Positions 1 to 64,000 of a stretch of DNA of 64,000 nucleotides are shown here, piece by piece. How positions within the stretch are numbered: the first letter of the stretch is position 1; the number at the start of each line of letters is the position of its first letter. A model generated the notes under the pieces. It was not told where the DNA came from, made no database searches, and was given only the letters and a program-made list of their open reading frames with translations. The DNA comes from Candidatus Nitrospira kreftii (GTDB lineage Bacteria; Nitrospirota; Nitrospiria; Nitrospirales; Nitrospiraceae). The stretch covers positions 2,046,001-2,110,000 of the forward strand of contig CP047423.1 in assembly GCA_014058405.1 (NCBI GenBank), written 5' to 3'. A program made the position numbers and the translations under genes.

Positions 1-2210
1 GTGCGATCGAAGATCTCAAGAATCTCCTTCCGCAATTCGACATTGCTGATGATGAGTGGTGGAAGGCCACCATTGGTAGCGGCACTCAACAGTTCGGTCA
101 TCCGCCCCCTCACGCGATCCAGATTCGCTCCATCCTGCAAATACACCGGGAACACGGTGACTAGTTCATCGTGCCAGAGCGATTGATAGAGCGCCCGATC
201 CATGAGTAGCTTGCCGCCGTCGGTCGAATAGTCATAAAACACGGCCACAATCGGAAATCGCCGAGGGCCGCTGGGTGTCATGACTTCGAGTGTCGAACCT
301 TCATGTACCTCAAGACGATTCGCCAACACTTCTGACACAAGGAGGCCACCGATATCCGCGGCTCGACTCAGCTGTTCAGACGAGTCACCGCTCCGTACGA
401 GATAACGACTCCATTGCGCATGCAACCGCAAATCTCTGGAGACGACGGCTACACGCTGTCCCTTCACTTCCATACGCACATCACGGTAACTATCGACTGC
501 AGCAACATCGGGAACGGACGCAAGGATACTCATCCACCCTGACGGTAGACTTCGTCCTTTGGTTCCGATTTCTGTTCCACGCAACCACATCGAGGGAGCG
601 ACGACCAGATCAGCTAGCACCGTGTCTGTCACCCAAATCTCCACCGTGTGACGAAAACTCCGCACCATAACCAACACCCCGATCATGATTGCGAGTCCGA
701 CCATGAAGGCGGAAACAGTGACCCCATTGCGGCCAGGATTGCGAGCAGCATGCTCCACCGCGATACCTCTCATGACTCCGCGCGCACCAAATTCTCGACC
801 CACATATCGATGTCGACGCCATCCGGTGACACCTATCGGAGCTAAACAGGCCAATCCTGCCAATAAGCATAACGTTGCCGCATATCCCAAGACGGGAACA
901 CCACCAATGGGCCCTGGCCAACTCAGCAATCCAGCGACCACGAGTAACGCCAACCCCACGACAGCAAGCGCTCCAACACGTATTTGCTGGCTTGCTTCAT
1001 AGTCACCAGGAGCCAGAGCTCGTACCGTTGTCGTGCGACTCGCGTCCAAGCTGGGACCGATGGCACCGATCATGGAGACCACGCATCCAATCATGATTCC
1101 TTCGACCACAATCTTCCAAAACTGGACTGTCCAGAGCAGGCCACCCTCACCAGTTCCAACCGGAACGTAGAGATCAGAAATCGTTCGGCCGAGTAGTGTA
1201 ATCAGCTCTTGAGCCAGCACCATCCCTGCTGCACTGCCGAGGATTCCTCCTAAGAACCCATACAGTCCCGCTTCCAGTAAGAACAGGAATGCGACCCTTG
1301 ATTGAGTCATCCCGATCGCCCGATAAATTCCAATTTCCCGTCTTCGTTGGGCGACGGAAAATGCCATCGTATTGTAGATGAGAAACATGCCGACCAATAG
1401 ACCGACCCAGCTCAGAACAGTTAAATTAAGTCGGAATGCGCGTAGCATTTCTTCAACTTGGCTGGTCCGATTGGCAGGCCGCTCGCTGGTCACATGAGGA
1501 GGGAGGATCGCTCGTATCCTTGCTCCAATTTCTTCAACGGGTACGTTCGCATCGGTGATGAGATCGATTCGATCGACCTTCCCAACCATATCAAACGCGA
1601 TCTGTGCGCCTGCGATGTCCATAACAGCCATGCGTTCCCATGAGGATCTCTGCGCTGATTGTCCTCGAAGAATTCCGGCCACTCGGCAGCTGAGATGCCC
1701 TGTCCCGATGAGAAGATCGATGTGGTCGCCCACTGACACCCGCCACTCGGTCGCCAATGCATCTCCTAAATATACGGCCTGCGGATCGATCATGCTCAAC
1801 AGCTGGTTTTCCGTCGCTGCTTGGTTTACCTGAAAGCCTCGTGTATGGAATTCTTCCAGAAGGTCCAACCCGATCACTTGGATGGACTGGCCCGGCTGAC
1901 TCTCCTTCATCCGCACTGCTGTTTGTAAAATGACCGGAGATGCTGAAGACACACCTGAAACCGTCCGTAGAGACGGCACTATCTGCTCATCGAGTCCCGT
2001 CTCATCTCCTGACACTTCCAAGGTGGTAGGACCTGCGACGGTAAGGACAGTCTGTTCGAATGAACGCAGAACATCGACATTCGCCGTTCGTACAGCGACA
2101 GAGGCCGACACTCCCAAAGACACTCCGATGATGGTCAGGAACGTCCGTAACGGCCACTGTCGGAGATGAGACAGGAGGATAAGGGCGATAACCTTAACAA
2201 ATGTGGGCAT
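1..2210 (-). CDS. ABC transporter permease, FtsX/LolC-E family (3' end cut by window edge)
   Basis: Translating the minus strand from the ATG at 2210 gives one open frame to the window edge, about 736 residues without a stop. The start reads MPTFVKVIALILLSHLRQWP and runs into a first membrane helix. A periplasmic MacB-PCD-like domain follows, then three hydrophobic segments with the FtsX signature RRREIGIYRAIGMTQSRV. A second membrane/periplasmic half begins at about residue 460. Two FtsX modules in one chain suggest the large LolC/E-like or YbbP-like permease type, used to move hydrophobic compounds or lipoproteins out of the inner membrane. The likely ATPase partner is the gene ending at 3566; a dihydroorotate dehydrogenase gene lies between them. 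The C-terminus is outside the window. Confidence 0.85.
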   Translation of the reverse strand, partial: MPTFVKVIALILLSHLRQWPLRTFLTIIGVSLGVSASVAVRTANVDVLRSFEQTVLTVAGPTTLEVSGDETGLDEQIVPSLRTVSGVSSASPVILQTAVRMKESQPGQSIQVIGLDLLEEFHTRGFQVNQAATENQLLSMIDPQAVYLGDALATEWRVSVGDHIDLLIGTGHLSCRVAGILRGQSAQRSSWERMAVMDIAGAQIAFDMVGKVDRIDLITDANVPVEEIGARIRAILPPHVTSERPANRTSQVEEMLRAFRLNLTVLSWVGLLVGMFLIYNTMAFSVAQRRREIGIYRAIGMTQSRVAFLFLLEAGLYGFLGGILGSAAGMVLAQELITLLGRTISDLYVPVGTGEGGLLWTVQFWKIVVEGIMIGCVVSMIGAIGPSLDASRTTTVRALAPGDYEASQQIRVGALAVVGLALLVVAGLLSWPGPIGGVPVLGYAATLCLLAGLACLAPIGVTGWRRHRYVGREFGARGVMRGIAVEHAARNPGRNGVTVSAFMVGLAIMIGVLVMVRSFRHTVEIWVTDTVLADLVVAPSMWLRGTEIGTKGRSLPSGWMSILASVPDVAAVDSYRDVRMEVKGQRVAVVSRDLRLHAQWSRYLVRSGDSSEQLSRAADIGGLLVSEVLANRLEVHEGSTLEVMTPSGPRRFPIVAVFYDYSTDGGKLLMDRALYQSLWHDELVTVFPVYLQDGANLDRVRGRMTELLSAATNGGLPPLIISNVELRKEILEIFDR

Positions 2211-2305
2211 TTATCTGAATGGAATCGACGCGTAACGCAATGGATGCATTTGACGGTCAATAGAAAAAAGGATTGAACATGGCACGACGCATTTGTTCAG
2301 TTTCG

Positions 2306-2334
2306 TTTACACAATTCCCATCATTTGCTAGACT
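2306..2334 (+). promoter_or_regulatory. Candidate sigma70-type promoter for the LuxR-type gene
   Basis: TTTACA at 2306-2311 and TAGACT at 2329-2334 are separated by 17 bases, a good match to a housekeeping -35/-10 pair. It lies 28 bases before the ATG at 2362, which has an AAAGGAG ribosome binding site. It also lies between the divergent permease start (2210) and the regulator. Seen by eye only. Confidence 0.45.
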
Positions 2335-2361
2335 GCCAACGATAGTGATAAAGGAGCACCG

Positions 2362-2640
2362 ATGACAAAGCCTAAACGTGCTGCAACACTTCGACTCAAG
2401 CGAGCAGATCGCCGCATCAAGACCACGCCGCATATTACACCCCGACAACGTGAAATCTTGCGTTTGGTTGCGCTTGGCTATACCAATCGTGAGATTGCTG
2501 GGTCCCTGAACATCAGCGTCAGGACCGTTGAAGTCCATCGCTTCAACTTGATGCACCGGCTCAATGTTCGGAACGTTGCCCAACTTCTCCGTCAAGCGCT
2601 TCAGCAGAAGCTGTTGCCTCGTAACTTCAGCACCAAGTAA
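2362..2640 (+). CDS. Single-domain LuxR/GerE-type helix-turn-helix protein
   Basis: This 92-residue basic protein is almost only a GerE-type DNA-binding domain. The core starts ITPRQREILRLVALGYTNRE at about residue 27 and continues through the recognition helix SVRTVEVHRFNLMHRL. There is no receiver, autoinducer or other sensory domain, so it is an effector without visible input. It has a clear AAAGGAG site and its own candidate promoter. Its stop lies two bases from the stop of the convergent dihydroorotate dehydrogenase gene, and it points away from the FtsX permease gene. It may regulate the neighbouring ABC genes, but that is inference from position. Confidence 0.8.
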   Translation: MTKPKRAATLRLKRADRRIKTTPHITPRQREILRLVALGYTNREIAGSLNISVRTVEVHRFNLMHRLNVRNVAQLLRQALQQKLLPRNFSTK

Positions 2641-2642
2641 CG

Positions 2643-3572
2643 TCAGAGTTCTTTGAGCCGTCCTCGACACTCCTGAATCGACTGGTATCCCTTCCGACTC
2701 AACAGAGCGCTCAGTTCCGCTTCAAGTCGACCGAAAACGTCTACCCCTTCTTCAACAAGCGCAGTGCCGATCTGAACGGCCGACGCGCCACACAAGAAGT
2801 GTTCGAACGCATCAACACCCTCGACAATTCCACCGGTGCCGATGATCGGCATCGTCCCTTCAAAGATTTTATAGAATGCACGGACGTTTGCCAACGCTAC
2901 CGGCTTGATGATGCGCCCGCCTACTCCCCCGAATCCACCTTTGGGCTTAATGACGACGGTTTCTCGCTCTGAGTCGACCACCAGTCCATTCCCCACTGAA
3001 TTAATCAAGCTCAAAAAGTCGACGCCGCAACGTCTGAGCACCGCACCCATCACGTCATGATGCGCCGGGTCAAAGTAGGGAGGCAGCTTGACACCCATCG
3101 GCACCGTAATTTTAGGCCGAACTTTCTTAAGAAGGCGCTCGGAGGCTTCTGGATCGTAACCAATCTGGGGCTTGCCTGGAATGTTTGGGCAAGAAAGATT
3201 CACTTCAATGAGGTCTGGATCGGCTGCGTTGATGAGTTCGGCGATCGTGGGGAAATCGTCCTCTCCAAGTCCCGCCACACTCGCGATGACGGGCTTTCCA
3301 AATCGTTTCAGTTGGGGAATCAATTCGGCATAGGCCTTATAACCGAGATTGGGAAGCCCCATCGAATTGATTGATCCACCAACAAACCCATGATACCGAG
3401 GCTCAGGGTTGCCTCGACGTGCTTCGATTGTCATGGACTTAGTAACAATCGCCCCGGCTCCGGACTTACCTAGGGCCTCAAGTTCTTCCCGGGTCACACA
3501 CAGAGCTCCAGCCGCGTTCATGAAGCAACTTGGAAACGTCACTCCAGCGATCATTGTGGACAAGTTCACCAT
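2643..3572 (-). CDS. pyrD: Dihydroorotate dehydrogenase, class 1A (fumarate type)
   Basis: A 309-residue FMN barrel enzyme that oxidises dihydroorotate to orotate in pyrimidine synthesis. The class 1A signature NLSCPNIPGKPQ carries the catalytic Cys. GSINSMGLPNLG, GVKLPPYFD, NSVGNGL, KPKGGFGGVGG and the FMN-phosphate motif IIGTGGI follow in the order known from Lactococcus PyrDA. The ATG at 3572 (MVNLSTM) is preferred to one 63 bases upstream because the family starts there and the longer start would run deep into the ATPase gene. With this start the two genes overlap by seven bases, so they are translationally linked. Class 1A is soluble and normally uses fumarate, which is unusual for a respiratory Gram-negative. 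A membrane-type pyrD elsewhere would suggest a different role. Confidence 0.9.
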   Translation of the reverse strand: MVNLSTMIAGVTFPSCFMNAAGALCVTREELEALGKSGAGAIVTKSMTIEARRGNPEPRYHGFVGGSINSMGLPNLGYKAYAELIPQLKRFGKPVIASVAGLGEDDFPTIAELINAADPDLIEVNLSCPNIPGKPQIGYDPEASERLLKKVRPKITVPMGVKLPPYFDPAHHDVMGAVLRRCGVDFLSLINSVGNGLVVDSERETVVIKPKGGFGGVGGRIIKPVALANVRAFYKIFEGTMPIIGTGGIVEGVDAFEHFLCGASAVQIGTALVEEGVDVFGRLEAELSALLSRKGYQSIQECRGRLKEL

Positions 3573-4267
3573 GAAGCCACCAAGCCAGCCTCGCGTGGGA
3601 TGCGTGAGATTAACTGTCCATCCCGTATTGTCCACATGTAGTCGCCCATTTGGGCCGCCTGAGAGCTATGAGTCACCAAGAGTACGGTTTGCCCGCCGGA
3701 AGTTGCCAAATCCCGAATCAATGCCATGATGTCCGCTCCTTGGTGGGAGTCGATATTCCCGGTCGGTTCATCGGCCAGGAGGAGTCGTGGTCGATGGGCC
3801 AACGCTCTCGCAATGGCGACTCGCTGTTGTTCCCCGCCGGAAAGTTCCGCTGGCCGGTGTTGACGCCTGTGCGTCATACCCACACGTTCCAACATTTCGT
3901 CCACTCGTTTACTGATGTCCCGTCCCTGGTCTCCACGCAACATCAAAGGCAGTGCGATATTTTCTTCAGCCGTTAAGCCATACACGAGATGGAAGGCCTG
4001 AAAGACTATGCCAAGGGTGTCACGCCTGATCTTGGTCCATTCAAAACTGGTGAGTTTTGTCGTCGATCGTCCATCAAGCACAATTTCCCCTGAGGTCGGC
4101 ATATCCAAGCCGGCCACGAGGTTCAGAAGGGTACTTTTTCCACATCCGCTGGGTCCCACAAATGAGCAAAATTCTCCTTGTTTGACCTCCAAATTCACGT
4201 CCTGTAAGGCCGTGACCATGGTCTCTCCACGGGCATAGGATTTACAAAGATGCCTCAGTGTCAGCAT
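3566..4267 (-). CDS. ABC transporter ATP-binding protein, LolD/MacB family
   Basis: A 233-residue ATPase with every ABC motif: Walker A GPSGCGKST near residue 38, Q-loop VFQAFHL, signature [15 protein letters not shown], Walker [13 protein letters not shown] and the switch His in LLVTHSSQAA. The spacing and the EPTGNID form match the LolD/MacB/FtsE group, which works with FtsX-type permeases. Its natural partner is the permease starting at 2210. The downstream dihydroorotate dehydrogenase overlaps its end by seven bases. The start MLTLRHLCKSY is typical. It is followed upstream by a 145-base divergent intergenic region shared with comF. Confidence 0.9.
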   Translation of the reverse strand: MLTLRHLCKSYARGETMVTALQDVNLEVKQGEFCSFVGPSGCGKSTLLNLVAGLDMPTSGEIVLDGRSTTKLTSFEWTKIRRDTLGIVFQAFHLVYGLTAEENIALPLMLRGDQGRDISKRVDEMLERVGMTHRRQHRPAELSGGEQQRVAIARALAHRPRLLLADEPTGNIDSHQGADIMALIRDLATSGGQTVLLVTHSSQAAQMGDYMWTIRDGQLISRIPREAGLVASW

Positions 4268-4412
4268 AGGATGCCCACCCGCAAGCGACTCCCCTTCAGT
4301 GGTCTACGTGTTCGCATTCCTATAGCATAACGAATCAAAGAGCAACAACCTTGACAGCCGCTGGCACTTCGCCATAAAGAAAGAACGAGAGAGAACTCAG
4401 CAAGGTCTGATT

Positions 4413-5228
4413 ATGGCTAACCGTCTCTTAGAATGGATGCCAGGTTGTCTGCGTCGCACGATACGGTTTGTACTGCCAGCCCATTGCTCGATCTGCGGTT
4501 TCTTGCTGACCGACGATCCAACCCCTCATTTTTGTGCCGGTTGCTGGAGTACGATCGCATTGATGCCGGCCGCTCGATGCTCGCGATGCGACCGTCCTTT
4601 TCTATCTGTCATTGCTACTGCGTACAGCCCGAACCACGTCTGCCACACCTGTGTGCAGCATCCACCTTCGTACACGAGAGCGTGGACTCTCTACCCCTAC
4701 ACGACGCCACTCCGCGAGGCAATCTGTTTGTTCAAGTATCGAGGCAAGGTTTCCTTAGCAGCTCCTCTTGCAAATCTAATGGTGGAACGACTTCCGCTGC
4801 TCCAGCGCGTGAGTGTAATCATACCGGTTCCATTGCATAGTGAAAGACTTCGTCAGCGTGAATTTAATCAGTCGTTGTTGCTCGCTGATCAGATCGGACG
4901 TGTCTTAGGTATTCCTGTTTTGCCTAGCAATCTGATACGAACCACTCCTTCCCTAGCCCAGACGTCACTTTCCAGAAAACATCGGCTCAAAAACCTTCGT
5001 GGGGCATTTGCCGTGCGATATCCCGATAAGATCAGAAAGCAACGCATTCTGCTCATCGATGATGTGTTCACAACCGGCACGACGGTCAATGAATGTGCCA
5101 AGTCACTGCGCAAGGCCGGTTCGTCCGACGTGCTCGTGTTAACCTTAGGACGCACTCTGGACCCGGATCTCGTTCCAGACCGTATCCATGCTCAACCTCA
5201 ATCCCATTGGGAACCATTCGGAGTGTGA
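4413..5228 (+). CDS. comF: ComF family phosphoribosyltransferase-like protein
   Basis: 271 residues. The N-terminus has two zinc-ribbon knuckles (CSICG, CAGC, then CSRC and CHTC, residues about 24-80). The C-terminal half is a PRTase type I fold with the PRPP loop ILLIDDVFTTGTT near residue 210 and the usual IIPVPLH and RQREFNQSLLLA motifs. ComF/GntX proteins are tied to DNA uptake or to nucleotide recycling; their exact reaction is unsettled. The FmdB-like gene follows at once (stop 5228, next start 5233), so the two are probably co-transcribed. Confidence 0.9.
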   Translation: MANRLLEWMPGCLRRTIRFVLPAHCSICGFLLTDDPTPHFCAGCWSTIALMPAARCSRCDRPFLSVIATAYSPNHVCHTCVQHPPSYTRAWTLYPYTTPLREAICLFKYRGKVSLAAPLANLMVERLPLLQRVSVIIPVPLHSERLRQREFNQSLLLADQIGRVLGIPVLPSNLIRTTPSLAQTSLSRKHRLKNLRGAFAVRYPDKIRKQRILLIDDVFTTGTTVNECAKSLRKAGSSDVLVLTLGRTLDPDLVPDRIHAQPQSHWEPFGV

Positions 5229-5232
5229 ATCT

Positions 5233-5577
5233 ATGCCGATCTATGAATACCTATGCCAGGAATGCCATCAGCGAAGTTCCATCCTGATCCTGAGCTCAAG
5301 TCAGCTCGGTTCGGTTCGTTGCCGACACTGCGGCAGATCAAAGATCGATCGGCTCCTGTCGGTGTTTGCCTCTCCTAAATCAGAAGAGGCCCGGCTTGAA
5401 TCGCTTATGGATCCGACCAACGTTGGCAATCTCGACGAGAACGATCCCAAGAGCGTCGCCCGCATGATGGAAAAGATGGGGGAAGAAATGGGAGAGGACA
5501 CCAGCGATATACAGGAAGCCATGCTGGCTGAAAATTATGAGAGTGAGGAAACAAGCGACCAAACAGACACCCTTTGA
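5233..5577 (+). CDS. FmdB family zinc-ribbon protein
   Basis: 114 residues starting MPIYEYLCQECH, the standard opening of the FmdB/CxxC_CXXC_SSSS family. Cys pairs CQEC (8/11) and CRHC form one zinc ribbon. An acidic, low-complexity tail (repeated GEEMGEDT-like stretch, many Glu and Asp) follows. The family was first described as a regulator of formamidase/amidase genes, but the function in most bacteria is unknown. The in-frame ATG at 5188 is rejected because it lies inside comF and would add 15 atypical residues. Confidence 0.85.
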   Translation: MPIYEYLCQECHQRSSILILSSSQLGSVRCRHCGRSKIDRLLSVFASPKSEEARLESLMDPTNVGNLDENDPKSVARMMEKMGEEMGEDTSDIQEAMLAENYESEETSDQTDTL

Positions 5578-5600
5578 CATGCACTGTCATATACTTTTGC

Positions 5601-5628
5601 TTGACATTTACACGATGATATCTAGAAT
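5601..5628 (+). promoter_or_regulatory. Candidate sigma70-type promoter upstream of HTH-mraZ-RusA group
   Basis: A perfect TTGACA at 5601-5606 and TAGAAT at 5623-5628 lie 16 bases apart. They sit 56 bases before the ATG at 5684, in the gap after the FmdB gene. This is among the best promoter-like pairs in the window. It would drive the HTH gene and probably mraZ and the RusA-like gene, which follow with short gaps. Confidence 0.55.
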
Positions 5629-5683
5629 GCGTAAATGAGTGGAGGTATTGTGAGTCTTCCTGGCCCAGCTATGAGATGGAGTT

Positions 5684-5881
5684 ATGCGCAGTTCTTCAAA
5701 AAGCGAACTGATGACGGCGATAGAAACCTGTCGTTACCTCAAAATCACTCAGCGCACACTCTACCGGTATCTGCGAAGTCGCCAGATTCCTGCCTTCAAA
5801 CTTGGAAAAGAATGGCGATTTGTCCGCTCTGACTTAGAGCAATGGATACGAGATCGAACCAGAACCTCTCTGAGTTTATAA
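5684..5881 (+). CDS. Excisionase-family (MerR-like) helix-turn-helix protein
   Basis: 65 residues. The core is the excisionase/MerR-like winged HTH: TAIETCRYLKITQRTLYRYL followed by IPAFKLGKEWRFVRSDLEQW, where the wing and second helix are typical of the HTH_17 family. A start at the internal ATG (5711) is possible. Despite the family name there is no integrase or attachment site nearby, so a role as a small transcription regulator is more likely than phage excision. It lies 14 bases before mraZ and is preceded by a strong promoter match. Confidence 0.8.
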   Translation: MRSSSKSELMTAIETCRYLKITQRTLYRYLRSRQIPAFKLGKEWRFVRSDLEQWIRDRTRTSLSL

Positions 5882-5895
5882 AGTAGGCTATCAAA

Positions 5896-6336
5896 ATGTT
5901 CGCTGGTGAGTACCTTTGCAAGCTCGATGAAAAGGGACGCTTCATCGTCCCTTCCCCCATCCGTGAACAAATTGAGGCCGATGGGGAAGCCGTGATGTTT
6001 CTCAAAGGTCCGGAACAATCCTTGTTGCTCTATTCGACGAAGGAGTGGGAGAAGGTTCTCGAGCGAACCCGAACCTCCTTAGATGAAGATCAGAGCCGCC
6101 TCTTCATGCACTTTGTGGTTTCTGAGGCTGGGTCATCCGACATTGATAAAACAGGGCGGATCTTGATCCCCGGCCGTTTGCGGAAGCTTGTACCGGTCGA
6201 TGAAGATCAGGAAATCATACTCGTCGGACTCTATCACCGAATGGAAATTTGGAATCCAAGCGACTGGCGTCGGTATATCGCTCGTACGGAAGACCGGTAC
6301 GAACAAAACATGGCAAAGATCCAGAACCTCCTCTAG
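5896..6336 (+). CDS. mraZ: MraZ-like transcriptional regulator
   Basis: 146 residues with two SpoVT/AbrB-type repeats. The first is FAGEYLCKLDEKGRFIVPSP, the second contains DIDKTGRILIPGRLRKL followed by MEIWNPSDW, the standard MraZ ending. MraZ is a ring-forming DNA-binding protein that normally heads the division and cell-wall (dcw) cluster and controls it. Here it is not followed by rsmH, ftsL or any mur gene. It sits between a small HTH gene (14-base gap) and a RusA-like gene (10-base gap). It could be a second copy with another target, or the species may have a split dcw cluster. Confidence 0.85.
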   Translation: MFAGEYLCKLDEKGRFIVPSPIREQIEADGEAVMFLKGPEQSLLLYSTKEWEKVLERTRTSLDEDQSRLFMHFVVSEAGSSDIDKTGRILIPGRLRKLVPVDEDQEIILVGLYHRMEIWNPSDWRRYIARTEDRYEQNMAKIQNLL

Positions 6337-6346
6337 TTTGACCCCC

Positions 6347-6934
6347 ATGGCATCCAACCGACTTCGCCGAAATTACCGATTCCAAAAATTACCCTGTCGT
6401 GCTGTTTCGCATGGAAGCAATGGTGCGGTTGCACCGGCATCGAACTCGCGCCCATCTGTCAAGGAGGCAGTCAGGTTTGATCGGGTAATCTCAAGAACCG
6501 CCCTCCTGAAGACATCTCACCCACCCCTCGTCAGTTCAGACGCTCTCGCAGTCAGCCTTCCTGTTCCTCCCAGCATCAATCATCTCTATGCGTCAGTGAA
6601 CGGACGTCGTTTGCTATCCTCTGCTGGACGCGCATATAAGATACAGGTCGGTCAACAGGTGTGGCTTGCACTAGCACAGTCCCCGGTCAGGCTCCTGCTT
6701 CAAGATCGGCTTCAATCTGGACCGCTGGTCATTTCTATCAGATTCTTCTTTGCCTCCTCATTGCGTCGTGATCTCGACGGAGGCCTTAAAATCACTCAAG
6801 ATGCCGTATGCGAAGGCCTCGGTATCAACGATAATCGAATCGTCGAAACCCATCTCTACAAACATGTCGACAAAGTTAATCCTCGTGTTGAACTGTCACT
6901 GTCACCCCTTCCTCCCTTAGCCCACTCGACCTAA
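6347..6934 (+). CDS. RusA-like Holliday junction resolvase family protein
   Basis: 195 residues from the ATG ten bases after the mraZ stop. The first ~65 residues are basic and not recognised. The rest matches the RusA fold: LPVPPSINHLYASVNGRR, then RRDLDGGLKITQDAVCEGLG and INDNRIVE. The Asp residues of RDLD and of INDN match the catalytic metal-binding acids of RusA (D70, D72, D91 in E. coli). RusA enzymes cut four-way DNA junctions and usually come from phages. Here the gene lies in a non-phage setting beside mraZ. A longer start at 6188 is rejected because it lies inside mraZ. Confidence 0.75.
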   Translation: MASNRLRRNYRFQKLPCRAVSHGSNGAVAPASNSRPSVKEAVRFDRVISRTALLKTSHPPLVSSDALAVSLPVPPSINHLYASVNGRRLLSSAGRAYKIQVGQQVWLALAQSPVRLLLQDRLQSGPLVISIRFFFASSLRRDLDGGLKITQDAVCEGLGINDNRIVETHLYKHVDKVNPRVELSLSPLPPLAHST

Positions 6935-7035
6935 CTACGGATTTCGATAGGCACTCAACTACAGTTCTCTCTCATTCTTTCCGATACCTAGAGAACCAAT
7001 TATTTCGCCTGGTTATACCCACGACCTAGGCTCGC

Positions 7036-8223
7036 ATGGCAACTACACATATCTCGATCACTGACCTGCGGATCGGAATGTACGTCGCTGCGCTCGATCT
7101 GCCTTGGTATCGTTCTCCGTTCCTCCGCCACTCATTTCTCGTGGAGCGTCCTTCTCAAATTAACAAATTAGTCCGAGCAGGTGTCAAAATCGTCGCTATC
7201 GATCTCGACCGTGGGATCTCCTCACACAGACAGCATGACGCGGCTACAGCCCCTGCATTATCAACTCAGGTCCAAAAAACACTCAAGCCCTTAGCTCAAT
7301 TGAATGAAGAATACGCACAGGCCACGCGAGCCAAGCAACAACTGACTCAGGCTGTCCAATCTGTTTTCACGACCATATCCCAAACTGGAACAGTCGATAC
7401 GCAGCAGGCCTCCGAAGCCGTCCAAGAAATCACCATCGTCACGAGGACCCTCACGCATTCATCTCTTTTTATCGCACTCAGCCAGAATCAGTCAGGTGAT
7501 TCGAGGCTGAGCCAGCATGCTCTTACGACCTGTACATTATCACTTATCCTTGGGCAAGCACTCCAATTCAACCCGCTTGAATTGCAGGAACTTGCGACAG
7601 CTGCGCTGCTACACGACATCGGGCTCTTGGAGATCCGGCCAGCCATCCGGCATCGGGCTCACAGCATGTTGGGCCTTACCCAGGCCGAGAAGTGTGAATT
7701 TGAGACTCATCCCAATCGGGGAGTTCTTACGTTGCAACGACAAGGCGCGTTTGACTCTTCCGTCCTTCATCTCATTGCCAATCATCACGCCTACCTCGAT
7801 GACAGTGGGTATCCTAAAGAAGCGCGTGGAGAGTTTACCTCCGAACGCACTCGCATCCTCATGGTCGTAGACCGGTATGATGAATTGCTCACTGGATTTG
7901 GAGGGGATACCCCGCTGACGCCGCATCAAACCTTCCAACGCCTCTATCATGAATCACAGAAAGGCAAGCTTGATCAGGCCATCCTATCAACTTTTATAGG
8001 GTTGATAGGAATCTATCCGGTTCATAGCCACGTCCGCCTCAATACACAGGAGTCGGCGGTCGTCATTGAACTTAATCCGACACAATTGCATCAACCCATC
8101 ATCACGGTCACGCATCAACCAGACGGAGAGGAATATTCCGATCCTTTCATTGTGAATCTCGCACGTCAAACCGACGCATCCCGATCACGAGCGATCGAGA
8201 CCATCATCCCACCGAAAAGCTGA
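7036..8223 (+). CDS. HD-GYP domain protein with N-terminal DUF3391 (diverged)
   Basis: 395 residues. Residues 1-60 form the DUF3391 module (ITDLRIGMYVAALDLPWYRS, then the SPFLRHSFLV step). A linker of about 70 residues precedes an HD phosphohydrolase domain with LLHDIG near residue 192 and HHAYLDDSGYPKEARGEF near 250-268. HD-GYP proteins hydrolyse cyclic di-GMP. The HD pair and the GYP tripeptide are kept. The usual HHE.xDGxGYP form has changed to HHAYLDDSGYP, the residues after GYP are atypical, and a Ser/Gln-rich loop replaces part of the usual helix. Activity is therefore uncertain. It is a distant paralogue of the two genes at 35.8-38.4 kb. Confidence 0.85.
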   Translation: MATTHISITDLRIGMYVAALDLPWYRSPFLRHSFLVERPSQINKLVRAGVKIVAIDLDRGISSHRQHDAATAPALSTQVQKTLKPLAQLNEEYAQATRAKQQLTQAVQSVFTTISQTGTVDTQQASEAVQEITIVTRTLTHSSLFIALSQNQSGDSRLSQHALTTCTLSLILGQALQFNPLELQELATAALLHDIGLLEIRPAIRHRAHSMLGLTQAEKCEFETHPNRGVLTLQRQGAFDSSVLHLIANHHAYLDDSGYPKEARGEFTSERTRILMVVDRYDELLTGFGGDTPLTPHQTFQRLYHESQKGKLDQAILSTFIGLIGIYPVHSHVRLNTQESAVVIELNPTQLHQPIITVTHQPDGEEYSDPFIVNLARQTDASRSRAIETIIPPKS

Positions 8224-8250
8224 TGGAGGAATCCTTTCTGTGCGGTATCT

Positions 8251-9480
8251 CTATTCGTAGCGCAATGCTTCGATGGGATTGAGGCGGGCAGCTTTATTGG
8301 CCGGATAGAGACCAAAAAATAGGCCCACGGCGACAGAAAAGATAAATGCGATCACAACTGTATCACTCGAAATGATCGTTGGCCACCCGGCAATGATGGT
8401 CGTCAAGCGTGCCGCCAGGATACCGACTACCACCCCGATGAATCCTCCGACGACGCCAAGCGTCATCGCTTCAATAAGAAACTGCATCATAATATGTAAC
8501 CGCTTAGCCCCCACGGCCATCCTGATACCAATCTCCCTCGTCCGTTCAGTTACTGAGACCAGCAGAATGTTCATGATCCCAATGCCGCCAACGAGGAGCG
8601 AGACAGATGCAATCACCATCAGCATGACTGTCAGTGTTTCACTCGTTCCTTCCTGAACCTTTCCCATATCTACTTGTGTGCGAATCGTGAAATCGTCGGG
8701 TTGTTCTCCCTGTAATCGATGGCGCACTCTCATAACGGCTCGAATTTCCTCTACGGCATCTTCCAGGTCCTCGGAACTCGCGGCAGATGCGGCTATGGCT
8801 CCGACCGATCCCAGGAACAGTGTCCCAAGAACTTTGCGCTCAGCGGTACTATAGGGAATAAACACAACATCATCCTGATCCCACCCTTGAGCGCTCTGTC
8901 CTTTAGGAGAAAACACCCCAATCACACGAAATGGCACGTTATTAATACGAATGGCAGCACCGACAGGCTCTTCCCCGTGATCAAAAAGATTCTCGACGAC
9001 CGTCTGCCCAAGAATGGCCACACGGGCAGCACTGTCAAGATCAGCCTGAGTGAAAGCGCCCCCGCTGCTATAGGACCAGTCTCGAATAGTCAGATAACTA
9101 GGCGAGGTTCCATAAACCGAGCAGTTCCAATTATGATTGCCATTCACAATCTGCATCGCACCACGTGTGTACCAACCGGTATCAGTCAAAAAAGGAATCT
9201 TTTTCTTTAAGTCCAATGCATCACTGACTGTCAACGTCACAGCACCGCCTTGAGCCCCACGCACTCCACTGACGGTTGTCCCGCTCGGCCAAATGAGGAT
9301 GACATTCGTCCCCATTGAGGCAATCTGTTTCTGCACGGCTTGTTTTGCCCCTTCACCGATACTCACCATCGCGATGACTGCAGCAACACCGATGACGATT
9401 CCAAGTAACGTTAAACCAGCCCGCAGTCGATTTCGTCTGAGAATTCGCAGGGCCGTCACTATCGTCAGCCATGTGAACAC
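8251..9480 (-). CDS. MacB-type ABC transporter permease
   Basis: 409 residues with one N-terminal helix (MFTWLTIVTALRILRRNRLR then LTLLGIVIGVAAVIAMVSIG), a periplasmic MacB_PCD domain of about 220 residues, and three C-terminal helices with the FtsX signature ERTREIGIRMAVGAKRLHIM. It ends NPIEALRYE, the usual end of MacB permeases. Such transporters use a periplasmic adaptor and an outer-membrane channel to export peptides, lipids or siderophores. The ATPase gene ends one base before this start and an adaptor gene lies further upstream, so the three form one operon. No TolC gene is present. Confidence 0.92.
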   Translation of the reverse strand: MFTWLTIVTALRILRRNRLRAGLTLLGIVIGVAAVIAMVSIGEGAKQAVQKQIASMGTNVILIWPSGTTVSGVRGAQGGAVTLTVSDALDLKKKIPFLTDTGWYTRGAMQIVNGNHNWNCSVYGTSPSYLTIRDWSYSSGGAFTQADLDSAARVAILGQTVVENLFDHGEEPVGAAIRINNVPFRVIGVFSPKGQSAQGWDQDDVVFIPYSTAERKVLGTLFLGSVGAIAASAASSEDLEDAVEEIRAVMRVRHRLQGEQPDDFTIRTQVDMGKVQEGTSETLTVMLMVIASVSLLVGGIGIMNILLVSVTERTREIGIRMAVGAKRLHIMMQFLIEAMTLGVVGGFIGVVVGILAARLTTIIAGWPTIISSDTVVIAFIFSVAVGLFFGLYPANKAARLNPIEALRYE

Positions 9481-10203
9481 CTAAGCCTCCGCCGCATGAA
9501 TCGTTGCCTTGGTCACGCGGTCACTCTGGATCTGACCATCCTTGATCACCACTTCTCGCGCAGCATAGGCAGCGACATCATTCTCATGGGTCACCAAGAT
9601 CACCGTCATACCCTCCTGGTTTAATTCACTCAGGATATCCATAATTTCTCGGCTGGACTGCGTATCGAGGTTCCCGGTGGGTTCATCCGCTAGTAGCAAG
9701 GAGGGTGAGGCTACTAACGCGCGAGCAATTGCCACTCGTTGTTGCTGTCCGCCAGAAAGTTGCGTAGGGAAATGTTCTTCGCGATCTCGTAAACCGACAC
9801 GTTCAAGCGCCGCGGCAGCAAGCGCCCGTTGCTGTCTTATTGGAAGCCCCCGGTAGAACAATGGCAACTGAGCATTTTCCAACGCACTGGTACGGGGAAT
9901 GAGATTAAAACTTTGAAATACAAACCCGATCTGTTGATTCCGAATCTCCGCTAGTTGGTCGGAGCGTAAGCTTCCGGTATCAGCTCCATTGAGCCAGTAC
10001 TGTCCTCTGCTAGGCTTATCCAGGCAGCCAAGAATGTTCATGAGTGTGGATTTTCCAGAGCCACTTGATCCCATGATCGCAACAAACTCACCCCGTTCAA
10101 TTGTGAGACTCACCCCCCTCAAAGCCTGTAGAGTGACATCCCCAATGCGATACACCTTCCACATGTCTTGGCAAACAATCAACGGATTCACGATGACAGC
10201 CAT
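9481..10203 (-). CDS. MacB-type ABC transporter ATP-binding protein
   Basis: 240 residues from the ATG at 10203 ([18 protein letters not shown]); an ATG four codons upstream is an alternative. Motifs: Walker [11 protein letters not shown]-loop [10 protein letters not shown], signature [16 protein letters not shown], Walker [16 protein letters not shown] and switch VTHENDVA. This is the stand-alone ATPase of a MacB-like exporter whose permease gene abuts it downstream. Confidence 0.92.
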
Positions 10204-10280
10204 CCATACGCACAATCACACATTACGTGAGTTGGCGAGTAATCACACTGCACAAACGATTTCCGGCTTCTCTAACCGTC

Positions 10281-11534
10281 TCATCGATAACGCGGACGCT
10301 TCTTGCTTCCAAAGCCTGGTGGCAGCTCGCTCCCCTTCTCCTCTCCCAATGATTGCTCGATACCAACGACCACCAGCTCGCCTTCCTTCAAAGCTCCGGA
10401 TAGCATTTCCGTGGCGATTCCATCAGAAATGCCGATTTGGACCGGCGCAGGCGCAAGACTTCCGTCCTCCGTTAGCTTCCAGATAGTTTTCTGGCTCAGC
10501 TGTTTATCGCTTTTCGCCGTCGAAGGCCCTTCGACGGCACTCACCGCTTGCCCATCGACCTCATGACGATTCCTCTCGCTCTTCGGTGGTGTGAAACGAA
10601 GCGCCGCGTTGGGAATCTTCAAAGTTTGATCTTTCTGAGCCACAACGATCGATACATTGGCTGTCATACCTGGTTTAAGCCGTAGATCCTTATTATCAAC
10701 GCCAACCACTACATTATATGTGACGACATTTTGGATGTTGATCGGGGCGAGGCGGACCTGCCGGATGCTGCCGGTAAACGACTCACCCGGATAGGCATCC
10801 ACTGTGAAGACGGCGTCTTGCCCCTCTGCCATTCCGCCGATGTCTGATTCACTCACGTTGGTATTGACTTGCATCTTGGTGAGATCGAGAGCGATCAGAA
10901 ACAGGTTTGGTGTCGCAAAGCTAGCTGCGACTGTTTGCCCGACCTCGACGTTTCGAGCCACAACAATCCCTTCGATGGGTGATCGAATGACGGTATATTT
11001 CAATTCCTGATCGGCTACATTCAAGGCAGCCCCTGCCTGCCTGACCTGCGCCTCCGCCACCCGCAATTGTGCCTCTGCACTCTGGTAATTTGTCAGGGCA
11101 ACATCGACATCGTTTTGCGAGACGAATTGCTGAGGCAGCAGCGATTGCACACGGTCAAGTTCACGCTTTCGCTGAGCCAGATCAGCCTTCGATCGCGCAA
11201 TATTTGATCGCGCCACTTCCAAATTGCTGATGGCTTGCTCTCGGCGCGCCTTGAATGGTTCGGGGTCAATGACGGCGACAGTTTCACCGGCCTTCACTTG
11301 AGAGTTAAAATCCGCGTGAAGACTCTTGATCATTCCGGATACTTGCGTCCCTACTTCCACTAACACAACTGGATTGATTGTTCCTGTCGCACTGACGATC
11401 GAAATGACTGAACCACGCTCCACGGCTGCCGTTCGGTACTGAACCGGCACTTTGCGTTCACCGTTAAAAAACACATAACCGCCAATGGCCAGTCCGATAG
11501 CTAACATGCTGATGATTAAAATAATCCGTCGCAT
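10281..11534 (-). CDS. MacA/HlyD-type periplasmic adaptor of the exporter
   Basis: 417 residues. One N-terminal helix (IILIISMLAIGLAIGGYVFF) anchors it in the inner membrane. A lipoyl-like half-motif (VEVGTQVSGMIKSLHADFNS), a coiled-coil hairpin rich in Ala, Gln and Arg (about residues 90-165), the second lipoyl half (YTVIRSPIEGIVVARNVEVG) and beta-barrel domains follow, as in MacA. A low-complexity insert rich in Ser, Thr and Lys (about residues 325-355) separates the last beta domain from the C-terminus. It would link the MacB-like pump to an outer-membrane channel. It heads the operon. Confidence 0.92.
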   Translation of the reverse strand: MRRIILIISMLAIGLAIGGYVFFNGERKVPVQYRTAAVERGSVISIVSATGTINPVVLVEVGTQVSGMIKSLHADFNSQVKAGETVAVIDPEPFKARREQAISNLEVARSNIARSKADLAQRKRELDRVQSLLPQQFVSQNDVDVALTNYQSAEAQLRVAEAQVRQAGAALNVADQELKYTVIRSPIEGIVVARNVEVGQTVAASFATPNLFLIALDLTKMQVNTNVSESDIGGMAEGQDAVFTVDAYPGESFTGSIRQVRLAPINIQNVVTYNVVVGVDNKDLRLKPGMTANVSIVVAQKDQTLKIPNAALRFTPPKSERNRHEVDGQAVSAVEGPSTAKSDKQLSQKTIWKLTEDGSLAPAPVQIGISDGIATEMLSGALKEGELVVVGIEQSLGEEKGSELPPGFGSKKRPRYR

Positions 11535-11742
11535 ATGTCCTATGAGCTACATTCAAAGGGCCGAGTTATCCTATCAAGAAGACAGGAGAGAATCACCTCC
11601 GCGTCGGCAGGGCTGATGGCCGTAATTGTGACTTGGACTAGCCTAACATGGCCAGGGTTGCAGACCAAGGAATGAAAAATCTTATTGAAGGAAAGAATAC
11701 AAAGAATACTATGCTAGGCAGTTTGACGAGGGCTCGCACCCC

Positions 11743-13083
11743 TTACCTTGCTAGGAATCGTTCTAAGAATGTCGTCGAAACATGGCCCTTCTGAAAGTCC
11801 GGATCATCAAGGATCCGGCGGTGAAGCGGAATGGTCGTCTTGATGCCCTCGATGGCGAACTCACTCAGCGCACGTTTCATACGCGCCATGGATTCTTGAC
11901 GGTTACGGCCATGGGTGATCAGTTTAGCAATCATGGAATCATAATAGGGAACGACCGTCGAGCCTGATTCCATGGCAGAGTCAACGCGAACTCCAAATCC
12001 TCCAGGTGGGCTATATTTTGTGATCACACCAGGAGACGGCGTAAACTTCTCAGGGTCTTCTGCGTTAATACGACATTCAAGGCTATGGCCGGTGAGTACT
12101 ACGTCTTGTTGGCGGATGGAGAGCGGATGGCCCGCCGCAAGACGAATTTGTTCTTTGACCAGATCGATACCCGTCACCATTTCTGTGATAGGGTGCTCAA
12201 CCTGAATTCGAGTATTAACTTCCATAAAGTAGAACTTCTGGTCCTTGTCGAGGAGAAATTCCACGGTCCCAATATTTCTGTAGTGGGCAGCCTTCACAGC
12301 TTCCACCGCGACTCTGCCGATTTCTCGACGCAGTTTGTCATCGATGACAGGAGACGGCGTTTCCTCCACCAGTTTTTGATGTCGGCGTTGGATCGAACAG
12401 TCACGCTCTCCCAGATGGATTACCCGACCATGTTGGTCGGCCATGATTTGCACCTCGATATGCCGGGGTTCCAAAAAATAACGCTCAAGATAGACGCCAT
12501 CATTGCCAAAGGTCGATTTAGCTTCTGTCTGAGCAGCTTGGAGCGCCCGAGTTAGGTCCTCAGCTCTATTGACGACGCGCATGCCCCGTCCGCCCCCTCC
12601 CGCCGTTGCCTTGATGATCACCGGAAAGCCAATCTTCACAGCAGCCTGCAGTGCATCCTCTTCGCTCCGCAATTCGCCCGGGCTTCCAGGTGTAACCGGA
12701 AGCCCTCGTTTCGCCACAATCTCGCGCGCCTTCGCTTTATCACCCATTAAGGCAATATTTTCAGAACTAGGACCAATGAACTTGATGCCGATAGACTCAC
12801 AGACCTCGGCGAAATGGGCGTTCTCAGAAAGGAATCCATACCCGGGATGGATCGCATCGACTCCCGTGATCTCCGCCGCACTGAGGACGTTAGGGATATT
12901 TCGGTAGCTTAAAGCGGAATCGGCAGGCCCAACACACACCTTTTCGTCGGCAGCTCGAACGTGTAAGCTAAGTGCGTCGGCTTCCGAATGAATGGCGACG
13001 GTCTTAATGCCAAGCTCCTTACAGGCTCGGATGACCCGTAGCGCGATTTCCCCACGATTGGCGATTAACACTTTCTTAAACAC
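11743..13083 (-). CDS. accC: Acetyl-CoA carboxylase, biotin carboxylase subunit
   Basis: 446 residues, normal for AccC. It starts [20 protein letters not shown]. The ATP-grasp glycine loop [34 protein letters not shown] and the [21 protein letters not shown] box are intact. It carboxylates the biotin of AccB with ATP and bicarbonate, the first step of malonyl-CoA formation. It lies 48 bases downstream of accB in the aroQ-efp-accB-accC run. Confidence 0.97.
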
Positions 13084-13131
13084 GTTTCGACTCCGATATA
13101 TGGCGCTAGTAAGGCGTGTCGTGAGAACAAG

Positions 13132-13683
13132 CTACGAAGCAGCTTTGGGATCGATGAGAAAAAGCGGCTGACCATATTCCACAGATTTTGTATTCTCAAC
13201 CAGAATCTTGACGACCCGGCCATCCACTTCGGATTCAATTTCATTCATGAGTTTCATTGCTTCGACAATACACAGCACTTGGCTCTTCTTCACCATATCA
13301 CCCTCTTCAACGTATGCGTCGGCGTCGGGAGAGGGGGATCGATAGAACGTGCCGACAATGGGGGAGGTGACGGTAAGAAAACCTGTCGCACCTTCTAGTA
13401 CTGGCATCGTCGCAGAAGCGGATTGGGTCGGCTGTTGCGGGGAGGCAGGAGTCGATTCTTGGAGCGAGGCAGTCGTGGGCTTAACAAGAACTTCGTGACG
13501 AACACGGATCCGGATGCCTCGGAGTTCAACCTCAAGCTCGGTTAAATTATTGCGGCGAAGCAGATCGATGAGTTCTTGGATTTGCTTGGTGGAACCCGTC
13601 GCAAGCGATGCATCAGGTATTGACTCGCTCACGATCTCTGGCATCACCATCCGTCGAGTCTTTATCTTCGTTCGACGCTTCAC
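13132..13683 (-). CDS. accB: Acetyl-CoA carboxylase, biotin carboxyl carrier protein
   Basis: 183 residues. N-terminal region [20 protein letters not shown], a Pro/Ala/Ser/Thr-rich flexible linker (about residues 75-105), and the C-terminal biotinyl domain with the target Lys in [18 protein letters not shown]. The first ATG ([12 protein letters not shown]) overlaps the efp stop by four bases (ATGA), so the genes are translationally coupled. An internal ATG 13 codons later gives a more usual length and cannot be excluded. Confidence 0.95.
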
Positions 13684-14240
13684 CGAACACGCTCCACATA
13701 GGATCTCGTACGCGTGTCGATCCGAATCACGGTCCCAACCTCCAGATACAGCGGCACTTTGATCGTCGCTCCGGTCTCGACGACTGCAGGCTTGGTCCCG
13801 CCAGACGCCGTATCTCCCCGCACTCCAGGCTCCGCATCAACCACTTTGAGTTCAATAAAGTTGGGCAACTCCACGGCAATGGGACGGTGCTCGTAGATGA
13901 GAATCTTAGCGACCATATTTTCCTTCAGCAGGTCCGCATTATCTCCCAACTGATTCTTCTCAAAGGTCAGTTGCTCATAGGTCTCGGTATCCATGAGTGT
14001 ATAGGACTCTCCGGAGGCGTAGAGAAACTGCATGTCGCGTTCTTCTAGGTCGGGTTCTTCAAACCGTTCGCCCGATCGAAAAGTTCGGTCCAATACGTTT
14101 CCAGAAAGATAACTCTTCAATTTGGTACGGACAAACGCTCCACCTTTGCCTGGCTTTACATGTTGAAATTCAACAATATAAAAAGGTTCTCCCTCGACCA
14201 TCAGCCGAACACCGCTACGAAAATCAACCGTAGAAATCAC
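13680..14240 (-). CDS. efp: Translation elongation factor P
   Basis: 186 residues in three beta-barrel domains. The N-terminal loop [15 protein letters not shown] carries the tip residue Lys32, which is the lysine (EpmAB-modified) version and not the Arg/rhamnosyl type. The C-terminal domain includes the signature around [23 protein letters not shown] relieves ribosome stalling at polyproline. It lies 45 bases downstream of aroQ and overlaps accB. Confidence 0.97.
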
Positions 14241-14285
14241 TCGTCACTCCCTTCGACAAACAATGCTCACTTCGCGGCGGCCACC

Positions 14286-14786
14286 TCAATGGGCATCAGT
14301 ATCCGTCCCCGGAGGAGCGCTAGGAATTCCTGGAATATCCTTGGCTCTGTATTCAGCTAGCTGTTCACACAGCCCTCTCAGCGCCAGAAGATACCCGAAA
14401 GGACCAAAGCCGCAGATCTGTGCCAACGCTACTCCCGATATATAGGAATGGTGCCTGAACTCCTCCCGTCGATAAATATTTGATAGATGAACCTCGACGG
14501 TGGGTAGATTAACGGCTGCTAAAGCATCTCGAATAGCGACGCTCGTATGGGTATAGGCCGCGGGATTGATGATGATCCCATGATACCCATTTCGCGCCTC
14601 TTGAACCCAATTCACTAACTCCCCTTCCAGATTTGATTGACGGATAACGAGCTCGACGCCCAATTCAAGACTGAGTTTGTTGAGTGATCCGTCAATCATA
14701 GCAAGAGTCGCTGCCCCATAGATCGACTCTTCTCGATTGCCTAGCAGATTAAGGTTAGGACCATGCAAAACTAAAATACGCAGCAT
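14286..14786 (-). CDS. aroQ: Type II 3-dehydroquinate dehydratase
   Basis: 166 residues from the ATG at 14786, giving the family start [19 protein letters not shown]; the upstream ATG at 14810 adds eight atypical residues. Catalytic Tyr lies in EESIYGA, the [18 protein letters not shown] block follows, and [20 protein letters not shown] contains the active-site His and Arg. It makes 3-dehydroshikimate in aromatic amino acid synthesis. First gene of the aroQ-efp-accB-accC group. The C-terminus is about 15 residues longer than usual. Confidence 0.95.
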
Positions 14787-14869
14787 GTCGCGTACGCCGC
14801 CCCAGTACATACCATCCTACCAGAGGCGGCATTTTAGCAGTACCTTTTCTAGGGGTCAAACCGTTGAAG

Positions 14870-15598
14870 TCATGAAGAAGTTCTTGGAGTTGGTTCGGAG
14901 GAGCTTTGCCGGTCACGACGACGCGTCTGAATCAAGCTGAGCCACTGCTCTAGCTGTATCACAATCGAGCTTCTGACCACCGTCCGTGACTCCTGGGTTG
15001 CGGTGGAACGTGAGGGAGCAACGCTGAGCGATCTATTATCCATTTCGTTAGCCTGAGCTAACGCCCCGTTCGCCACGGGAGGACTCATTTGCTCTCCATA
15101 ACCATCTTCATGGATTCTCGTGTTTGTCCGATTCTCCTCAACCCGTATGAGATCATCTTCAGCCCATTGCTCTTCTGACGCCTCTAGCCCAGCACGAAGC
15201 GACAACGCCTCTTGATCGTGTGGGTTAAGATCCAGAATGACATTGCAGGAACGAATCGCCGCATCTTTCGTCCCTTGAGCCGCATAGAGTTTGGCTAAAG
15301 TCCGATGAGCCCGCAGATTATCAGGGCTCAGCTTTATAGCTTCCTCTAGGATCGCTTTCGCTTTAACCGGCTGGTTTATCTGCTCATAGGCACGGCCTAA
15401 TGCCACCATGGCAGTTATGAAACCCGGATATGTCTTCAATCCATCTTCAAGGACCCCAGCAGCCTCTTCCCACATGCCGGCTTTGCCGTATTCTTCTGCC
15501 AAAGGGATAAATACCTTGGACCCTGGCTCCTTGACGAAGGCGAGTGCCAAACGGTCAATCTCAGCCGCGTTATTCGACTTTTTAGATCCTGAGGCCAT
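14870..15598 (-). CDS. Tetratricopeptide-repeat protein
   Basis: 242 residues. Three to four TPR units cover about residues 20-140, such as AAGVLEDGLKTYPGFITAMV and KAKAILEEAIKLSPDNLRAH. A polar, probably disordered tail rich in Ser, Arg and Glu follows. No signal peptide, so cytoplasmic. It begins ten bases after the coaBC stop and belongs to the same run. Function unknown; it is probably a protein-protein adaptor. Confidence 0.85.
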   Translation of the reverse strand: MASGSKKSNNAAEIDRLALAFVKEPGSKVFIPLAEEYGKAGMWEEAAGVLEDGLKTYPGFITAMVALGRAYEQINQPVKAKAILEEAIKLSPDNLRAHRTLAKLYAAQGTKDAAIRSCNVILDLNPHDQEALSLRAGLEASEEQWAEDDLIRVEENRTNTRIHEDGYGEQMSPPVANGALAQANEMDNRSLSVAPSRSTATQESRTVVRSSIVIQLEQWLSLIQTRRRDRQSSSEPTPRTSS

Positions 15599-15607
15599 TC
15601 CCTTTGC

Positions 15608-16852
15608 TCATTCGGCTACAAATTTTCGACGTGGCCCATTCAAGCACAGTTCGCGCACCGCAGTTAAAATCTCGTCGGCCAAACGACGCTTGGGTATCAA
15701 TCCCAAGTTGCGCTGTTCACCAGTCGCAGAGAGAATCACCGCGGCATTATCATCGCTGCCAAATCCGCCTCCTTCGTGAGTCACATCATTGGCCACGATG
15801 AGATCTAGCCCTTTGTTTTTTAACTTGTCTCGTGCATGGGATAACACCTGCTCTGTTTCCGCGGCAAATCCTACTATGATTTGCGATGTTCGCTGTGCGG
15901 AAAGCATCGCGAGTATATCCGTGGTCGATACAAGCTCTAAAACCATCTCGGCTTTTCCCTGTTTCTTAATTTTGTGTTCGGCCTCGTCTTTAGGACGAAA
16001 GTCTGAAACCGCCGCAGCCATTATGAGGACCGTACATGCCTGAAAATTCTGCCACAAGGCGTCGGCCATTTCAGCAGCGGTGTTTACGTGAATCGTCGTG
16101 ACTCCTGGCGGGGAACTCAGAGACGACGGGCCTGAGACCAAGGTGACCTCTGCGCCTCGAGCTCGTGCGGCCTCTGCGATTGCGTACCCCATTTTCCCAG
16201 ACGAACGATTCGAAAGAAAACGAACCGGATCGATCGGTTCCTGAGTTGGGCCTGCTGAGACGAGAACCACCTGATCGTGCCAATCACATTGTACGGCCAG
16301 GACGGCATTAACTGCGGCTAAAACCTTGGATTCTCCGCACAACCTCCCTTGTGCGACCTGTCCTGAGGCCAGTGGTCCGACTTCTGGTTCAAGCACGACG
16401 ATACCGCGAGCTTTAAGCGTTTCCACATGGTGAACGACCGTGGGGTGAATCCACATATCGCCGTCCATTGCCGGTGCGACAACAACCGGGCAATGAGCAC
16501 TCAACAGCATCGTGGTCAGCACATCATCTGCAAGACCAAGAGCCGCCTTGGCCAGAAAGTTTGCCGTCGCCGGAGCCACAAGAATCACATCGACCTGCTC
16601 CGGAATCGTAAGGTGAGCCATTTCTTCATGCGCTTCGAACAGATCTGTTGTCACTCGTGTACCGGAAAGGACTTCAAACGTGAGGGGAGTAATGAACTTC
16701 GTCGCAGCCTTAGTCATGACCACGGACACGACGGCCCCTTCTCGTCTTAACGCTCTAAGCAAACTGATGGCTTTATAGGCAGCGATGCTGCCGGTTACCG
16801 CCAAGGCTACCCGCTTACCCCGCAGACATGTGGACCATCGCGCTTCGTCCAA
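15608..16852 (-). CDS. coaBC: Bifunctional phosphopantothenoylcysteine decarboxylase/synthetase
   Basis: 414 residues. The CoaC half has GSIAAYKAISLLRALRREGA, the FMN-binding VAPATANFLAKAALGLADD and the PAMD motif in VVAPAMDGDMW. The CoaB half has VLVSAGPTQEPIDPVRFLSN and RSSGKMGYAIAEAA, then KIKKQGKAEMVLELVSTTDI. It performs two steps of coenzyme A synthesis. It starts three bases after the rpoZ stop. Confidence 0.96.
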   Translation of the reverse strand: MDEARWSTCLRGKRVALAVTGSIAAYKAISLLRALRREGAVVSVVMTKAATKFITPLTFEVLSGTRVTTDLFEAHEEMAHLTIPEQVDVILVAPATANFLAKAALGLADDVLTTMLLSAHCPVVVAPAMDGDMWIHPTVVHHVETLKARGIVVLEPEVGPLASGQVAQGRLCGESKVLAAVNAVLAVQCDWHDQVVLVSAGPTQEPIDPVRFLSNRSSGKMGYAIAEAARARGAEVTLVSGPSSLSSPPGVTTIHVNTAAEMADALWQNFQACTVLIMAAAVSDFRPKDEAEHKIKKQGKAEMVLELVSTTDILAMLSAQRTSQIIVGFAAETEQVLSHARDKLKNKGLDLIVANDVTHEGGGFGSDDNAAVILSATGEQRNLGLIPKRRLADEILTAVRELCLNGPRRKFVAE

Positions 16853-16855
16853 TCC

Positions 16856-17215
16856 CTACTCCTCTGTGGGCGTCGCCGCTGGTGGGACCGTGTCATCCAC
16901 ATACACGCTGAGTTCTTTCTTGATTTCGCGAGCATCTTCTCCCGTCATCATTGCGATGCGCTCAGTTTCGCCTTCTTTCCCGCGCTTGGCCTCTTTCGTC
17001 GCGTCGCGAGCTTCTTTACCAGTGAGGTATTTGACCTGTCCTCTCAGTACCTCATCAAGGGCAATTGTGGTTTCTTTGGTAAATCGAGAGGATCCAGCCT
17101 GTTTGGCTCCTTGCGTCAAGTGTTTTGCCCGTTGAGATGCGACAATCACTAAACGGTGACGAGAGTCAAATTCATTGGTTGTGTATTGTGGCAACAAGTT
17201 CAGCATATCAATCAT
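16856..17215 (-). CDS. rpoZ: RNA polymerase omega subunit
   Basis: 119 residues. The N-terminal half has the omega pattern DSRHRLVIVASQRAKHLTQG and TTIALDEVL. The C-terminal half is a charged Lys/Glu-rich tail, longer than in E. coli. Position between gmk and coaBC is the classical setting for rpoZ. An ATG three codons in is an alternative start. Confidence 0.9.
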   Translation of the reverse strand: MIDMLNLLPQYTTNEFDSRHRLVIVASQRAKHLTQGAKQAGSSRFTKETTIALDEVLRGQVKYLTGKEARDATKEAKRGKEGETERIAMMTGEDAREIKKELSVYVDDTVPPAATPTEE

Positions 17216-17235
17216 AATTCACCTTCGCCCCTCTG

Positions 17236-17952
17236 CTATGAAGTGGTTGATGGCTCTCGTTCTGCTGGGTTCACATCTTTGTCAAGGAGAAAACTCTGTT
17301 CTAACCAATGCATGTCCAACCGGCTGGTCTTGAGCCGTTCGCTCAGAAAAATACTTTGCAGGTCGCAAAGCGACTGAGTGAAATCATCATTGCGAACAAT
17401 GTATTGGTATTCCTTGCAATACCATACTTCTGCCCTTACATTCTTCAAGCGGCGGTCAATTTCTTCTTGAGAATCTGACCCTCGGCTCTGCAATCTGGCA
17501 CGCAGTATGTCCATAGATGGCGGCAAAATGAAGATAGAGACAGCAGCTTCGAATTGTTTCTTAATTTGAAGTGCGCCTTGAACATCGATTTCGAGCAAGA
17601 CATCAATCCCCTGCTCCAACTTTTCAGTCAATGGATTCAGGGGAGTTCCGTACCAATGGCTGTAGACATGCGCATACTCTAAGAACTCATTCCGCGCAAC
17701 CATCTCCTGAAATACGTTTTCATTGATGAAAAAATATTCGCGCCCATGCGCCTCTCCAGGGCGTGGCGTCCGTGTCGTGAACGACACTGAATGCCAAATT
17801 CCCTGCACCGATGTCACAATCTGCTTACATAAGGTCGTCTTTCCCGCACCAGAAGGAGCTGAAACAATATAGAGAATTCCTCGACGGTCGAGAGCTTGAC
17901 GATTAGTCGGCTGAGGTGAGTAGAGCCTATTCGGAGACATCACCATGCTCAT
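17236..17952 (-). CDS. gmk: Guanylate kinase
   Basis: 238 residues. P-loop SAPSGAGKTTL near residue 32, GMP-binding SVSFTTRTPRPGEAHGREYF and LLEIDVQGALQIKK. It converts GMP to GDP. An N-terminal extension of about 24 residues and a C-terminal tail of about 20 make it longer than the usual 205. Its start overlaps the yicC stop by four bases (ATGA). Confidence 0.96.
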   Translation of the reverse strand: MSMVMSPNRLYSPQPTNRQALDRRGILYIVSAPSGAGKTTLCKQIVTSVQGIWHSVSFTTRTPRPGEAHGREYFFINENVFQEMVARNEFLEYAHVYSHWYGTPLNPLTEKLEQGIDVLLEIDVQGALQIKKQFEAAVSIFILPPSMDILRARLQSRGSDSQEEIDRRLKNVRAEVWYCKEYQYIVRNDDFTQSLCDLQSIFLSERLKTSRLDMHWLEQSFLLDKDVNPAEREPSTTS

Positions 17953-18827
17953 TCGACATTTTGCATCTGTTCGCGCAGACGCTCAAGCTCTGCTTTCATT
18001 TTGACGACCTCAGCCGTGATTTGAGCGTCATTTGCTTTCGATCCGATTGTGTTTACTTCCCGTCCCATCTCCTGAAGAAGAAAATCCAACGTTTTGCCGA
18101 TTGGCTCCGTGCCCTGCATAGTACGGTCAAACTGTATCATATGCGCGTCTAGTCTGACCAATTCTTCCGTAATGTCACACCGGTCTGCATACAAAGCCAG
18201 TTCTTGGTTGAGTCGAGCAAGATCGGGGATGGAGTCACCCAGCAGCTTCTCTACACGTATCTTCATACGTTCGAAGGCCTCCTGAGCAACCATGGGCGCA
18301 CGCGCTGATACGGTCGTTTTGCATCCTCTCAACTGAGTAAGCCGAAAACGAACATCGTCCGCAAGAAGCGCTCCTTCATTTTTTCGCATCGTTACCATAT
18401 CAAGAATCGCATTCTGTCCCAGCTTCTCCACTAACTTTGTCAGTTTGCGATCATCGGTGGGTTGTTCAGATAGCACGAGGATATCACGCAACCCCGCCAT
18501 CAATCCGATATCAATGGAGCCTTTCAGCTTAAGTGAACGCTGGAGGTTGCGAAGAGCCTCATGGTACTGTTTCGCCAAACCAGCGTCAAGTTGAAGGGAT
18601 CGAACGTTCCCTCGACTCCCCTGCAGCATCACCGTCAGCTCAACTCTCCCGCGTGCACAATGCTGCTGAATACCTTTCTTAAAGACTTCCTCTAGGCCGG
18701 TCATGGTTTTCGGCAGTCGTATGGACATTTCGAGGAAGCGATGATTGACCGATCTCACTTCTATTGTGACGGTCCCATCGGACCATGTCGCCTGCTGCCG
18801 ACCAAACCCCGTCATGCTTTTGATCAT
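17949..18827 (-). CDS. yicC: YicC family endoribonuclease
   Basis: 292 residues from the ATG at 18827, giving the invariant opening MIKSMTGFGRQ. An upstream ATG at 18848 is rejected because it lies inside nth. The C-terminal block EPIGKTLDFLLQEMGREVNT followed by GSKANDAQITAEVVKMKAEL is the YicC/YloC hallmark. E. coli YicC is an RNase linked to small-RNA decay. It overlaps nth by four bases upstream and gmk by four downstream. Confidence 0.94.
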   Translation of the reverse strand: MIKSMTGFGRQQATWSDGTVTIEVRSVNHRFLEMSIRLPKTMTGLEEVFKKGIQQHCARGRVELTVMLQGSRGNVRSLQLDAGLAKQYHEALRNLQRSLKLKGSIDIGLMAGLRDILVLSEQPTDDRKLTKLVEKLGQNAILDMVTMRKNEGALLADDVRFRLTQLRGCKTTVSARAPMVAQEAFERMKIRVEKLLGDSIPDLARLNQELALYADRCDITEELVRLDAHMIQFDRTMQGTEPIGKTLDFLLQEMGREVNTIGSKANDAQITAEVVKMKAELERLREQMQNVE

Positions 18828-19489
18828 GTCAACGTTTTTCCTTCCCACTCACAAATATCGTGAATCGGGCAGATGGCACATCGTGGCTTCCGCGCAAGAC
18901 ACACATAGCGACCATGCAGCAGCAACCGCTGAGCAACATCGGTCCACTGGACTTCGGGAAAGATGGATTGCAGATCACGCTCAATTTGCTCGGGATTACT
19001 AGAGTGTGTCATCGACAATCGGTTGGCAACCCGTTTCACATGCGTATCGACCACCAGTCCAGGTTTTCCGAAGGCGACTCCGAGCAGTACATTCGCCGTT
19101 TTTCGGCCGACGCCAGGAATCGAGGTGAGCTCCTCCATCGCATCAGGCACCTTGCCGCCGAATCGTGTTGCAATGGCCTGAGCACAACCAATCAAGTTCT
19201 TGGCCTTACTCTTGTAGAACCCAGTGGGTCTGATGAGCGCCTCCACCTCAGCCGATGTCGCTTTGGCCATAGCATGTGGAGTACGATATCGTTTGAAGAG
19301 CGCTGGTGTCACTTGATTAACTCGCTGGTCCGTGCACTGGGCGGAAAGAATGGTTGCGACCAGCAGCTCCCATGGGGAACTATGCGTGAGTTCGACTTTC
19401 GCCTCCGGCATAGCGAGAAGCAAACGTTCAACAATCTGTGCTGGACGTTTTAGCCCAGATGACTCCTGTTTCTTCTTCACTGTCTTCAC
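18824..19489 (-). CDS. nth: Endonuclease III (DNA glycosylase/AP lyase)
   Basis: 221 residues. Helix-hairpin-helix SIPGVGRKTANVLLGVAFG has the catalytic Lys, and VDTHVKRVANRL has the catalytic Asp. The C-terminal [4Fe-4S] loop has four cysteines spaced C-X6-C-X2-C-X5-C (CLARKPRCAICPIHDIC). It removes oxidised pyrimidines from DNA. A basic N-terminal stretch of about 17 residues precedes the enzyme core. Confidence 0.96.
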   Translation of the reverse strand: MKTVKKKQESSGLKRPAQIVERLLLAMPEAKVELTHSSPWELLVATILSAQCTDQRVNQVTPALFKRYRTPHAMAKATSAEVEALIRPTGFYKSKAKNLIGCAQAIATRFGGKVPDAMEELTSIPGVGRKTANVLLGVAFGKPGLVVDTHVKRVANRLSMTHSSNPEQIERDLQSIFPEVQWTDVAQRLLLHGRYVCLARKPRCAICPIHDICEWEGKTLT

Positions 19490-19510
19490 GGCAGGCCGAA
19501 TGTGCAGCGA

Positions 19511-21160
19511 TCACCGACGGGACGCAAGTGTCACCTCATGGTCTTGTACGGTCACTTCGGACGTCCGATCGTCTGTGATTGAGAGAGATCGAACATAGGC
19601 CTCCAATCGAGTAAAAAGCGGACGTAGCGTGTTCGGCTGAAGTGCCGAAATCCCGATGGCACCAAACCGACGGCAGAGCACCTCAACCTGTTGCGACGGC
19701 ACCTGATCACGTTTGTTGAATACGAGCCACCTTGGCACGGAGTTGAGATCTAACTCCTCAAGAATAGACTCAACCGCTGTCAACTGAACCTCAATATCCC
19801 TCGCATTCATATCGACGATGTGAAGGAGAAGATCGGCTTCCCGCAACTCATCAAGCGTGGTCCTAAAGGCACCAACCAATTCTTGCGGGAGATCTCGAAT
19901 AAACCCGACCGTATCTGTAATGATGACCTCACGATCCTCGGGGAACCGCAGTCGTCGGCTCGTCGTATCGAGCGTTTCAAACAGCCTGTTTTGAGCAGAA
20001 ACATGACTTTTTGTCAGCACGTTGAGAAGTGTCGACTTCCCGGCATTGGTGTAGCCGACAAGCGACACGACGGGAAGTCCGTATCGGTTTCTGCGGGCTC
20101 GCCGTTGACCCTGATGCCGCGAAAACTGTGCCAGCTCTCGTTCTAAATGCGTGATACGATCCCGCACTCTCCGTCGATCGGTTTCCAGTTTTGTTTCCCC
20201 AGGGCCTCTAGTCCCGATACCGCCTCCTAGGCGTGAGAGTTGAGTGCTTCGCCCAGATAATCGCGGAAGCAGGTAGCGCAACTGCGCCAGCTCCACTTGT
20301 ACCTTCCCCTCCCGACTGTGGGCTCGCCTGGCGAAGATATCCAGAATCAGTTGCGTACGGTCGATAACCTTGATATCGGTCATTTCCGAGATCGCTCGCA
20401 GTTGAGCTGGTGACAACGTCTGATCAAAGATCACCATGTCCGCACCCCGGTGGAGCGTCTGGATCAGCACATCCTTCATTTTCCCGCTCCCTAAGAGATA
20501 CCGCTGATGCCCATATGCCGTACGTTGCGCCATGCGATCGATCACCGTTACGCCGGCTGATGTCGCAAGCTCTGCCAATTCCACTAACTGTTCTTCCTGC
20601 TCACCTCGGCTCTTGGCGGAAGCGCTGACCAGTATGGCCGACTCCTTGCCGTCGGAGACGGCGTGATGGGCACGTGCCTGTTGTAAATCGACCTCAAGTT
20701 CCTCAATAAATGTATCGAATGATATCGTGAGGTTATGGAATGGACTGCTCTTGAGGACCTTGAACAATTGACCGGTCGAACCAGGCGGCAGTAAATGGGC
20801 TAGGTACAGGTTGCCTAGACGACCGTCTTCTTCAACTGAGAGGACGGCAATCAGATCAAGGCGTAGAAATGCAAGATCGGTCAGCGCTTCCTGGCTCAAA
20901 GGCTGATCATGCAGTTGGGTGCGAACGAAACGTAATCCGCGAAGAGATCGAGCCCCTGCTCGAAATAGCGTCATCGTTGTGGAAGACAGAGACAACTCAG
21001 TTCCCACAATCACTTCTTGAACCTGGCCTCGTCGTGTCAGCAGCACCCCTAGAGGACGACGAATCTCAAGTGTGAGCTGTGCCATTGCTTTGGCCAATTC
21101 CAATGAAATAACTTTGTCGTTTGGAACACGACGTCGATAGAGTCGTTCGACTGCCGCCAC
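19511..21160 (-). CDS. hflX: GTPase HflX
   Basis: 549 residues from the GTG at 21160. After an N-terminal region the HflX domain shows QRYLLGSGKMKDV and VIFDQTLSPAQLRAISEMT, then the GTPase: G1 GYTNAGKSTLL, G3 DTVGFIRDLPQELVGAFRTT and G4 NKRD. HflX binds the 50S subunit and rescues stalled or heat-damaged ribosomes. The GTG has no ribosome binding site. The frame stays open upstream to 21208, and an AAGGAG lies seven bases before an in-frame ATT at 21203-21205, so the true start may be that ATT (15 residues longer). tsaD ends 22 bases before that ATT. Confidence 0.93.
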   Translation of the reverse strand: MAAVERLYRRRVPNDKVISLELAKAMAQLTLEIRRPLGVLLTRRGQVQEVIVGTELSLSSTTMTLFRAGARSLRGLRFVRTQLHDQPLSQEALTDLAFLRLDLIAVLSVEEDGRLGNLYLAHLLPPGSTGQLFKVLKSSPFHNLTISFDTFIEELEVDLQQARAHHAVSDGKESAILVSASAKSRGEQEEQLVELAELATSAGVTVIDRMAQRTAYGHQRYLLGSGKMKDVLIQTLHRGADMVIFDQTLSPAQLRAISEMTDIKVIDRTQLILDIFARRAHSREGKVQVELAQLRYLLPRLSGRSTQLSRLGGGIGTRGPGETKLETDRRRVRDRITHLERELAQFSRHQGQRRARRNRYGLPVVSLVGYTNAGKSTLLNVLTKSHVSAQNRLFETLDTTSRRLRFPEDREVIITDTVGFIRDLPQELVGAFRTTLDELREADLLLHIVDMNARDIEVQLTAVESILEELDLNSVPRWLVFNKRDQVPSQQVEVLCRRFGAIGISALQPNTLRPLFTRLEAYVRSLSITDDRTSEVTVQDHEVTLASRR

Positions 21161-21227
21161 CTGACTCGCTCGCAGCCCTGCGATCTGGCCTCGAATATCA
21201 GAAATAAGTCATCTCCTTTTTTAAGTA

Positions 21228-22322
21228 TTAGGAACTCACTTGTACTCGGCGTTTTTTCTCCATTGATACCGGCTCTTCCATTGGACTGATATCTAGACTC
21301 AGAGATGGCTGCTGGCCGTTGATGAGCAGTTGTCGCCCTGCTGCAGCAATCATCGCAGCATTGTCGGTACAGTACTCCAACGGGGGAAGCGACAAGCGAA
21401 TGTGCGCCTGCGCAGCGCGTTCTTTCAATATAGTCCTTAACCTTGAGTTTGCAGAGACACCGCCTACCACTGTAAGGGACGCTAACCTTGAATGCTCCAG
21501 AGCGACAAAAGCCTTGGCAACCAAGACCTGCACAATCGCTTCCTGATAGCTTGCTGCGAGGTCGGCGATCTGACGGGGAGACGGAGGAACGATCATATCA
21601 CGAAGCTTGTATAGCAAGGATGTCTTCAAACCGCTGAAACTGAACTCCAGGCTCTTTCTTCCTCCTCGGAATTGAGGAAATAGCAGTGCGCCTGGATCTC
21701 CGGAGCGGGCGACACGATCAATGGCAGGTCCACCAGGATAACCGAGGCCAAGCATCTGAGCCCCCTTGTCAAACGCTTCACCGGCGGCATCATCACGAGT
21801 GTGCCCAAGTAGGATGCACCGGCCATTGCCGTCTCGACGATAGAGATGCGTATGACCACCGGAGACGACCAGGACAATACACGGCACCGGAAACGTTGGA
21901 TCCGCAAGCCATGCCGATGCGATGTGGCCCTGCAAATGATTGACCCCGACAACTGGGAGTCTCAACCCATAGCCAAGGGCCTTGGCGTAGCTCAGCCCTA
22001 CGAGCAGCGCGCCAGCCAGGCCTGGTCCTTGAGTCACAGCGACGGCAGCAAGATTACATTTTAAAGTCAGCGCCCGAGACAATGCCTGTTCAACGACCTG
22101 ATCGATCAAGCTTAGATGGGCTCGAGCCGCCAATTCAGGGACGACACCACCAAATTTTTCATGGACGGCAACCTGCGAAGACACTACATTGGACAATACT
22201 TTCCCTTCATCACCCAGCACGGCTGCAGCAGTTTCGTCGCACGATGACTCGATGCCGAGAATTGGCCCGGGGCGCCACCCGGGATAGTCTGACGAGTGTA
22301 ACTGAGCAGGGAAGAGATCCAT
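21228..22322 (-). CDS. tsaD: tRNA N6-adenosine threonylcarbamoyltransferase
   Basis: 364 residues from the ATG at 22322 (MDLFPAQLHSSD). Motifs GIESSCDETAAAV, metal-binding HLQGHIASAWL and VVSGGHTHLYR are intact, as is the C-terminal CTDNAAMIAAAG. It makes t6A37 on ANN-decoding tRNAs with TsaB, C and E; tsaB lies at 33 kb. The longer start at 22391 would read through the rho-independent terminator of clpC, so the internal ATG is chosen. The C-terminal 25 residues are extra. Confidence 0.95.
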   Translation of the reverse strand: MDLFPAQLHSSDYPGWRPGPILGIESSCDETAAAVLGDEGKVLSNVVSSQVAVHEKFGGVVPELAARAHLSLIDQVVEQALSRALTLKCNLAAVAVTQGPGLAGALLVGLSYAKALGYGLRLPVVGVNHLQGHIASAWLADPTFPVPCIVLVVSGGHTHLYRRDGNGRCILLGHTRDDAAGEAFDKGAQMLGLGYPGGPAIDRVARSGDPGALLFPQFRGGRKSLEFSFSGLKTSLLYKLRDMIVPPSPRQIADLAASYQEAIVQVLVAKAFVALEHSRLASLTVVGGVSANSRLRTILKERAAQAHIRLSLPPLEYCTDNAAMIAAAGRQLLINGQQPSLSLDISPMEEPVSMEKKRRVQVSS

Positions 22323-22349
22323 CCGTTTACGCGGGTACCACGTACCGCT

Positions 22350-22389
22350 AACAATAAAACGGCCTCTACGGCGAAACGCCGCAGAGGCC
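22350..22389 (-). terminator. Rho-independent terminator after clpC
   Basis: At 22361-22389 an almost perfect hairpin is formed by GGCCTCT-GCGGCG and its complement around a three-base loop, with one mismatch pair. On the minus strand a U-rich tract (GTTTTATTGTT) follows. It ends the clpC message and decides the start of tsaD. Confidence 0.85.
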
Positions 22390-22429
22390 ATCGCTGATCA
22401 CATACAGAATTCTGATGCTCACAAGGGCA

Positions 22430-24856
22430 CTAGACTCCAGCCATCGCCTCCTGCTCAATAAATGCCGGAGCTCCATCGCGAAGCACCACTCTCACCTTTC
22501 GGCTTTCTTTGAATCGTCCTCGAATAAGCTCGTCCGACAGTGGGTCCCCAATGGCACGCTGAATTGCTCGCCGCATTGGTCTAGCCCCGTACAACGGTTC
22601 ATACCCTTCTTTAATCAACCATTGCTTGACCTCTTCATCCACCTCGATCTCAATGCCCTTGTCCAATACACGGAGATTCAATTCACGGAGCAGGATGTCC
22701 AAGATAGAATACAGCTGCTCCTTCTCCAATTGATGGAAAATGACGATCTCATCAATCCGGTTCAGAAACTCAGGGCTGAATGATTTCCTGAGCTCACCGA
22801 GCACCTCTTCTTTTTTCCGCCGCGCGGCTTCTCCTTCGGTACTCTGAAAGCCCAGAGACACACCCTTTTGAATCATCTTTGTTCCGATGTTGGAGGTCAT
22901 AATAACGACAGTATTCTTAAAATCGACTTTTCTCCCAAGGCTATCAGTCAACACTCCGTCATCCAAAACTTGAAGCAACACATTGAACACGTCCGGATGG
23001 GCTTTTTCGATTTCATCGAACAATACCACGGAGTAAGGCCGACGACGGACTTTTTCAGTGAGCTGCCCTCCTTCTTCGTACCCAACATAGCCGGGAGGGG
23101 CGCCGAAGAGGCGAGAGCTCGTAAATTTCTCCTGGTATTCGGACATATCAACACGAATCAGCGCATCCTCGCTGTTGAATAAGAATTCCGCTAATGTCCT
23201 CGCCAATTCCGTTTTCCCGACGCCGGTCGGTCCCAAAAAGATAAAGGAACCGATCGGCTTTTTGGCTTCCTTCAAGCCAGCTCGAGATCGTCGGATAGCG
23301 CGGGCAACGGCAGAAATAGCCTCATTTTGTCCAACCACTCGCTTGTGAAGGAACTCTTCCATGCGCAACAGCTTATTGGATTCTTCCTCTTCCAACTTAA
23401 AGAGCGGGATCCCGGTCATCTTAGAAACCACGTAAGCGACATCCTCTTTGCCAATCACAGGCTTATTCTTTTCCTGATTCTTTTTCCACTCCCGTTTGGA
23501 TTCATCAAGCAGCTTCCGCAGTCGTTCTTCCTCCTCACGATGTCGTACCGCCTCTTCAAAATTCTGCATGGAAATCGATAGTTCCTTCTCTCGCGCAACC
23601 TTCTTGAGCTCTTGCTCCATGGCTTTTAACTCAGAAGGAAGCGCATACGTTTGGAGCTTCGCACGCGATCCGGTTTCGTCGATTAAGTCAATCGCCTTAT
23701 CAGGCAGGAAACGATCGGTAATATATCGATCGGACAATTTCACCGCTTCAACGATCGCATCTTCCGTGATTTCCACTCCGTGGTGTTCTTCGTATCGATC
23801 CCGAAGCCCTTGAATGATGCGCACGGTTTCATCGAGATTCGGTGGCTGAACGTGGATCGGCTGGAATCGTCGTTTCAACGCTCCGTCTTTCTCAATATGC
23901 TTGCGATATTCATCCAAAGTCGTGGCCCCGATGCATTGAATTTCGCCCCGTGATAACGCTGGCTTCAGCATATTAGACGCGTCGATGGATCCTTCCGCGG
24001 CTCCAGCTCCAACCAGTGTATGGAGCTCGTCGATAAAGATAATAATGTTACCGGCCTGGACGATCTCTTTCATGACAACCTTGAGGCGTTCTTCGAACTG
24101 TCCGCGATACTTGGTCCCAGCGACAAGAGAGCCCAGATCCAAAGCGATGACTCGACGAGATAGCAGATTATCAGGAACTTCAGATTGAATGATCCGCTGA
24201 GCGAGTCCTTCAACAATCGCAGTTTTTCCAACACCAGATTCACCGATCAGCACAGGATTGTTCTTGCTTCTTCGGCTGAGAATCTGGAGAACGCGCTCAA
24301 TCTCATCAGCCCGTCCGATTACTGGATCCAACTGACCTTCTTGAGCCAACTGGGTCAAGTCCCGACCGAACTCGTCGAGAGCCGGCGTATTGCTTTTTCG
24401 ATCCCTCTCCCGCGGAGCCGACTTTCTCAAGAAAGTCACAGTCAACTGCCGTGCTGTGAGAAGGTTCGCCCCTAGGCTCCGAAGGATTTTCCCACCGATT
24501 CCTTCTTCTTCGCGAAGTAGGCCAAGGAGAAGATGCTCACTACCGATGTGATTGTGGCCTAGTAAGCGGGCTTCCTCGACTCCGTATTCGATCACCTTCT
24601 TCACTCGAGGGCTAAAAGGGATTTCTCCGAATGTCATGGTGGTCCCGCCACCAGGCAGGTTCCGCTCGATTTCCAACCGGATCTGCTCGGTGGAAAGCCC
24701 CATTTTTTTCAGGATCATCAGCGCAATGCCGTCGGACTCACGGAGTATGGCCAAGACGAGATGTTCAGTGCCGAGATAATCGTTTTGATGTCGTTCGGCT
24801 TCTTCTCGCGCAAGGATGATGATCTTTCGACCTTTGTCAGTAAATCGTTCGAACAT
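22430..24856 (-). CDS. clpC: ATP-dependent Clp protease ATP-binding subunit ClpC
   Basis: 808 residues from the ATG at 24856 ([16 protein letters not shown]), which has a strong AGGAGG site; a longer ATG at 24907 is rejected. Two Clp N repeats (about residues 1-145), AAA-1 with GESGVGKT near residue 206, a UVR-like middle coiled coil around residues 405-480, AAA-2 with [11 protein letters not shown], and the [20 protein letters not shown] pore region. ClpC unfolds proteins for ClpP and usually depends on an adaptor. No ctsR or mcs genes lie next to it. Confidence 0.96.
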
Positions 24857-25115
24857 CCTGCCTCCTCCTAGTGAGTGCCCATCTTGGCTGCGTTCGAGCA
24901 AACCCATTGAAAAATCTTGTCCTAATTCTAACCACAGTATCTTTGAGAGTCAAGGTTGCGCGGAGAACACGACGGGCGACACAACCGCATCATTGTATTT
25001 TCTCTGTCGTGTCGATGCTGGCCTTCGTCATGAGCTCACAGGCTTTTCATTGACATAAAAAGTAACATCTCGATACAATCGCGTTCCTTCTTTCTCCACC
25101 CGTTTATTCGCACCC

Positions 25116-25976
25116 ATGAGAAGTAAAAGTATTGGGATTCTAACTAAGCCAAAGTTCCCGGAGGTCAAGAGTACGTTACTGGGAGTGGTTGCTTGGCTCC
25201 GTGCCCACAGCATCGAAGTCCTGCTCGATACAACATCTGCCGCATTATTGGACGAAGCAGGGGGAATGCCGAAGCTTCAACTGGCTGAGAAAGCCGATGT
25301 TCTTTTGGTCCTAGGTGGGGATGGAACCATCCTGGGTGCTGCACGGCTGGCAGCGGAACGCGGTATCCCTATTCTCGGCGTCAATATGGGCGGTCTCGGT
25401 TTTTTGACAGAAGTCCGGCTTGACAATCTGTACCCCTCGCTCGAGCGAGTCTTTGCTAACGATTTTGTGTTGGATGAGCGACTCATGCTGGCAACACATA
25501 TTTACCGACACGAAGAAACTGTCGCCCGCGGGATTGTCCTGAATGACGTTGTGATCAGCAAAGGCACTCTAGCCCGTATGATCGACTTGCAAGTCGCAAT
25601 CGGTGGTCAATTCGTGACGAACCTCAGAGGTGACGGTCTCATCATCGGAACACCCACGGGGTCTACCGCCTACTCACTCTCTGCCGGTGGTCCCATCATG
25701 AATCCAGGCGTGCAAGCCCTGATGTTATCGCCGATCTGTCCCCACACCTTGACCCATCGCCCACTCATCGTGCCGGGCAATGTTGTCATTGAAGTCACTT
25801 TAACGAGTCATGATGAAGGGTCGATGGCGACACTCGATGGCCAAGTCGGAGTTCCCATCGGACAGGGCGATAAAACGGTCATCCAGGCGTCAGACTGTCG
25901 GACCAGACTGATTCGTTTTCCGGAAAGCCACTACTATGAAGTATTGAGAGGTAAACTGAAATGGGGGCACGGATAA
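25116..25976 (+). CDS. nadK: NAD kinase
   Basis: 286 residues. GGDGT motif in VLVLGGDGTILGAAR, then LGVNMGGLGFLTEV, NDVVISKG and the nucleotide-binding GDGLIIGTPTGSTAYSLSAG block. It phosphorylates NAD to NADP. It is transcribed away from clpC and ends 15 bases from the convergent flavoprotein gene. Confidence 0.96.
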   Translation: MRSKSIGILTKPKFPEVKSTLLGVVAWLRAHSIEVLLDTTSAALLDEAGGMPKLQLAEKADVLLVLGGDGTILGAARLAAERGIPILGVNMGGLGFLTEVRLDNLYPSLERVFANDFVLDERLMLATHIYRHEETVARGIVLNDVVISKGTLARMIDLQVAIGGQFVTNLRGDGLIIGTPTGSTAYSLSAGGPIMNPGVQALMLSPICPHTLTHRPLIVPGNVVIEVTLTSHDEGSMATLDGQVGVPIGQGDKTVIQASDCRTRLIRFPESHYYEVLRGKLKWGHG

Positions 25977-25991
25977 AGCCAGCCAGCTCCA

Positions 25992-27347
25992 CTACGACAC
26001 CCTTCCCTGTTCGATGCGCGCAAGCATGTCCTGGTTTGCCGTAAATTTGAATTCCCCGATACAGTCTGTTTTTTCCGTGAACGAACGCTCTGCCACTTCA
26101 AGCGCCCGTAGCCCGCTCACGTCAACAGGACGACTCTGTCGTTTTCTGAGAAGCGAATGTAACTGATCGAGCACGGTACTGGCGTCACCACTACTGTTCT
26201 TGGTCGCCAGATAGCGCTCCACTACTTCTGCACACCAATCTCCGTCACGCTTTGCCACGCCGACAAGGCCTTCGCTGGCTTTCCGCGCCCAGCCGGCTAG
26301 AAAGACACCATCCATAATTGTTCCGACCGTCTCATCGTAGGCTTGAAAAAGCGAATCATCAGGATCGTTACCAGTTTTGTTGGGATTCGTAATAAACATG
26401 CCGTTCTTGTAAGGAAGACCGACTGTCTCATCCACTTTGTCGCCGACGGCAAACACCACTGAATCACAGGGAAACTCATAGTACTGTTTTAACCCGACTG
26501 CCATGGTATCTTCACCTTTTGGATCCAGCCGGTTATCCTCCATTTCGAGCGCACGAACACGATTGTGTTCGTCTACCAAAATACGCTTGGGAGAGGCGAG
26601 GAAGCGGAAGTCCATTCTTGTTTGTGAGACTTGAGGCTCACACTTGGTGAACTCGTCTGTAAAGCCTTTCAAGACGTCGTCGGGATTCTGTCCCACCTTG
26701 GCCATACGATCTTTGATGCGTTCGAACTCGTTGCGAATCCCTTCAAGATCCATATTGGCGCAGATGCTGCGGATCTCCTTCGGATTGTATTTTCGTTCCA
26801 CTGGACCTCGTCGGACAATGGCCGTGACACGCTCTACCTTCTTATAGCGGATCAACCAGTGAGCAATGTCCACCATCACATCTCCAGCTCCAATCACCGA
26901 GACGTGTTTACCCATTTCAAATGGGTGGTCGCCAAACCCCGGTAGGCGATTGTAGTGGTACACCACATCTTTCGCATGGAACACACCCTGGGCTGAATCC
27001 CCCTCAACACCGATAGCCTTGGTCCCTTGCGCACCGATGGTAAACACAACTGCGCTCGCTCCCAGTCCACGCACATCCTCGACCGTGAGGTCTTTCCCGT
27101 TACCGATGGAGACATTGCCAAAATAGTGCACATTCTTTTGCTGAAGGAGTTCCCAGTACTGTTTCTTGAGACCGCCACGAAGCTTTAGTTTGGAAGGAAA
27201 TATGCCGTACTCTGCCAACCCCCCAAACCTAATGTCTCGATTGAGAATGATGATTTCATGGCCGGCTTTTGATAGCGAACTTGCGACGGCCATACCAGCA
27301 GGCCCTGCTCCTGCAACAATAATCACATGCGATCGTGATCCACTCAT
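25992..27347 (-). CDS. FAD/NAD(P)-dependent oxidoreductase, adrenodoxin-reductase/FprA-like
   Basis: 451 residues. N-terminal dinucleotide fold VAGAGPAGMAVASSLSKAGH and a second GxGxxx fold SVIGAGDVMVDIAHWLIRY near residue 150. The C-terminal VFLAGWARKASEGLVGVAKR block carries the family ATG/GWxxxGP-like motif in altered form. Such enzymes pass electrons between NADPH and ferredoxin, as in FprA or the small subunit of glutamate synthase. No ferredoxin gene is nearby. The C-terminal 60 residues (after about residue 380) are an extra polar region. Confidence 0.85.
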   Translation of the reverse strand: MSGSRSHVIIVAGAGPAGMAVASSLSKAGHEIIILNRDIRFGGLAEYGIFPSKLKLRGGLKKQYWELLQQKNVHYFGNVSIGNGKDLTVEDVRGLGASAVVFTIGAQGTKAIGVEGDSAQGVFHAKDVVYHYNRLPGFGDHPFEMGKHVSVIGAGDVMVDIAHWLIRYKKVERVTAIVRRGPVERKYNPKEIRSICANMDLEGIRNEFERIKDRMAKVGQNPDDVLKGFTDEFTKCEPQVSQTRMDFRFLASPKRILVDEHNRVRALEMEDNRLDPKGEDTMAVGLKQYYEFPCDSVVFAVGDKVDETVGLPYKNGMFITNPNKTGNDPDDSLFQAYDETVGTIMDGVFLAGWARKASEGLVGVAKRDGDWCAEVVERYLATKNSSGDASTVLDQLHSLLRKRQSRPVDVSGLRALEVAERSFTEKTDCIGEFKFTANQDMLARIEQGRVS

Positions 27348-27556
27348 ACTGTTATCCTTCTATCCTTCCCCTGTATATGATCGAAAAGCCTGGAATATCA
27401 ACGACTCGCGGAATGTAACATAGCCGTTCCCGCACTGTCAAAATGTAGCGCCAGCATGTGCGTCCACTTGCACGACTCTGTATGGTCATTTAGAATACCA
27501 GCCATTTACTTCCTGAACATAATCTTGTCGAGCCAGCATCAGATAGCAGACTTATA

Positions 27557-28549
27557 ATGGTTATGCCTTTTAGTGAATCACGTCCTCCATTGCCGGGGGG
27601 CGTACAGACTCCCCCCATCCGCTATTATCACGTCTCAACGGTCAACGGATCGTTCGCCTTGCAAGCCCTGAAAACCGACGAAGCCTATCTGGTTCCGAAC
27701 TTTGAGCTTGCTGAAGAACTAGTCGCCCGTGGTGTCGACAGTGCACGCATCGCCATCAGCCATGGTTCCAGTCCGAATGGCTCATCTCATGGATACTCCC
27801 AAATTGCGCTCGGAAGACCGCTTGTTCCCGCATCACCATTCACATTCGACCAATCGATAGTGATCGTCCTTCCCACCTACAACGAACGTTCTAATCTTGC
27901 AGCACTTGTCGCCACGATCGGCAAATATCTGACCGCTGATATCTTGATCGTTGATGACAATTCGCCTGATGGAACCGGCCAAGTAGCTGATCAATTACGC
28001 GGAGAACACCGCCATATCCATGTCTTGCATCGGCCCAAAAAACAAGGGCTTGGGCCGGCTTACCTGGCTGGGTTTGAGTGGGCGATCCACCGAAACTATG
28101 ACCGTATTATCGAGATGGATTGTGATTTCAGCCACGCGCCTTGGGACGTACCCCGCCTGGTCCACGGCAGCCGGACCGCCGAGCTGGTTATTGGCAGTCG
28201 TTATGTGTCCGGTGGTGGCACCGAGAATTGGGACGCTCGACGACGCCTGGTGTCTCGCTGCGGCAACACCTATGTGAGGCTCTTTTTAGGCCCAATGATC
28301 CATGATTGGACGGGCGGCTTCCGATGTTATCATCGTAGCCTGTTACTGAAGATGCATCTTGAAACGGTACGCGCCAAAGGATACGTATTCCAGGTCGAGT
28401 TAGCCTGGCGAGCCGTTCAACTCGGCGCAGACATTCGTGAACTACCCATTCGCTTCAGTGATCGCGTCCAAGGCCAAAGCAAGCTCGGCTGGCATTCCCT
28501 CATCGAAGGACTCGTGCAAGTACCCAAAATGTGTTTTCAGAGGTACTAA
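27557..28549 (+). CDS. Family 2 glycosyltransferase, polyprenol-phosphate mannose synthase-like
   Basis: 330 residues. From about residue 98 it matches DPM1-type enzymes: VIVLPTYNERSNLAALVATI, DDNSPDGTGQ, EMDCDFSHAPWDVPRL, GSRYVSGGGTENW, DWTGGFRCYHR and LPIRFSDRVQGQSKL. It should transfer a hexose from a nucleotide sugar to polyprenyl phosphate, a donor for envelope glycans. There is no C-terminal membrane pair. The first 97 residues are an unrecognised extension that includes the stretch YLVPNFELAEELVARG. Confidence 0.88.
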   Translation: MVMPFSESRPPLPGGVQTPPIRYYHVSTVNGSFALQALKTDEAYLVPNFELAEELVARGVDSARIAISHGSSPNGSSHGYSQIALGRPLVPASPFTFDQSIVIVLPTYNERSNLAALVATIGKYLTADILIVDDNSPDGTGQVADQLRGEHRHIHVLHRPKKQGLGPAYLAGFEWAIHRNYDRIIEMDCDFSHAPWDVPRLVHGSRTAELVIGSRYVSGGGTENWDARRRLVSRCGNTYVRLFLGPMIHDWTGGFRCYHRSLLLKMHLETVRAKGYVFQVELAWRAVQLGADIRELPIRFSDRVQGQSKLGWHSLIEGLVQVPKMCFQRY

Positions 28550-28570
28550 ATCGTTAGGGCCGTCCACAAC

Positions 28571-29296
28571 TCATTTCGTGCTGCGGGCAACGCGTCGTGA
28601 GGGAATCGATGACTCGAATGACTCGAGTTTCGACAGATCAATAATCAACTCATCCTTGGCATTTGCCATGATGACATCGAGCATGCTGCTTTTCGTAGGA
28701 ACGACCGCCTCCGTGGGTTGAAATCGCAAATCAAAACCCTTCGCGGCTGTTGGCCGCATGGGATAGCGCCGATCGTAAATCATCCCATACGCTGGAATAC
28801 CGTAAATGATCCTCCAGTTACCCAGGAGCATATGCAGTTCCGTCCCCTGAATATATAGTCCCCCCGTTGTGATAATGCGTCTAGCAAATGTCTGTGGTTC
28901 GCTCAGATAGAATGTGATTCGTTCGTTGTATGTCGCCTCCGCGAGCGCTTCCGCGATGCGTGTTGATAGCAACGTCAATTCTTCGTCTGTGAAGGCTGGA
29001 ACTAGTGGCGACTCCCCTCTCATCCATCGTTTCAGTGCGATCCAGTGCTCTTGAACCATCACTCCCGCCAAGATTTTCCGTAATTTGTCAGCTTCGATCA
29101 TAAACGGGTGCGCGTGATGGCTTGGTGGCCATTCAGCGAGCACTTCCGGATCCTTTTCCAATCGTACGAAATTGACCGGATCTTCGTAGATCACCCTCGA
29201 GGGCACATGGGGAGCGGCACAGCCAGCCAACAGAAGCAAAGAGGCAAGAAGTCCCGCTGAGATCAGCCGCACACCTTTCACACGCATGATCAGCAA
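28571..29296 (-). CDS. Putative lipoprotein of unknown function
   Basis: 241 residues. The N-terminus has a signal with lipobox LLLAGC at Cys26, so it is a lipoprotein. An ATG three codons in is an alternative start. The mature part has no domain I recognise. Conserved-looking segments are TYNERITFYLSEPQTFARRI and YGMIYDRRYPMRP. It starts three bases after the cyclophilin stop and probably shares its message. Confidence 0.75.
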   Translation of the reverse strand: MLIMRVKGVRLISAGLLASLLLLAGCAAPHVPSRVIYEDPVNFVRLEKDPEVLAEWPPSHHAHPFMIEADKLRKILAGVMVQEHWIALKRWMRGESPLVPAFTDEELTLLSTRIAEALAEATYNERITFYLSEPQTFARRIITTGGLYIQGTELHMLLGNWRIIYGIPAYGMIYDRRYPMRPTAAKGFDLRFQPTEAVVPTKSSMLDVIMANAKDELIIDLSKLESFESSIPSRRVARSTK

Positions 29297-29299
29297 AAC

Positions 29300-29812
29300 C
29301 TAGCATTCACTGATTGTGACCGTCATCTCCGCGCGCTCCAATGGATTATCTCGCCCATCTCGTTTCATGCCGACGATCTTGTCGGCCACGTCCATACCGC
29401 TTTCAACCTCTCCAAAAGCCGTATATTGCCAATCGAGGAAATTGGCATCCGAGACACAGATAAAGAACTGCGACCCGGCGCTATCCGGGTCGTTGGCTCT
29501 GGCCATCGATACGATGCCGCGCTTGTGCGGTGTGCTATTAAATTCGGCCTTTACCTTATACCCAGGTCCACCCATCCCGTGCGACGAGCGATCGGACGTC
29601 TTGCTGTTGGGATCGCCTCCCTGAATCATAAATCCAGGGATGACACGGTGAAACGTCGTTCCATTATAAAATCCTTCTTGAGAAAGCTTGATGAAGTTAT
29701 TGACGTGACCTGGTGCCACATCAGGAAAGAATTTAAGGACGATCTCTCCGATTGGTTGTCCCTTTGTCGTGATTGCAATTGTAGCCCGTGTGTTGTTGGC
29801 AACATCACTCAT
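29300..29812 (-). CDS. Cyclophilin-type peptidyl-prolyl cis-trans isomerase
   Basis: 170 residues from the ATG at 29812 (MSDVANNTRA), 20 bases after the propeller gene stop. The cyclophilin core has FHRVIPGFMIQGGDP and GSQFFICVSDANFLDWQYTA, with the catalytic Arg and the Phe/Gln of FFIC. No signal peptide, so cytoplasmic. It catalyses prolyl isomerisation. A longer start at 29896 lies inside the upstream gene and is rejected. Confidence 0.94.
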   Translation of the reverse strand: MSDVANNTRATIAITTKGQPIGEIVLKFFPDVAPGHVNNFIKLSQEGFYNGTTFHRVIPGFMIQGGDPNSKTSDRSSHGMGGPGYKVKAEFNSTPHKRGIVSMARANDPDSAGSQFFICVSDANFLDWQYTAFGEVESGMDVADKIVGMKRDGRDNPLERAEMTVTISEC

Positions 29813-29832
29813 GCGTTTGGTCCTTTCTATGA

Positions 29833-30936
29833 TTATCGAAAGAGAAATGGAGGCGGCGCCATCCCGGCTTCCAGTCCTTGATTCACAGCGATCCACGAAA
29901 GACCGTCATCACTGCGAAATACTCCTGAACTCGTTCCTGCATAAAGCCCTCTCTCTCCCCATCCAATCAGCACCTGAATCGAAAGGTTGGTGAGACCTTT
30001 GTTGAGGGGGATCCATTGTTTACCTTTATCCACCGTCTTGAAAATCCCGTGTCCTGTGGCAACAACCAGTCCATGGTCGCTCAACACGATACCCCGGATG
30101 GAATCGTTCGGAAGGGCACGACTGATTGAACGCCATGTCAGCCCTCCATCCATACTACGAAACACCCCACCATCGAACGTTCCTGCCAAAATACTCTGGT
30201 CCTGATCAATGACCAGCACACGGATGAAGTTCTCGATCATGCCTTCATGATCCTTTAAACCCTGCCGAACACGAACCCATCCGGATGAACGGGGGATCAG
30301 CCGAAAAATCCCTTTGCCCGAGGTCCCAGCGAACAATGTCCCATCCGTTGAACGTGCCAGTGAATGGACAAGAATATCATCAAGGCCAGTCGTCATCGGC
30401 ACCCAGCGATCATCGGCATCTCGAAGACGATACACCCCATCGCCGGTACCGGCATAGAGTTCGTGACCGACCACCATGAGCGCTTTGACCTCCAGCCGTT
30501 TGAGACCTTCATTGACAGAGTGCCAGGTGTTTCCTTCATCGCGAGATCGGAACACTCCGCCACGAAATGTTCCGGCATATACGATTCCATTCTTCGTGAT
30601 TGCCAGACTCAGGATAAAGGGATCGGTGACCCCAGCTCCCACTCGGTTCCAAGTTGCACCGCGATCCATGGTCTGAAAAACTCCATGCCCAAATGATCCT
30701 GCGTAGATGACACCGTTTTCACTGATCGCAAGTGCCTGTACACTTGTAGCCGACTGTTCGAGAGGTCCCGATGTCGGTGGAGAATCGGAAATCACCTGAG
30801 CTCGGGATGCTACCATTGCAGTGGTCGACAAAGACTCTTCTCCATCGGCCAGTCCGAGAAAACCTCCACCCGACAATAACAGCAGCATCAGCCCGGCAGC
30901 TCGCGTAGATTTAATTATGATGGTATGGAACCTCAT
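29833..30936 (-). CDS. Exported BNR/WD-like beta-propeller protein
   Basis: 367 residues. An N-terminal signal (AGLMLLLLSGGGFLGLADG) is followed by about seven repeated units with YAGTFRGGVFRSRDEGNTW-like motifs, the Asp-box (S-x-D-x-G-x-T-W) pattern of sialidase/BNR and YCF48/Vps10 propellers. Such proteins bind ligands or help assemble complexes. Its first codons overlap the tatC stop by four bases, so it is co-expressed with TatC. No catalytic residues of sialidases are evident. Confidence 0.85.
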   Translation of the reverse strand: MRFHTIIIKSTRAAGLMLLLLSGGGFLGLADGEESLSTTAMVASRAQVISDSPPTSGPLEQSATSVQALAISENGVIYAGSFGHGVFQTMDRGATWNRVGAGVTDPFILSLAITKNGIVYAGTFRGGVFRSRDEGNTWHSVNEGLKRLEVKALMVVGHELYAGTGDGVYRLRDADDRWVPMTTGLDDILVHSLARSTDGTLFAGTSGKGIFRLIPRSSGWVRVRQGLKDHEGMIENFIRVLVIDQDQSILAGTFDGGVFRSMDGGLTWRSISRALPNDSIRGIVLSDHGLVVATGHGIFKTVDKGKQWIPLNKGLTNLSIQVLIGWGERGLYAGTSSGVFRSDDGLSWIAVNQGLEAGMAPPPFLFR

Positions 30937-31709
30937 CGCATTCTGGTTCCTGCCGTCTTGAAGGGCAAATCAGGGTCCGTCGGCAAATCCATTCCAGCTC
31001 GGTCTTGATTTTTCCCAAACACGCGAGCGCCGAGGATCCCGAACTCATACAGCACCATCAAGGGAACTGCCATCAGGAGCATGGTGAAGAGCGTTGCATC
31101 AGGCGTTACAATAGCGGACACGATGAGACATAATAGGATGGCATGTTTTCGATACCGTGCGAACGTCTGAGCAGAAGCCGCCCCGATCATCGCCGCCAGC
31201 GTCATCACTAAGGGCAGCTCGAACGCACAGCCGAAGATGAGCAGAAACTTCACATTGAAATCAATATACGTCCCCACGCCCAGCTGCGGAGTGATATCGC
31301 GATCGAGTCCGAAACTCACAAACCAGTCAATCACCAACGGCAGAATCACCACATTGCAGAACACCATCCCTAGTCCAAACAACCCCCCGGCCAATAGGAA
31401 CAAGGGAATCGCCCAGCGCTGTTCTTTCGGCAGCAATGCGGGCTCGATGAACTTCCAACACTGATAGAAAATGACCGGCAAACTCAGAATAAAGGCTGCC
31501 AACAACGAAACCTTGATCGAGGCAAACAGTGCTTCCGTCGGTCCATAGAAGGCCAATTGGTTCTCAAACGGACGATTCAGCCATGCAACCATTTCAGCAG
31601 AAAATGAGAAGGTGAGAATGAGCAAACTTAGTATGGTCGCCCCAATAACAAGCAATCGGCGCTTGACACCTTGAATGTGAGCGGCAAGCGGATGAATGAT
31701 CTGCTCCAT
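30933..31709 (-). CDS. tatC: Sec-independent protein translocase TatC
   Basis: 258 residues with six predicted helices. Typical features are VIFYQCWKFIEPALLPKEQR (first periplasmic loop and helix 2) and FALPLV-like LPLVMTLAAMIG, with the Tat loop FDVNVKF-like stretch FNVKFLLIFGCAFELP. It binds the twin-Arg signal. TatA/B genes are not in this window. It sits between a DUF465 gene and the propeller gene. Confidence 0.94.
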   Translation of the reverse strand: MEQIIHPLAAHIQGVKRRLLVIGATILSLLILTFSFSAEMVAWLNRPFENQLAFYGPTEALFASIKVSLLAAFILSLPVIFYQCWKFIEPALLPKEQRWAIPLFLLAGGLFGLGMVFCNVVILPLVIDWFVSFGLDRDITPQLGVGTYIDFNVKFLLIFGCAFELPLVMTLAAMIGAASAQTFARYRKHAILLCLIVSAIVTPDATLFTMLLMAVPLMVLYEFGILGARVFGKNQDRAGMDLPTDPDLPFKTAGTRMR

Positions 31710-31753
31710 AGCGGTGACGCTCGCTGTCGATCCAATTCCGGCCTAATGATATT

Positions 31754-31993
31754 CTATCGTGCAGGTTCCAGTCGTTGGTCGCGACGCAGGCGAATGAACT
31801 CCGCAAGCTTATCTTTCGTGACCAGTTTTTCCTTTTGGATCCGTTTTTTCTCGATCTCTTCCTTCGGCGTCAGAACATGGCGCTTCTGGAGCTCGTTCAG
31901 CTCAAGGTCCAGACGATGGTGAGATTCTTCCAGTTCGCGGAATTCAGTGTTGGTGCGGCGAAGCTGTTCGACAATTGCATCTTCCGTCAACAT
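31754..31993 (-). CDS. DUF465 (YdcH-like) small coiled-coil protein
   Basis: 79 residues, strongly charged, with heptad-like spacing (FRELEESHHRLDLELNELQK, then KKRIQKEKLVTKDKLAEFIR). This is the YdcH/DUF465 pattern. Function unknown. It precedes tatC by about 45 bases, on the same strand. Confidence 0.75.
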   Translation of the reverse strand: MLTEDAIVEQLRRTNTEFRELEESHHRLDLELNELQKRHVLTPKEEIEKKRIQKEKLVTKDKLAEFIRLRRDQRLEPAR

Positions 31994-32007
31994 ACGACAC
32001 CTCCTGG

Positions 32008-32571
32008 TTAGGGTGAGTCTGTCGAGGTTGATTCACCTCCTGCGCAACACATTGGTGCATTCTGCCGACCGCTCGGCATCACAAGCGGATTCAGTTCCAT
32101 CAGTACGGCATCTTCAATTGGATTGGTGTAATACTGAGGCCGCTGACCGACCTGCACAAACCCCATCGTCGTGTAGAGTGAACGTGCAGGCTCGTTCGAG
32201 GCTCTGACTTCAAGCACTGCCCGAGTGGCTGCCTGATCGAGCGCGAAGCGGAACGCTTCCTGTACAAGGGCCTTACCGATCCCTTGTCTGCGCAACGACT
32301 CTCGCACCGCTAGATTCATTAGGCGCAGCTCTTCAAACACGATCCAGAAACAATGATACCCGGCAATCGCGGACGCTGCCTCTGGCGTCGACCGTCCGTG
32401 ATGCATCGCAACGAGAAAATGTGCAAACTGGTTGCCCATCAACTCCGCTTCGAGCATTTTGCGCGTCCAGGGGGAAGAGAAGCAAGCCTCTTCCAACAAG
32501 AGAATATCCGACAACATCCCAGGCGCGGCCGGAAGAATCTGAAATTCTGAACGTGGCTTCTCGTTACTCAT
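32008..32571 (-). CDS. rimI: RimI-like GNAT acetyltransferase
   Basis: 187 residues. The GNAT acetyl-CoA motif is LRRQGIGKALVQEAFRFAL, preceded by LEEACFSSPWT and followed by VLEVRASNEPARSLYTTMGF. RimI acetylates ribosomal protein S18 in E. coli, and the gene commonly lies with tsaB in bacteria. A tail of about 25 residues with CC is unusual. Neighbour tsaB is 14 bases upstream. Confidence 0.9.
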   Translation of the reverse strand: MSNEKPRSEFQILPAAPGMLSDILLLEEACFSSPWTRKMLEAELMGNQFAHFLVAMHHGRSTPEAASAIAGYHCFWIVFEELRLMNLAVRESLRRQGIGKALVQEAFRFALDQAATRAVLEVRASNEPARSLYTTMGFVQVGQRPQYYTNPIEDAVLMELNPLVMPSGRQNAPMCCAGGESTSTDSP

Positions 32572-32585
32572 CCGTTCTGTGGGTT

Positions 32586-33359
32586 CTAACGCCGCCGACC
32601 GCGAGCCAATCGGGCCGCAACTTTTTTCTCTATTCTCTTCTGACGTCGCGCTACCGACGAGATGCCTCCTGACCGTTCGTACTGGATTTCCGCTTCGGCA
32701 CGTTGCACATACAACGGAGCGACCGCGCTCCCGGCAATCTCGCCTCGTCGTATTCGTTCTATTCCAATGCGAGCCACATGAATCGCCGAAGGTTTGAAGG
32801 CATGATCCGGCCCGACCGTAACCGTGATTGACTCTGGCAATGCCGCTCGAATCTCACCCTCCATCGATGACCATCCAATCCCAAACATTACGGTGTGCTC
32901 AGTCAGGCTCTGCGCAAGAGCTCGTGGGGTACCGACCTGTTCACTCAACATCCGCTTCCATCGTGCCTCCCCCATCCACCTGAACAGAGCCCAATACACC
33001 TCATCTCGACGACTCTCTAATACGGGGCAGAGAAGACGAGCCTCCCCTTGCACATTCCTCACCATCGCTTCCAAGGTAGGCACCAAGGCGAGAGGAACGC
33101 CGCTGGCCGCCCGCAGGCCCAGGCAGGTCGCAAGACCGATACGGATACCCGTGAACGAGCCAGGACCGGCTGAACAGCAGAGGCCATCAAGCTCACTGAG
33201 TCGGACTTTGGATTTGGCAAGCAACCGATCAATTGTCGGCAACAATAGAGACCCATGAGCGCCGCCCGCCTCTTGGTCATGCATGGCCAACACGTGATCA
33301 TCTTCAAGGAGTGCCACACTCTGCCATGCGGTGGCCGTTTCAACTGCGAGAATTTTCAT
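32586..33359 (-). CDS. tsaB: tRNA threonylcarbamoyladenosine biosynthesis protein TsaB
   Basis: 257 residues. MKILAVETATAWQSVALLE, GLCCSAGPGSFTGIRIGLAT and LRAASGVPLALVPTLEAM are the standard TsaB pattern. It pairs with TsaD (21 kb in this window) to make t6A. The C-terminus carries a basic tail (RRQKRIEKKVAARLARGRRR) longer than usual, of unknown meaning. It ends 14 bases before the rimI start. Confidence 0.94.
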   Translation of the reverse strand: MKILAVETATAWQSVALLEDDHVLAMHDQEAGGAHGSLLLPTIDRLLAKSKVRLSELDGLCCSAGPGSFTGIRIGLATCLGLRAASGVPLALVPTLEAMVRNVQGEARLLCPVLESRRDEVYWALFRWMGEARWKRMLSEQVGTPRALAQSLTEHTVMFGIGWSSMEGEIRAALPESITVTVGPDHAFKPSAIHVARIGIERIRRGEIAGSAVAPLYVQRAEAEIQYERSGGISSVARRQKRIEKKVAARLARGRRR

Positions 33360-33365
33360 TGTGAA

Positions 33366-34202
33366 CTATGAGGTCTGCCCCAAATCCTCTGTTTTGATTG
33401 TTTGGTTGTGCTGCAACTCATGGAACGTCACGTGAATCGTGCCCTGCCCACGACCGTCTTCTAGAGAAATCTTGAACGGGCGTAACATCCGCCGGTCCTG
33501 ATCGACGGTCATTTGCGCAGGAACAATGCGGCCGTCATCCAGCGATCGAAAATCGTCGTACTGAATCATCGCTTCCACTTCGCCGTTCGACCCCAATCGA
33601 TCCTCTTGCACCACCAATAATCGGTGGTCAAACCAGAGGCGGCGGATGAGCCGATGCGATGAACCCGCCCCGCCACCGCCGGACGTATACACCTCAAGGC
33701 GATATCGATCCCGCTCTTCCACGACTTTCACCGTCTCGTCCTTATGAATCGAACTCATGCCAAGAACACCACCGACCGCCCAGGCGCTCAATTGCGAGAA
33801 TCGAGCGATCTTCCCCATCTCCTTCATGTCCGATTGGCGACCGGTATAGATTTTCCCTTCCAGCGGCAAGCGGAGCTTATACCAATCATCGGATTGCACG
33901 AATTCAAACAACTCGCTTCCGAAAGGCGTAAAACCCCTCAACCGCAATGCATTGGGTCGACGAAAATGGATGGTCCCTTCCACCCGCGTTGCGATTGGCA
34001 TAAGTCCGCCTCTCACTTTGGCGGTGAACAATCCTTTCATTGAATGAATGGCCCCATCTCGCTGCCGTAACAGCGTCGTGAACTCCTCAGCCGTCACCCG
34101 TTTCAGCGGCAGGTCTTCCTTCGGAACAACGAGCGCACAGCCGGCAAGCACGCTCCCCCCACAGACGACGATGAGAAATGAGCGGAGCACGCGTTTCATC
34201 AT
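33366..34202 (-). CDS. LolB/DUF4292-like outer-membrane lipoprotein
   Basis: 278 residues from the ATG at 34202 (MMKRVLRSFLIVVCGGSV). The lipobox LAGC gives a lipid anchor at Cys22. The mature protein reads like a LolB-type beta-sandwich: VEGTIHFRRPNALRLRGFTP and GSELFEFVQSDDWYKLRLPL, then a C-terminal YDDFRSLDDGRIVPAQM sheet. This pattern fits lipoprotein or lipid carriers at the outer membrane. The exact family is uncertain. It starts 34 bases after the radA stop; a longer start at 34250 would overlap radA and is rejected. Confidence 0.8.
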   Translation of the reverse strand: MMKRVLRSFLIVVCGGSVLAGCALVVPKEDLPLKRVTAEEFTTLLRQRDGAIHSMKGLFTAKVRGGLMPIATRVEGTIHFRRPNALRLRGFTPFGSELFEFVQSDDWYKLRLPLEGKIYTGRQSDMKEMGKIARFSQLSAWAVGGVLGMSSIHKDETVKVVEERDRYRLEVYTSGGGGAGSSHRLIRRLWFDHRLLVVQEDRLGSNGEVEAMIQYDDFRSLDDGRIVPAQMTVDQDRRMLRPFKISLEDGRGQGTIHVTFHELQHNQTIKTEDLGQTS

Positions 34203-34236
34203 TGTGCAAGTTCCATGGGCTGCCCCGCTTGGATGA

Positions 34237-35598
34237 CTAGGCCAAGACAATATCGAGTGCCTCTCTGACTTCTTGGATACCGATCAGTTCCATCCCTTCG
34301 ATAGGATCCAGCTTTGTCAGATTCCGTTCAGGCATCACGCAACGCTTAAATCCCATCTTGGCTGCTTCACGAATGCGTGACTCGGCTTGGCTGACGGCGC
34401 GCACTTCCCCGCCTAGACCGACCTCTCCTAATACGAGCATCCCCGGCTCAACCGGCACCTCCCGCAAGCTTGACGTGACGGCCGCCACGATCCCGAGATC
34501 GATCGCCGGTTCGTCGATGTGCATCCCTCCGACGATATTCACATAGACATCTTGTCCGGAAAGATGGAACCCCAACCGCTTTTCCATGACCGCAAGCAAC
34601 AGCGACACTCGATTCAGTTCCACGCCGTTCGCCATTCGTTTGGGCATGGCATAGCTGGTCGAAGAGACCAACGCTTGGAGTTCGACGAGAATCGGCCTCG
34701 TACCTTCGAGACTCGATACCACCACCGATCCGGTGCTCCGCTGTGGACGTTCGGCCAAGAACAACTCAGAGGGGTTGCTCACCTCTTCGAGACCACCGTC
34801 TTTCATTTCGAACACCCCAATCTCGTTCGTCGATCCAAATCGATTCTTGACCGCGCGAAGAATCCGATAGCTGTGTCCCTTGTCTCCTTCAAAGTACAGG
34901 ACCGTGTCGACGATATGCTCCAACAGCCGGGGACCGGCAATGGCCCCTTCTTTTGTGACATGCCCGATGATGAAGACCGGAACTCCAGCCCGCTTGGCGA
35001 ACCACATTAATTGCCCGGCCACCTCCTGCACCTGACTGATACTGCCGGGAGCAGAAGTGATCTGTTCCGTGTACACCGTTTGAATCGAATCGACCACCAC
35101 TGCGGCCGGCTGTATGTCCTGCACCGCTTTCAGGATCTGTTCCAGAGACGTTTCCGCCAGAATGAGTAAATGCGGGTGTTCGATGCCCAGACGCTGCCCA
35201 CGCATCTTGATCTGCCGGGGGGACTCTTCACCTGACACATACAAAACCGGCTCATCCTTGGAAGCCAATCTCGGTAGGACTTGCAGGAGAAGGGTCGTCT
35301 TGCCGATGCCAGGATCGCCTCCGATCAAGATCACCGCCCCCGGAATCACACCGCCGCCTAAAACTCGATCAAACTCCCCAATGCGGGTCAGGCGACGATC
35401 CTCTCCCACGACTTCGATCTCTGCAATGGGCGTCGCCTTGGCCTGAGCCGTTTTCATCGCCGCAGGACGACCCTTGCCGGCCGCGATCTGTCGTTCCTCC
35501 TTCATTGTATTCCAACCGCCGCAGTCGGGGCAGCGACCGAGCCACCGTGGAGATTGGTGCCCACAGGATTGGCAGGAAAAGACAACCTTAGATTTCAA
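34237..35598 (-). CDS. radA: DNA repair protein RadA
   Basis: 453 residues. N-terminal zinc ribbon FSCQSCGHQSPRWLGRCPDC, RecA-like core with Walker A GGDPGIGKTTLL, the RadA-specific KNRFGSTNEIGVFEM motif and a C-terminal Lon-protease-like domain (VNIVGGMHIDEPAIDLGIVA). It helps process recombination branches. First gene of the minus-strand run to 28.6 kb. Confidence 0.96.
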   Translation of the reverse strand: MKSKVVFSCQSCGHQSPRWLGRCPDCGGWNTMKEERQIAAGKGRPAAMKTAQAKATPIAEIEVVGEDRRLTRIGEFDRVLGGGVIPGAVILIGGDPGIGKTTLLLQVLPRLASKDEPVLYVSGEESPRQIKMRGQRLGIEHPHLLILAETSLEQILKAVQDIQPAAVVVDSIQTVYTEQITSAPGSISQVQEVAGQLMWFAKRAGVPVFIIGHVTKEGAIAGPRLLEHIVDTVLYFEGDKGHSYRILRAVKNRFGSTNEIGVFEMKDGGLEEVSNPSELFLAERPQRSTGSVVVSSLEGTRPILVELQALVSSTSYAMPKRMANGVELNRVSLLLAVMEKRLGFHLSGQDVYVNIVGGMHIDEPAIDLGIVAAVTSSLREVPVEPGMLVLGEVGLGGEVRAVSQAESRIREAAKMGFKRCVMPERNLTKLDPIEGMELIGIQEVREALDIVLA

Positions 35599-35766
35599 CG
35601 AATTGTCCTCACAAAGAGAGGCAAACCACTAATCTATCTTAATGGATGTACACAGGGAATAAAAGGACCGGATGCGCGCGACGAAACCGCAGTATCTTCA
35701 ATGTGGCCTTCAGAATTCTTCAGCACAACCCGATAGTGTCTGGAGAGGATTCGACGGAGCCTCCTG

Positions 35767-36990
35767 ATGCCTATGAAAAAACAGATCAGAATCGACGAAT
35801 TGCAGCTGGGCATGTTGGTCGAACAACTTGATCGATCATGGCTAAGCACGCCATTTTTTCGACACAGAATGACGATCACCTCGCCTCAACAAATTGCCCA
35901 GCTGAAGGCCAGTGGTGTGCAGACACTGACGGTAAATTTCGATGCTGGGGAGGACGGAGACGTATCCGTGCTGGAACAACCGAGCATCGATGTTCCAGAA
36001 ATATCGGCATCGGAAGAAGTAGAATCGGCATCACCGGTTATCTCGTTTGAAGAGGAACTCCCCGAAGCCCGGCGGGTCTACCAGGCTGCCAAGACAATCG
36101 TGCAGAACGCGATGCAGGACACGAGGCTCGGGCGAGCCATCAACGTTGAGGCCGTCAATACGGTGGTGGCCGACATGACTGACAGTGTGCTTCGAAATCC
36201 GGACGCCTTGTCCAGCCTGTCGAGACTCAAGCGGTTCGACGAGTACACCTTTTACCACTCGGTGAACACCTCACTATTAGCCATGTCCTTGGGGCGGAAC
36301 CTCGGGTTCGACAGGTCGATGTTGCATTTGGCCGGCGTCGGCACGCTGTTGCACGATATCGGTAAGATGAAGATCCCTCTCGAAGTACTGAATAAGCCCG
36401 GCCGCTTCGAAGCCCATGAAATGGAGATCATGAAGCAGCATGTCCTCAGGGGCGTCGAAGTCTTGGCCAGTACAACTGGATTGGGAGATTCCTACGTGCA
36501 GCCCGCGCTCGAGCACCACGAACGCGTGAATGGAGATGGGTATCCACACAAGCGCGCGAAACACGACATCAGTCAGTACGGCCTAATCACGGCCATCGTC
36601 GATATCTATGACGCAATGACGAGCGATCGGTGCTATCACAAGGGACAACCGGCTCACCAAGCCCTCCAGCTGCTCTATCGGCTCTCGCTCGAAGGCCACC
36701 TCGATGCGACCCTCGTCCAGCGATTTATCCAGGTTGTGGGAGTCTACCCCGTCGGATCGGTCGTGGAGTTGAATACCGGAGAGATCGCGATCGTGAAACA
36801 AGTCAACCATCATGCGCCCCTGTTGCCGATGGTGGTCATCGTCAAAGGCGTCGGGAATACCTTGCTCCTACGTCCGCAGGAATACGATCTCTCCCTACAA
36901 GAAACCCCTCATCAGACCGTTACGGCCATTCTGACCCCTCACCAAACGGGTCTCGACCCTGCCAATTACCTGGATAAGCAAGCAGCTTAG
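35767..36990 (+). CDS. HD-GYP domain protein with DUF3391 (tandem copy 1)
   Basis: 407 residues. DUF3391 at residues 1-60 (KKQIRIDELQLGMLVEQLDR, SWLSTPFFRHRMTI), an acidic linker, then the HD-GYP domain: LLHDIGKMKIP near residue 197, HHERVNGDGYPHKR near 250-264 and DIYDAMTSDRCYHKG. The metal ligands and the GYP loop are intact, so c-di-GMP hydrolysis is expected. A C-terminal region of about 85 residues (YPVGSVVELNTGEIAIVKQV) ends the protein. It lies 109 bases upstream of a close paralogue; the two proteins are very similar from the HD domain onwards. Confidence 0.92.
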   Translation: MPMKKQIRIDELQLGMLVEQLDRSWLSTPFFRHRMTITSPQQIAQLKASGVQTLTVNFDAGEDGDVSVLEQPSIDVPEISASEEVESASPVISFEEELPEARRVYQAAKTIVQNAMQDTRLGRAINVEAVNTVVADMTDSVLRNPDALSSLSRLKRFDEYTFYHSVNTSLLAMSLGRNLGFDRSMLHLAGVGTLLHDIGKMKIPLEVLNKPGRFEAHEMEIMKQHVLRGVEVLASTTGLGDSYVQPALEHHERVNGDGYPHKRAKHDISQYGLITAIVDIYDAMTSDRCYHKGQPAHQALQLLYRLSLEGHLDATLVQRFIQVVGVYPVGSVVELNTGEIAIVKQVNHHAPLLPMVVIVKGVGNTLLLRPQEYDLSLQETPHQTVTAILTPHQTGLDPANYLDKQAA

Positions 36991-37135
36991 ACACGCCTAT
37001 CACACCCGCGCATCTCTTCACTCTTCTCAACCAAATAGCGACAACATAGCAACAACTGAGATTGCGTGAGTCTCAAGGTTCGTCGATGTCGGTCCGATAA
37101 TGCATACTGGAGCATCCGATTCAGTCTCGCTTGTC

Positions 37136-38356
37136 ATGAAAAAACAGATCGTCATCGACGAATTACAGCCGGGCATGCAGATTGAGAAGTTGGATCGGTC
37201 CTGGCTGGATACGCCGTTTTTGCGACATCGCATGACCGTCGCCTCGTATGAGCAAATCGCACAATTGAAGGCCAGTGGAGTTCGAACACTGGTGGTCAAT
37301 CTCGAGGCAGAGGAAATGACAGACACACTCGAGGTGGCACCGGACATCGCCACGGATCCTGTGCTCACGGCAGAGGGAGAACCGACATCGGTCCCACCCA
37401 TACTCCCATTCGAGGAAGAACTGACAGACGCCAGGCGCGTGTATCAAGCCGCCAAGACGATTGTGCAGAACGCGATGCATGATACACGGCTCGGGCGAGC
37501 GATCAATATGGACGAAGTCAATCAGGTCGTCTCCAACATGACCGACAGTGTACTCAAAAATCCCGACGCCCTGACCAGCTTATCGAGACTCAAGAAATTC
37601 GATGAGTATACGTTCTACCACTCGGTCAATACTTCGATCCTGGCTATGTCCCTAGGACGTGATCTTGGGTTTGAACGCAATGCGCTGCATCAGATCGGGG
37701 TCGGCACGCTGCTTCATGATATTGGAAAGACCAAAATTCCTTCTGAAATCCTGAACAAGCCCGGTCGGTTTGAACCACATGAAATGGAGATCATGAAGCA
37801 ACATGTCTTACGCGGGGTGGAAGTGCTCACCACTACCACTGGGTTGGGCGACTCCTACCTACACCCTGCGCTCGAGCATCATGAACGGGTGGATGGCACC
37901 GGATACCCACATCGACGAGTCAGAAGCGAACTCAGCCAGTTCGGCTTGATAGCCGCAGTCGTCGACATCTACGATGCGATCACAAGCGATCGCTGCTACC
38001 ACAAAGGACGTGTCGCGCATGAAGCCCTGCAGTTTCTCTATCGCTTGGCGCTGGAAGGGCATTTGGATGCCGGCTTGGTCCAGCGATTCATCCATGTGGT
38101 GGGGGTCTATCCTGTAGGCTCAGTCGTAGAGTTGAATACCGGAGAAGTCGCCATCGTCAAACAGATCCACCATCATGTGCCGCTGGCACCGGTGGTGTTT
38201 CTCGTCAAAACCCCGGGGAATACCCTCCTCTCGAATCCGCGCGAGTTGGACCTCGTCGCGCAGATAGAGACTCCACATCGTAAGATCACAGCCATTCTAG
38301 ATCCAAAGCAAGCCGGTATCGATCCGACCGATTACCTCGACGAAAAGGCAGCATAG
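37136..38356 (+). CDS. HD-GYP domain protein with DUF3391 (tandem copy 2)
   Basis: 406 residues from the ATG at 37136 (MKKQIVIDELQPGMQIEKLD); the longer start at 37100 is unsupported. The layout is identical to copy 1: DUF3391, acidic linker, HD at about 196 (LLHDIGKTKIP), HHERVDGTGYPHRR, DIYDAITSDRCYHKG, and the YPVGSVVELNTGEVAIVKQI tail. Long stretches match copy 1 with scattered changes, mainly in the linker and the last 40 residues, so a tandem duplication followed by divergence is the likely history. Confidence 0.92.
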   Translation: MKKQIVIDELQPGMQIEKLDRSWLDTPFLRHRMTVASYEQIAQLKASGVRTLVVNLEAEEMTDTLEVAPDIATDPVLTAEGEPTSVPPILPFEEELTDARRVYQAAKTIVQNAMHDTRLGRAINMDEVNQVVSNMTDSVLKNPDALTSLSRLKKFDEYTFYHSVNTSILAMSLGRDLGFERNALHQIGVGTLLHDIGKTKIPSEILNKPGRFEPHEMEIMKQHVLRGVEVLTTTTGLGDSYLHPALEHHERVDGTGYPHRRVRSELSQFGLIAAVVDIYDAITSDRCYHKGRVAHEALQFLYRLALEGHLDAGLVQRFIHVVGVYPVGSVVELNTGEVAIVKQIHHHVPLAPVVFLVKTPGNTLLSNPRELDLVAQIETPHRKITAILDPKQAGIDPTDYLDEKAA

Positions 38357-38651
38357 GCATCATCATCCCAACAGCGCATTCCTCAACCCGCCCATGCAGC
38401 TATTGCCGCTCATCCTCGATTTCTCGTTCAAGAAACCACCCAATGAGTGACTGCCGACCTGTCTTCCAGTTCCCTCACGCTGACAAAGTATTGACAGCGT
38501 CAACTCTGTCACACCGTCAATGTTTTGAAACTCCCGCCATCGTGTAACTACGTATGTCTCAAATCATTGGAATACTGGCATCTGACAATTTGGTGCGGCT
38601 CTTGCTTGAGCATATTCTCAGCTGTGTACGTAATCACCCTGGGAGGGATCA

Positions 38652-38825
38652 ATGGACTGTCCAAAGTGTAAAGGCATGATGATGTTGGAGCGGTTCTCAG
38701 ATTTCTTTCTCGTCTTCTATGCATGGAAATGCATAAATTGCGGCGCCATTATTGATCGCACGATTTCCAATAATCGACGGAACAGTCTGGCCGTCCGAAA
38801 ATCACAGACCGTTGCTGCGCGCTAA
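38652..38825 (+). CDS. 57-residue zinc-ribbon-like protein
   Basis: Found by hand. ATG at 38652 is preceded by GGGAGGG with a four-base spacer. The protein starts MDCPKCKGMMMLERFSDFFL and has a CPKC pair near residue 3 and a CINCG pair near residue 27, followed by a basic tail. The two CxxC pairs would bind one zinc. It converges with the hsdR remnant. Unknown function; small zinc ribbons of this kind are often transcription- or stress-linked. Confidence 0.65.
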   Translation: MDCPKCKGMMMLERFSDFFLVFYAWKCINCGAIIDRTISNNRRNSLAVRKSQTVAAR

Positions 38826-38926
38826 GAAGGCCGAAATCTTCTCGGATTCTGAATTTGATCCCAGCGGGACGGCGGGTGGGTCTACTACCATCTCCCACCT
38901 TCTTGATCCGTTCTAGGGGCCTCGTT

Positions 38927-39828
38927 TCAGGCTGCCTCCGAAGCTGTGGCTCGCACACCGTCGAGGACCTGAAGCAGTTCATCGATATCCCCTGCAGGGA
39001 ACAATCCATCAGGACCATAAGGCGCGATATCTGTGAACGGCGACTCATAGAGCCGAGCCGGCTCCATCACGCCATGCTCAGTGAGGTGATCGACGATCAA
39101 ATTCACAAATTCCAGTTGGTTCGCAGTCAGAATCTTACCGTTGATGAACACAGCCAGGGCATCTTTCGCAGCACTCCGATCCATCCCAACCAGAGACCGC
39201 ACGAAGAGTCCCAACCCTTTGGCTTCATGTGCCGAACGACGGATATCATCCGGGGCGACTGCCCCACTCATGCCAAGTAACTGCTCCAGTTCTGCGAGGT
39301 CCGAGGTGGTAAGCGGCTTATTCATGCGCAGTTTGGCGACCGCGACGTGGTCAAGATGCTGCCGTAGGAACGCCCGTGCCTTGGAGACAAACTTCGCTTG
39401 ATCGGTACCCACCGATAAACCGGGCAACGTGAAACTGGTTTCGCCGCCCATCAGATCCTCGAAATCCGTGTAGATAGGTTTGCGTTGGCGCTTATCGATG
39501 AACTGCACCAACCCGCGCAGTCGACGACGCATTGCTTCCAGCAGAGGGACCGTCACATCCTGCCACCACTCGTCGCTCTGAACATCCTGGATAAGCAGCA
39601 TCTGCTCGCGAACCATTGGGATAGCGCTCTTCTCTTCTAATAATCCCGCAATTTCCTTCACGCGATCACGCAATCTGGCAAAGCCTGGTTCGGCACGAAG
39701 CACCGCGAGCTGGAGATTGAGTACGAGCAAATCAAATCGCTTCGCCTCTTCGTTCTCAGGGTCGAGCTCAGAGGGAAGCCCGGCGATACGGCGGCCCATT
39801 CGCGCTGGAGGAAGGTGAACTGGCTCAT
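38927..39828 (-). pseudogene. hsdR: Type I restriction endonuclease subunit R (hsdR) remnant with internal deletion
   Basis: The ATG at 39828 begins MSQFTFLQREWAAV, the usual first residues of an HsdR subunit. After about 12-14 codons the frame shifts and the reading frame opened by the ATG at 39799 carries GLPSELDPENEEAKRFDLLV and continues to FVNLIVDHLTEHGVMEPARL and YESPFTDIAPYGPDGLF, the conserved HsdR C-terminus (EcoEI-R C domain). The DEAD helicase and nuclease parts, roughly 650-700 residues, are missing. The junction lies between about 39785 and 39798. No hsdM or hsdS is present. The C-terminal 290 residues could only be made by chance initiation, as no ribosome site lies before 39799. 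Confidence 0.8.
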
Positions 39829-39928
39829 CACAAAAAGTGCTATTCTGACTGATTCATGTCACAACTTGGTGTCATAGCCGGTCACAGCGTTCGGACTTGC
39901 GATTCACGGCGCGATCGTCGGCGCACAT

Positions 39929-39974
39929 CTGGCGCAATATGTGGCGCGATTCTGGCGCAATACGTGTCGCGATT
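39929..39974. repeat. Two tandem 23-bp repeats between hsdR remnant and Fic
   Basis: Units 39929-39951 and 39952-39974 both read CTGGCGCAATA-GTG-CGCGATT, with two differences. Degenerate pieces of the same unit flank them (about 39905-39928 and 39975-39985). They end exactly at the fic stop region. Confidence 0.6.
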
Positions 39975-39984
39975 CTGTCGCGAT

Positions 39985-40566
39985 TCATCGTAACCCCTTG
40001 TCAGACAACGAGTAACGGGTCGCCCGCGCGGCTCCTTCAGCCACCGCAAGCCCCGCTTCCACGAGACCGTGGAGGTCACGTTGAAGAGTGCGCCGCGTGA
40101 CGCCAGGGACGAGGGCCTCGACTTCCTCCATACCGAGCGGGCCACCAACCAGGAGTGCCTCGACCACCACCGCCTGCCGTTCGTTCAGCCCATGCTCGCG
40201 CACAAGCACATCGCGACGGATCACCCGTTCCCCTCGCTGCCGGACCTCGCTCATCTGGGTCGCAAGTCCGTCCACGAAGTACTCAAGCCAGCCGGTCAGG
40301 TCCATGCCCTGCTCGCGCGCGCTCTGGATGGCGCGATAGAACGCGCTCCGATCTCGGTCGTAGAACTCGCTGAGGGTGAACAGTCGCTTGAAGTCGTAGC
40401 CCGAACGATACAGGCAGAGTGTGGAGAGCAGGCGCGACGTACGACCGTTGCCGTCGACAAAGGGGTGGATATGTACAAGCTGAAACTGGGCGATGCCGGC
40501 CACCAGCACCGGATGGATGCCCTTGTCCTTGCCTAGCCACTCAACCAATTCACGCATCAGCGGCAA
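39985..40566 (-). CDS. Fic family protein, N-terminally truncated
   Basis: 193 residues from the first ATG. The Fic motif [14 protein letters not shown] lies at residues 34-47 with the catalytic His, so AMP/UMP transfer is possible. The C-terminal half is a winged-helix-like region ([40 protein letters not shown]). Fic/DOC proteins of this type are about 350-400 residues. The frame continues upstream to give [19 protein letters not shown], matching the Fic region before the motif, but the N-terminal part is gone and no start or inhibitory helix is visible. Most likely a broken gene or one that lost its antitoxin-like part. Confidence 0.72.
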
Positions 40567-40658
40567 GACATCTTGAGGTGGCGGCGGGGTGTAGATGACT
40601 TCGCGCGTGTGGCTGTTGTGCCACCTTCCGCACTGGCTGCGTCCTCTACAATCTGTTG

Positions 40659-40976
40659 ATGGGATTTCGGGAGACGGTCTTGCCCTCGTGCTGGTTTGAA
40701 CGGCGGCTGCGGGCCGTCCGGGATCGAGTCTTTCTCGTCGGGGCGGATCTGATGCCCGATGCGCGACGGCTGCGCGTCCGCTTCGCGGTGCCTCCGGAGG
40801 AACGGCCCGAGTTCCTCCAGCGCCTGTGAACGCTCGCCGAGGGGCTCCCGATTGCGGCGCAGTTGGAGTGGGATTTCACCGACGCGAATGAGCCGAATCA
40901 GACCGCTGTTCACGCCGCGAATGTCCCAGTGCCGACAGGCCGACCGTCACCCCACACGCCAAGAGCTTCCCCTTAA
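40659..40976 (+). pseudogene. Small ORF interrupted by an in-frame TGA, unknown product
   Basis: The frame starts at ATG 40659 ([20 protein letters not shown]) and runs to an in-frame TGA at 40827-40829, giving 56 residues. The same frame continues with [20 protein letters not shown] and ends at TAA 40974. Both halves have protein-like composition and fit together. I do not recognise the family. A nonsense mutation in an inactive gene is likeliest; selenocysteine is not suggested by any nearby hairpin I could see. Confidence 0.4.
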
Positions 40977-41048
40977 GCATCTCTCTACTGCGGAATCCGG
41001 GCTTAGGCGGGACTTCGCTCTTTCGATGATGTTGCCGGAACCGGCGCG

Positions 41049-41294
41049 GTGTCGTTGAGTCTTGAATTAATCCAGCGATCGATCGATGAGCACTGTCGAG
41101 GAAAGATTATCTATGAGCGTGGATTCTACCTTGTGGAACAGGTTCGAATCACGCGGCGGCCTTTGGTCATGCTTTGGAGCGACACGTGGTTCGAAGAGTC
41201 GGTGCTCGTCGTTCCGCCCCTCTCGCGGAAGGAATTAGAAGCAGACCAGCGCATGTTGATCCAGAAATTCCTCCACTCACGTGAGACTGAATAA
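41049..41294 (+). CDS. Hypothetical protein, GTG start
   Basis: 81 residues from GTG 41049, starting SLSLELIQRSIDEHCRGKII and ending with a charged helix (LSRKELEADQRMLIQKFLHS). It contains a Trp-rich centre (VMLWSDTWFEESVLVVPPLS). No recognised domain; no clear ribosome site. It converges with the exported protein gene. Confidence 0.5.
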   Translation: MSLSLELIQRSIDEHCRGKIIYERGFYLVEQVRITRRPLVMLWSDTWFEESVLVVPPLSRKELEADQRMLIQKFLHSRETE

Positions 41295-41327
41295 GACCGT
41301 ACTTCCTTAGAGCGGGACGGCTCCCGG

Positions 41328-42209
41328 TTAGAGCTTCTTCCTCACATCCTTCCAATCTTTCGCCACCTTCGCTTTGCGCGGCACGTCGCCCTTCGTTGGC
41401 TCCGGCACCATGATCGCGTCGAGGCGGCGCTGCAGGAACGCCTCGGCAAAGGCTTTTGACCGACCGATTCCAATCTTGACGGTTTTCCAGCCGGCTTCAT
41501 GCAACTCGTCGATCTTGTCTCCCAAGGCTTTCGCATCAGATGAAAGAGGCATCACATGGCCCACCGGAAATTTGTGAGTCTCAAGCCATTCCCTTGCTTC
41601 CCGGCTGGCCTGAAATCCATCCATTCCTTGCGCTAAAGGCACGACATAGATGACTCGGTAATAGAAGCGGGTGAGCTTTTCAAGTTCATCGGCCGCTTCG
41701 GACATTGGCGTTCCCTTGGATTCAACACGAGGTCCAATGGCAGGCACTCGACTGGGCGGTGAGATGTCCATAAGCGATGAAAGTTCGATCATGAGGATCG
41801 GCTGTCGTTTCTCCCAGACCCCGAGATTGGCCTTGCCTTCTATCTGATTGACCCGTGGACTTTTCCCGACTCGCACGTGAATCGGTTTGATGCCTTGCGA
41901 CTTCGGCGTATGGGTAAGGAACGCCCTTCCATCGCCACCGGTCATAGCCGTGGCAACGACATTCCCATCAACGACGAGTTCGAGTGGTTCGCCGCCCAGC
42001 GCAGTGCTGGTTAAAAGACCTTTTCCGATCAGCTTCGCTTCGATGGTGGCTGGTTGATTCGGCGACGTCAGCGCGTCCTTGACCAAGAGCGTTGCAGCGC
42101 TCTTATCGGCCGCATCGAGCAGAGCGCCGTTGGGGATAAGAGCGAAGAGAAGAACGAGCGAGAAAGCAATGCGAATGGTGGGAACCCTGGCCGGTGACCA
42201 CACAGCCAA
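41328..42209 (-). CDS. Exported LNS2/HAD-like protein without the usual catalytic Asp motif
   Basis: 293 residues. A signal peptide (IRIAFSLVLLFALIPNGALL) is followed by an Ig-like beta domain (about 40-120, PATIEAKLIGKGLLT and HVRVGKSPRV). A HAD/LNS2-like region comes after, with REWLETHKFPVGHVMPLSS and AGWKTVKIGIGRSKAFAEAF, as in lipin-like Ned1/LNS2 domains. The place where DxDGT should be holds PILMIELSSLMDIS instead, so phosphatase activity is unlikely. It may bind phosphatidate or another lipid. The fold is inferred from pattern, not proven. Confidence 0.55.
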   Translation of the reverse strand: MAVWSPARVPTIRIAFSLVLLFALIPNGALLDAADKSAATLLVKDALTSPNQPATIEAKLIGKGLLTSTALGGEPLELVVDGNVVATAMTGGDGRAFLTHTPKSQGIKPIHVRVGKSPRVNQIEGKANLGVWEKRQPILMIELSSLMDISPPSRVPAIGPRVESKGTPMSEAADELEKLTRFYYRVIYVVPLAQGMDGFQASREAREWLETHKFPVGHVMPLSSDAKALGDKIDELHEAGWKTVKIGIGRSKAFAEAFLQRRLDAIMVPEPTKGDVPRKAKVAKDWKDVRKKL

Positions 42210-42364
42210 TTGGTCCTTCCGCTAGCCCACATTATTCATGATGATTCCTGACGAAACCGCCAAGACGCCTTGCAAGCCTGCCCGCCTGGACGCAGCCGAA
42301 CCACGGCCAGGTTTGTCGCAGCGACGTATCACCAGTTGCAGTAGAAGCGTTCATGAATGGTGAG

Positions 42365-42832
42365 CTAGGCTTTCAGCGCCTTGAGCACCTCGTCGGCATG
42401 TCCGTCGACTTGGACCTTTCGAAAAATCGCCTTTACCTTCCCTTCAGGATCGATGACGAACGTGCTACGTTCAATGCCCCAATACTTCTTGCCGTACATA
42501 TTCTTTTCCTTGTACACCCCGTACGCTTTGGAGATCGCCGCACCCTCATCGCTGAGCAGCGGAAACGGAAGGCCGAATTTCTTGATGAACTTCTGGTGAG
42601 ACTCTTTGCCGTCCAAACTCACGCCGACGATCGTGCCACCTGCTCGTAGGATCTGTGACTCCACGTCACGAAAATCACAGGACTCTTTCGTGCATCCCGG
42701 CGTATCGTCTTTCGGGTAGAAGTACAACACCACCTGTTTCCCCTTGAAGCTGTCTAACGTGACTTTCTTTCCCTGTTGGTCCGGGATCGCAAGTTCCGGT
42801 GCCGGGTCCCCGACTGCAAGTGCTTTACTCAT
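42365..42832 (-). CDS. bcp: Thiol peroxidase, PrxQ/Bcp type
   Basis: 155 residues. YFYPKDDTPGCTKESCDFRD has the peroxidatic Cys47 and the resolving Cys52 on the same helix, the PrxQ arrangement. GIERSTFVIDPEGKVKAIFR closes the fold. It reduces peroxides using thioredoxin. It ends the short operon with the TPR lipoprotein (22-base gap). Confidence 0.95.
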   Translation of the reverse strand: MSKALAVGDPAPELAIPDQQGKKVTLDSFKGKQVVLYFYPKDDTPGCTKESCDFRDVESQILRAGGTIVGVSLDGKESHQKFIKKFGLPFPLLSDEGAAISKAYGVYKEKNMYGKKYWGIERSTFVIDPEGKVKAIFRKVQVDGHADEVLKALKA

Positions 42833-42853
42833 AGATCCATCCTTCGTGAGGGA

Positions 42854-43309
42854 TTAATAGCCACCGGGCGTACCGGTACCGAACGACGATCGACGCGGTG
42901 AATAGGGTTTAATGTTGGCCTTGCTCTTGTTTTCCGGATTGCCGTACGGCGAAAGTGCCGGCGAGTCCCAAATGATCTTATCCCCGGGAGCCAAATCAGC
43001 CGCTTCCAAGAAATGTCGGCGAGCGACTTCCGTATTTCCCAGCGCATTCAAGGCCAGCGCATAATTATAATGAGCCTGACCGGATTGCGGCGCGGCGGCG
43101 ACGGCTTCCTCAAAATAGTGCTTTGCTTCCTCAAACTGTTGAGTCTGATAGGCCTGGGTCCCCTGTTCCGTCAGCGCCGTCGCTTGAGGCCTCACCTCAC
43201 CTTCCAGGACGAGCGGAACGAGAGGCTTACGCTTGTGCGAACATCCCGTGGTGCCGACGAGAACCAGCACGGCAGCCAGGATCACGAGCTGTTGAAGGGT
43301 CTGTTTCAT
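42854..43309 (-). CDS. TPR-containing lipoprotein
   Basis: 151 residues. Signal with lipobox TTGC (LVGTTGCSHKRKP, Cys at about residue 23). Two TPR-like units cover YQTQQFEEAKHYFEEAVAAA and AHYNYALALNALGNTEVARR. The Pro/Ser-rich tail is unstructured. Likely an outer-membrane-attached adaptor. Part of the run 44343 to 42365. Confidence 0.8.
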   Translation of the reverse strand: MKQTLQQLVILAAVLVLVGTTGCSHKRKPLVPLVLEGEVRPQATALTEQGTQAYQTQQFEEAKHYFEEAVAAAPQSGQAHYNYALALNALGNTEVARRHFLEAADLAPGDKIIWDSPALSPYGNPENKSKANIKPYSPRRSSFGTGTPGGY

Positions 43310-43327
43310 GCGAACCTACCTCACCCG

Positions 43328-43603
43328 TTAGGATTTCGTATGCTTGCGCGTTTCTTCTTCAAACATTTTTCGGTACAGGACATCCCACTCAGCACTCCCC
43401 TCGACAATGCCTCGTGAATACGATGCCAGCTTGGACCTTACTTTCCGATCGATGTCCTGTTCCTGCGCTAACTCAACACCCAGCACTCGCTTGATCTCCT
43501 TCAGTACGCGCTCATCAGGGCTCTTGACTGTTGTTCCGGCGTGTTTCTTCACGGCCGTCAGAATCACATGCGAGAGGTGACTGACTTTATCTTCACTCAG
43601 CAT
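43328..43603 (-). CDS. DUF507 protein (copy B)
   Basis: 91 residues from the ATG at 43603 (MLSEDKVSHLSHVILTAVKK). It is a helical, charged protein matching the DUF507 pattern, with VLKEIKRVLGVELAQEQDID and the ending KMFEEETRK. The gene lies 18 bases before the TPR gene. No catalytic motif is known. Confidence 0.75.
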   Translation of the reverse strand: MLSEDKVSHLSHVILTAVKKHAGTTVKSPDERVLKEIKRVLGVELAQEQDIDRKVRSKLASYSRGIVEGSAEWDVLYRKMFEEETRKHTKS

Positions 43604-43672
43604 GACAGACCGCCGACCACTTCGCAACAGACGATCCGGTGTTGGGCTACCGGATCACTGATTCTCAAGACA

Positions 43673-43954
43673 TCACAGGATGATACCTCGTTCACGCACC
43701 AACTTCTGCTTGACCATCTGGAACATCTTCTGATAATCGACTTGCCCCTGTTCGATTTGTTGTTCGTAGGCTTTCAATAACTGCCGCACTTCCGAATTGA
43801 CTCGATCTTCCACCGATAACTCGTGTGTGATCACCTGCTCGAGGGCCTCAACGAAAGTCGCATGTTCGCCCGTGAGTACAATGTGCCCTTCCGCGTGAAG
43901 ATGGCCGGCGACACTTTCAGCCATATGGTGCACACGTTCTTTCGAAAGTCGCAT
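43673..43954 (-). CDS. DUF507 protein (copy A)
   Basis: 93 residues, MRLSKERVHHMAESVAGHLH and the ending DYQKMFQMVKQKLVRERGII. Same fold family as the downstream gene, so the two look like a pair that may form a heterodimer. It starts five bases after the stop of the TM1367-like gene. Confidence 0.75.
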   Translation of the reverse strand: MRLSKERVHHMAESVAGHLHAEGHIVLTGEHATFVEALEQVITHELSVEDRVNSEVRQLLKAYEQQIEQGQVDYQKMFQMVKQKLVRERGIIL

Positions 43955-43959
43955 CGTAT

Positions 43960-44343
43960 TCAGCTTGGCTCGAGAAGGATCGTCGGTGTCTCCATGACCT
44001 GCCGAAGTTGAGTCGCATCCCCGACGATTTTTCCAATGATGTTCACCCGATCCGCAGGAACTGGATCAGCCCCCACACTCATTGGGGTTCGTCCGAAAAA
44101 GATCGCCAGGACTTGCCCCGCTCCCCAAAATGCAATATCCCCGACCTTGACCTGCGTCGTTGCAGTTTCTCGATGATCGTGGACTCCGGAGATCGGAAAG
44201 TAAAACTCCTCCCCCCATGTATTGATCGCGGCCTTGACCGGGAGCGCCGCATACACTTGGTCTGCTGTCTTGGTCTGTCGAAGTTCAGCCTCCAACTGCA
44301 CACTCCCCACGGTAATGCGGATTCGCTTTGCCGATGCCGTCAT
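43960..44343 (-). CDS. TM1367-family cyclophilin-like protein (DUF3830-like)
   Basis: 127 residues from the ATG at 44343 (MTASAKRIRITVGSVQLEAE). The pattern IRITVGSVQLEAEL, TWGEEFYFPI and VKVGDIAFWGAGQVLAIFFG matches the cyclophilin-like TM1367 fold, a small beta-barrel lacking cyclophilin catalytic residues. Function unknown. It heads the operon of DUF507, DUF507, TPR lipoprotein and bcp. A longer start at 44376 is possible. Confidence 0.7.
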   Translation of the reverse strand: MTASAKRIRITVGSVQLEAELRQTKTADQVYAALPVKAAINTWGEEFYFPISGVHDHRETATTQVKVGDIAFWGAGQVLAIFFGRTPMSVGADPVPADRVNIIGKIVGDATQLRQVMETPTILLEPS

Positions 44344-44444
44344 GTTGAAATAGAACTCAATAACGTGGTCACTCACTCAATCTCGTGTTGGTTCGCGAAC
44401 TCTAGCTTGTCTCCTATATGAAATCAAGGCTACAATCCGCGACC

Positions 44445-45236
44445 ATGCTCACCTCAAGCTTCATCTTTCTTCCAGGAGTGGGACATACCACGGAGCGACG
44501 CTGGTGGGACGATGGCCTGCTTGACTGGCACATGTTCCTGAACCAAACCTCCGTGTCCGGTCTCTCTGCCAGCCGCAAAGATTGGTACGACGGTGAACTC
44601 CGTACAGCACGACAACTAGCCGACAACAGCCACTTTCAGTCGTTTGCGACGCGACTCCCTCGACGTGAGCATTGGCGGCTCTACGAAGTGTGCCGATCCC
44701 GCACGGTCTATCTCGACATTGAAACCACCGGCGCACCGCCGGAGCAGGGCGATGTGACGGTCGTCGGACTGCATCGGAATGGGACGACCGTGAGCCTGGT
44801 CAAAGAGGAAAACCTGACGATCGACCGATTACAAGCCGAACTTGATGCATGCGACATGCTCGTGACATTTTTCGGATCGGTTTTCGATGTTCCGTATCTC
44901 CATGCTATATTTCCGAGACTCCGTTTCCCGTCCTTGCACTTTGATTTGTGCTTCGGCGCGCGACGACTTGCCTTGCGTGGAGGGCTCAAACACATCGAAC
45001 GCGAACTGGGAATTGACCGACACTCGAGCATTCGTAACCTGGACGGTTTTGATGCCGTCCGCCTCTGGTTTGGGTGGCGCCACGGTGACGTCAGGGCGCG
45101 TGAAACCCTGTTGAATTACAACCGAGCAGACACCGAAAACCTAGTCACCCTCGCCGACCGATTGTATGAGGATATGGCATTGCGCTTCGGCCCTTCGTCC
45201 CTCTCGTCATCTCTTCAACCGGCGTATGTACGATGA
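44445..45236 (+). CDS. DEDD 3'-5' exonuclease-like protein (YprB/RNase H-like)
   Basis: 263 residues from the ATG at 44445 (MLTSSFIFLPGVGHTTERRW), the typical YprB-type opening. Acidic motifs: YLDIETTG (Asp, Glu), FFGSVFDVPYL (Asp), then FDLCF and NYNRADTENLVTLADRLY (Asp) make a DEDD set. It probably degrades a nucleic acid 3' end. Overlaps the phosphatase gene by four bases (ATGA). Confidence 0.82.
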   Translation: MLTSSFIFLPGVGHTTERRWWDDGLLDWHMFLNQTSVSGLSASRKDWYDGELRTARQLADNSHFQSFATRLPRREHWRLYEVCRSRTVYLDIETTGAPPEQGDVTVVGLHRNGTTVSLVKEENLTIDRLQAELDACDMLVTFFGSVFDVPYLHAIFPRLRFPSLHFDLCFGARRLALRGGLKHIERELGIDRHSSIRNLDGFDAVRLWFGWRHGDVRARETLLNYNRADTENLVTLADRLYEDMALRFGPSSLSSSLQPAYVR

Positions 45237-45982
45237 GTAGGTGGACCGGCATCGGCCGAAGCGAAATCGGACTCGTCCGTACCGTCAACCAAGATGCGTT
45301 CGCACTGATCGATGCTCACGGACTCTGGGCCGTTGCGGATGGAATGGGTGGCCACATCGGAGGGGACATCGCCGCTCAAACGGCCATCAGAACGGTCGAA
45401 GCCCAGGCGGCATCATCGAGCGACGCCCTACGCAACGGTCACGCGCCGCCTACCGATGTGCTGACGGGGCTGATCAACCGAGCGCATGAGGCGATCCTCG
45501 ATCGAACCAAGTCGCAACAAAAGCTGAAAGGGATGGGGACCACGATCGTGCTGCTGGCTATTGCGACCACGCCGGCTCCGGTGGCTTACCTTATCCATGT
45601 CGGGGACAGTCGCGCCTACCGATTTCGATCCGGCACGCTGACGCCGTTGACCAGAGATCATAGTTTGATTGAGAAATACCTGGAGCGGGGCATCCTCACA
45701 CCCCAAACGGCCAAAACCCATCCTGAACGGCATGTCCTGACGCGTGCCTTGGGCATTCCGGGAATGGCGACTCCAACGATTGGCGCCTTCCCGGTTCAGG
45801 AAAACGATATTGTGTTGCTTTGTTCGGATGGCTTGACGAAGATGCTGGAGGATGACGACATCCAACGAATTCTTACCCAAGGTGAACCGGACCCCATACT
45901 TCTTTGCAATCGGCTCGTGACCACAGCGCTCGATCGTGGAGGAGAAGACAACGTCACGGTGGTCGTGGTGGCTCACCGATAG
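45233..45982 (+). CDS. PP2C-type protein serine/threonine phosphatase
   Basis: 249 residues. Metal ligands in VNQDAFALIDAHGLWAVADG and GGHIGGDIAA, then HVGDSRAYRFR, CSDGLTKML and GGEDNVTVVVVAH. It dephosphorylates Ser/Thr proteins and normally opposes a kinase, but no kinase is nearby. Translationally coupled to the exonuclease-like gene before it. Confidence 0.92.
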   Translation: MSRWTGIGRSEIGLVRTVNQDAFALIDAHGLWAVADGMGGHIGGDIAAQTAIRTVEAQAASSSDALRNGHAPPTDVLTGLINRAHEAILDRTKSQQKLKGMGTTIVLLAIATTPAPVAYLIHVGDSRAYRFRSGTLTPLTRDHSLIEKYLERGILTPQTAKTHPERHVLTRALGIPGMATPTIGAFPVQENDIVLLCSDGLTKMLEDDDIQRILTQGEPDPILLCNRLVTTALDRGGEDNVTVVVVAHR

Positions 45983-46052
45983 TCTCAGTTGACTGTTGAC
46001 ATGTTTCATCAGGCCGTGTACGTTTCCGGGTCGTCTTCCTCTTGTCACACCC

Positions 46053-46943
46053 ATGGAGATCCGTATGCGTCGTCGGGAGTCGTTCGTCTGCCTATGCCTC
46101 CTTCTACTTTCTAGTCTCGCAACTTCAGTTATCGCCTCAGAACCCGCTGACCCAGAGAGTGCCATCCGCCAGATGGTGCGAGCCAACGCCGAAAAAGATC
46201 TCCCAACGCTGTCTCGCCTCATGGCACATGATGCCGACATCACCAGTTATTCCGTCGGCGGACGAAAGTACGTCGGTTGGCCTGAGTTCGAGCGCGAAAT
46301 GCGTGAAGAGTTCGTCAACACCAAGAAAATCGAGATTCCCATTACCGAACTCAAGGTCTGGACGAAAGGTGACTTGGCCTGGTTTACAATGGAGCTCGAC
46401 TATATCCGCTATGTGAGCGAGGGATCAGAGGTCAAGCGAACCGTGCTCCCGCTGAGAGAAACCGGCGTGCTTGAGCGTCGCGCGGGCCGGTGGCAGTTGT
46501 TGTCGTGGCATGAATCGTTTCGATCGGCTCAGCTGGGTGGTCCACTTGCCTCCCCCTCAGCAAGCGCCGGATCGCATCGTCTCGTCAGCGATGCCGTCAC
46601 GACGGCGATGCCGGATGTGAGCGGGGAATGGGAAATTCTCGAAGTCGAGGACGAAAAACGATACAAAGCAACATTGGATAAGAGTGGGAATGGCCCCTAT
46701 ACCCAGCACGGTGGACGCTTCGTGACCACCAACTTCGCCGACCGACTCTGGCAGGGTACGTGGCAACAACCCGGCAACGATCGTGAAGGTGGATTTGAAG
46801 TTCTTCTGGCAGAGGACGGCACTGCGGCGAAGGGAATCTGGTGGTACACGCGTGTGGGCAACCACAAAAATATTCCCCCTCGGGAACATGGCGGCACCTA
46901 TGAATGGAAGAAACTGACGCCGAAACCGGCACATGCCCAATGA
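46053..46943 (+). CDS. Exported SnoaL/DUF4440-like protein with C-terminal beta domain
   Basis: 296 residues from ATG 46053 (MEIRMRRRESFVCLCLLLLS), with a signal ending near VIASEPADPES. A SnoaL-like cone domain covers about 30-150 (AIRQMVRANAEKDLPTLSRL, AWFTMELDYIRYVSEGSEVK). A second domain (about 185-290) has SGEWEILEVEDEKRYKATLD and KGIWWYTRVGNHKNIPPREH, a stand-alone beta fold that I do not recognise. The longer start at 45996 is not supported. Confidence 0.75.
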   Translation: MEIRMRRRESFVCLCLLLLSSLATSVIASEPADPESAIRQMVRANAEKDLPTLSRLMAHDADITSYSVGGRKYVGWPEFEREMREEFVNTKKIEIPITELKVWTKGDLAWFTMELDYIRYVSEGSEVKRTVLPLRETGVLERRAGRWQLLSWHESFRSAQLGGPLASPSASAGSHRLVSDAVTTAMPDVSGEWEILEVEDEKRYKATLDKSGNGPYTQHGGRFVTTNFADRLWQGTWQQPGNDREGGFEVLLAEDGTAAKGIWWYTRVGNHKNIPPREHGGTYEWKKLTPKPAHAQ

Positions 46944-47026
46944 GCCATTTCCAACCCTTTCCTACCATCCCTATCAAGTCGGAGCCCGGTCCCAAGTCGC
47001 TGCTTTTATTTTCTGTGGGAGGTCTT

Positions 47027-48028
47027 ATGCGCGGATTCCTCATCTCTCTGATTACTGCCCTATTCATGGTTACGTCAGCTTATGCGGATGGAGGACACAA
47101 CCACCATGCCGTGCCTACGTTGAAAAAACAGGTAGGTTCAAAGATCACCTATGGAGAAAACACGGCGACTTTGACCTTCGGCCCCATCGATCTTCCGGCT
47201 GGCCATACTGAAGGCGACATGGGTGACTCCATGCCTCGCTTCAACTTTCAGCTGCCTGAAGATAAGTATTTAATCGGCTTCAAGTCGGCCCTTTCCACGG
47301 TCGACGGGAAGGAATTACCTCGAAACTACCTCCACCACATCCTGATGATCAATAACACCCAGCCCAGCTTGTCCTGCCCCGGTGAACCACTTTTCTTCGG
47401 CGGAGCCGGACTCGAGATGGCCGAGACTCAATTTCCACAGGGCTACGGTGTCAAGCTGGACAAAAATGATAAGCTCATGACGGTCGTCGCGTTCTATCAT
47501 GGCGCTCCGCCTACCAAGAACGTGATTGCAACCTTTACGATGTACTTCGCACCGAAATCAAAACCGGTCCAAGCGATGAACATCTATCAGGTAGGGGTCA
47601 ACATCGTCTGCTTCACGAAGTTCGGCGACCGTCCTGCCGATCAGACCGACGAAGGTATCGAGATTAGGCATGGAGTCCAAGTGCATACGGCGCCATTAAA
47701 GTTTTCCACCGACGGCTGTGTCAAGTTTGCCTATCCGCACGGTCACGACGAGTTGCTCATGATTGCCTTAGAGAATAAGACAAAGAAACAGACTCTACTC
47801 AGGACTGTGCCGGATGTTGAACGGGATGGAACGCTCCGCGAATTCTTACCGCATCAAGTCTATAAAGACGGCCAGGGATTTACTATCTCCAAAGACGATG
47901 ATTATGAAATGGTCATGGTCCATCACCACCCTCTTCAGAAAACTGAATTCCAGCATGGGATGGGTAACTATTTGCTCTACATGACCCCTGGCTCATGCTC
48001 GCAGCAGAGCGCTTCCGCCGCCGATTAG
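47027..48028 (+). CDS. Secreted PHM/Nod19-like protein, possible copper monooxygenase
   Basis: 333 residues from ATG 47027 (MRGFLISLITALFMVTSAYA), a signal peptide. The mature protein begins DGGHNHHAVP and shows the copper-ligand layout of peptidylglycine hydroxylating monooxygenase: YLHHILMIN (His103-His104), VVAFYHG (His158), AYPHGHDELLM (His238, His240) and HGMGNYLLYM (Met312 or Met319). The distances (54, 80 and 72-79 residues) resemble 64, 70 and 70 in PHM. Six Cys residues could form disulphides. The YLHHILM and FFGGAGLEM segments also recall Nod19 proteins. The substrate is unknown. The start at 46904 is rejected because it lies inside the previous gene. Confidence 0.6.
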   Translation: MRGFLISLITALFMVTSAYADGGHNHHAVPTLKKQVGSKITYGENTATLTFGPIDLPAGHTEGDMGDSMPRFNFQLPEDKYLIGFKSALSTVDGKELPRNYLHHILMINNTQPSLSCPGEPLFFGGAGLEMAETQFPQGYGVKLDKNDKLMTVVAFYHGAPPTKNVIATFTMYFAPKSKPVQAMNIYQVGVNIVCFTKFGDRPADQTDEGIEIRHGVQVHTAPLKFSTDGCVKFAYPHGHDELLMIALENKTKKQTLLRTVPDVERDGTLREFLPHQVYKDGQGFTISKDDDYEMVMVHHHPLQKTEFQHGMGNYLLYMTPGSCSQQSASAAD

Positions 48029-48046
48029 GTGTTCTTATTTCACCTC

Positions 48047-48075
48047 ACCCACCGGTCTCAACCCGGCCGGTGGGT
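48047..48075 (+). terminator. Rho-independent-like terminator after the PHM-like gene
   Basis: Perfect 9-bp stem ACCCACCGG/CCGGTGGGT (48047-48055 with 48067-48075) around an 11-base loop, 19 bases after the stop at 48028. It has no strong T run after it (ATCCCCTCTTCCC), so it may be only partly effective. Confidence 0.55.
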
Positions 48076-48197
48076 ATCCCCTCTTCCCAACGCGAGTCTA
48101 CTCACACCTCTTTAGAAATCTCAAAACTGGCCTCCCTTGAAACTCCCTGTGTCAACACGATGTTGGGTCTGGGATATCACAACCCGAAGGCGGAGAG

Positions 48198-48335
48198 ATG
48201 CGAGTGTCACGTAGCAATGAACCTGAAGCATTCGGCGAGCTTCAAGAGGCGCTGAAATATTTAGTGCGGAGGAAGAGTTCCAATCATACCATGAGTAGTG
48301 GCCGGCTCGTGAGACGGCGGATGCCTAAAAACTAG
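48198..48335 (+). CDS. Possible small basic protein, 45 residues
   Basis: Found by hand. ATG 48198 with a weak GGAG four bases away, MRVSRSNEPEAFGELQEALK then YLVRRKSSNHTMSSGRLVRR, stop 48335. The composition is protein-like and it lies in a 350-base gap between the terminator and the CBS gene. No homologue recognised. Weak support. Confidence 0.3.
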   Translation: MRVSRSNEPEAFGELQEALKYLVRRKSSNHTMSSGRLVRRRMPKN

Positions 48336-48427
48336 GCAGCCTATTAAACACGCGTGTGGTAGCGTTGACTCGATCGCACGCCTCGATTTGTTCACAACGT
48401 TATCCCCAGAAGATGGGGACGACGGGA

Positions 48428-48967
48428 TTATTTTTGCGATGGAGGTGGCGTCACAGACCAGCCGCGCATCTTTGTCAACCAGAGTTCCGCAGCTGGTGGT
48501 GAGATAGCGCCCACGGCGTCGACCAGTGACAGCGCGCCAACTAAGCCGCCCTGTGAATCGACGACCGGTACATGGCTGGTGCGGTGCTTGATCATCGCAT
48601 GCATTGCGTCGGCCAGAATGGCATCCTCATGACATCGAACAGATACCCGGCATTTGATAATCTCCTGAAGTGTGCCCGAGCTGGAACGACTTTCTCGACC
48701 AATGTTGTCACTCGTTAGATCCAGTTCCGTCAGCGCATGGGCCGGTTCTCCACCCGCGTAGACAACCAGAATGGACGTCGTCTGATTTCTGATGGTTTCG
48801 CCCGCGTCTTCTAACAGCATACTGGAATCAGCGACGACGACCGTGCGCGTCATAATTTCTCGCACGAGGCGGTCTTCTCCGCTCAGGACACCGTAGGCTT
48901 CATCATTCGTAGATTCCCCAACGATACCGGCACGAAAGCGTGGAGAGACTGTAACCATATCCATCAT
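48428..48967 (-). CDS. CBS-domain protein
   Basis: 179 residues with a CBS pair: first VREIMTRTVVVADSSMLLED, second CRVSVRCHEDAILADAMHAM with TSHVPVVDSQGGLVGALSLV. Such pairs bind adenosyl nucleotides and sense energy state. The N-terminal 40 residues are not recognised. No effector domain. Confidence 0.85.
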   Translation of the reverse strand: MMDMVTVSPRFRAGIVGESTNDEAYGVLSGEDRLVREIMTRTVVVADSSMLLEDAGETIRNQTTSILVVYAGGEPAHALTELDLTSDNIGRESRSSSGTLQEIIKCRVSVRCHEDAILADAMHAMIKHRTSHVPVVDSQGGLVGALSLVDAVGAISPPAAELWLTKMRGWSVTPPPSQK

Positions 48968-49047
48968 AACCGTGTCGTTCTCCAGAATTAGAATTCGTCT
49001 TTACTCTCTGAGCACCCCACCACACGTTCAGACAGGTCGATCCGTGA

Positions 49048-50112
49048 TCAGCCCCTCACCGGCCTTTTTCGCAACGGTTTACTTAAAGAGGATTGGATCA
49101 TCAGCTCTCTGACCAGGTGTTCCAGATCTTGGTTCAACAGCAGCACGGTGGCTCGAAGCGAATCCAGCATCTGCGTCCGCCGCTGAAGGTCATTGGTTGT
49201 GTACACCCCTCCATCACCAAAGAATAATTGGGCGCGAGTCGCTTCTAACTCAGATCCTTCGTCTCCGAGTCGTCCCTCCTTCCTCCACCCGGCAACAGTT
49301 TCGTCTCGGTAAGTTCGTGGGCTTTCGCCTTCGCGCATTGGTCTCCGCAGAAAGCGCCAGATGGACGGCGGTAGGTACACCGGATCTTCCGTGTCCTCCC
49401 AGATTTCCCGCAAGATGTTATCGGGATGTCGGAAGGATTCCTCGGTTTCGTGATACAGTGCACTGACACCGAGCGCTCCGGCTACGGTCCCACCAATGAT
49501 AGAGACAATGCCTTCGCCTACTCCACTGATATCGGCGATCGCGAGACCTCCCGACGCAACCGCTGCTGCTGCACCAACGATAATGGCAAGCAGCGTTTGT
49601 CGTCTGATCTGATCGTTCTCAACCACTCGGAGACGGTCCACGACCTGTGAGGATCGCTCAATTTCACAGGTGGTTTTCGCTACGGCACTTGACACTTCCA
49701 GCATCGCGAGTATCACGCGACTAAGGATCTCCTGGTGCACCGCCTGTAAGCGAAGCGCGTCTGAAGCTGAATTGATTGATCGCTCCTCTAGAATTTCGAA
49801 CTGATTGAGGAGAGAGAGCACATCAATCACCTGAGCCGTCTGAATAGCACGCCACGAGAACGACGTCGGCATGCGCCCGGTGGATTCCCTGGCTAACCGG
49901 TCGCTACGCCGGTGTTCGAATACCGTCAGGGGAATTTTTCGAAGTTCAACCTGTTCGGGAGGAGCGCTACACTGTCGTACGCCGGTCTCCGTGGAATGTT
50001 GTCTGGTGAAATCCGAAATGAGGGTGCAGCCGTCACAGAAGACCAGCAATAAGGAGCCGAAAAACAACCGCACACTACAGTTTGCGTCCCCTAACCCCAT
50101 GCCACTGTTCAT
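49048..50112 (-). CDS. Hypothetical envelope protein with helical core
   Basis: 354 residues. A hydrophobic N-terminus (RLFFGSLLLVFCDGC) resembles a lipoprotein or membrane signal, although the lipobox is poor. A glycine-rich hydrophobic pair (about residues 180-220, LLAIIVGAAAAVASGGLAIA, IIGGTVAGALGVSALY) lies between polar helices. The C-terminal part is charged and helical. No domain recognised. Confidence 0.7.
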   Translation of the reverse strand: MNSGMGLGDANCSVRLFFGSLLLVFCDGCTLISDFTRQHSTETGVRQCSAPPEQVELRKIPLTVFEHRRSDRLARESTGRMPTSFSWRAIQTAQVIDVLSLLNQFEILEERSINSASDALRLQAVHQEILSRVILAMLEVSSAVAKTTCEIERSSQVVDRLRVVENDQIRRQTLLAIIVGAAAAVASGGLAIADISGVGEGIVSIIGGTVAGALGVSALYHETEESFRHPDNILREIWEDTEDPVYLPPSIWRFLRRPMREGESPRTYRDETVAGWRKEGRLGDEGSELEATRAQLFFGDGGVYTTNDLQRRTQMLDSLRATVLLLNQDLEHLVRELMIQSSLSKPLRKRPVRG

Positions 50113-50227
50113 TCTCCCATCTCATGAGACCGAACGACGCATCACGCGTACAACACTGAGCGACTCTCACATGGAAACACTTGGCGAAACATGGAGCTCC
50201 TAGCTGTGGCTTTTTACTGATCCGGGC

Positions 50228-50371
50228 TCAGTGGGATGAATGGCATCCCACATGCCCACAGCCACAGGTCCCTCCACGTGACGTTGCATCTCGACACGCT
50301 TCTGAGCAGTAGTCCTGGCCACCTTTGACCGGACATGTACACTGGGGATGGCTGCACTTCTTATCATTCAT
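50228..50371 (-). CDS. Bacterial metallothionein-like protein (47 aa)
   Basis: Found by hand; it is below usual ORF length cut-offs. ATG 50371 has GGAGG six bases away. The sequence MNDKKCSHPQCTCPVKGGQD continues YCSEACRDATSRGGTCGCGH and ends VGCHSSH. It has eight Cys (residues 6, 11, 13, 22, 26, 36, 38, 43) and three or four His, with the YCSEAC and CGCGHVGC motifs known from prokaryotic metallothioneins of the SmtA family. Expected to bind zinc or copper. Stop 50228. Confidence 0.8.
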   Translation of the reverse strand: MNDKKCSHPQCTCPVKGGQDYCSEACRDATSRGGTCGCGHVGCHSSH

Positions 50372-50751
50372 GGTGTCCTCCATTTTCTCGGAGATTCAGT
50401 CATGATTATAGATAGCAGCATCCACGATAACTGAGTTTGAGTAGGGGCTATACTAGTCCTATCCCTAGTCGCCGATCGTCACATCACGCCTGTAGCGAGA
50501 AAGGAAAAGCAGGATGGCAACTGTTCGAGCAAGAAAGCTCCAAAAGTTCTAAAATACAGCTGCATTGTTATGAAACTCGTCAACTGGGCAAGGTATTTTT
50601 CAGGACATACACTATCCAAGTTAATGAGACAATGCTCCACAATCTGCAGAGAACTTCATTCACTCCCCGATTCTCGCCCTAGGGCTATTCCCAGGATTAC
50701 TCCGCCGAGATGATGTTTTAAAGTGGAAGACCTATGGTACGATGAGCAAAT
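50372..50751. other. Gap without convincing gene
   Basis: 380 bases between the metallothionein gene and the palindrome before the response regulator. An 81-codon frame exists here, but its composition is unconvincing and it has no ribosome site. It probably holds the metallothionein promoter near its start. Confidence 0.5.
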
Positions 50752-50774
50752 CTAGTTAGATGTAATCTAATTAG
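50752..50774. promoter_or_regulatory. Candidate operator palindrome upstream of response regulator
   Basis: CTAGTTAGAT at 50752-50761 and ATCTAATTAG at 50765-50774 form a 10-bp inverted repeat with one mismatch around GTA, typical of a dimeric regulator site. It lies about 75 bases before the response regulator start at 50848. Confidence 0.5.
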
Positions 50775-50781
50775 TTTTGTT

Positions 50782-50825
50782 GGCGCCTTGTTCGCATATT
50801 TTTCTGTGAACGCGTAGAAGGCGCC
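50782..50825 (+). promoter_or_regulatory. Hairpin in leader before response regulator
   Basis: GGCGCCTT (50782-50789) pairs with AAGGCGCC (50818-50825). A shorter internal pair GTTC (50790-50793) and GAAC (50808-50811) may extend it. It lies 22 bases before ATG 50848 and could act in the mRNA leader. There is no T run. Confidence 0.45.
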
Positions 50826-50847
50826 TTAAACCACTTAAACCAATAAT

Positions 50848-51531
50848 GTGTGCGTAAAGCCTATGTCGCTGCTCAGGCCAACAGTCCTCATTGCCGATGA
50901 CCATCCGCTTGTGGCTGAAGGGCTCCAACAGCTGCTCGAGTCTGACTTTGAAATCCTGGGAACAGTGGGTAACGGCGATGAGTTAGTGCAACAGGCGCAA
51001 TCGTTGCGACCTGACATCGTTCTGCTCGATGCCGTGATGCCTCCTGACAATGGCTTCAGCACGGCAAGACGCCTGAAAGAAACCGTACCTCACTGCCGAG
51101 TTATTTTCGTGACGATGCTTGATGAGCCGACGCACGTGAGTGAGGCATTTCGTGTCGGGGCCAAGGGGTATGTGTTAAAACAATCCATCACGTCAGATCT
51201 GATCAACGCTATGCGGGCCGTGCTCCGTAATGAGCAGTATCTCTCCCCAGGGATTATGGGGGAAGTTCGTGAATCGATAGAATACCCCTGGACCAAACCC
51301 GGCGGATTTACCGTTCAACTGACTGAGCGACAACGTCAGATCCTTCAGCTTCTCTCCCGGGGCGATTCCACAAAAGTGATCGCAGGAACGCTGAAGATTT
51401 CTCCCAAGACCGTCCTGTTTCACAAAACCAGCATCTTTAGGAAGATAGGAGTGCGGTCACCCAGCGACCTCACGAAGTTCGCTCTCACCCACGGGCTAAC
51501 ATCCCTTTCGACTTCGAAACGAGATCATTAA
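50848..51531 (+). CDS. NarL/FixJ-family response regulator
   Basis: 227 residues. Receiver domain with acidic pair DDHPLVAEGLQQLLES, phosphoacceptor Asp in PDIVLLDAVMPPDNG and Lys in GYVLKQSI. GerE output domain: LTERQRQILQLLSRGDSTKV, then ISPKTVLFHKTSIFRKIGVR. No histidine kinase is adjacent, so it is an orphan. An ATG five codons later (50863) is an alternative start. It converges with a similar regulator at 51603. Confidence 0.92.
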   Translation: MCVKPMSLLRPTVLIADDHPLVAEGLQQLLESDFEILGTVGNGDELVQQAQSLRPDIVLLDAVMPPDNGFSTARRLKETVPHCRVIFVTMLDEPTHVSEAFRVGAKGYVLKQSITSDLINAMRAVLRNEQYLSPGIMGEVRESIEYPWTKPGGFTVQLTERQRQILQLLSRGDSTKVIAGTLKISPKTVLFHKTSIFRKIGVRSPSDLTKFALTHGLTSLSTSKRDH

Positions 51532-51602
51532 AACCAGCGCCTCGTGTGGAGCATCACCGTTGATTGGGGCAGGCCCTTTTCAAATCGATGCGATACGATC
51601 GA

Positions 51603-52283
51603 TCAGGTATTGGTAGGTGCCACGGCTTGAAGGGTGATGATGCCGTTGGCGATGGCGTATTTAGTCAGCTCCGGGCGAGTCTTCAGACCAAGCTCCTTCA
51701 TAATGCGAGTGCGGTGGAACTCCACCGTCTTTGTCGAGACGTTCAGAATGGCGGCGATTTCTTTTGTAGAGCGCCCCTCGGCGACCAACTGGAGAACCTC
51801 ACGCTGTCGTGGGCTTAATGTATGATCGAACCCGTTTCCCTCAGCCTCCCCTTTCTTCACCTGCGCCGGCCGGTTCATATGTTCCACAAGGCCTTGGGCC
51901 ACGCTCGGAGAAATATACGTGTTACCTTTCAGAACCTCTTTGACTGCATGCTGCAGTTCATTGGAGAGCGATTGCTTCAGCACATACCCGGCCACACCGA
52001 CGCGGAAGGCCTCCACCACAAAAGCCTGGTCGGCATGCATCGTCAGCATCAGCATCTTGGTCTTCGGGTTCGACTGTTTGATCTGTTTAGCCGCATCCAA
52101 ACCGTTCAGCAATGGTAACGAGATGTCGATGATGATCAAATCGGGGTGAGTCTCCGAAACGGCTCTGACAAGAGACCGACCATCCGAATGAATGCCCACA
52201 ACATCCATGTCTGATTCAAGAAGCTTTTGAATACCCTCTGCTACTAACAGATGGTCATCCGCGATCAATAGTCGTGGTTTCAT
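51603..52283 (-). CDS. NarL/FixJ-family response regulator (second, convergent)
   Basis: 226 residues from ATG 52283 (MKPRLLIADDHLLVAEGIQK), with a GGAGGG site upstream; the long ORF start is rejected. Receiver phosphoacceptor in PDLIIIDISLPLLNG, then VEAFRVGVAGYVLKQSL, and a GerE domain LSPRQREVLQLVAEGRSTKE, ISTKTVEFHRTRIM-like. It is closely related to the regulator at 50848 in the EAFRVGAKGYVLKQS segment, but no kinase is nearby. Confidence 0.93.
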   Translation of the reverse strand: MKPRLLIADDHLLVAEGIQKLLESDMDVVGIHSDGRSLVRAVSETHPDLIIIDISLPLLNGLDAAKQIKQSNPKTKMLMLTMHADQAFVVEAFRVGVAGYVLKQSLSNELQHAVKEVLKGNTYISPSVAQGLVEHMNRPAQVKKGEAEGNGFDHTLSPRQREVLQLVAEGRSTKEIAAILNVSTKTVEFHRTRIMKELGLKTRPELTKYAIANGIITLQAVAPTNT

Positions 52284-52502
52284 CGGAAGCCTCCCTCCAT
52301 AAGGAGCAGATTCGTTTGCACCTACCGCTTCGTACTTATACCAGTCAGTCTCCTCCTTCGACGTTTCGAAAGTCAAGAGCAGCTCGAGGCAGAGAAATGG
52401 AGTGAGTAAGTGCTTGTCGGGTCAGAGTCGGTTACGGTTGGACGAGGCATACCGAGAGGTATTCAGTTGCAGAGAATGAACGCACTCCTGGCCCGCTGAC
52501 TG

Positions 52503-52769
52503 TCAGCGCTTCGTCTTGCGGTCTTTACTTCGTGCCGTTGTAGCCTGTCCTCCTTTTCGACCACCCTTACGGGCTGGGCTTTTGTCGACCGCTTTTCCTC
52601 GCCCAGAGCCACCCGACCTCTTCCCGCCCTTGTCCATTTTGTTCACGGTGGCCCATGCGCGACGTTCGGCTTCGTCTTCGGGGACACCCCTGCGACGATA
52701 ACCATCTTCAATCTTGGCGGCCTTCCTTTTCTGCTTCCCCGTATACTTTGATTTGTCTCCTCGCGGCAT
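52503..52769 (-). CDS. Small basic protein with Lys/Gly/Arg-rich tail
   Basis: 88 residues from ATG 52769 (MPRGDKSKYTGKQKRKAAKI), with AGGAGG upstream. The first part (EDGYRRRGVPEDEAERRAWA followed by TVNKMDKGG) is a pattern common in small bacterial proteins often annotated as plasmid stabilisation-like; the function is unknown. The second half is a low-complexity Gly/Lys/Arg tail, likely nucleic-acid binding. Confidence 0.75.
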   Translation of the reverse strand: MPRGDKSKYTGKQKRKAAKIEDGYRRRGVPEDEAERRAWATVNKMDKGGKRSGGSGRGKAVDKSPARKGGRKGGQATTARSKDRKTKR

Positions 52770-52784
52770 AAGCACCTCCTTTTT

Positions 52785-53273
52785 TTAGCATCGCCAACCG
52801 GCCCATTCCTGAAGCCATCGCAATAGTCGTAGCGTCGCGAGCGTAATGCCCACCACGCCGATGGCTAACCAAAATTGTCTCAAGGCGATGGTCATCCCAA
52901 TCGCGGCCGACATCAAGAGAGATGCAGCCGTCGTCAAGCCCTCCACACCATCGCCTTGATCCGCACCGGTCTTTTTAATGATTGTACCGGCCCCAAGGAA
53001 ACTGACTCCGGTTATCACCGCCCCAATGAGCCGAAGCGGATCAGAACGAAGAATGTCGGGCTCGATGCCACGGTCATAGCCTCGGAGGAGAATCTCGCCT
53101 AACATCACAAAAACCGCGGCAGCTCCTGCTACAAGCATATGCGTTCGCAATCCGGCCGATCTGTTGGCCAGTTCCCGATCAAGCCCTACCACACCCCCCA
53201 AGACCATCGCCCCAACAATCAAACCCAGTAGAGCCCACACTTCTGCGTCTGGCCAACTCACCACGACACCCAT
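52785..53273 (-). CDS. MgtC/SapB-family membrane protein
   Basis: 162 residues from ATG 53273 (MGVVVSWPDAEVWALLGLIV), choosing the start that gives a normal N-terminus; a longer ORF start adds 41 polar residues. GLDRELANRSAGLRTHMLVA and VSFLGAGTIIKKTGADQGDG plus the TTAASLLMSAAIGM helix are the MgtC pattern. MgtC proteins influence Mg2+ adaptation and membrane ATPase activity. Four to five helices. Confidence 0.9.
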   Translation of the reverse strand: MGVVVSWPDAEVWALLGLIVGAMVLGGVVGLDRELANRSAGLRTHMLVAGAAAVFVMLGEILLRGYDRGIEPDILRSDPLRLIGAVITGVSFLGAGTIIKKTGADQGDGVEGLTTAASLLMSAAIGMTIALRQFWLAIGVVGITLATLRLLRWLQEWAGWRC

Positions 53274-53898
53274 CCTCCTACTATATCGTGCATATAGTGG
53301 AAACGATTCCCGGAATTGAACGTCTCGCTTTACCTGCAACTTCACATTTTCATCAACCGACGATTCTCTCTTCAGCCTGATGATCAACTTTCTCAACCCT
53401 ACGCTGAGATACGTTCACGAGAAGCTAGAAAATCCCCTCGATTGAGAACATCCGTTTCCTAGACTCATTTGAAATGAGATCCGACTGACTCTCCGGTGAC
53501 TCCTGATAGAACCAACGTACTTAGCGCAAGACTGGGTCGGAAGGTCTGTGTCCAATTCATGCGACAGGCTCTTTCGAATCAAGGCCGTCAGCTTGGTGGG
53601 ACAGCATTGTTCGATGTTTCTAGGGAGGCCTGGCTTCAAAACTAGGCGGAAGACTAGTCAGAGATCAATCGGCCCATGCTAATGATGAACGGAAGCTGGC
53701 GCATCGCGTAAAGGTGAGGCTACCCCGCTCATTCCAGGCTCGTCCAGCACTGTCCATAACAAGAATCTGAAAGGAGGTCCACCCGGCAGAAGCAAATAGT
53801 CTAACGGAACAGCATTCGGCTCCATGCATAGTAAGTTTGAAGAAATTTGATCACGAAGGATGCACTCACTAACCTTTAGTAACCAAAGGAGACTTCCT
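53274..53898. other. Gap without convincing gene
   Basis: 625 bases. Only short frames without a ribosome site or recognisable motif occur here. An AAAGGAG-like stretch near 53770 has no following start in a good frame. The BON gene's own ribosome site lies just before 53899. Confidence 0.6.
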
Positions 53899-54222
53899 AT
53901 GAAGAATGTAATGATATGGACTATCGGATTGATATTGCTGGGGTCGGTAGGCTGTCAGTCGATGACCGGCAAGACGGCAGGACGAACAATGAGCGATGCG
54001 GGCATTACGGCATCCGTCCAGTCGAAACTAACGGCCGATAGCGTATCCAATTTCTCACGGATTGATGTGGATACGGAACGAGGAATCGTCACATTAAACG
54101 GAGTCGTTCAAACCGCACAGGAGAGAGAACGAGCAGGCCGTTTGGCGAAAGAGGCAGATGGGATCAGGGGGTTGAACAACAACCTACAGATCCAGAGCCA
54201 GTCACCGCAATCGATGAACTAG
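53899..54222 (+). CDS. BON-domain lipoprotein
   Basis: 107 residues from ATG 53899 (MKNVMIWTIGLILLGSVGCQ) with an AAAGGAG site. Lipobox GSVGC gives a lipoprotein. The BON domain covers GITASVQSKLTADSVSNFSR, VNLNGVVQ-like TLNGVVQTAQERERAGRLAK and GIRGLNNNLQI. BON proteins stabilise the envelope under osmotic stress. Longer start at 53860 is less likely. Confidence 0.9.
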   Translation: MKNVMIWTIGLILLGSVGCQSMTGKTAGRTMSDAGITASVQSKLTADSVSNFSRIDVDTERGIVTLNGVVQTAQERERAGRLAKEADGIRGLNNNLQIQSQSPQSMN

Positions 54223-54307
54223 GCAATCTCTGGGGCGGCGGGTGGACTAAACAATGGTGAGCGCCCTTATCCCGTCGCCCACATTTATTTTAAAGGAGGG
54301 CAATGCT

Positions 54308-54544
54308 ATGACGCACTCGTCCGACAACGGAGACTGGGGGATCTGCATGGAGTGCAAGTGGTGGCAAGTTGAGCCAGGCGCCAGTATTGACAAAGAAACG
54401 TTAGGATTTTGCATCGACGAAGATTTGCAATCCTATCGCCTCAGTATCACAGGGAATGGTGGGTGCAATCGATTTGTCCAGGGTGCGCCGGCGCAAGGCA
54501 GCGGCTCAAGTCGCCAGCCTCCGGAAGCGACTCCGAGTCGGTGA
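54308..54544 (+). CDS. Small Cys-containing protein beside hemerythrin
   Basis: 78 residues from ATG 54308, with an AAAGGAGG site. Cysteines 13 and 16 (CMECKWWQ), 35 (GFCIDED) and 53 (GGCNRF) could hold a metal or FeS centre. The tail is low complexity. Unknown family. Its stop is 28 bases before the hemerythrin start, so they are probably one transcript. Confidence 0.65.
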   Translation: MTHSSDNGDWGICMECKWWQVEPGASIDKETLGFCIDEDLQSYRLSITGNGGCNRFVQGAPAQGSGSSRQPPEATPSR

Positions 54545-54572
54545 ACCGCAGCTTTTCACGAAGGAGAAACTC

Positions 54573-55064
54573 ATGAGCAACGACGCAATGATGACCGCAG
54601 AACCTTCAACTGATCTTCTTAATGTGTTGAAGGAGGAGCATCAGAGTGTCAAAGAACTTTTTGAACGATTTGAACAGTCGGCAGATGGGGAAGAGCGCAC
54701 GGAAATCATTAAGACGGCGATCAACGAATTAGAAGTACACGCCGAGCTGGAAGAGAAAATCGTGTATCCCGCTTTTCGAGCTCACATGGAAGAAGACGAC
54801 CTCATCAACGGGGCACTTGAGGAACACCATATCGTGCACATCCTCATCAAAGAATTGAAGGGAACGCGCGGAAACACGGGGCGAAGAGACGCGAAGTTCA
54901 CCGTTCTTATGGAAAATATCAAACACCACATTCAGGAAGAAGAGGAGCGTCTATTTGCCGAATCCCTCATTCTGGATCTGGATTGGGATGCCCTGTCGGC
55001 GAAAGTGGAAAAGAAGAGGGCTCAACTGACATCGCAGAAACAACCGCTGAAGAGAAAGCGCTAG
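54573..55064 (+). CDS. Hemerythrin HHE cation-binding protein
   Basis: 163 residues from ATG 54573 (MSNDAMMTAEPSTDLLNVLK). Di-iron ligands: EEHQSVKELFERF, HAELEEKIVYPAF, EEHHIVHILIKEL and IKHHIQEEEERLF form the HHE four-helix layout. Roles range from O2 or NO handling to iron-based stress defence. The long ORF start is rejected because it overlaps the previous gene. Confidence 0.92.
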   Translation: MSNDAMMTAEPSTDLLNVLKEEHQSVKELFERFEQSADGEERTEIIKTAINELEVHAELEEKIVYPAFRAHMEEDDLINGALEEHHIVHILIKELKGTRGNTGRRDAKFTVLMENIKHHIQEEEERLFAESLILDLDWDALSAKVEKKRAQLTSQKQPLKRKR

Positions 55065-55331
55065 CGTAAGCAGGACGATTTGTGAGACGTCCAGGATCAG
55101 ACGTAATGTGCGATCCCCAATACACGTACACTGCCTCCACACATTCATACGATCTTCAACCCGCATCAAACAAGTGTTCCCCTGCAATCTGGCCTCGGAA
55201 ATTCTTGTCATGCCGATCCCACCATCCTGTCCTTGTAGAGCCGATCGACACATTCGCCGACCGCAATGCCTAGCGTCCCGGGGTGGACAAAGAAACTGTA
55301 GGCTCATTGTGACTGACAAGCTTCTTAAAGG

Positions 55332-56048
55332 TCAGGAGGTCAAGCCTCTTTGAAGCGCGGACCATGGTACTCTTGGTAGGTTCGCCTCCAACGTGGCAAC
55401 GGGTTCTCCAGACCGGCGTGTATTGCAGAAATTCATGCGATTCACAGGATCACTCTGTGCGGACACTACGAGCTGATGGGAAGGAGTGTCTTCGTCGATT
55501 TGGGGATTGTCTCTTCTATCTACCTTTTCAATCATCATGACTTGCAGTGTGATAAGGAGCGGTTGCCCAGCCAAGGGATGGTTGAAATCAATCAAAGTGA
55601 GTTCCGGCCGAATCAATATAATTTTTGCATAGGCGCCGGTATCATCAGCGATGGTGTCCCCTTCCTGGACTTCCGGCGGCAAATCGATTGTTGGGATCAG
55701 TTGAATTTTTGTCTCGTCGCGGAGACCAAAGCCCTCTTCGGCCGAGAGAGGAAAGGTCTTCATCTCACCATGGTGCATACCCGCCACCTGCGTTTCTATC
55801 CCAGGTGGAACGGTATGCTCGCCTTGGATAAATTGCTCCATATTGAAATAACTCTCATCAGGGTTGTACTCAGGGGTGATTTGCACTTGTACCGTGACCT
55901 TGACGCCTTCTTGGACGGCTGCATCGTTTACGAGCGACGGAGCGACCCCCATATGTGTTATAAAAGGATCTCTCCCCTGCAATAAAATGGCGCCTATCGC
56001 GCTGATGCCCACGGCACCAAGTAATATGAGGTGGCGTAAAGTACGCAT
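55332..56048 (-). CDS. SlyD-like FKBP-type PPIase, membrane-anchored or exported
   Basis: 238 residues. N-terminal hydrophobic segment RHLILLGAVGISAIGAILLQ could be a signal or anchor. The FKBP/SlyD core follows: VKVTVQVQITPEYNPDESYF, GIETQVAGMHHGEMKTFPLS, then the flap region NHPLAGQPLLITLQVMMIEK. The usual catalytic pocket is only partly preserved, so chaperone activity is likelier than isomerase. The last 60 residues are extra. Confidence 0.8.
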   Translation of the reverse strand: MRTLRHLILLGAVGISAIGAILLQGRDPFITHMGVAPSLVNDAAVQEGVKVTVQVQITPEYNPDESYFNMEQFIQGEHTVPPGIETQVAGMHHGEMKTFPLSAEEGFGLRDETKIQLIPTIDLPPEVQEGDTIADDTGAYAKIILIRPELTLIDFNHPLAGQPLLITLQVMMIEKVDRRDNPQIDEDTPSHQLVVSAQSDPVNRMNFCNTRRSGEPVATLEANLPRVPWSALQRGLTS

Positions 56049-56724
56049 ACATCGCCCTCCTTTTGATTAATACGCTTACCTACATCCCGAGCCTTTCCGA
56101 CAGTTAATTGACAGCCGTCCTGACTTGACCATAACTGCAATACACCAACGTTCACACATCTCGTGCCACTGGCAAAACTCCTAGCGGCGTTGCAGATATC
56201 CTCGGGCGACGTCTCCCTCCAAACGCGCCATTCGGAATTGACTTGCTCAACCATCACGCGTCTCCGTTCATTCTGCACAGACTCCTCACATGATTGCCGC
56301 TTGGATCCTCGAAGTGGCTGCTCGAGTACATCACTTCACCGAAGTTCCGGCATCGCATGCGAGTAGCCGTTAGTTAACGGATACTGGATCGACGCGCCAC
56401 GTCAGCCGAGCTGATCCACTTTTCGGGCGTTGTTCCACCCGGAACCCGATACGGCATAAGTTGTCCAGGTGTGTCGCCAATTACGCGATGCCAAACTAAT
56501 CCGTCGGACTATCTTCTTCCTACAGCGCAACAACACTCCCCGCAAGATCCATGCAATTCTTGATTTAACCAGACAAGGTGTCGCTTAGGGGTTTTGCTAG
56601 TAGCGGGATAACCGGACCGGTGCGCAAGCTTGTCCTAACATGCATGCAGGTTACATCACTGTGATCTGTGTCGAGGACGTTACTGATACCCCAGCAACAG
56701 TTATAGATGAGGAGGTCGCCGGTT
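56049..56724. other. Gap without convincing gene
   Basis: 676 bases. The minus-strand frame ending near 55994 overlaps the FKBP gene and has poor composition. No tRNA, strong terminator or clear repeat was seen. Confidence 0.6.
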
Positions 56725-57609
56725 ATGATCGGATCGAAAGCAGTCAAGCCTGTCCCAATGCTGCTGTTTCTAGCCGCGATGACCGCGTGCGCAGAATGGA
56801 CGAGTGATCCTGGAACATTTGATCATGCCACGGCGTCTCCACTAGCTGAAACAAAGGCCGATCACCCAATGACTGCTTCGAGTGAAGCCCTTCCAAATAA
56901 TGGAGTGCAACATGAACAAGTTCTCTTAACGGGATCGACCGTCGTGATGGGAACGGTCACGGGGATCAGGAGTCATCAAATCGAGGTGGAGTACCAAGAT
57001 TCTCTTCAACCGCGTTTTCTTCCTCTTAATCAAGCACAACAAAAGGGAATGAAGGGCATAGTGGGAGAGAAGGTGGAAATGGTTTTCAATGAGCAAGATG
57101 TCCTCATTGACTTTCACCCGCTGGGACCTCTGGAAGGAGAACATAAGATCATCACGGGGATGATCGAGCAATCCATGCCGATCGGCCAGGAACGAGTCGT
57201 GATCAGGACCAACAGGAACCAAACGGAGAGCTTCTTCGTAAGGCCGCTTGCTCGGAGCAAGATGGCGTCAATGCCCATTCGAGTTCCCGCGGTTTTTCTT
57301 GCTGATGAAACCGGAAACATTATCGATGTCACGTTCGAAAGTGAAGATGCGGTGGAGCAGGCCTCACATGAATACTCGCACATGTCCCAACCGAAGTCTG
57401 CGCATATACGAATCGACGATGTCATATTCGAATCGATTATCAATAACACCATCACCATCGAGACCGCCGTTGGCACGAAACGAACGTATCCAGTGCGACC
57501 GCTCGTCGAGAATGAGATCAAGGCGTTCAAACGAGGAGAGCATCTGACACTTTTGATCGATTCCGATAATTATGTGATCGATGTGGCCAAGCCGCGGATG
57601 CAATATTAA
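56725..57609 (+). CDS. Putative lipoprotein with two repeated beta domains
   Basis: 294 residues from ATG 56725 (MIGSKAVKPVPMLLFLAAMT), with AGGAGG upstream. Lipobox-like MTAC, Cys at about residue 22. Two related segments (GTVTGIRSHQIEVEYQDSLQ; DDVIFESIINNTITIETAVG) suggest repeated small beta domains. Unknown family. Confidence 0.7.
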   Translation: MIGSKAVKPVPMLLFLAAMTACAEWTSDPGTFDHATASPLAETKADHPMTASSEALPNNGVQHEQVLLTGSTVVMGTVTGIRSHQIEVEYQDSLQPRFLPLNQAQQKGMKGIVGEKVEMVFNEQDVLIDFHPLGPLEGEHKIITGMIEQSMPIGQERVVIRTNRNQTESFFVRPLARSKMASMPIRVPAVFLADETGNIIDVTFESEDAVEQASHEYSHMSQPKSAHIRIDDVIFESIINNTITIETAVGTKRTYPVRPLVENEIKAFKRGEHLTLLIDSDNYVIDVAKPRMQY

Positions 57610-57765
57610 CTTTTACAGGCCTAGGGGGAGAGTACGCCGCGCAGAGGTCTATGCTTGTCATTCCAGACGGAACGACCTCTTTACTCATGGAAAGGTCCAG
57701 GACTTAGGAATCGCTATGCTTGGTCCTGATCACACGACACAGATGAGGCTCTAGGATCTTAAATC

Positions 57766-58902
57766 ATGGCACCGCGTAAGATTCAACCGTCTCGATCAAG
57801 GATCCGACGTATCCGGTATGCAGTCATCGGTCTCGGACATATCGCGCAAATTGCTGTACTTCCCGCATTTCGCAATGCTCGTCGCAACTCCGACCTTGTG
57901 ACGATCGTCTCCGGAGACAAAGCAAAACGACGTGTGATTGCCGGCCAGTACGAACTCCGTCGGACCTATTCATACGACGAGTACGATCGTCTGCTTACGA
58001 GTGGAACCATTGACGCCGTGTATGTGACTCTTCCAAACCATATGCACCGTTGGTATGTGGAACGGGCCTTACGGGCGGGAATTCATGTCCTCTGTGAGAA
58101 ACCGCTCGGACTCACCGCAACGGACTGCCGGGCCATGGTGCGCGCTGCGAGTCGGACCGAGACACAGCTCATGGTGGCCTACCGTTTGCATTTCGATGAA
58201 GCGAATCTGCGCATGGTCGAATTGATACATTCCGGGCGGCTCGGTCACATCCGCATCTTCCATTCGCTTTTCACACAACAAGTCAGGGCGGGAGACACGC
58301 GGTTGAAAGCCGATGTCGGCGGCGGCCCGTTACACGATATCGGTATCTACTGCATCAATGCTGCCCGCTACCTTTTTCAGGCGGAACCGACCGAGGTGTT
58401 TGCCGCGGCATCACGAACGGGAGACGCTCGGTTTCGGAAAGTACCCGAAATGCATGCGGTGATCATGCGGTTCCCAGCGGATAGGCTGGCCACATTCGTA
58501 AGCAGTTTCGGCGCTGCCGATCGAGCGGAATATGACGTGGTCGGGACGAAAGGAACGGCTCGGCTTGAGTCTGCCTATGAGTATGCAGAGGGAATGCGCG
58601 CCTTGATCACGGTCGGGGATCGTCCCAAAACCATACACTACCCTAAGCGCGATCAGTTCGGCCCGCAACTGCTCTATTTTTCAGATTGCATCCTGCACAA
58701 GCGATCTCCGGGACCGTCCGGGCTGGAGGGCACATTAGATGTCGCCATCATCGAAGCCCTGCAGGAGTCGGCGGCCCGGGGTCGGTCGGTGAAGATCCGC
58801 TGTCGAGACACTCCGGTGCGGCGCCCAAGTCTTTCACAACTGGCTCGTTGTCCGGCGGTTTCCTCTCCTCGGCTCGTTCGTGCCCCGTCACCAACGAAAT
58901 GA
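57766..58902 (+). CDS. Gfo/Idh/MocA-family oxidoreductase
   Basis: 378 residues. NAD(P) fold VIGLGHIAQIAVLPAFRNAR, the catalytic Lys in HVLCEKPLGLTATD and GGGPLHDIGIYCINAARYLF. Close to glucose-fructose oxidoreductase; the substrate is probably a sugar or inositol derivative. The C-terminal 40 residues are a basic, low-complexity tail. Starts MAPRKIQPSRSRIRRIRYAV. Confidence 0.9.
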   Translation: MAPRKIQPSRSRIRRIRYAVIGLGHIAQIAVLPAFRNARRNSDLVTIVSGDKAKRRVIAGQYELRRTYSYDEYDRLLTSGTIDAVYVTLPNHMHRWYVERALRAGIHVLCEKPLGLTATDCRAMVRAASRTETQLMVAYRLHFDEANLRMVELIHSGRLGHIRIFHSLFTQQVRAGDTRLKADVGGGPLHDIGIYCINAARYLFQAEPTEVFAAASRTGDARFRKVPEMHAVIMRFPADRLATFVSSFGAADRAEYDVVGTKGTARLESAYEYAEGMRALITVGDRPKTIHYPKRDQFGPQLLYFSDCILHKRSPGPSGLEGTLDVAIIEALQESAARGRSVKIRCRDTPVRRPSLSQLARCPAVSSPRLVRAPSPTK

Positions 58903-59181
58903 CCCCACGTCTTAGGCATTGGCTTACGGCAAACTAGGGGTTTGCCCGGTGTGCGTTCGGCTCCCCTCCAGTACACTGCATTGAAAGCACCTAACTCGAA
59001 CCGTGAGTCGAATGTCAGCGAATCGTATTTGAGTATCGTCGGATCTGACTATTCGAAGTGCGGTCGAACCGACGATCACAACGTTCCAACTACGTCCGAT
59101 TCGATTCGTGGACCGGTTGTGTGATCGACTTATTCATGCTCGACATACAGGTCGTCGACAAGTGGGTCAAGCGGTAAACGC

Positions 59182-60075
59182 ATGAGTCCGTTGGAGACAA
59201 CAGTGAAGGGTCCGGTCAATCTTTGGAAGCGTGGAGGCCTGAGCTGGCTCGAATTGGGGCGTCGTCTTTGGAAGGAAATTGAAGACGATGAGGTGTTAGG
59301 CCGCGGCGCACAGCTCGCGTACTACTTTTTGCTCGCGTTGTTCCCGATGCTCTTGTTCCTCACGGCCTTGCTTGGGTTATTCCCGATCAACACATCGACA
59401 TCAGCCCTACTTCAGTATGCCGAAGAGATCCTGCCGGCAGACGCACTCGGCATTCTGCAACGGTACTTGGATCATGTCGTACAGGGCAGCGGGAAGGAGA
59501 TTCTCTCCTTAGGTATTCTTGGCGCGCTATGGGTGTCATCGAGCGGAGTGACCGCTATCATAGACGCGCTGAACGTTGCCTATAATGCGACCGAAACGCG
59601 GCCATTCTGGAAAGTCAGGCTGACCGGCATTGTGCTCACCATAGGCTTGGCTGGGTTTGTGATTCTATCCGCGGTGCTAGTGCTGTTCGGTGGGTACTTG
59701 GCGGAGTGGGCCTCAAAGTTTCTCGGATTCGGTCTGTTCTTCGAGATCACGTGGAAAGTGCTCCAATGGCCTCTAGCGTTTACCCTGATGGTGTTGGCCA
59801 TAGGTATCATCTATTATGCCTGTCCCAATGTTGAGCAAGAATGGCGTTGGGTAACCCCAGGCGCTGTCGTCGCCGTCTTCCTATGGTTGTGCGTTTCACT
59901 GGCGTTTAAGGTCTATGTGACCAACTTCGGGAATTACAACGCAGCCTACGGATCCATCGGTGGCGTGATTGTGCTTATGCTGTGGCTATACCTAAGCGGT
60001 ACGGTGATTTTGCTCGGTGGTGAAATCAATGCCGAGATCGAAGCCGCTGCCCGAGACGATGCGCGGCAAGTGTGA
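59182..60075 (+). CDS. YihY/BrkB-family membrane protein
   Basis: 297 residues with six or seven helices. LGRGAQLAYYFLLALFPMLL, LWVSSSGVTAIIDALNVAYN, YYACPNVEQEWRWVTPGAVV and YGSIGGVIVLMLWLYLSGTV are the YihY pattern. Long wrongly called RNase BN; function unknown. It is 279 bases downstream of the oxidoreductase gene and starts a membrane-gene run. Confidence 0.9.
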   Translation: MSPLETTVKGPVNLWKRGGLSWLELGRRLWKEIEDDEVLGRGAQLAYYFLLALFPMLLFLTALLGLFPINTSTSALLQYAEEILPADALGILQRYLDHVVQGSGKEILSLGILGALWVSSSGVTAIIDALNVAYNATETRPFWKVRLTGIVLTIGLAGFVILSAVLVLFGGYLAEWASKFLGFGLFFEITWKVLQWPLAFTLMVLAIGIIYYACPNVEQEWRWVTPGAVVAVFLWLCVSLAFKVYVTNFGNYNAAYGSIGGVIVLMLWLYLSGTVILLGGEINAEIEAAARDDARQV

Positions 60076-60233
60076 ACTCGCATCAGGACGAATGATGAGT
60101 CTTCGGCGATTAGGACGTATCCTCGATGTGACATCATGGACAACTTCAGCTGTTTCAGGATCCGGAAGTGTGCAAGATTGGATGTTTCACAGCTATCGCC
60201 GGAACAACCTCGGCATCGACTTGGAGGTGCAGT

Positions 60234-61337
60234 GTGCCTAATCGACGAGCCGTCGACCGTCACCTATGGGAAATCGTCGCGGTCAAGGATCTTCTCTGGA
60301 TCCTCGGCGTACTGTTGCTCTGTTGGATCGGCTACACGCTCATGTCGATTCTCACCCCGATTCTTCTCGGGCTTGGCTTTGCCTATCTCTTCAATCCGCT
60401 GATTACGCTCATGCATCGACGTTGGAGAATCCCGCGACTCCTGACAGTCTGTCTTCTCATGATATTGTTGCTCCTCCTGTTGAGCGCGACGCTGGTGTGG
60501 ATCGGACCGATCTTTTCGAGCCAGCTGATGAGTTTGATCAACAAGATTCCAGGATACGTCACGACGCTTACAACCCATTATAACGTGGACATGCACAGCC
60601 TCTTTCCGCAACTGACCGATTTAGTCGGCAGGATTAAGACTGATCCGATGAGTATCCTTGAACCGTTGTTGACCGGGACCGGGCAGGCCTTCGGCTTGCT
60701 CGGAACTGTCATCGGTTCCACGCTGAACATCACGCTGGTATTAGTGTTGGTCCCGATTTTTTTCATTCTGTTTGCCTTGAATTTTGACCGGCTCACGTCC
60801 CGGATCATGACGATGATCCCGCCCGCCGCCCGTCCACGAACCGCAGACGTGTTGGAACGAATGGATCGTGCCGTGAACGGATTTTTTCGAGGCCGCTTCA
60901 TCATCGGCCTCATCACCGCCGCATTGTATGCCTTCGGATGGGCCTTCGCGGAGGTGCCGTACTGGGCGCTGCTCGGGATTGCCACTGGAATCCTGACCAT
61001 CATTCCGTATGCATCCGCCATTGGCTGGCCCCTCGCCGTCTTGCTCAAGTACCTGGACGTGCTCGCTTCTTCAGATAGCGGTGCCGGCTGGTTGGCGATC
61101 GTGATCTGGCCGAGCGTCACTTATCTGGCCGTGCAGTTCGTCGAAAGTTGGATTCTCACGCCATGGATCCAGAGTCAGTCTCTTGACCTGAGCGTCCCCA
61201 CGGTGATGATCGTCGTCCTGATCGGCGGCGCGGTCGGTGGATTCTTCGGTTTATTGCTTGCGATTCCTGTCGCGGCCTGCATGAAGATTCTCTTGGAAGA
61301 GTACGTCTTGCCGGCCAGGATGTCCTCGGCCCCATGA
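60234..61337 (+). CDS. AI-2E/PerM-family transporter
   Basis: 367 residues from GTG 60234, because GGAGGT lies six bases before it and it gives the normal N-terminus; the ATG at 60168 has no ribosome site. Eight helices, with FFRGRFIIGLITAALYAFGW, TIIPYASAIGWPLAVLLKYL and ILTPWIQSQSLDLSVPTVMI typical of the PerM family. Substrate unknown (permease of AI-2 or Na+/H+ exchange have been suggested for others). Confidence 0.88.
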   Translation: MPNRRAVDRHLWEIVAVKDLLWILGVLLLCWIGYTLMSILTPILLGLGFAYLFNPLITLMHRRWRIPRLLTVCLLMILLLLLLSATLVWIGPIFSSQLMSLINKIPGYVTTLTTHYNVDMHSLFPQLTDLVGRIKTDPMSILEPLLTGTGQAFGLLGTVIGSTLNITLVLVLVPIFFILFALNFDRLTSRIMTMIPPAARPRTADVLERMDRAVNGFFRGRFIIGLITAALYAFGWAFAEVPYWALLGIATGILTIIPYASAIGWPLAVLLKYLDVLASSDSGAGWLAIVIWPSVTYLAVQFVESWILTPWIQSQSLDLSVPTVMIVVLIGGAVGGFFGLLLAIPVAACMKILLEEYVLPARMSSAP

Positions 61338-61430
61338 CCCTAGTCATCCAAACAGGAAGCCTGTCACGTCGATAACTGCAGCCGACTCGTATTCGAGAGG
61401 ACGGGTCATAGAGACTTCAAAAGGCTAACG

Positions 61431-62807
61431 ATGCACATCGCGCACCTATGGCACCAACTCCGACAGAGCTTCTGGTTTGTTCCCAGCCTCATTACCATTG
61501 GCGCGGCGGTACTATCCCAAATCACCCTGAGACTGGATGAGACGTTTCCGTGGAGTAAGTATAACGGCCTGGGATGGATCTACTCCGGGAGCGGTGAGGG
61601 CGCCGGCATCCTCCTCTCGGCTATCGTCGGTTCCATGATCACGGCGACGAGCATTACGTTTTCCATGACTCTCGTGGCGTTGACGTTGACTGCCTCGCAG
61701 TATGGGCCGCGATTGCTCCAAAATTTCATGCGTCGGCCGGGTAGTCAAATCGTCCTTGGAACGTTCCTCGCCACGTTTATTTTCAGCTTGCTGGTCTTGC
61801 GATCGGTTCAGATCAATGGCGAAGCAGCCGTCATTCCGCACTTGTCGGTGACGGTCGCCGTGGGTTTGACCATCGCGAGCGTGGGTGTCCTCATCTTTTT
61901 TATTCATCACATCGCCAAGGCCATCCAAGCCGACACCATCATCGGGCAGGTTTATGCGGACCTGTTGGACTCGATCGACCGTATGTTTCCGGAGCAAATC
62001 GGTGAAGGTCGCTCGACCGATAGGGACCATCAGCCGGTGCGGATCGTACCTGACGAAGCTTCCCTCCACCGCTACAGGCATGAAGGAGTCCCGGTCCATT
62101 CGGCATCGACGGGGTACCTGCAGGCCATCGATGCCGAGGGGCTGCTCGAATTGGCTGTGGAACACCATCTCGTAATCCTCCTCCACCGCCGTCCTGGACA
62201 TTTCATTATTCAGAATCAGCGGATCGCCACGCTATGCCCATCGCAGCATGACAACCTGAACGAGTCAAGCATGCATGTGTGCGATCTCTTGATCCTAGGG
62301 CAGGAACGGACATCTGAGCAAGACGTGGAATTTGCCATCTTGCAGTTAGTTGAAATAGCGGTGAGAGCGCTTTCTCCTGGCATCAACGACCCGCACACCG
62401 CCATGCGATGTCTGGACTGGCTCGGCGCGGCACTCTGTCGCATTTCGGAACGTCGCCTCCCAGACCCTCACCGTTACGACTCGCAAGGAAATATCCGTGT
62501 GATTGCGGAACGAGCCGCACCGGCTGGACTAGTCGACGTCGCCTTTCATCAGATTCGACAGGCTTCTGCGGGAAAGCCGGCGCTGCTCATTCGACTGCTT
62601 GAATCCCTGGCGTCGATTGCCGCTCAGGTTCAAGACCGGAGCATGTTGGAAGCCTTACAACGACATGCCGACATGATTTTACGAGAAAGCCGACACAGCG
62701 TGCCGGAATTGCTCGATCGCGCTGATATCGAACGGCACTATCGAGACATCCTGGACTACTTTCGTCGCCGGGAAGAGCGACTCATGCTCGGCCCGACGAC
62801 GTCCTGA
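61431..62807 (+). CDS. DUF2254 membrane protein
   Basis: 458 residues. Three to four N-terminal helices: MHIAHLWHQLRQSFWFVPSL, GSMITATSITFSMTLVALTL and IVLGTFLATFIFSLLVLRSV. A cytoplasmic domain follows, with SALSPGINDPHTA-like RALSPGINDPHTAMRCLDWL. The DUF2254 family is unexplained. Same strand, 94 bases after the AI-2E gene. Confidence 0.85.
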   Translation: MHIAHLWHQLRQSFWFVPSLITIGAAVLSQITLRLDETFPWSKYNGLGWIYSGSGEGAGILLSAIVGSMITATSITFSMTLVALTLTASQYGPRLLQNFMRRPGSQIVLGTFLATFIFSLLVLRSVQINGEAAVIPHLSVTVAVGLTIASVGVLIFFIHHIAKAIQADTIIGQVYADLLDSIDRMFPEQIGEGRSTDRDHQPVRIVPDEASLHRYRHEGVPVHSASTGYLQAIDAEGLLELAVEHHLVILLHRRPGHFIIQNQRIATLCPSQHDNLNESSMHVCDLLILGQERTSEQDVEFAILQLVEIAVRALSPGINDPHTAMRCLDWLGAALCRISERRLPDPHRYDSQGNIRVIAERAAPAGLVDVAFHQIRQASAGKPALLIRLLESLASIAAQVQDRSMLEALQRHADMILRESRHSVPELLDRADIERHYRDILDYFRRREERLMLGPTTS

Positions 62808-62896
62808 TGATGCACGGTCGATAGAGCCCCGGTCCACAAACGGAGTTCAGTATCATCCTGAACAAAATGCAGAATCTTTAATCGGTTATCAGACAT

Positions 62897-64000
62897 TCAA
62901 CGAATAACTTTTTGCCAGTCGCCGTAACGATCTTCGATCGGACCACATCGAATGTTAAGCGCAATCAGCACCAGACCACTGGCGACGCTAATCCACGGCC
63001 AACTCAGAACGGCGCCGTCAAGAATCCAGGCAGCGAGGAGCAGCCATGCTCCGCACAGGAGGTTCACCACGCGCACCGGGCGGGCGGGTTCGGCGAACGC
63101 CACCACCGAAAATGTCACGACCAGCGCGCCCACGATGTGCGTGCTATCGGCAACAGTTCCGACCAAGTGCAACAGGGTGGGCGCAGCCATCAACCCTACT
63201 CCAACCATTGTGCTCAACCACAAATTCCAGGGGGCAGAGAACGCTTCAATGCTGTGCAGCATTTCTGAAAGCAGCGACCGAGTTTGTATCTTTGGTTCAT
63301 CCATCGCGCTGTGTTCACCGTGCCAAAAGACGCGCCAGACGTTGCCCCCTGTACGTCGTGCGCGAAGGAGAAACTGACCGGTCGCAATCACTTCGTCCAG
63401 CGCCGGCGACACCATCAGCAACATGACCACCGATGCCACAAGACATAGTGTGCACCAGTCGCCGATACCGACCGGTTGGAGGATTACCAAAACAATGCTG
63501 GTGACACCGGGAGGGATGATGAAGAGACCGAACAACACCACCATCCATGGCATGGTACGCCAGCGTCGCACTCCCCCGATCAGCCCGGCCAGAGCGTCGA
63601 GCAGGTATGAGAGCGCTCCCAAACCAGCGTCGGACACCGGAAACGCTTTCGAGACATCCGAGGTGAGGACGCGTCTTGTGCTCTCGCCGAACAAGGGGTC
63701 CCATGGATGCACAATGTGCCCGAGTTGAAATGCCGCGAGATACCGAGCGAGAAAAAATCCGAGCATTGCCAGAAAGACGATCGCCAATCGTTGCACCCAT
63801 CCGGAAGGGTTGTAACTCCAGCCTGGCGGAGCACCAGAGCCGGGGTCGTCACGACCGAACTGCGGGATAACGGCAGCGAACGTAATCACCAGTGCGCCGA
63901 CGAGCAAGTCGTTGTTATAGACGGCAGCATTCGAGGCCCAGAACACCAGGGGCGCGCTCATCAACCAGAAGCCCACCCCGCATACGGTCCAAGTCGCCCA
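62897..64000 (-). CDS. SPW-repeat / VKOR / SPW-repeat membrane protein (5' end off window)
   Basis: The open minus-strand frame runs past the right edge; an internal GTG at 63976 is not required as the start, since upstream codons (WATWTVCGVGFWLM) also read as protein. Layout: an SPW-type four-helix module (FWLMSAPLVFWASNAAVY), a VKOR-like module with the active CxxC GIGDWCTLCLVASV (Cys175, Cys178 when counted from that GTG), and a second SPW module (WNLWLSTMVGVGLMAAPTLL). VKOR passes disulphide electrons to quinone. The loop cysteine pair is not obvious. Confidence 0.8.
   Translation of the reverse strand, partial: WATWTVCGVGFWLMSAPLVFWASNAAVYNNDLLVGALVITFAAVIPQFGRDDPGSGAPPGWSYNPSGWVQRLAIVFLAMLGFFLARYLAAFQLGHIVHPWDPLFGESTRRVLTSDVSKAFPVSDAGLGALSYLLDALAGLIGGVRRWRTMPWMVVLFGLFIIPPGVTSIVLVILQPVGIGDWCTLCLVASVVMLLMVSPALDEVIATGQFLLRARRTGGNVWRVFWHGEHSAMDEPKIQTRSLLSEMLHSIEAFSAPWNLWLSTMVGVGLMAAPTLLHLVGTVADSTHIVGALVVTFSVVAFAEPARPVRVVNLLCGAWLLLAAWILDGAVLSWPWISVASGLVLIALNIRCGPIEDRYGDWQKVIR

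Follow-up and report, generated by a model that had tools for sequence, protein, structure and literature searches.

A predicted PHM/DBH-fold copper protein encoded beside an exported NTF2-like partner in Nitrospira

The open reading frame at 47027..48028 on the forward strand of the window, the 64,000-nucleotide stretch of the Candidatus Nitrospira kreftii genome analyzed here, encodes an exported protein of 333 residues that is predicted to fold as a double jelly roll like peptidylglycine alpha-hydroxylating monooxygenase (PHM) and dopamine beta-hydroxylase (DBH) and that conserves the residues corresponding to both of their copper sites. We consider it probable, at roughly 60%, that the protein is periplasmic, has the PHM/DBH fold and holds two coppers, likely using O2 to oxidize or hydroxylate a small molecule. 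Both PHM and DBH, textbook examples of copper enzymes, are known from eukaryotes; in animals they make peptide hormones and noradrenaline, respectively. An unnamed family that is near-universal in Nitrospira and carries both copper sites would extend the PHM fold to major nitrifiers, would give a small bacterial model for two-site copper chemistry and would indicate that these key players of the nitrogen cycle have a step of oxidation or copper handling in the periplasm that has so far been overlooked. The fold and the sites are already known; none of the libraries searched describes the sequence family, its bacterial lineage or its partner.

A GGGAGG ribosome-binding site lies immediately 5' of the reading frame, and the translation begins with MRGFLISLITALFMVTSAYA followed by DGGHNHH. 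An AxA cleavage site, judged by eye, places the end of the signal peptide (residues 1-20, 47027..47086, + strand) between SAYA and DGG, and this segment is of low confidence in the AlphaFold2 model. The mature N-terminus, DGGHNHH (47087-47107), is His-rich and largely conserved, with H24, H26 and H27 present in 93%, 84% and 89% of 115 distinct homologues, and is possibly an extra copper-binding site. The host genome is complete (4.13 Mb, single contig) and looks comammox, since it also encodes CopC and carries a gene of the ammonia monooxygenase A type.

The original prediction, made from the sequence alone, had placed H103-H104, H158, H238-x-H240, M312 and M319 behind a signal peptide, ordered and spaced much like the PHM copper ligands, and the translation bears this out. 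Conservation was assessed across 162 homologous copies, which reduce to 115 distinct sequences with identity down to 38%; all coordinates are on the + strand. The CuH-type HH...H triad is kept as H103-H104 (47333..47338; 115/115; start of strand 102-113), predicted to correspond to PHM H107/H108, and H158 (47498..47500; 114/115; just after strand 150-156), the predicted equivalent of PHM H172. The CuM-type HxH...M set is likewise kept as H238-x-H240 (47738..47746; end of strand 230-239) and M312 (47960..47962; just before strand 313-321), each in 115/115 and predicted to match PHM H242/H244 and M314. The interval from H240 to M312 is 72 residues, versus 70 in PHM and 73 in DBH, and the invariant P-x-G motif P137-Q-G139 (47435..47443; 115/115) stands 21 residues ahead of H158 without a gap, exactly as PHM P151-x-G153 stands ahead of H172. 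Order, spacing and strand position thus underlie the predicted equivalence to the CuH and CuM sites of PHM and DBH. The only loss of H158 is a substitution by D in the second copy of a tandem pair of PHM-like genes (L135:4862-6903; FYDH versus FYHG), which is flanked by TonB-dependent receptor genes, a DyP-type peroxidase gene and a nitroreductase-like gene, as identified by eye.

Only one of the two methionines originally put forward holds up, as M312 is the sole invariant Met of the protein whereas M319 is kept in only 106/115 sequences, with V, L or F substituting in some; because of this incomplete conservation we read M319 as not being the Met ligand. Several further conserved features had not figured in the original prediction, among them the P137-x-G139 motif and the His-rich mature N-terminus described above. 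Of all 16 His in the protein only 103, 104, 238, 240 and 300 are invariant, and H300 (47924..47926; 115/115), situated two residues beyond predicted strand 293-298, equals the ligands in conservation and has no ligand counterpart in PHM. It lies beside the predicted CuM region and could make that copper site one of a novel type. Cys117, Cys195 and Cys231 are also invariant and Cys324 is present in 114/115 (absent from one truncated copy), which suits two disulfides of an exported protein. When the mature protein was shuffled 20,000 times, the PHM pattern (HH, H, HxH, M at PHM spacing +-10) turned up in 97 of the shuffles (0.5%), and among 638 ORFs of at least 250 aa it matched 90, all of them family members and none an unrelated ORF. 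Ligand spacing by itself is therefore only moderately unlikely, and it becomes convincing through conservation and the predicted fold.

The fold was predicted by AlphaFold2 from 41 homologues and no templates, giving a model of moderate confidence (pLDDT 69.5, pTM 0.72) in which loops 199-217, 262-276 and 300-310 mostly have pLDDT below 50. AlphaFold followed by structural comparison with PHM and DBM had been proposed as the check on the original prediction, and PHM and DBH indeed emerge as the top matches. In a Foldseek search of the PDB, rat PHM takes ranks 1-16 and 18, human DBH comes in at rank 17 (E 4e-8 to 3e-6 for all 18), and other jelly-roll proteins follow below rank 18; matches in BFVD are mostly generic jelly-roll capsids. 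VIA-align superimposes model residues 41-322 on PHM 53-324 with Z 15.8 (3.5 A over 230 residues) and gives Z 14.9 for DBH, well above the level of 8 under which a Z score may reflect merely a common arrangement; the next family is the PNGases, at Z 8.3-7.2. The predicted model accordingly has the double jelly-roll fold of PHM. The predicted copper ligands all sit at strand edges of the model and follow one another as in PHM, so that fold equivalence and position point indirectly to convergence of the six ligands on two sites. A lack of such convergence was what the original prediction had named as its refutation, and the prediction withstands that test only in this indirect way.

At the sequence level this relationship all but disappears. 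The 333-aa protein has no Pfam match at E<=10 and nothing relevant in NCBIfam, a Pfam scan of 45 family members at E<=1 returned no PF01082, PF03712 or SURNod19 (PF07712), and phmmer and hmmsearch against PDB sequences gave zero matches. Alignment of the family profile by hhalign to PHM alone or to PHM plus DBH, whose letters (rat PHM and human DBH) were checked against the PDB entries, is not significant (probability 0.3-0.4%), and a low-stringency local path nevertheless pairs, unaided, LHHI with VHHM and FPxGYG with LPKGVG. A four-block PSSM scores PHM at z 3.7, equalled by 1 of 400 shuffles, and recovers H107 and H172 but places its last two blocks at 255 and 315, not at 242 and 314; DBH is not detected (111/400 shuffles as good). 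Short motifs are nonetheless common to the family and PHM, namely LHHILM/VHHMLLF, PxGxG, FAY-PHGH/FAYRVHTH and MGN/MCN. Some bacterial proteins are annotated with PF01082/PF03712 (Cu2_monooxygen/Cu2_monoox_C); neither profile was found in the host genome, PF03712 was not found among 198 genomes of the phylum in a search where positive controls were silent as well, and a literature search for bacterial PHM homologues found none in the library covered. We read the PHM-like protein as forming its own sequence family, and the kinship to PHM and DBH that we claim is one of predicted structure and ligand conservation, not of sequence. For double jelly rolls in general, relationship is usually seen through structure rather than sequence (PMC8812541).

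The genomic context adds a partner. Directly upstream, the gene at 46065..46943 (+) encodes an exported protein with a SnoaL_3/NTF2-like domain (PF13474, 3e-16; NTF2-like by Foldseek) and a C-terminal beta-rich domain. A partner domain gene adjoins the PHM-like gene on the same strand in 145/163 loci, with a median gap of 86 bp, and most partners have this two-domain arrangement. The SnoaL domain alone stands beside the PHM-like gene at four loci (L052, L127, L129 and L131), and the C-terminal domain alone does so at two, upstream of it in L130 and downstream in L100. Because each partner domain independently follows the PHM-like gene, this pattern argues for a functional link. The C-terminal domain, of about 95 aa, matches no Pfam family and is nearly invariant over WEI.E.E.RYKATLD..GNG...GTW.QPGNDREGGFEVLL.EDG.A.G.WWYTRV. 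Farther upstream lie a PP2C phosphatase gene and an RNase H-like gene, conserved in Nitrospira, and no copper-trafficking or copper transport gene is adjacent at the locus.

Homologues occur in 181/270 genomes of the class and are near-universal in Nitrospira, where only three sampled genomes are without the gene, each with >400 contigs and 4-6% contamination. The gene is not tied to ammonia oxidation, because it occurs in Nitrospira moscoviensis (L048), a nitrite oxidiser that is not known to oxidise ammonia. Searches of viral contigs, plasmids and phages yielded no homologue. Divergent PHM-like paralogues (~60% identity) are found in a separate cluster (L132:959-6382, L088, L090, L133, L087 and L089) with chlorite dismutase, a HalD-like 2OG-Fe(II) enzyme, a Rieske oxygenase, two FGE-sulfatase proteins and a CarboxypepD_reg protein of cupredoxin-like appearance. 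A short fragment similar to residues 66-107 (L098:7134-7259) is possibly a decayed copy.

Because both copper sites are kept, PHM-like chemistry is the simplest reading of these data. The first jelly roll would carry one mononuclear copper site, CuH (H103, H104, H158), and the second a separate one, CuM (H238, H240, M312); CuM would bind O2 and attack a small substrate lodged in the space between the jelly rolls, CuH would supply the second electron, and the exported partner, with its SnoaL/NTF2 pocket and beta domain, would probably bind or process the same substrate or its product. The location of ~60%-identity paralogues beside other oxidative enzymes counts in favor of such chemistry. The main rival is a non-catalytic protein of the same fold, a periplasmic carrier, store or sensor whose two sites would hold Cu(I)/Cu(II) for protection or for delivery to copper enzymes (NirK, AMO), and it draws on the near-universal presence of the gene in Nitrospira, the AMO and CopC of the host genome, the His-rich mature N-terminus and the additional invariant H300, as well as on the copper enzyme NirK, which is encoded across the analyzed genomes of the genus (PMC8115632). 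We hold this to be possible but unlikely, as both full PHM-type sites are strictly kept, including the CuH triad required for electron transfer in the enzymes, and copper transport genes are not linked to the PHM-like gene. Oxidative two-copper chemistry remains our preferred reading, and only tentatively do we extend it to a bacterial PHM/DBH-type lineage that escapes sequence detection, belongs to the core Nitrospira periplasm and oxidizes small molecules with O2 while the NTF2-type partner handles substrate or product.

The other alternatives lose ground on fold or on residues. A copper-free double jelly roll with PNGase-like hydrolysis or carbohydrate binding would accord with the PNGases being the next fold matches and with the single Pfam clan to which PHM and PNGase F belong (PMC8812541), yet we think it improbable, with Z about double for PHM/DBH and with the six ligand positions ranking first in conservation among the His and Met residues of the family. 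PNGase F is not the closest fold, at Z 7.9-8.3 versus 15.8 for PHM. That the protein is a true PHM hydroxylating glycine-extended peptides would fit fold and ligands and is nevertheless very improbable. In PHM, R240 and Y318 hold the peptide carboxylate, and a hand alignment around the ligands shows no counterpart of either at equal offsets: there is no Arg near H238 (KFAYPHGH), and the Y318 offset is occupied by L316 (MGNYLLY). With these residues absent and Cu2_monooxygen/Cu2_monoox_C unmatched, we rejected this reading; a glycine-extended peptide appears an unlikely substrate on sequence grounds, the substrate would have to differ from that of PHM because both counterparts are missing, and the small amides originally suggested as substrates are unsupported. 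The original prediction had also allowed for a fold relative of Nod19, an option that gains no support here; its inference of a PHM-type fold is well backed by the AlphaFold2 model. Membership of the plant Nod19-like SURNod19 family is hardly to be expected, and was rejected at the sequence level, with the PF07712 profile unmatched in the 45 members and also in the genome, where positive controls were silent too.

The protein can thus be placed among known double jelly rolls. PNGase F-type proteins share the overall fold class and are not known to carry copper ligands. DBH (4ZEL) is alike in predicted fold and in ligand order (HH262/263, H333, H412/414 and M487) and differs in having a DOMON domain, with 9% identity and no detection at the sequence level. 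A 2022 structural survey describes a wide distribution for both enzymes, PHM among eukaryotes and PNGase F among bacteria (PMC8812541). Compared with PHM (1PHM, 1SDW, 6ALA), the Nitrospira protein has 13% identity, goes undetected by sequence profiles, has four Cys where PHM has a larger disulfide set, carries the extra invariant H300 and has no attached lyase (PAL) domain. It resembles PHM in being exported, in the predicted fold over residues 41-322, in the PxGxG and FAY motifs, and in having all six ligands in the same order and at nearly the same distances along the chain.

Follow-up and report, generated by a model that had tools for sequence, protein, structure and literature searches.

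A compact gene of probable metallothionein type, divergent from curated models, in Candidatus Nitrospira kreftii

The described proteins closest to the one reported here are two bacterial metallothioneins: SmtA of Synechococcus elongatus PCC 7942 (PDB 1JJD), together with its cyanobacterial relatives, and PflQ2MT of Pseudomonas (PDB 6GRV, 6GV6, 6GV7, 6GW8), together with PmtA. PflQ2MT binds three Zn and SmtA four, according to PMC10612145 and PMC7387436. The latter source describes the PflQ2MT cluster as Cys9His and reports that the Pseudomonas metallothionein gene is induced in stationary phase and aids long-term starvation survival, not metal resistance. Our literature search, which worked from titles and the opening of abstracts and left subscription papers mostly uncovered, found none that deals with a metallothionein of Nitrospira; one may have been described elsewhere.

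We analysed a window of 64,000 nucleotides from the genome of Candidatus Nitrospira kreftii, which consists of one contig of 4,125,728 bases. On the minus strand, positions 50228-50371 (stop codon included) encode MNDKKCSHPQCTCPVKGGQDYCSEACRDATSRGGTCGCGHVGCHSSH, a protein of 47 amino acids with eight Cys that runs from MNDKKC to HSSH, and which we identified by its open reading frame, its homologues and its profile match to bacterial metallothioneins. The translation bears out the preliminary description of a 47-residue frame with eight Cys and the motifs YCSEAC and CGCGHVGC. Its claim of a good ribosome site was also accurate: GGAGG lies at 50377-50381 on the minus strand, separated by 5 nt from the ATG that begins at 50371, and of 70 distinct homologues 57 have a word resembling a Shine-Dalgarno sequence ahead of the ATG. 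An alternative in-frame ATG at 50383 would give a 51-residue form; we rejected this start because it overlaps the ribosome site and because the homologues begin at the position equivalent to 50371.

In the window, one frame of 35-80 residues has eight Cys or more, where 100 codon-block shuffles average 0.22; the motif CxHxxCxC is likewise single, against 0.05 in such shuffles. The existence of homologues in the genus and the phylum is the stronger argument that the gene is real and not a product of chance. With these homologues and their conserved ligands, the locus is shown to be a real, conserved gene.

We then assessed its relationship to known metallothioneins. The sole Pfam match is PF02069 (Metallothio_Pro), at 19.8 bits for the 47-residue protein and 20.5 bits for the 51-residue form, against a curated cut-off of 33 bits. 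At that cut-off PF02069 matches none of the 79 genomes of the genus, and no NCBIfam family matches the window protein. The protein is consequently not assignable to PF02069 as curated, and the search with the prokaryotic metallothionein model that had been proposed as a check on the gene did not reach its cut-off. For a wider comparison we collected 74 distinct copies, 67 of which form an alignment (A4), and built a separate profile of the genus (A1). Sub-threshold matches to PF02069 are present in 61 of the 67 A4 members (best E 4.4e-4). Aligned with hhalign to six SmtA-type sequences, the A4 profile gives an E value of 7.4e-10 and the genus profile 4e-11. Over the same columns the hhalign score is 44.7; the highest score reached by 100 Cys-preserving shuffles is 19.3, and that of 100 full shuffles 17.7. 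Since the score exceeds the Cys-preserving shuffles, the likeness goes beyond shared Cys content. In the PDB, the family profile ranks four metallothionein structures first (6gv7, 1jjd, 6gv6 and 6grv), placing the PflQ2MT structures among the best. The structural match is weak: the AlphaFold2 model of the window protein (pLDDT 76.6, pTM 0.49) has 6grv (Z 3.4) and 1jjd (Z 3.2) as its best two VIA rows, with a margin of only 0.3-0.5 over treble-clef rows of ribosome biogenesis, and the best E value from Foldseek is 1.3.

Judged by these profile alignments, the window protein is homologous to bacterial metallothioneins of the SmtA/PflQ2MT type, and it is very likely a divergent relative that works like one. 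The identification as a metallothionein in the preliminary description therefore holds for the kind of protein, by profile-profile homology, and fails at the level of the curated model.

Comparison of individual positions shows where the protein agrees with SmtA and where it departs from it. The Cys positions of the N-terminal block align, the model of the window protein places a helix after YCSEAC, as in SmtA, and a CGHxGC motif stands near the C-terminus. Hence the central [FY]C-x3-C of bacterial metallothioneins is present as YCSEAC, and the SmtA-like CxHxxC near the C-terminus as CGHVGC, where 1JJD has CGHTGC. The N-terminal CxCxxCxC of bacterial metallothioneins is replaced by CxHxxCxC: the window protein has CSHPQCTC where SmtA has CACxxCxC, so that the second Cys of SmtA is a His here. 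From the CxC to the YC cysteine there are 8 residues in the window protein and 15 in SmtA, and the loop is 7-8 residues shorter than in SmtA or PflQ2MT. The window protein also has an extra Cys two residues before the Cys of SmtA's CGH, and it lacks the His that follows CAD. What we take to be the last Cys of SmtA has no counterpart in it, and the ligand set is Cys8His2 instead of Cys9His2. PflQ2MT differs by its CGCPDCHC and by a longer loop and a disordered tail at the C-terminus, both of which are missing from the window protein.

These features are conserved across the family. The full Cys/His pattern, C-x-x-x2-C-x-C ... [FY]CS-x2-C ... C-x-C-x-H-x2-C, is kept in 70 of the 74 distinct copies. 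C6, C11, C13, C22, C26, C36, C38 and H40 never vary across the 67 copies of A4, and C43 is nearly invariant. At position 8, the third residue of the motif, 63 of the 70 full-pattern copies have His, 3 have Val, 3 have Asn and a single copy has Cys. Between C13 and C22 the loop has 8 residues in 62 copies and 7 in 8, as opposed to 15 in SmtA and PflQ2MT. In all 91 close pairs with dS below 1.5, dN is smaller than dS (median dN/dS 0.15); these pairs overlap and are not independent, and the window gene, too divergent for most such comparisons, takes part in few of them or none. The family members are under purifying selection.

We consider it probable that the gene encodes a compact, divergent metallothionein-type protein of the Nitrospirota with a composition of about Zn3Cys8His2, acting as a Zn(II) buffer or store and expressed under general control from a promoter of its own. 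On the alignment, C6, C11, C22 and C26 would form a treble-clef zinc site of the SmtA type, the equivalence being based on the residues that we take to be those of SmtA site A. H8, C13, C36, C38, H40 and C43 may hold about two further d10 ions, with Cys shared between metals. The whole would then approximate Zn3Cys8His2; about three Zn(II) are predicted because PflQ2MT, with Cys9His, binds three and SmtA four. The preliminary description had called the protein the only plausible high-capacity metal binder in the region. High capacity is doubtful, since ten conserved ligands point to a content of about three metal ions, as in PflQ2MT, and not more; its uniqueness applies within the window, where it is the sole small Cys-rich frame, and ends with a paralogue about 199 kb away. 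For the cellular role, Zn(II) buffering or storage appears most likely, and Cd(II) or Cu(I) is perhaps involved.

Alternatively, the protein could be a SmtA-like zinc finger, with a single structural treble-clef zinc, that binds nucleic acid or protein and stores no metal. SmtA-like zinc fingers exist, to go by a title cited in PMC10612145. The model DUF2116, a 'probable treble clef', matches 15 of the 67 members, and in the structural comparison pre-60S ribosome-biogenesis proteins, which are treble-clef proteins, rank just below the metallothioneins. However, four ligands suffice for such a finger, while six further Cys/His are conserved here (C13, C36, C38 and H40 invariant, C43 nearly so, H8 in 63 of 70), and the window protein has only 47 residues. 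The conservation of ten ligands makes a one-zinc finger the less likely reading, and we regard it as improbable.

Less probable still is a Cu(I)-binding metallothionein that serves copper handling in ammonia oxidation. The genome has a match to the ammonia monooxygenase family, and 2 of the 67 members weakly match the model of MymT, the copper metallothionein of Mycobacterium (NF052418; best E 0.0015), which is likewise small and Cys-rich. The window protein gives no match to NF052418, and both its architecture and its profile alignment are SmtA-like. A link with ammonia oxidation was tried and rejected: the gene is found in 5 of 49 genomes with ammonia monooxygenase and in 8 of 30 without it (Fisher p 0.068), a difference in the opposite direction. 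That the frame arose by chance or is a dead copy is scarcely credible. Decay is seen in some relatives (L096 and L098 broken, L005 and L018 lacking an ATG), but the window copy has an intact frame, an ATG, a ribosome site and all ligands, and its family is under purifying selection.

In its surroundings the locus differs from an smt-type one, which pairs the metallothionein gene with a divergent SmtB repressor gene. A cyanobacterial plasmid homologue has an adjacent ArsR/SmtB gene, whereas no ArsR/SmtB gene lies beside the window gene, which is thereby not an smt-type locus. Three HTH_5 matches occur in the genome, at 0.17, 0.30 and 0.62 Mb; the gene lies at 2.10 Mb, about 1.48 Mb by coordinate from the closest of them. 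There is a single FUR-family gene, at 3.08 Mb. Metal-specific induction is doubtful because no SmtB-type regulator is nearby, but a metal regulator may act in trans. The Pseudomonas metallothioneins likewise have no adjacent metal regulator, according to PMC7387436. The neighbours of the window gene include two LuxR-type response regulators, a CBS-domain protein, MgtC and a hemerythrin; by analogy, a stress or starvation role resembling that in Pseudomonas may be inferred. Expression would probably proceed from the gene's own promoter under general control, with no adjacent metal sensor.

Upstream of the gene, a consensus scan found no sigma-70 promoter. By eye, a TATAAT hexamer at 50405-50410 on the minus strand is a weak candidate -10 box with no -35 partner. 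Between the gene and a divergent LuxR-type response regulator gene lies a 26-bp palindrome, TAGGG-N5-ACTAGT-N5-CCCTA (50442-50467, no strand assigned), a candidate operator picked after being seen. It is unique, with one site against 0.05 expected when up to three mismatches are allowed, and its half-site is not enriched across the genome. No Rfam element was found at 49900-51000.

The gene is patchily distributed. Within the genus, a protein search finds homologues in 13 of 79 genomes, at most six matches in any one of them, and a profile search agrees on 13 of 79; the remaining 66 lack it. Across the phylum, 43 of 395 sampled genomes have homologues. The 14 relatives on named contigs comprise 12 from Nitrospira MAGs, 1 from Nitrospiraceae and 1 from an Acidobacteria MAG, and the nearest relative of the window gene within the genus is 53% identical. 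From the origin of these relatives and the ammonia monooxygenase match of the genome, we take the host to be a comammox Nitrospira. The paralogue in the same genome (G000:C1:2295074-2295208) is followed on the same strand by a pyridine-nucleotide-disulphide oxidoreductase gene, with a superoxide dismutase gene nearby. Among plasmids we found no match for the window protein or for a relative; a relative gave none among phages, and viral contigs gave none.

The decayed and start-less copies named above, all within the genus, indicate frequent gain and loss. In genome G005, four contigs (L022, L023, L025 and L026) break off within nearly identical metallothionein-like genes; part of the copy number in this genome is therefore probably an artefact of assembly. 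A DNA block of 300-600 bp, about 67-82% identical, lies upstream of the copies in L102, L104, L109, L112, L114, L096 and L110; it also occurs at L103:1741-2019, away from any metallothionein-like copy. The copies seem to have spread together with this block.

No conserved neighbourhood was found around the window copy: its context comparison brought up only matches of a general kind, and a metal gene was not recognised among them. Copies from another genus do have one, with a kinase-like frame common to about 15 loci besides the window. Next to the gene, window positions 49048-50112 encode a 354-residue protein with no Pfam match, relatives of which are found in 41 of 147 sampled genomes of the family, in multiple copies in some. 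Four Nitrospira loci have a conserved hydrophobic protein of 35 residues, probably a single-pass membrane protein, about 1-4 kb from their metallothionein-like genes (L109:4119-4223 on the minus strand, with a strong ribosome site ahead; L106:1891-1995, L112:5900-6004 and L107:9127-9228 on the plus strand).

Whether these proteins make up a compact metallothionein class of the Nitrospirota's own is evenly balanced in our judgement. Such a class would be defined by a shortened finger loop and by a Cys8His2 set within about 46 residues, would fall below current models, would often be multicopy, and would be controlled by stress or growth phase and not by a metal sensor. The Nitrospira copies escape the curated Pfam and NCBIfam models at their cut-offs, and the finding, if true, would give grounds to relax or rebuild PF02069. 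It would also provide an SmtA-type cluster of very small size, in which a Cys has naturally been exchanged for His, for comparison with SmtA and PflQ2MT. If metal is bound as predicted, metallothioneins would extend into the nitrite-oxidising and comammox Nitrospira.
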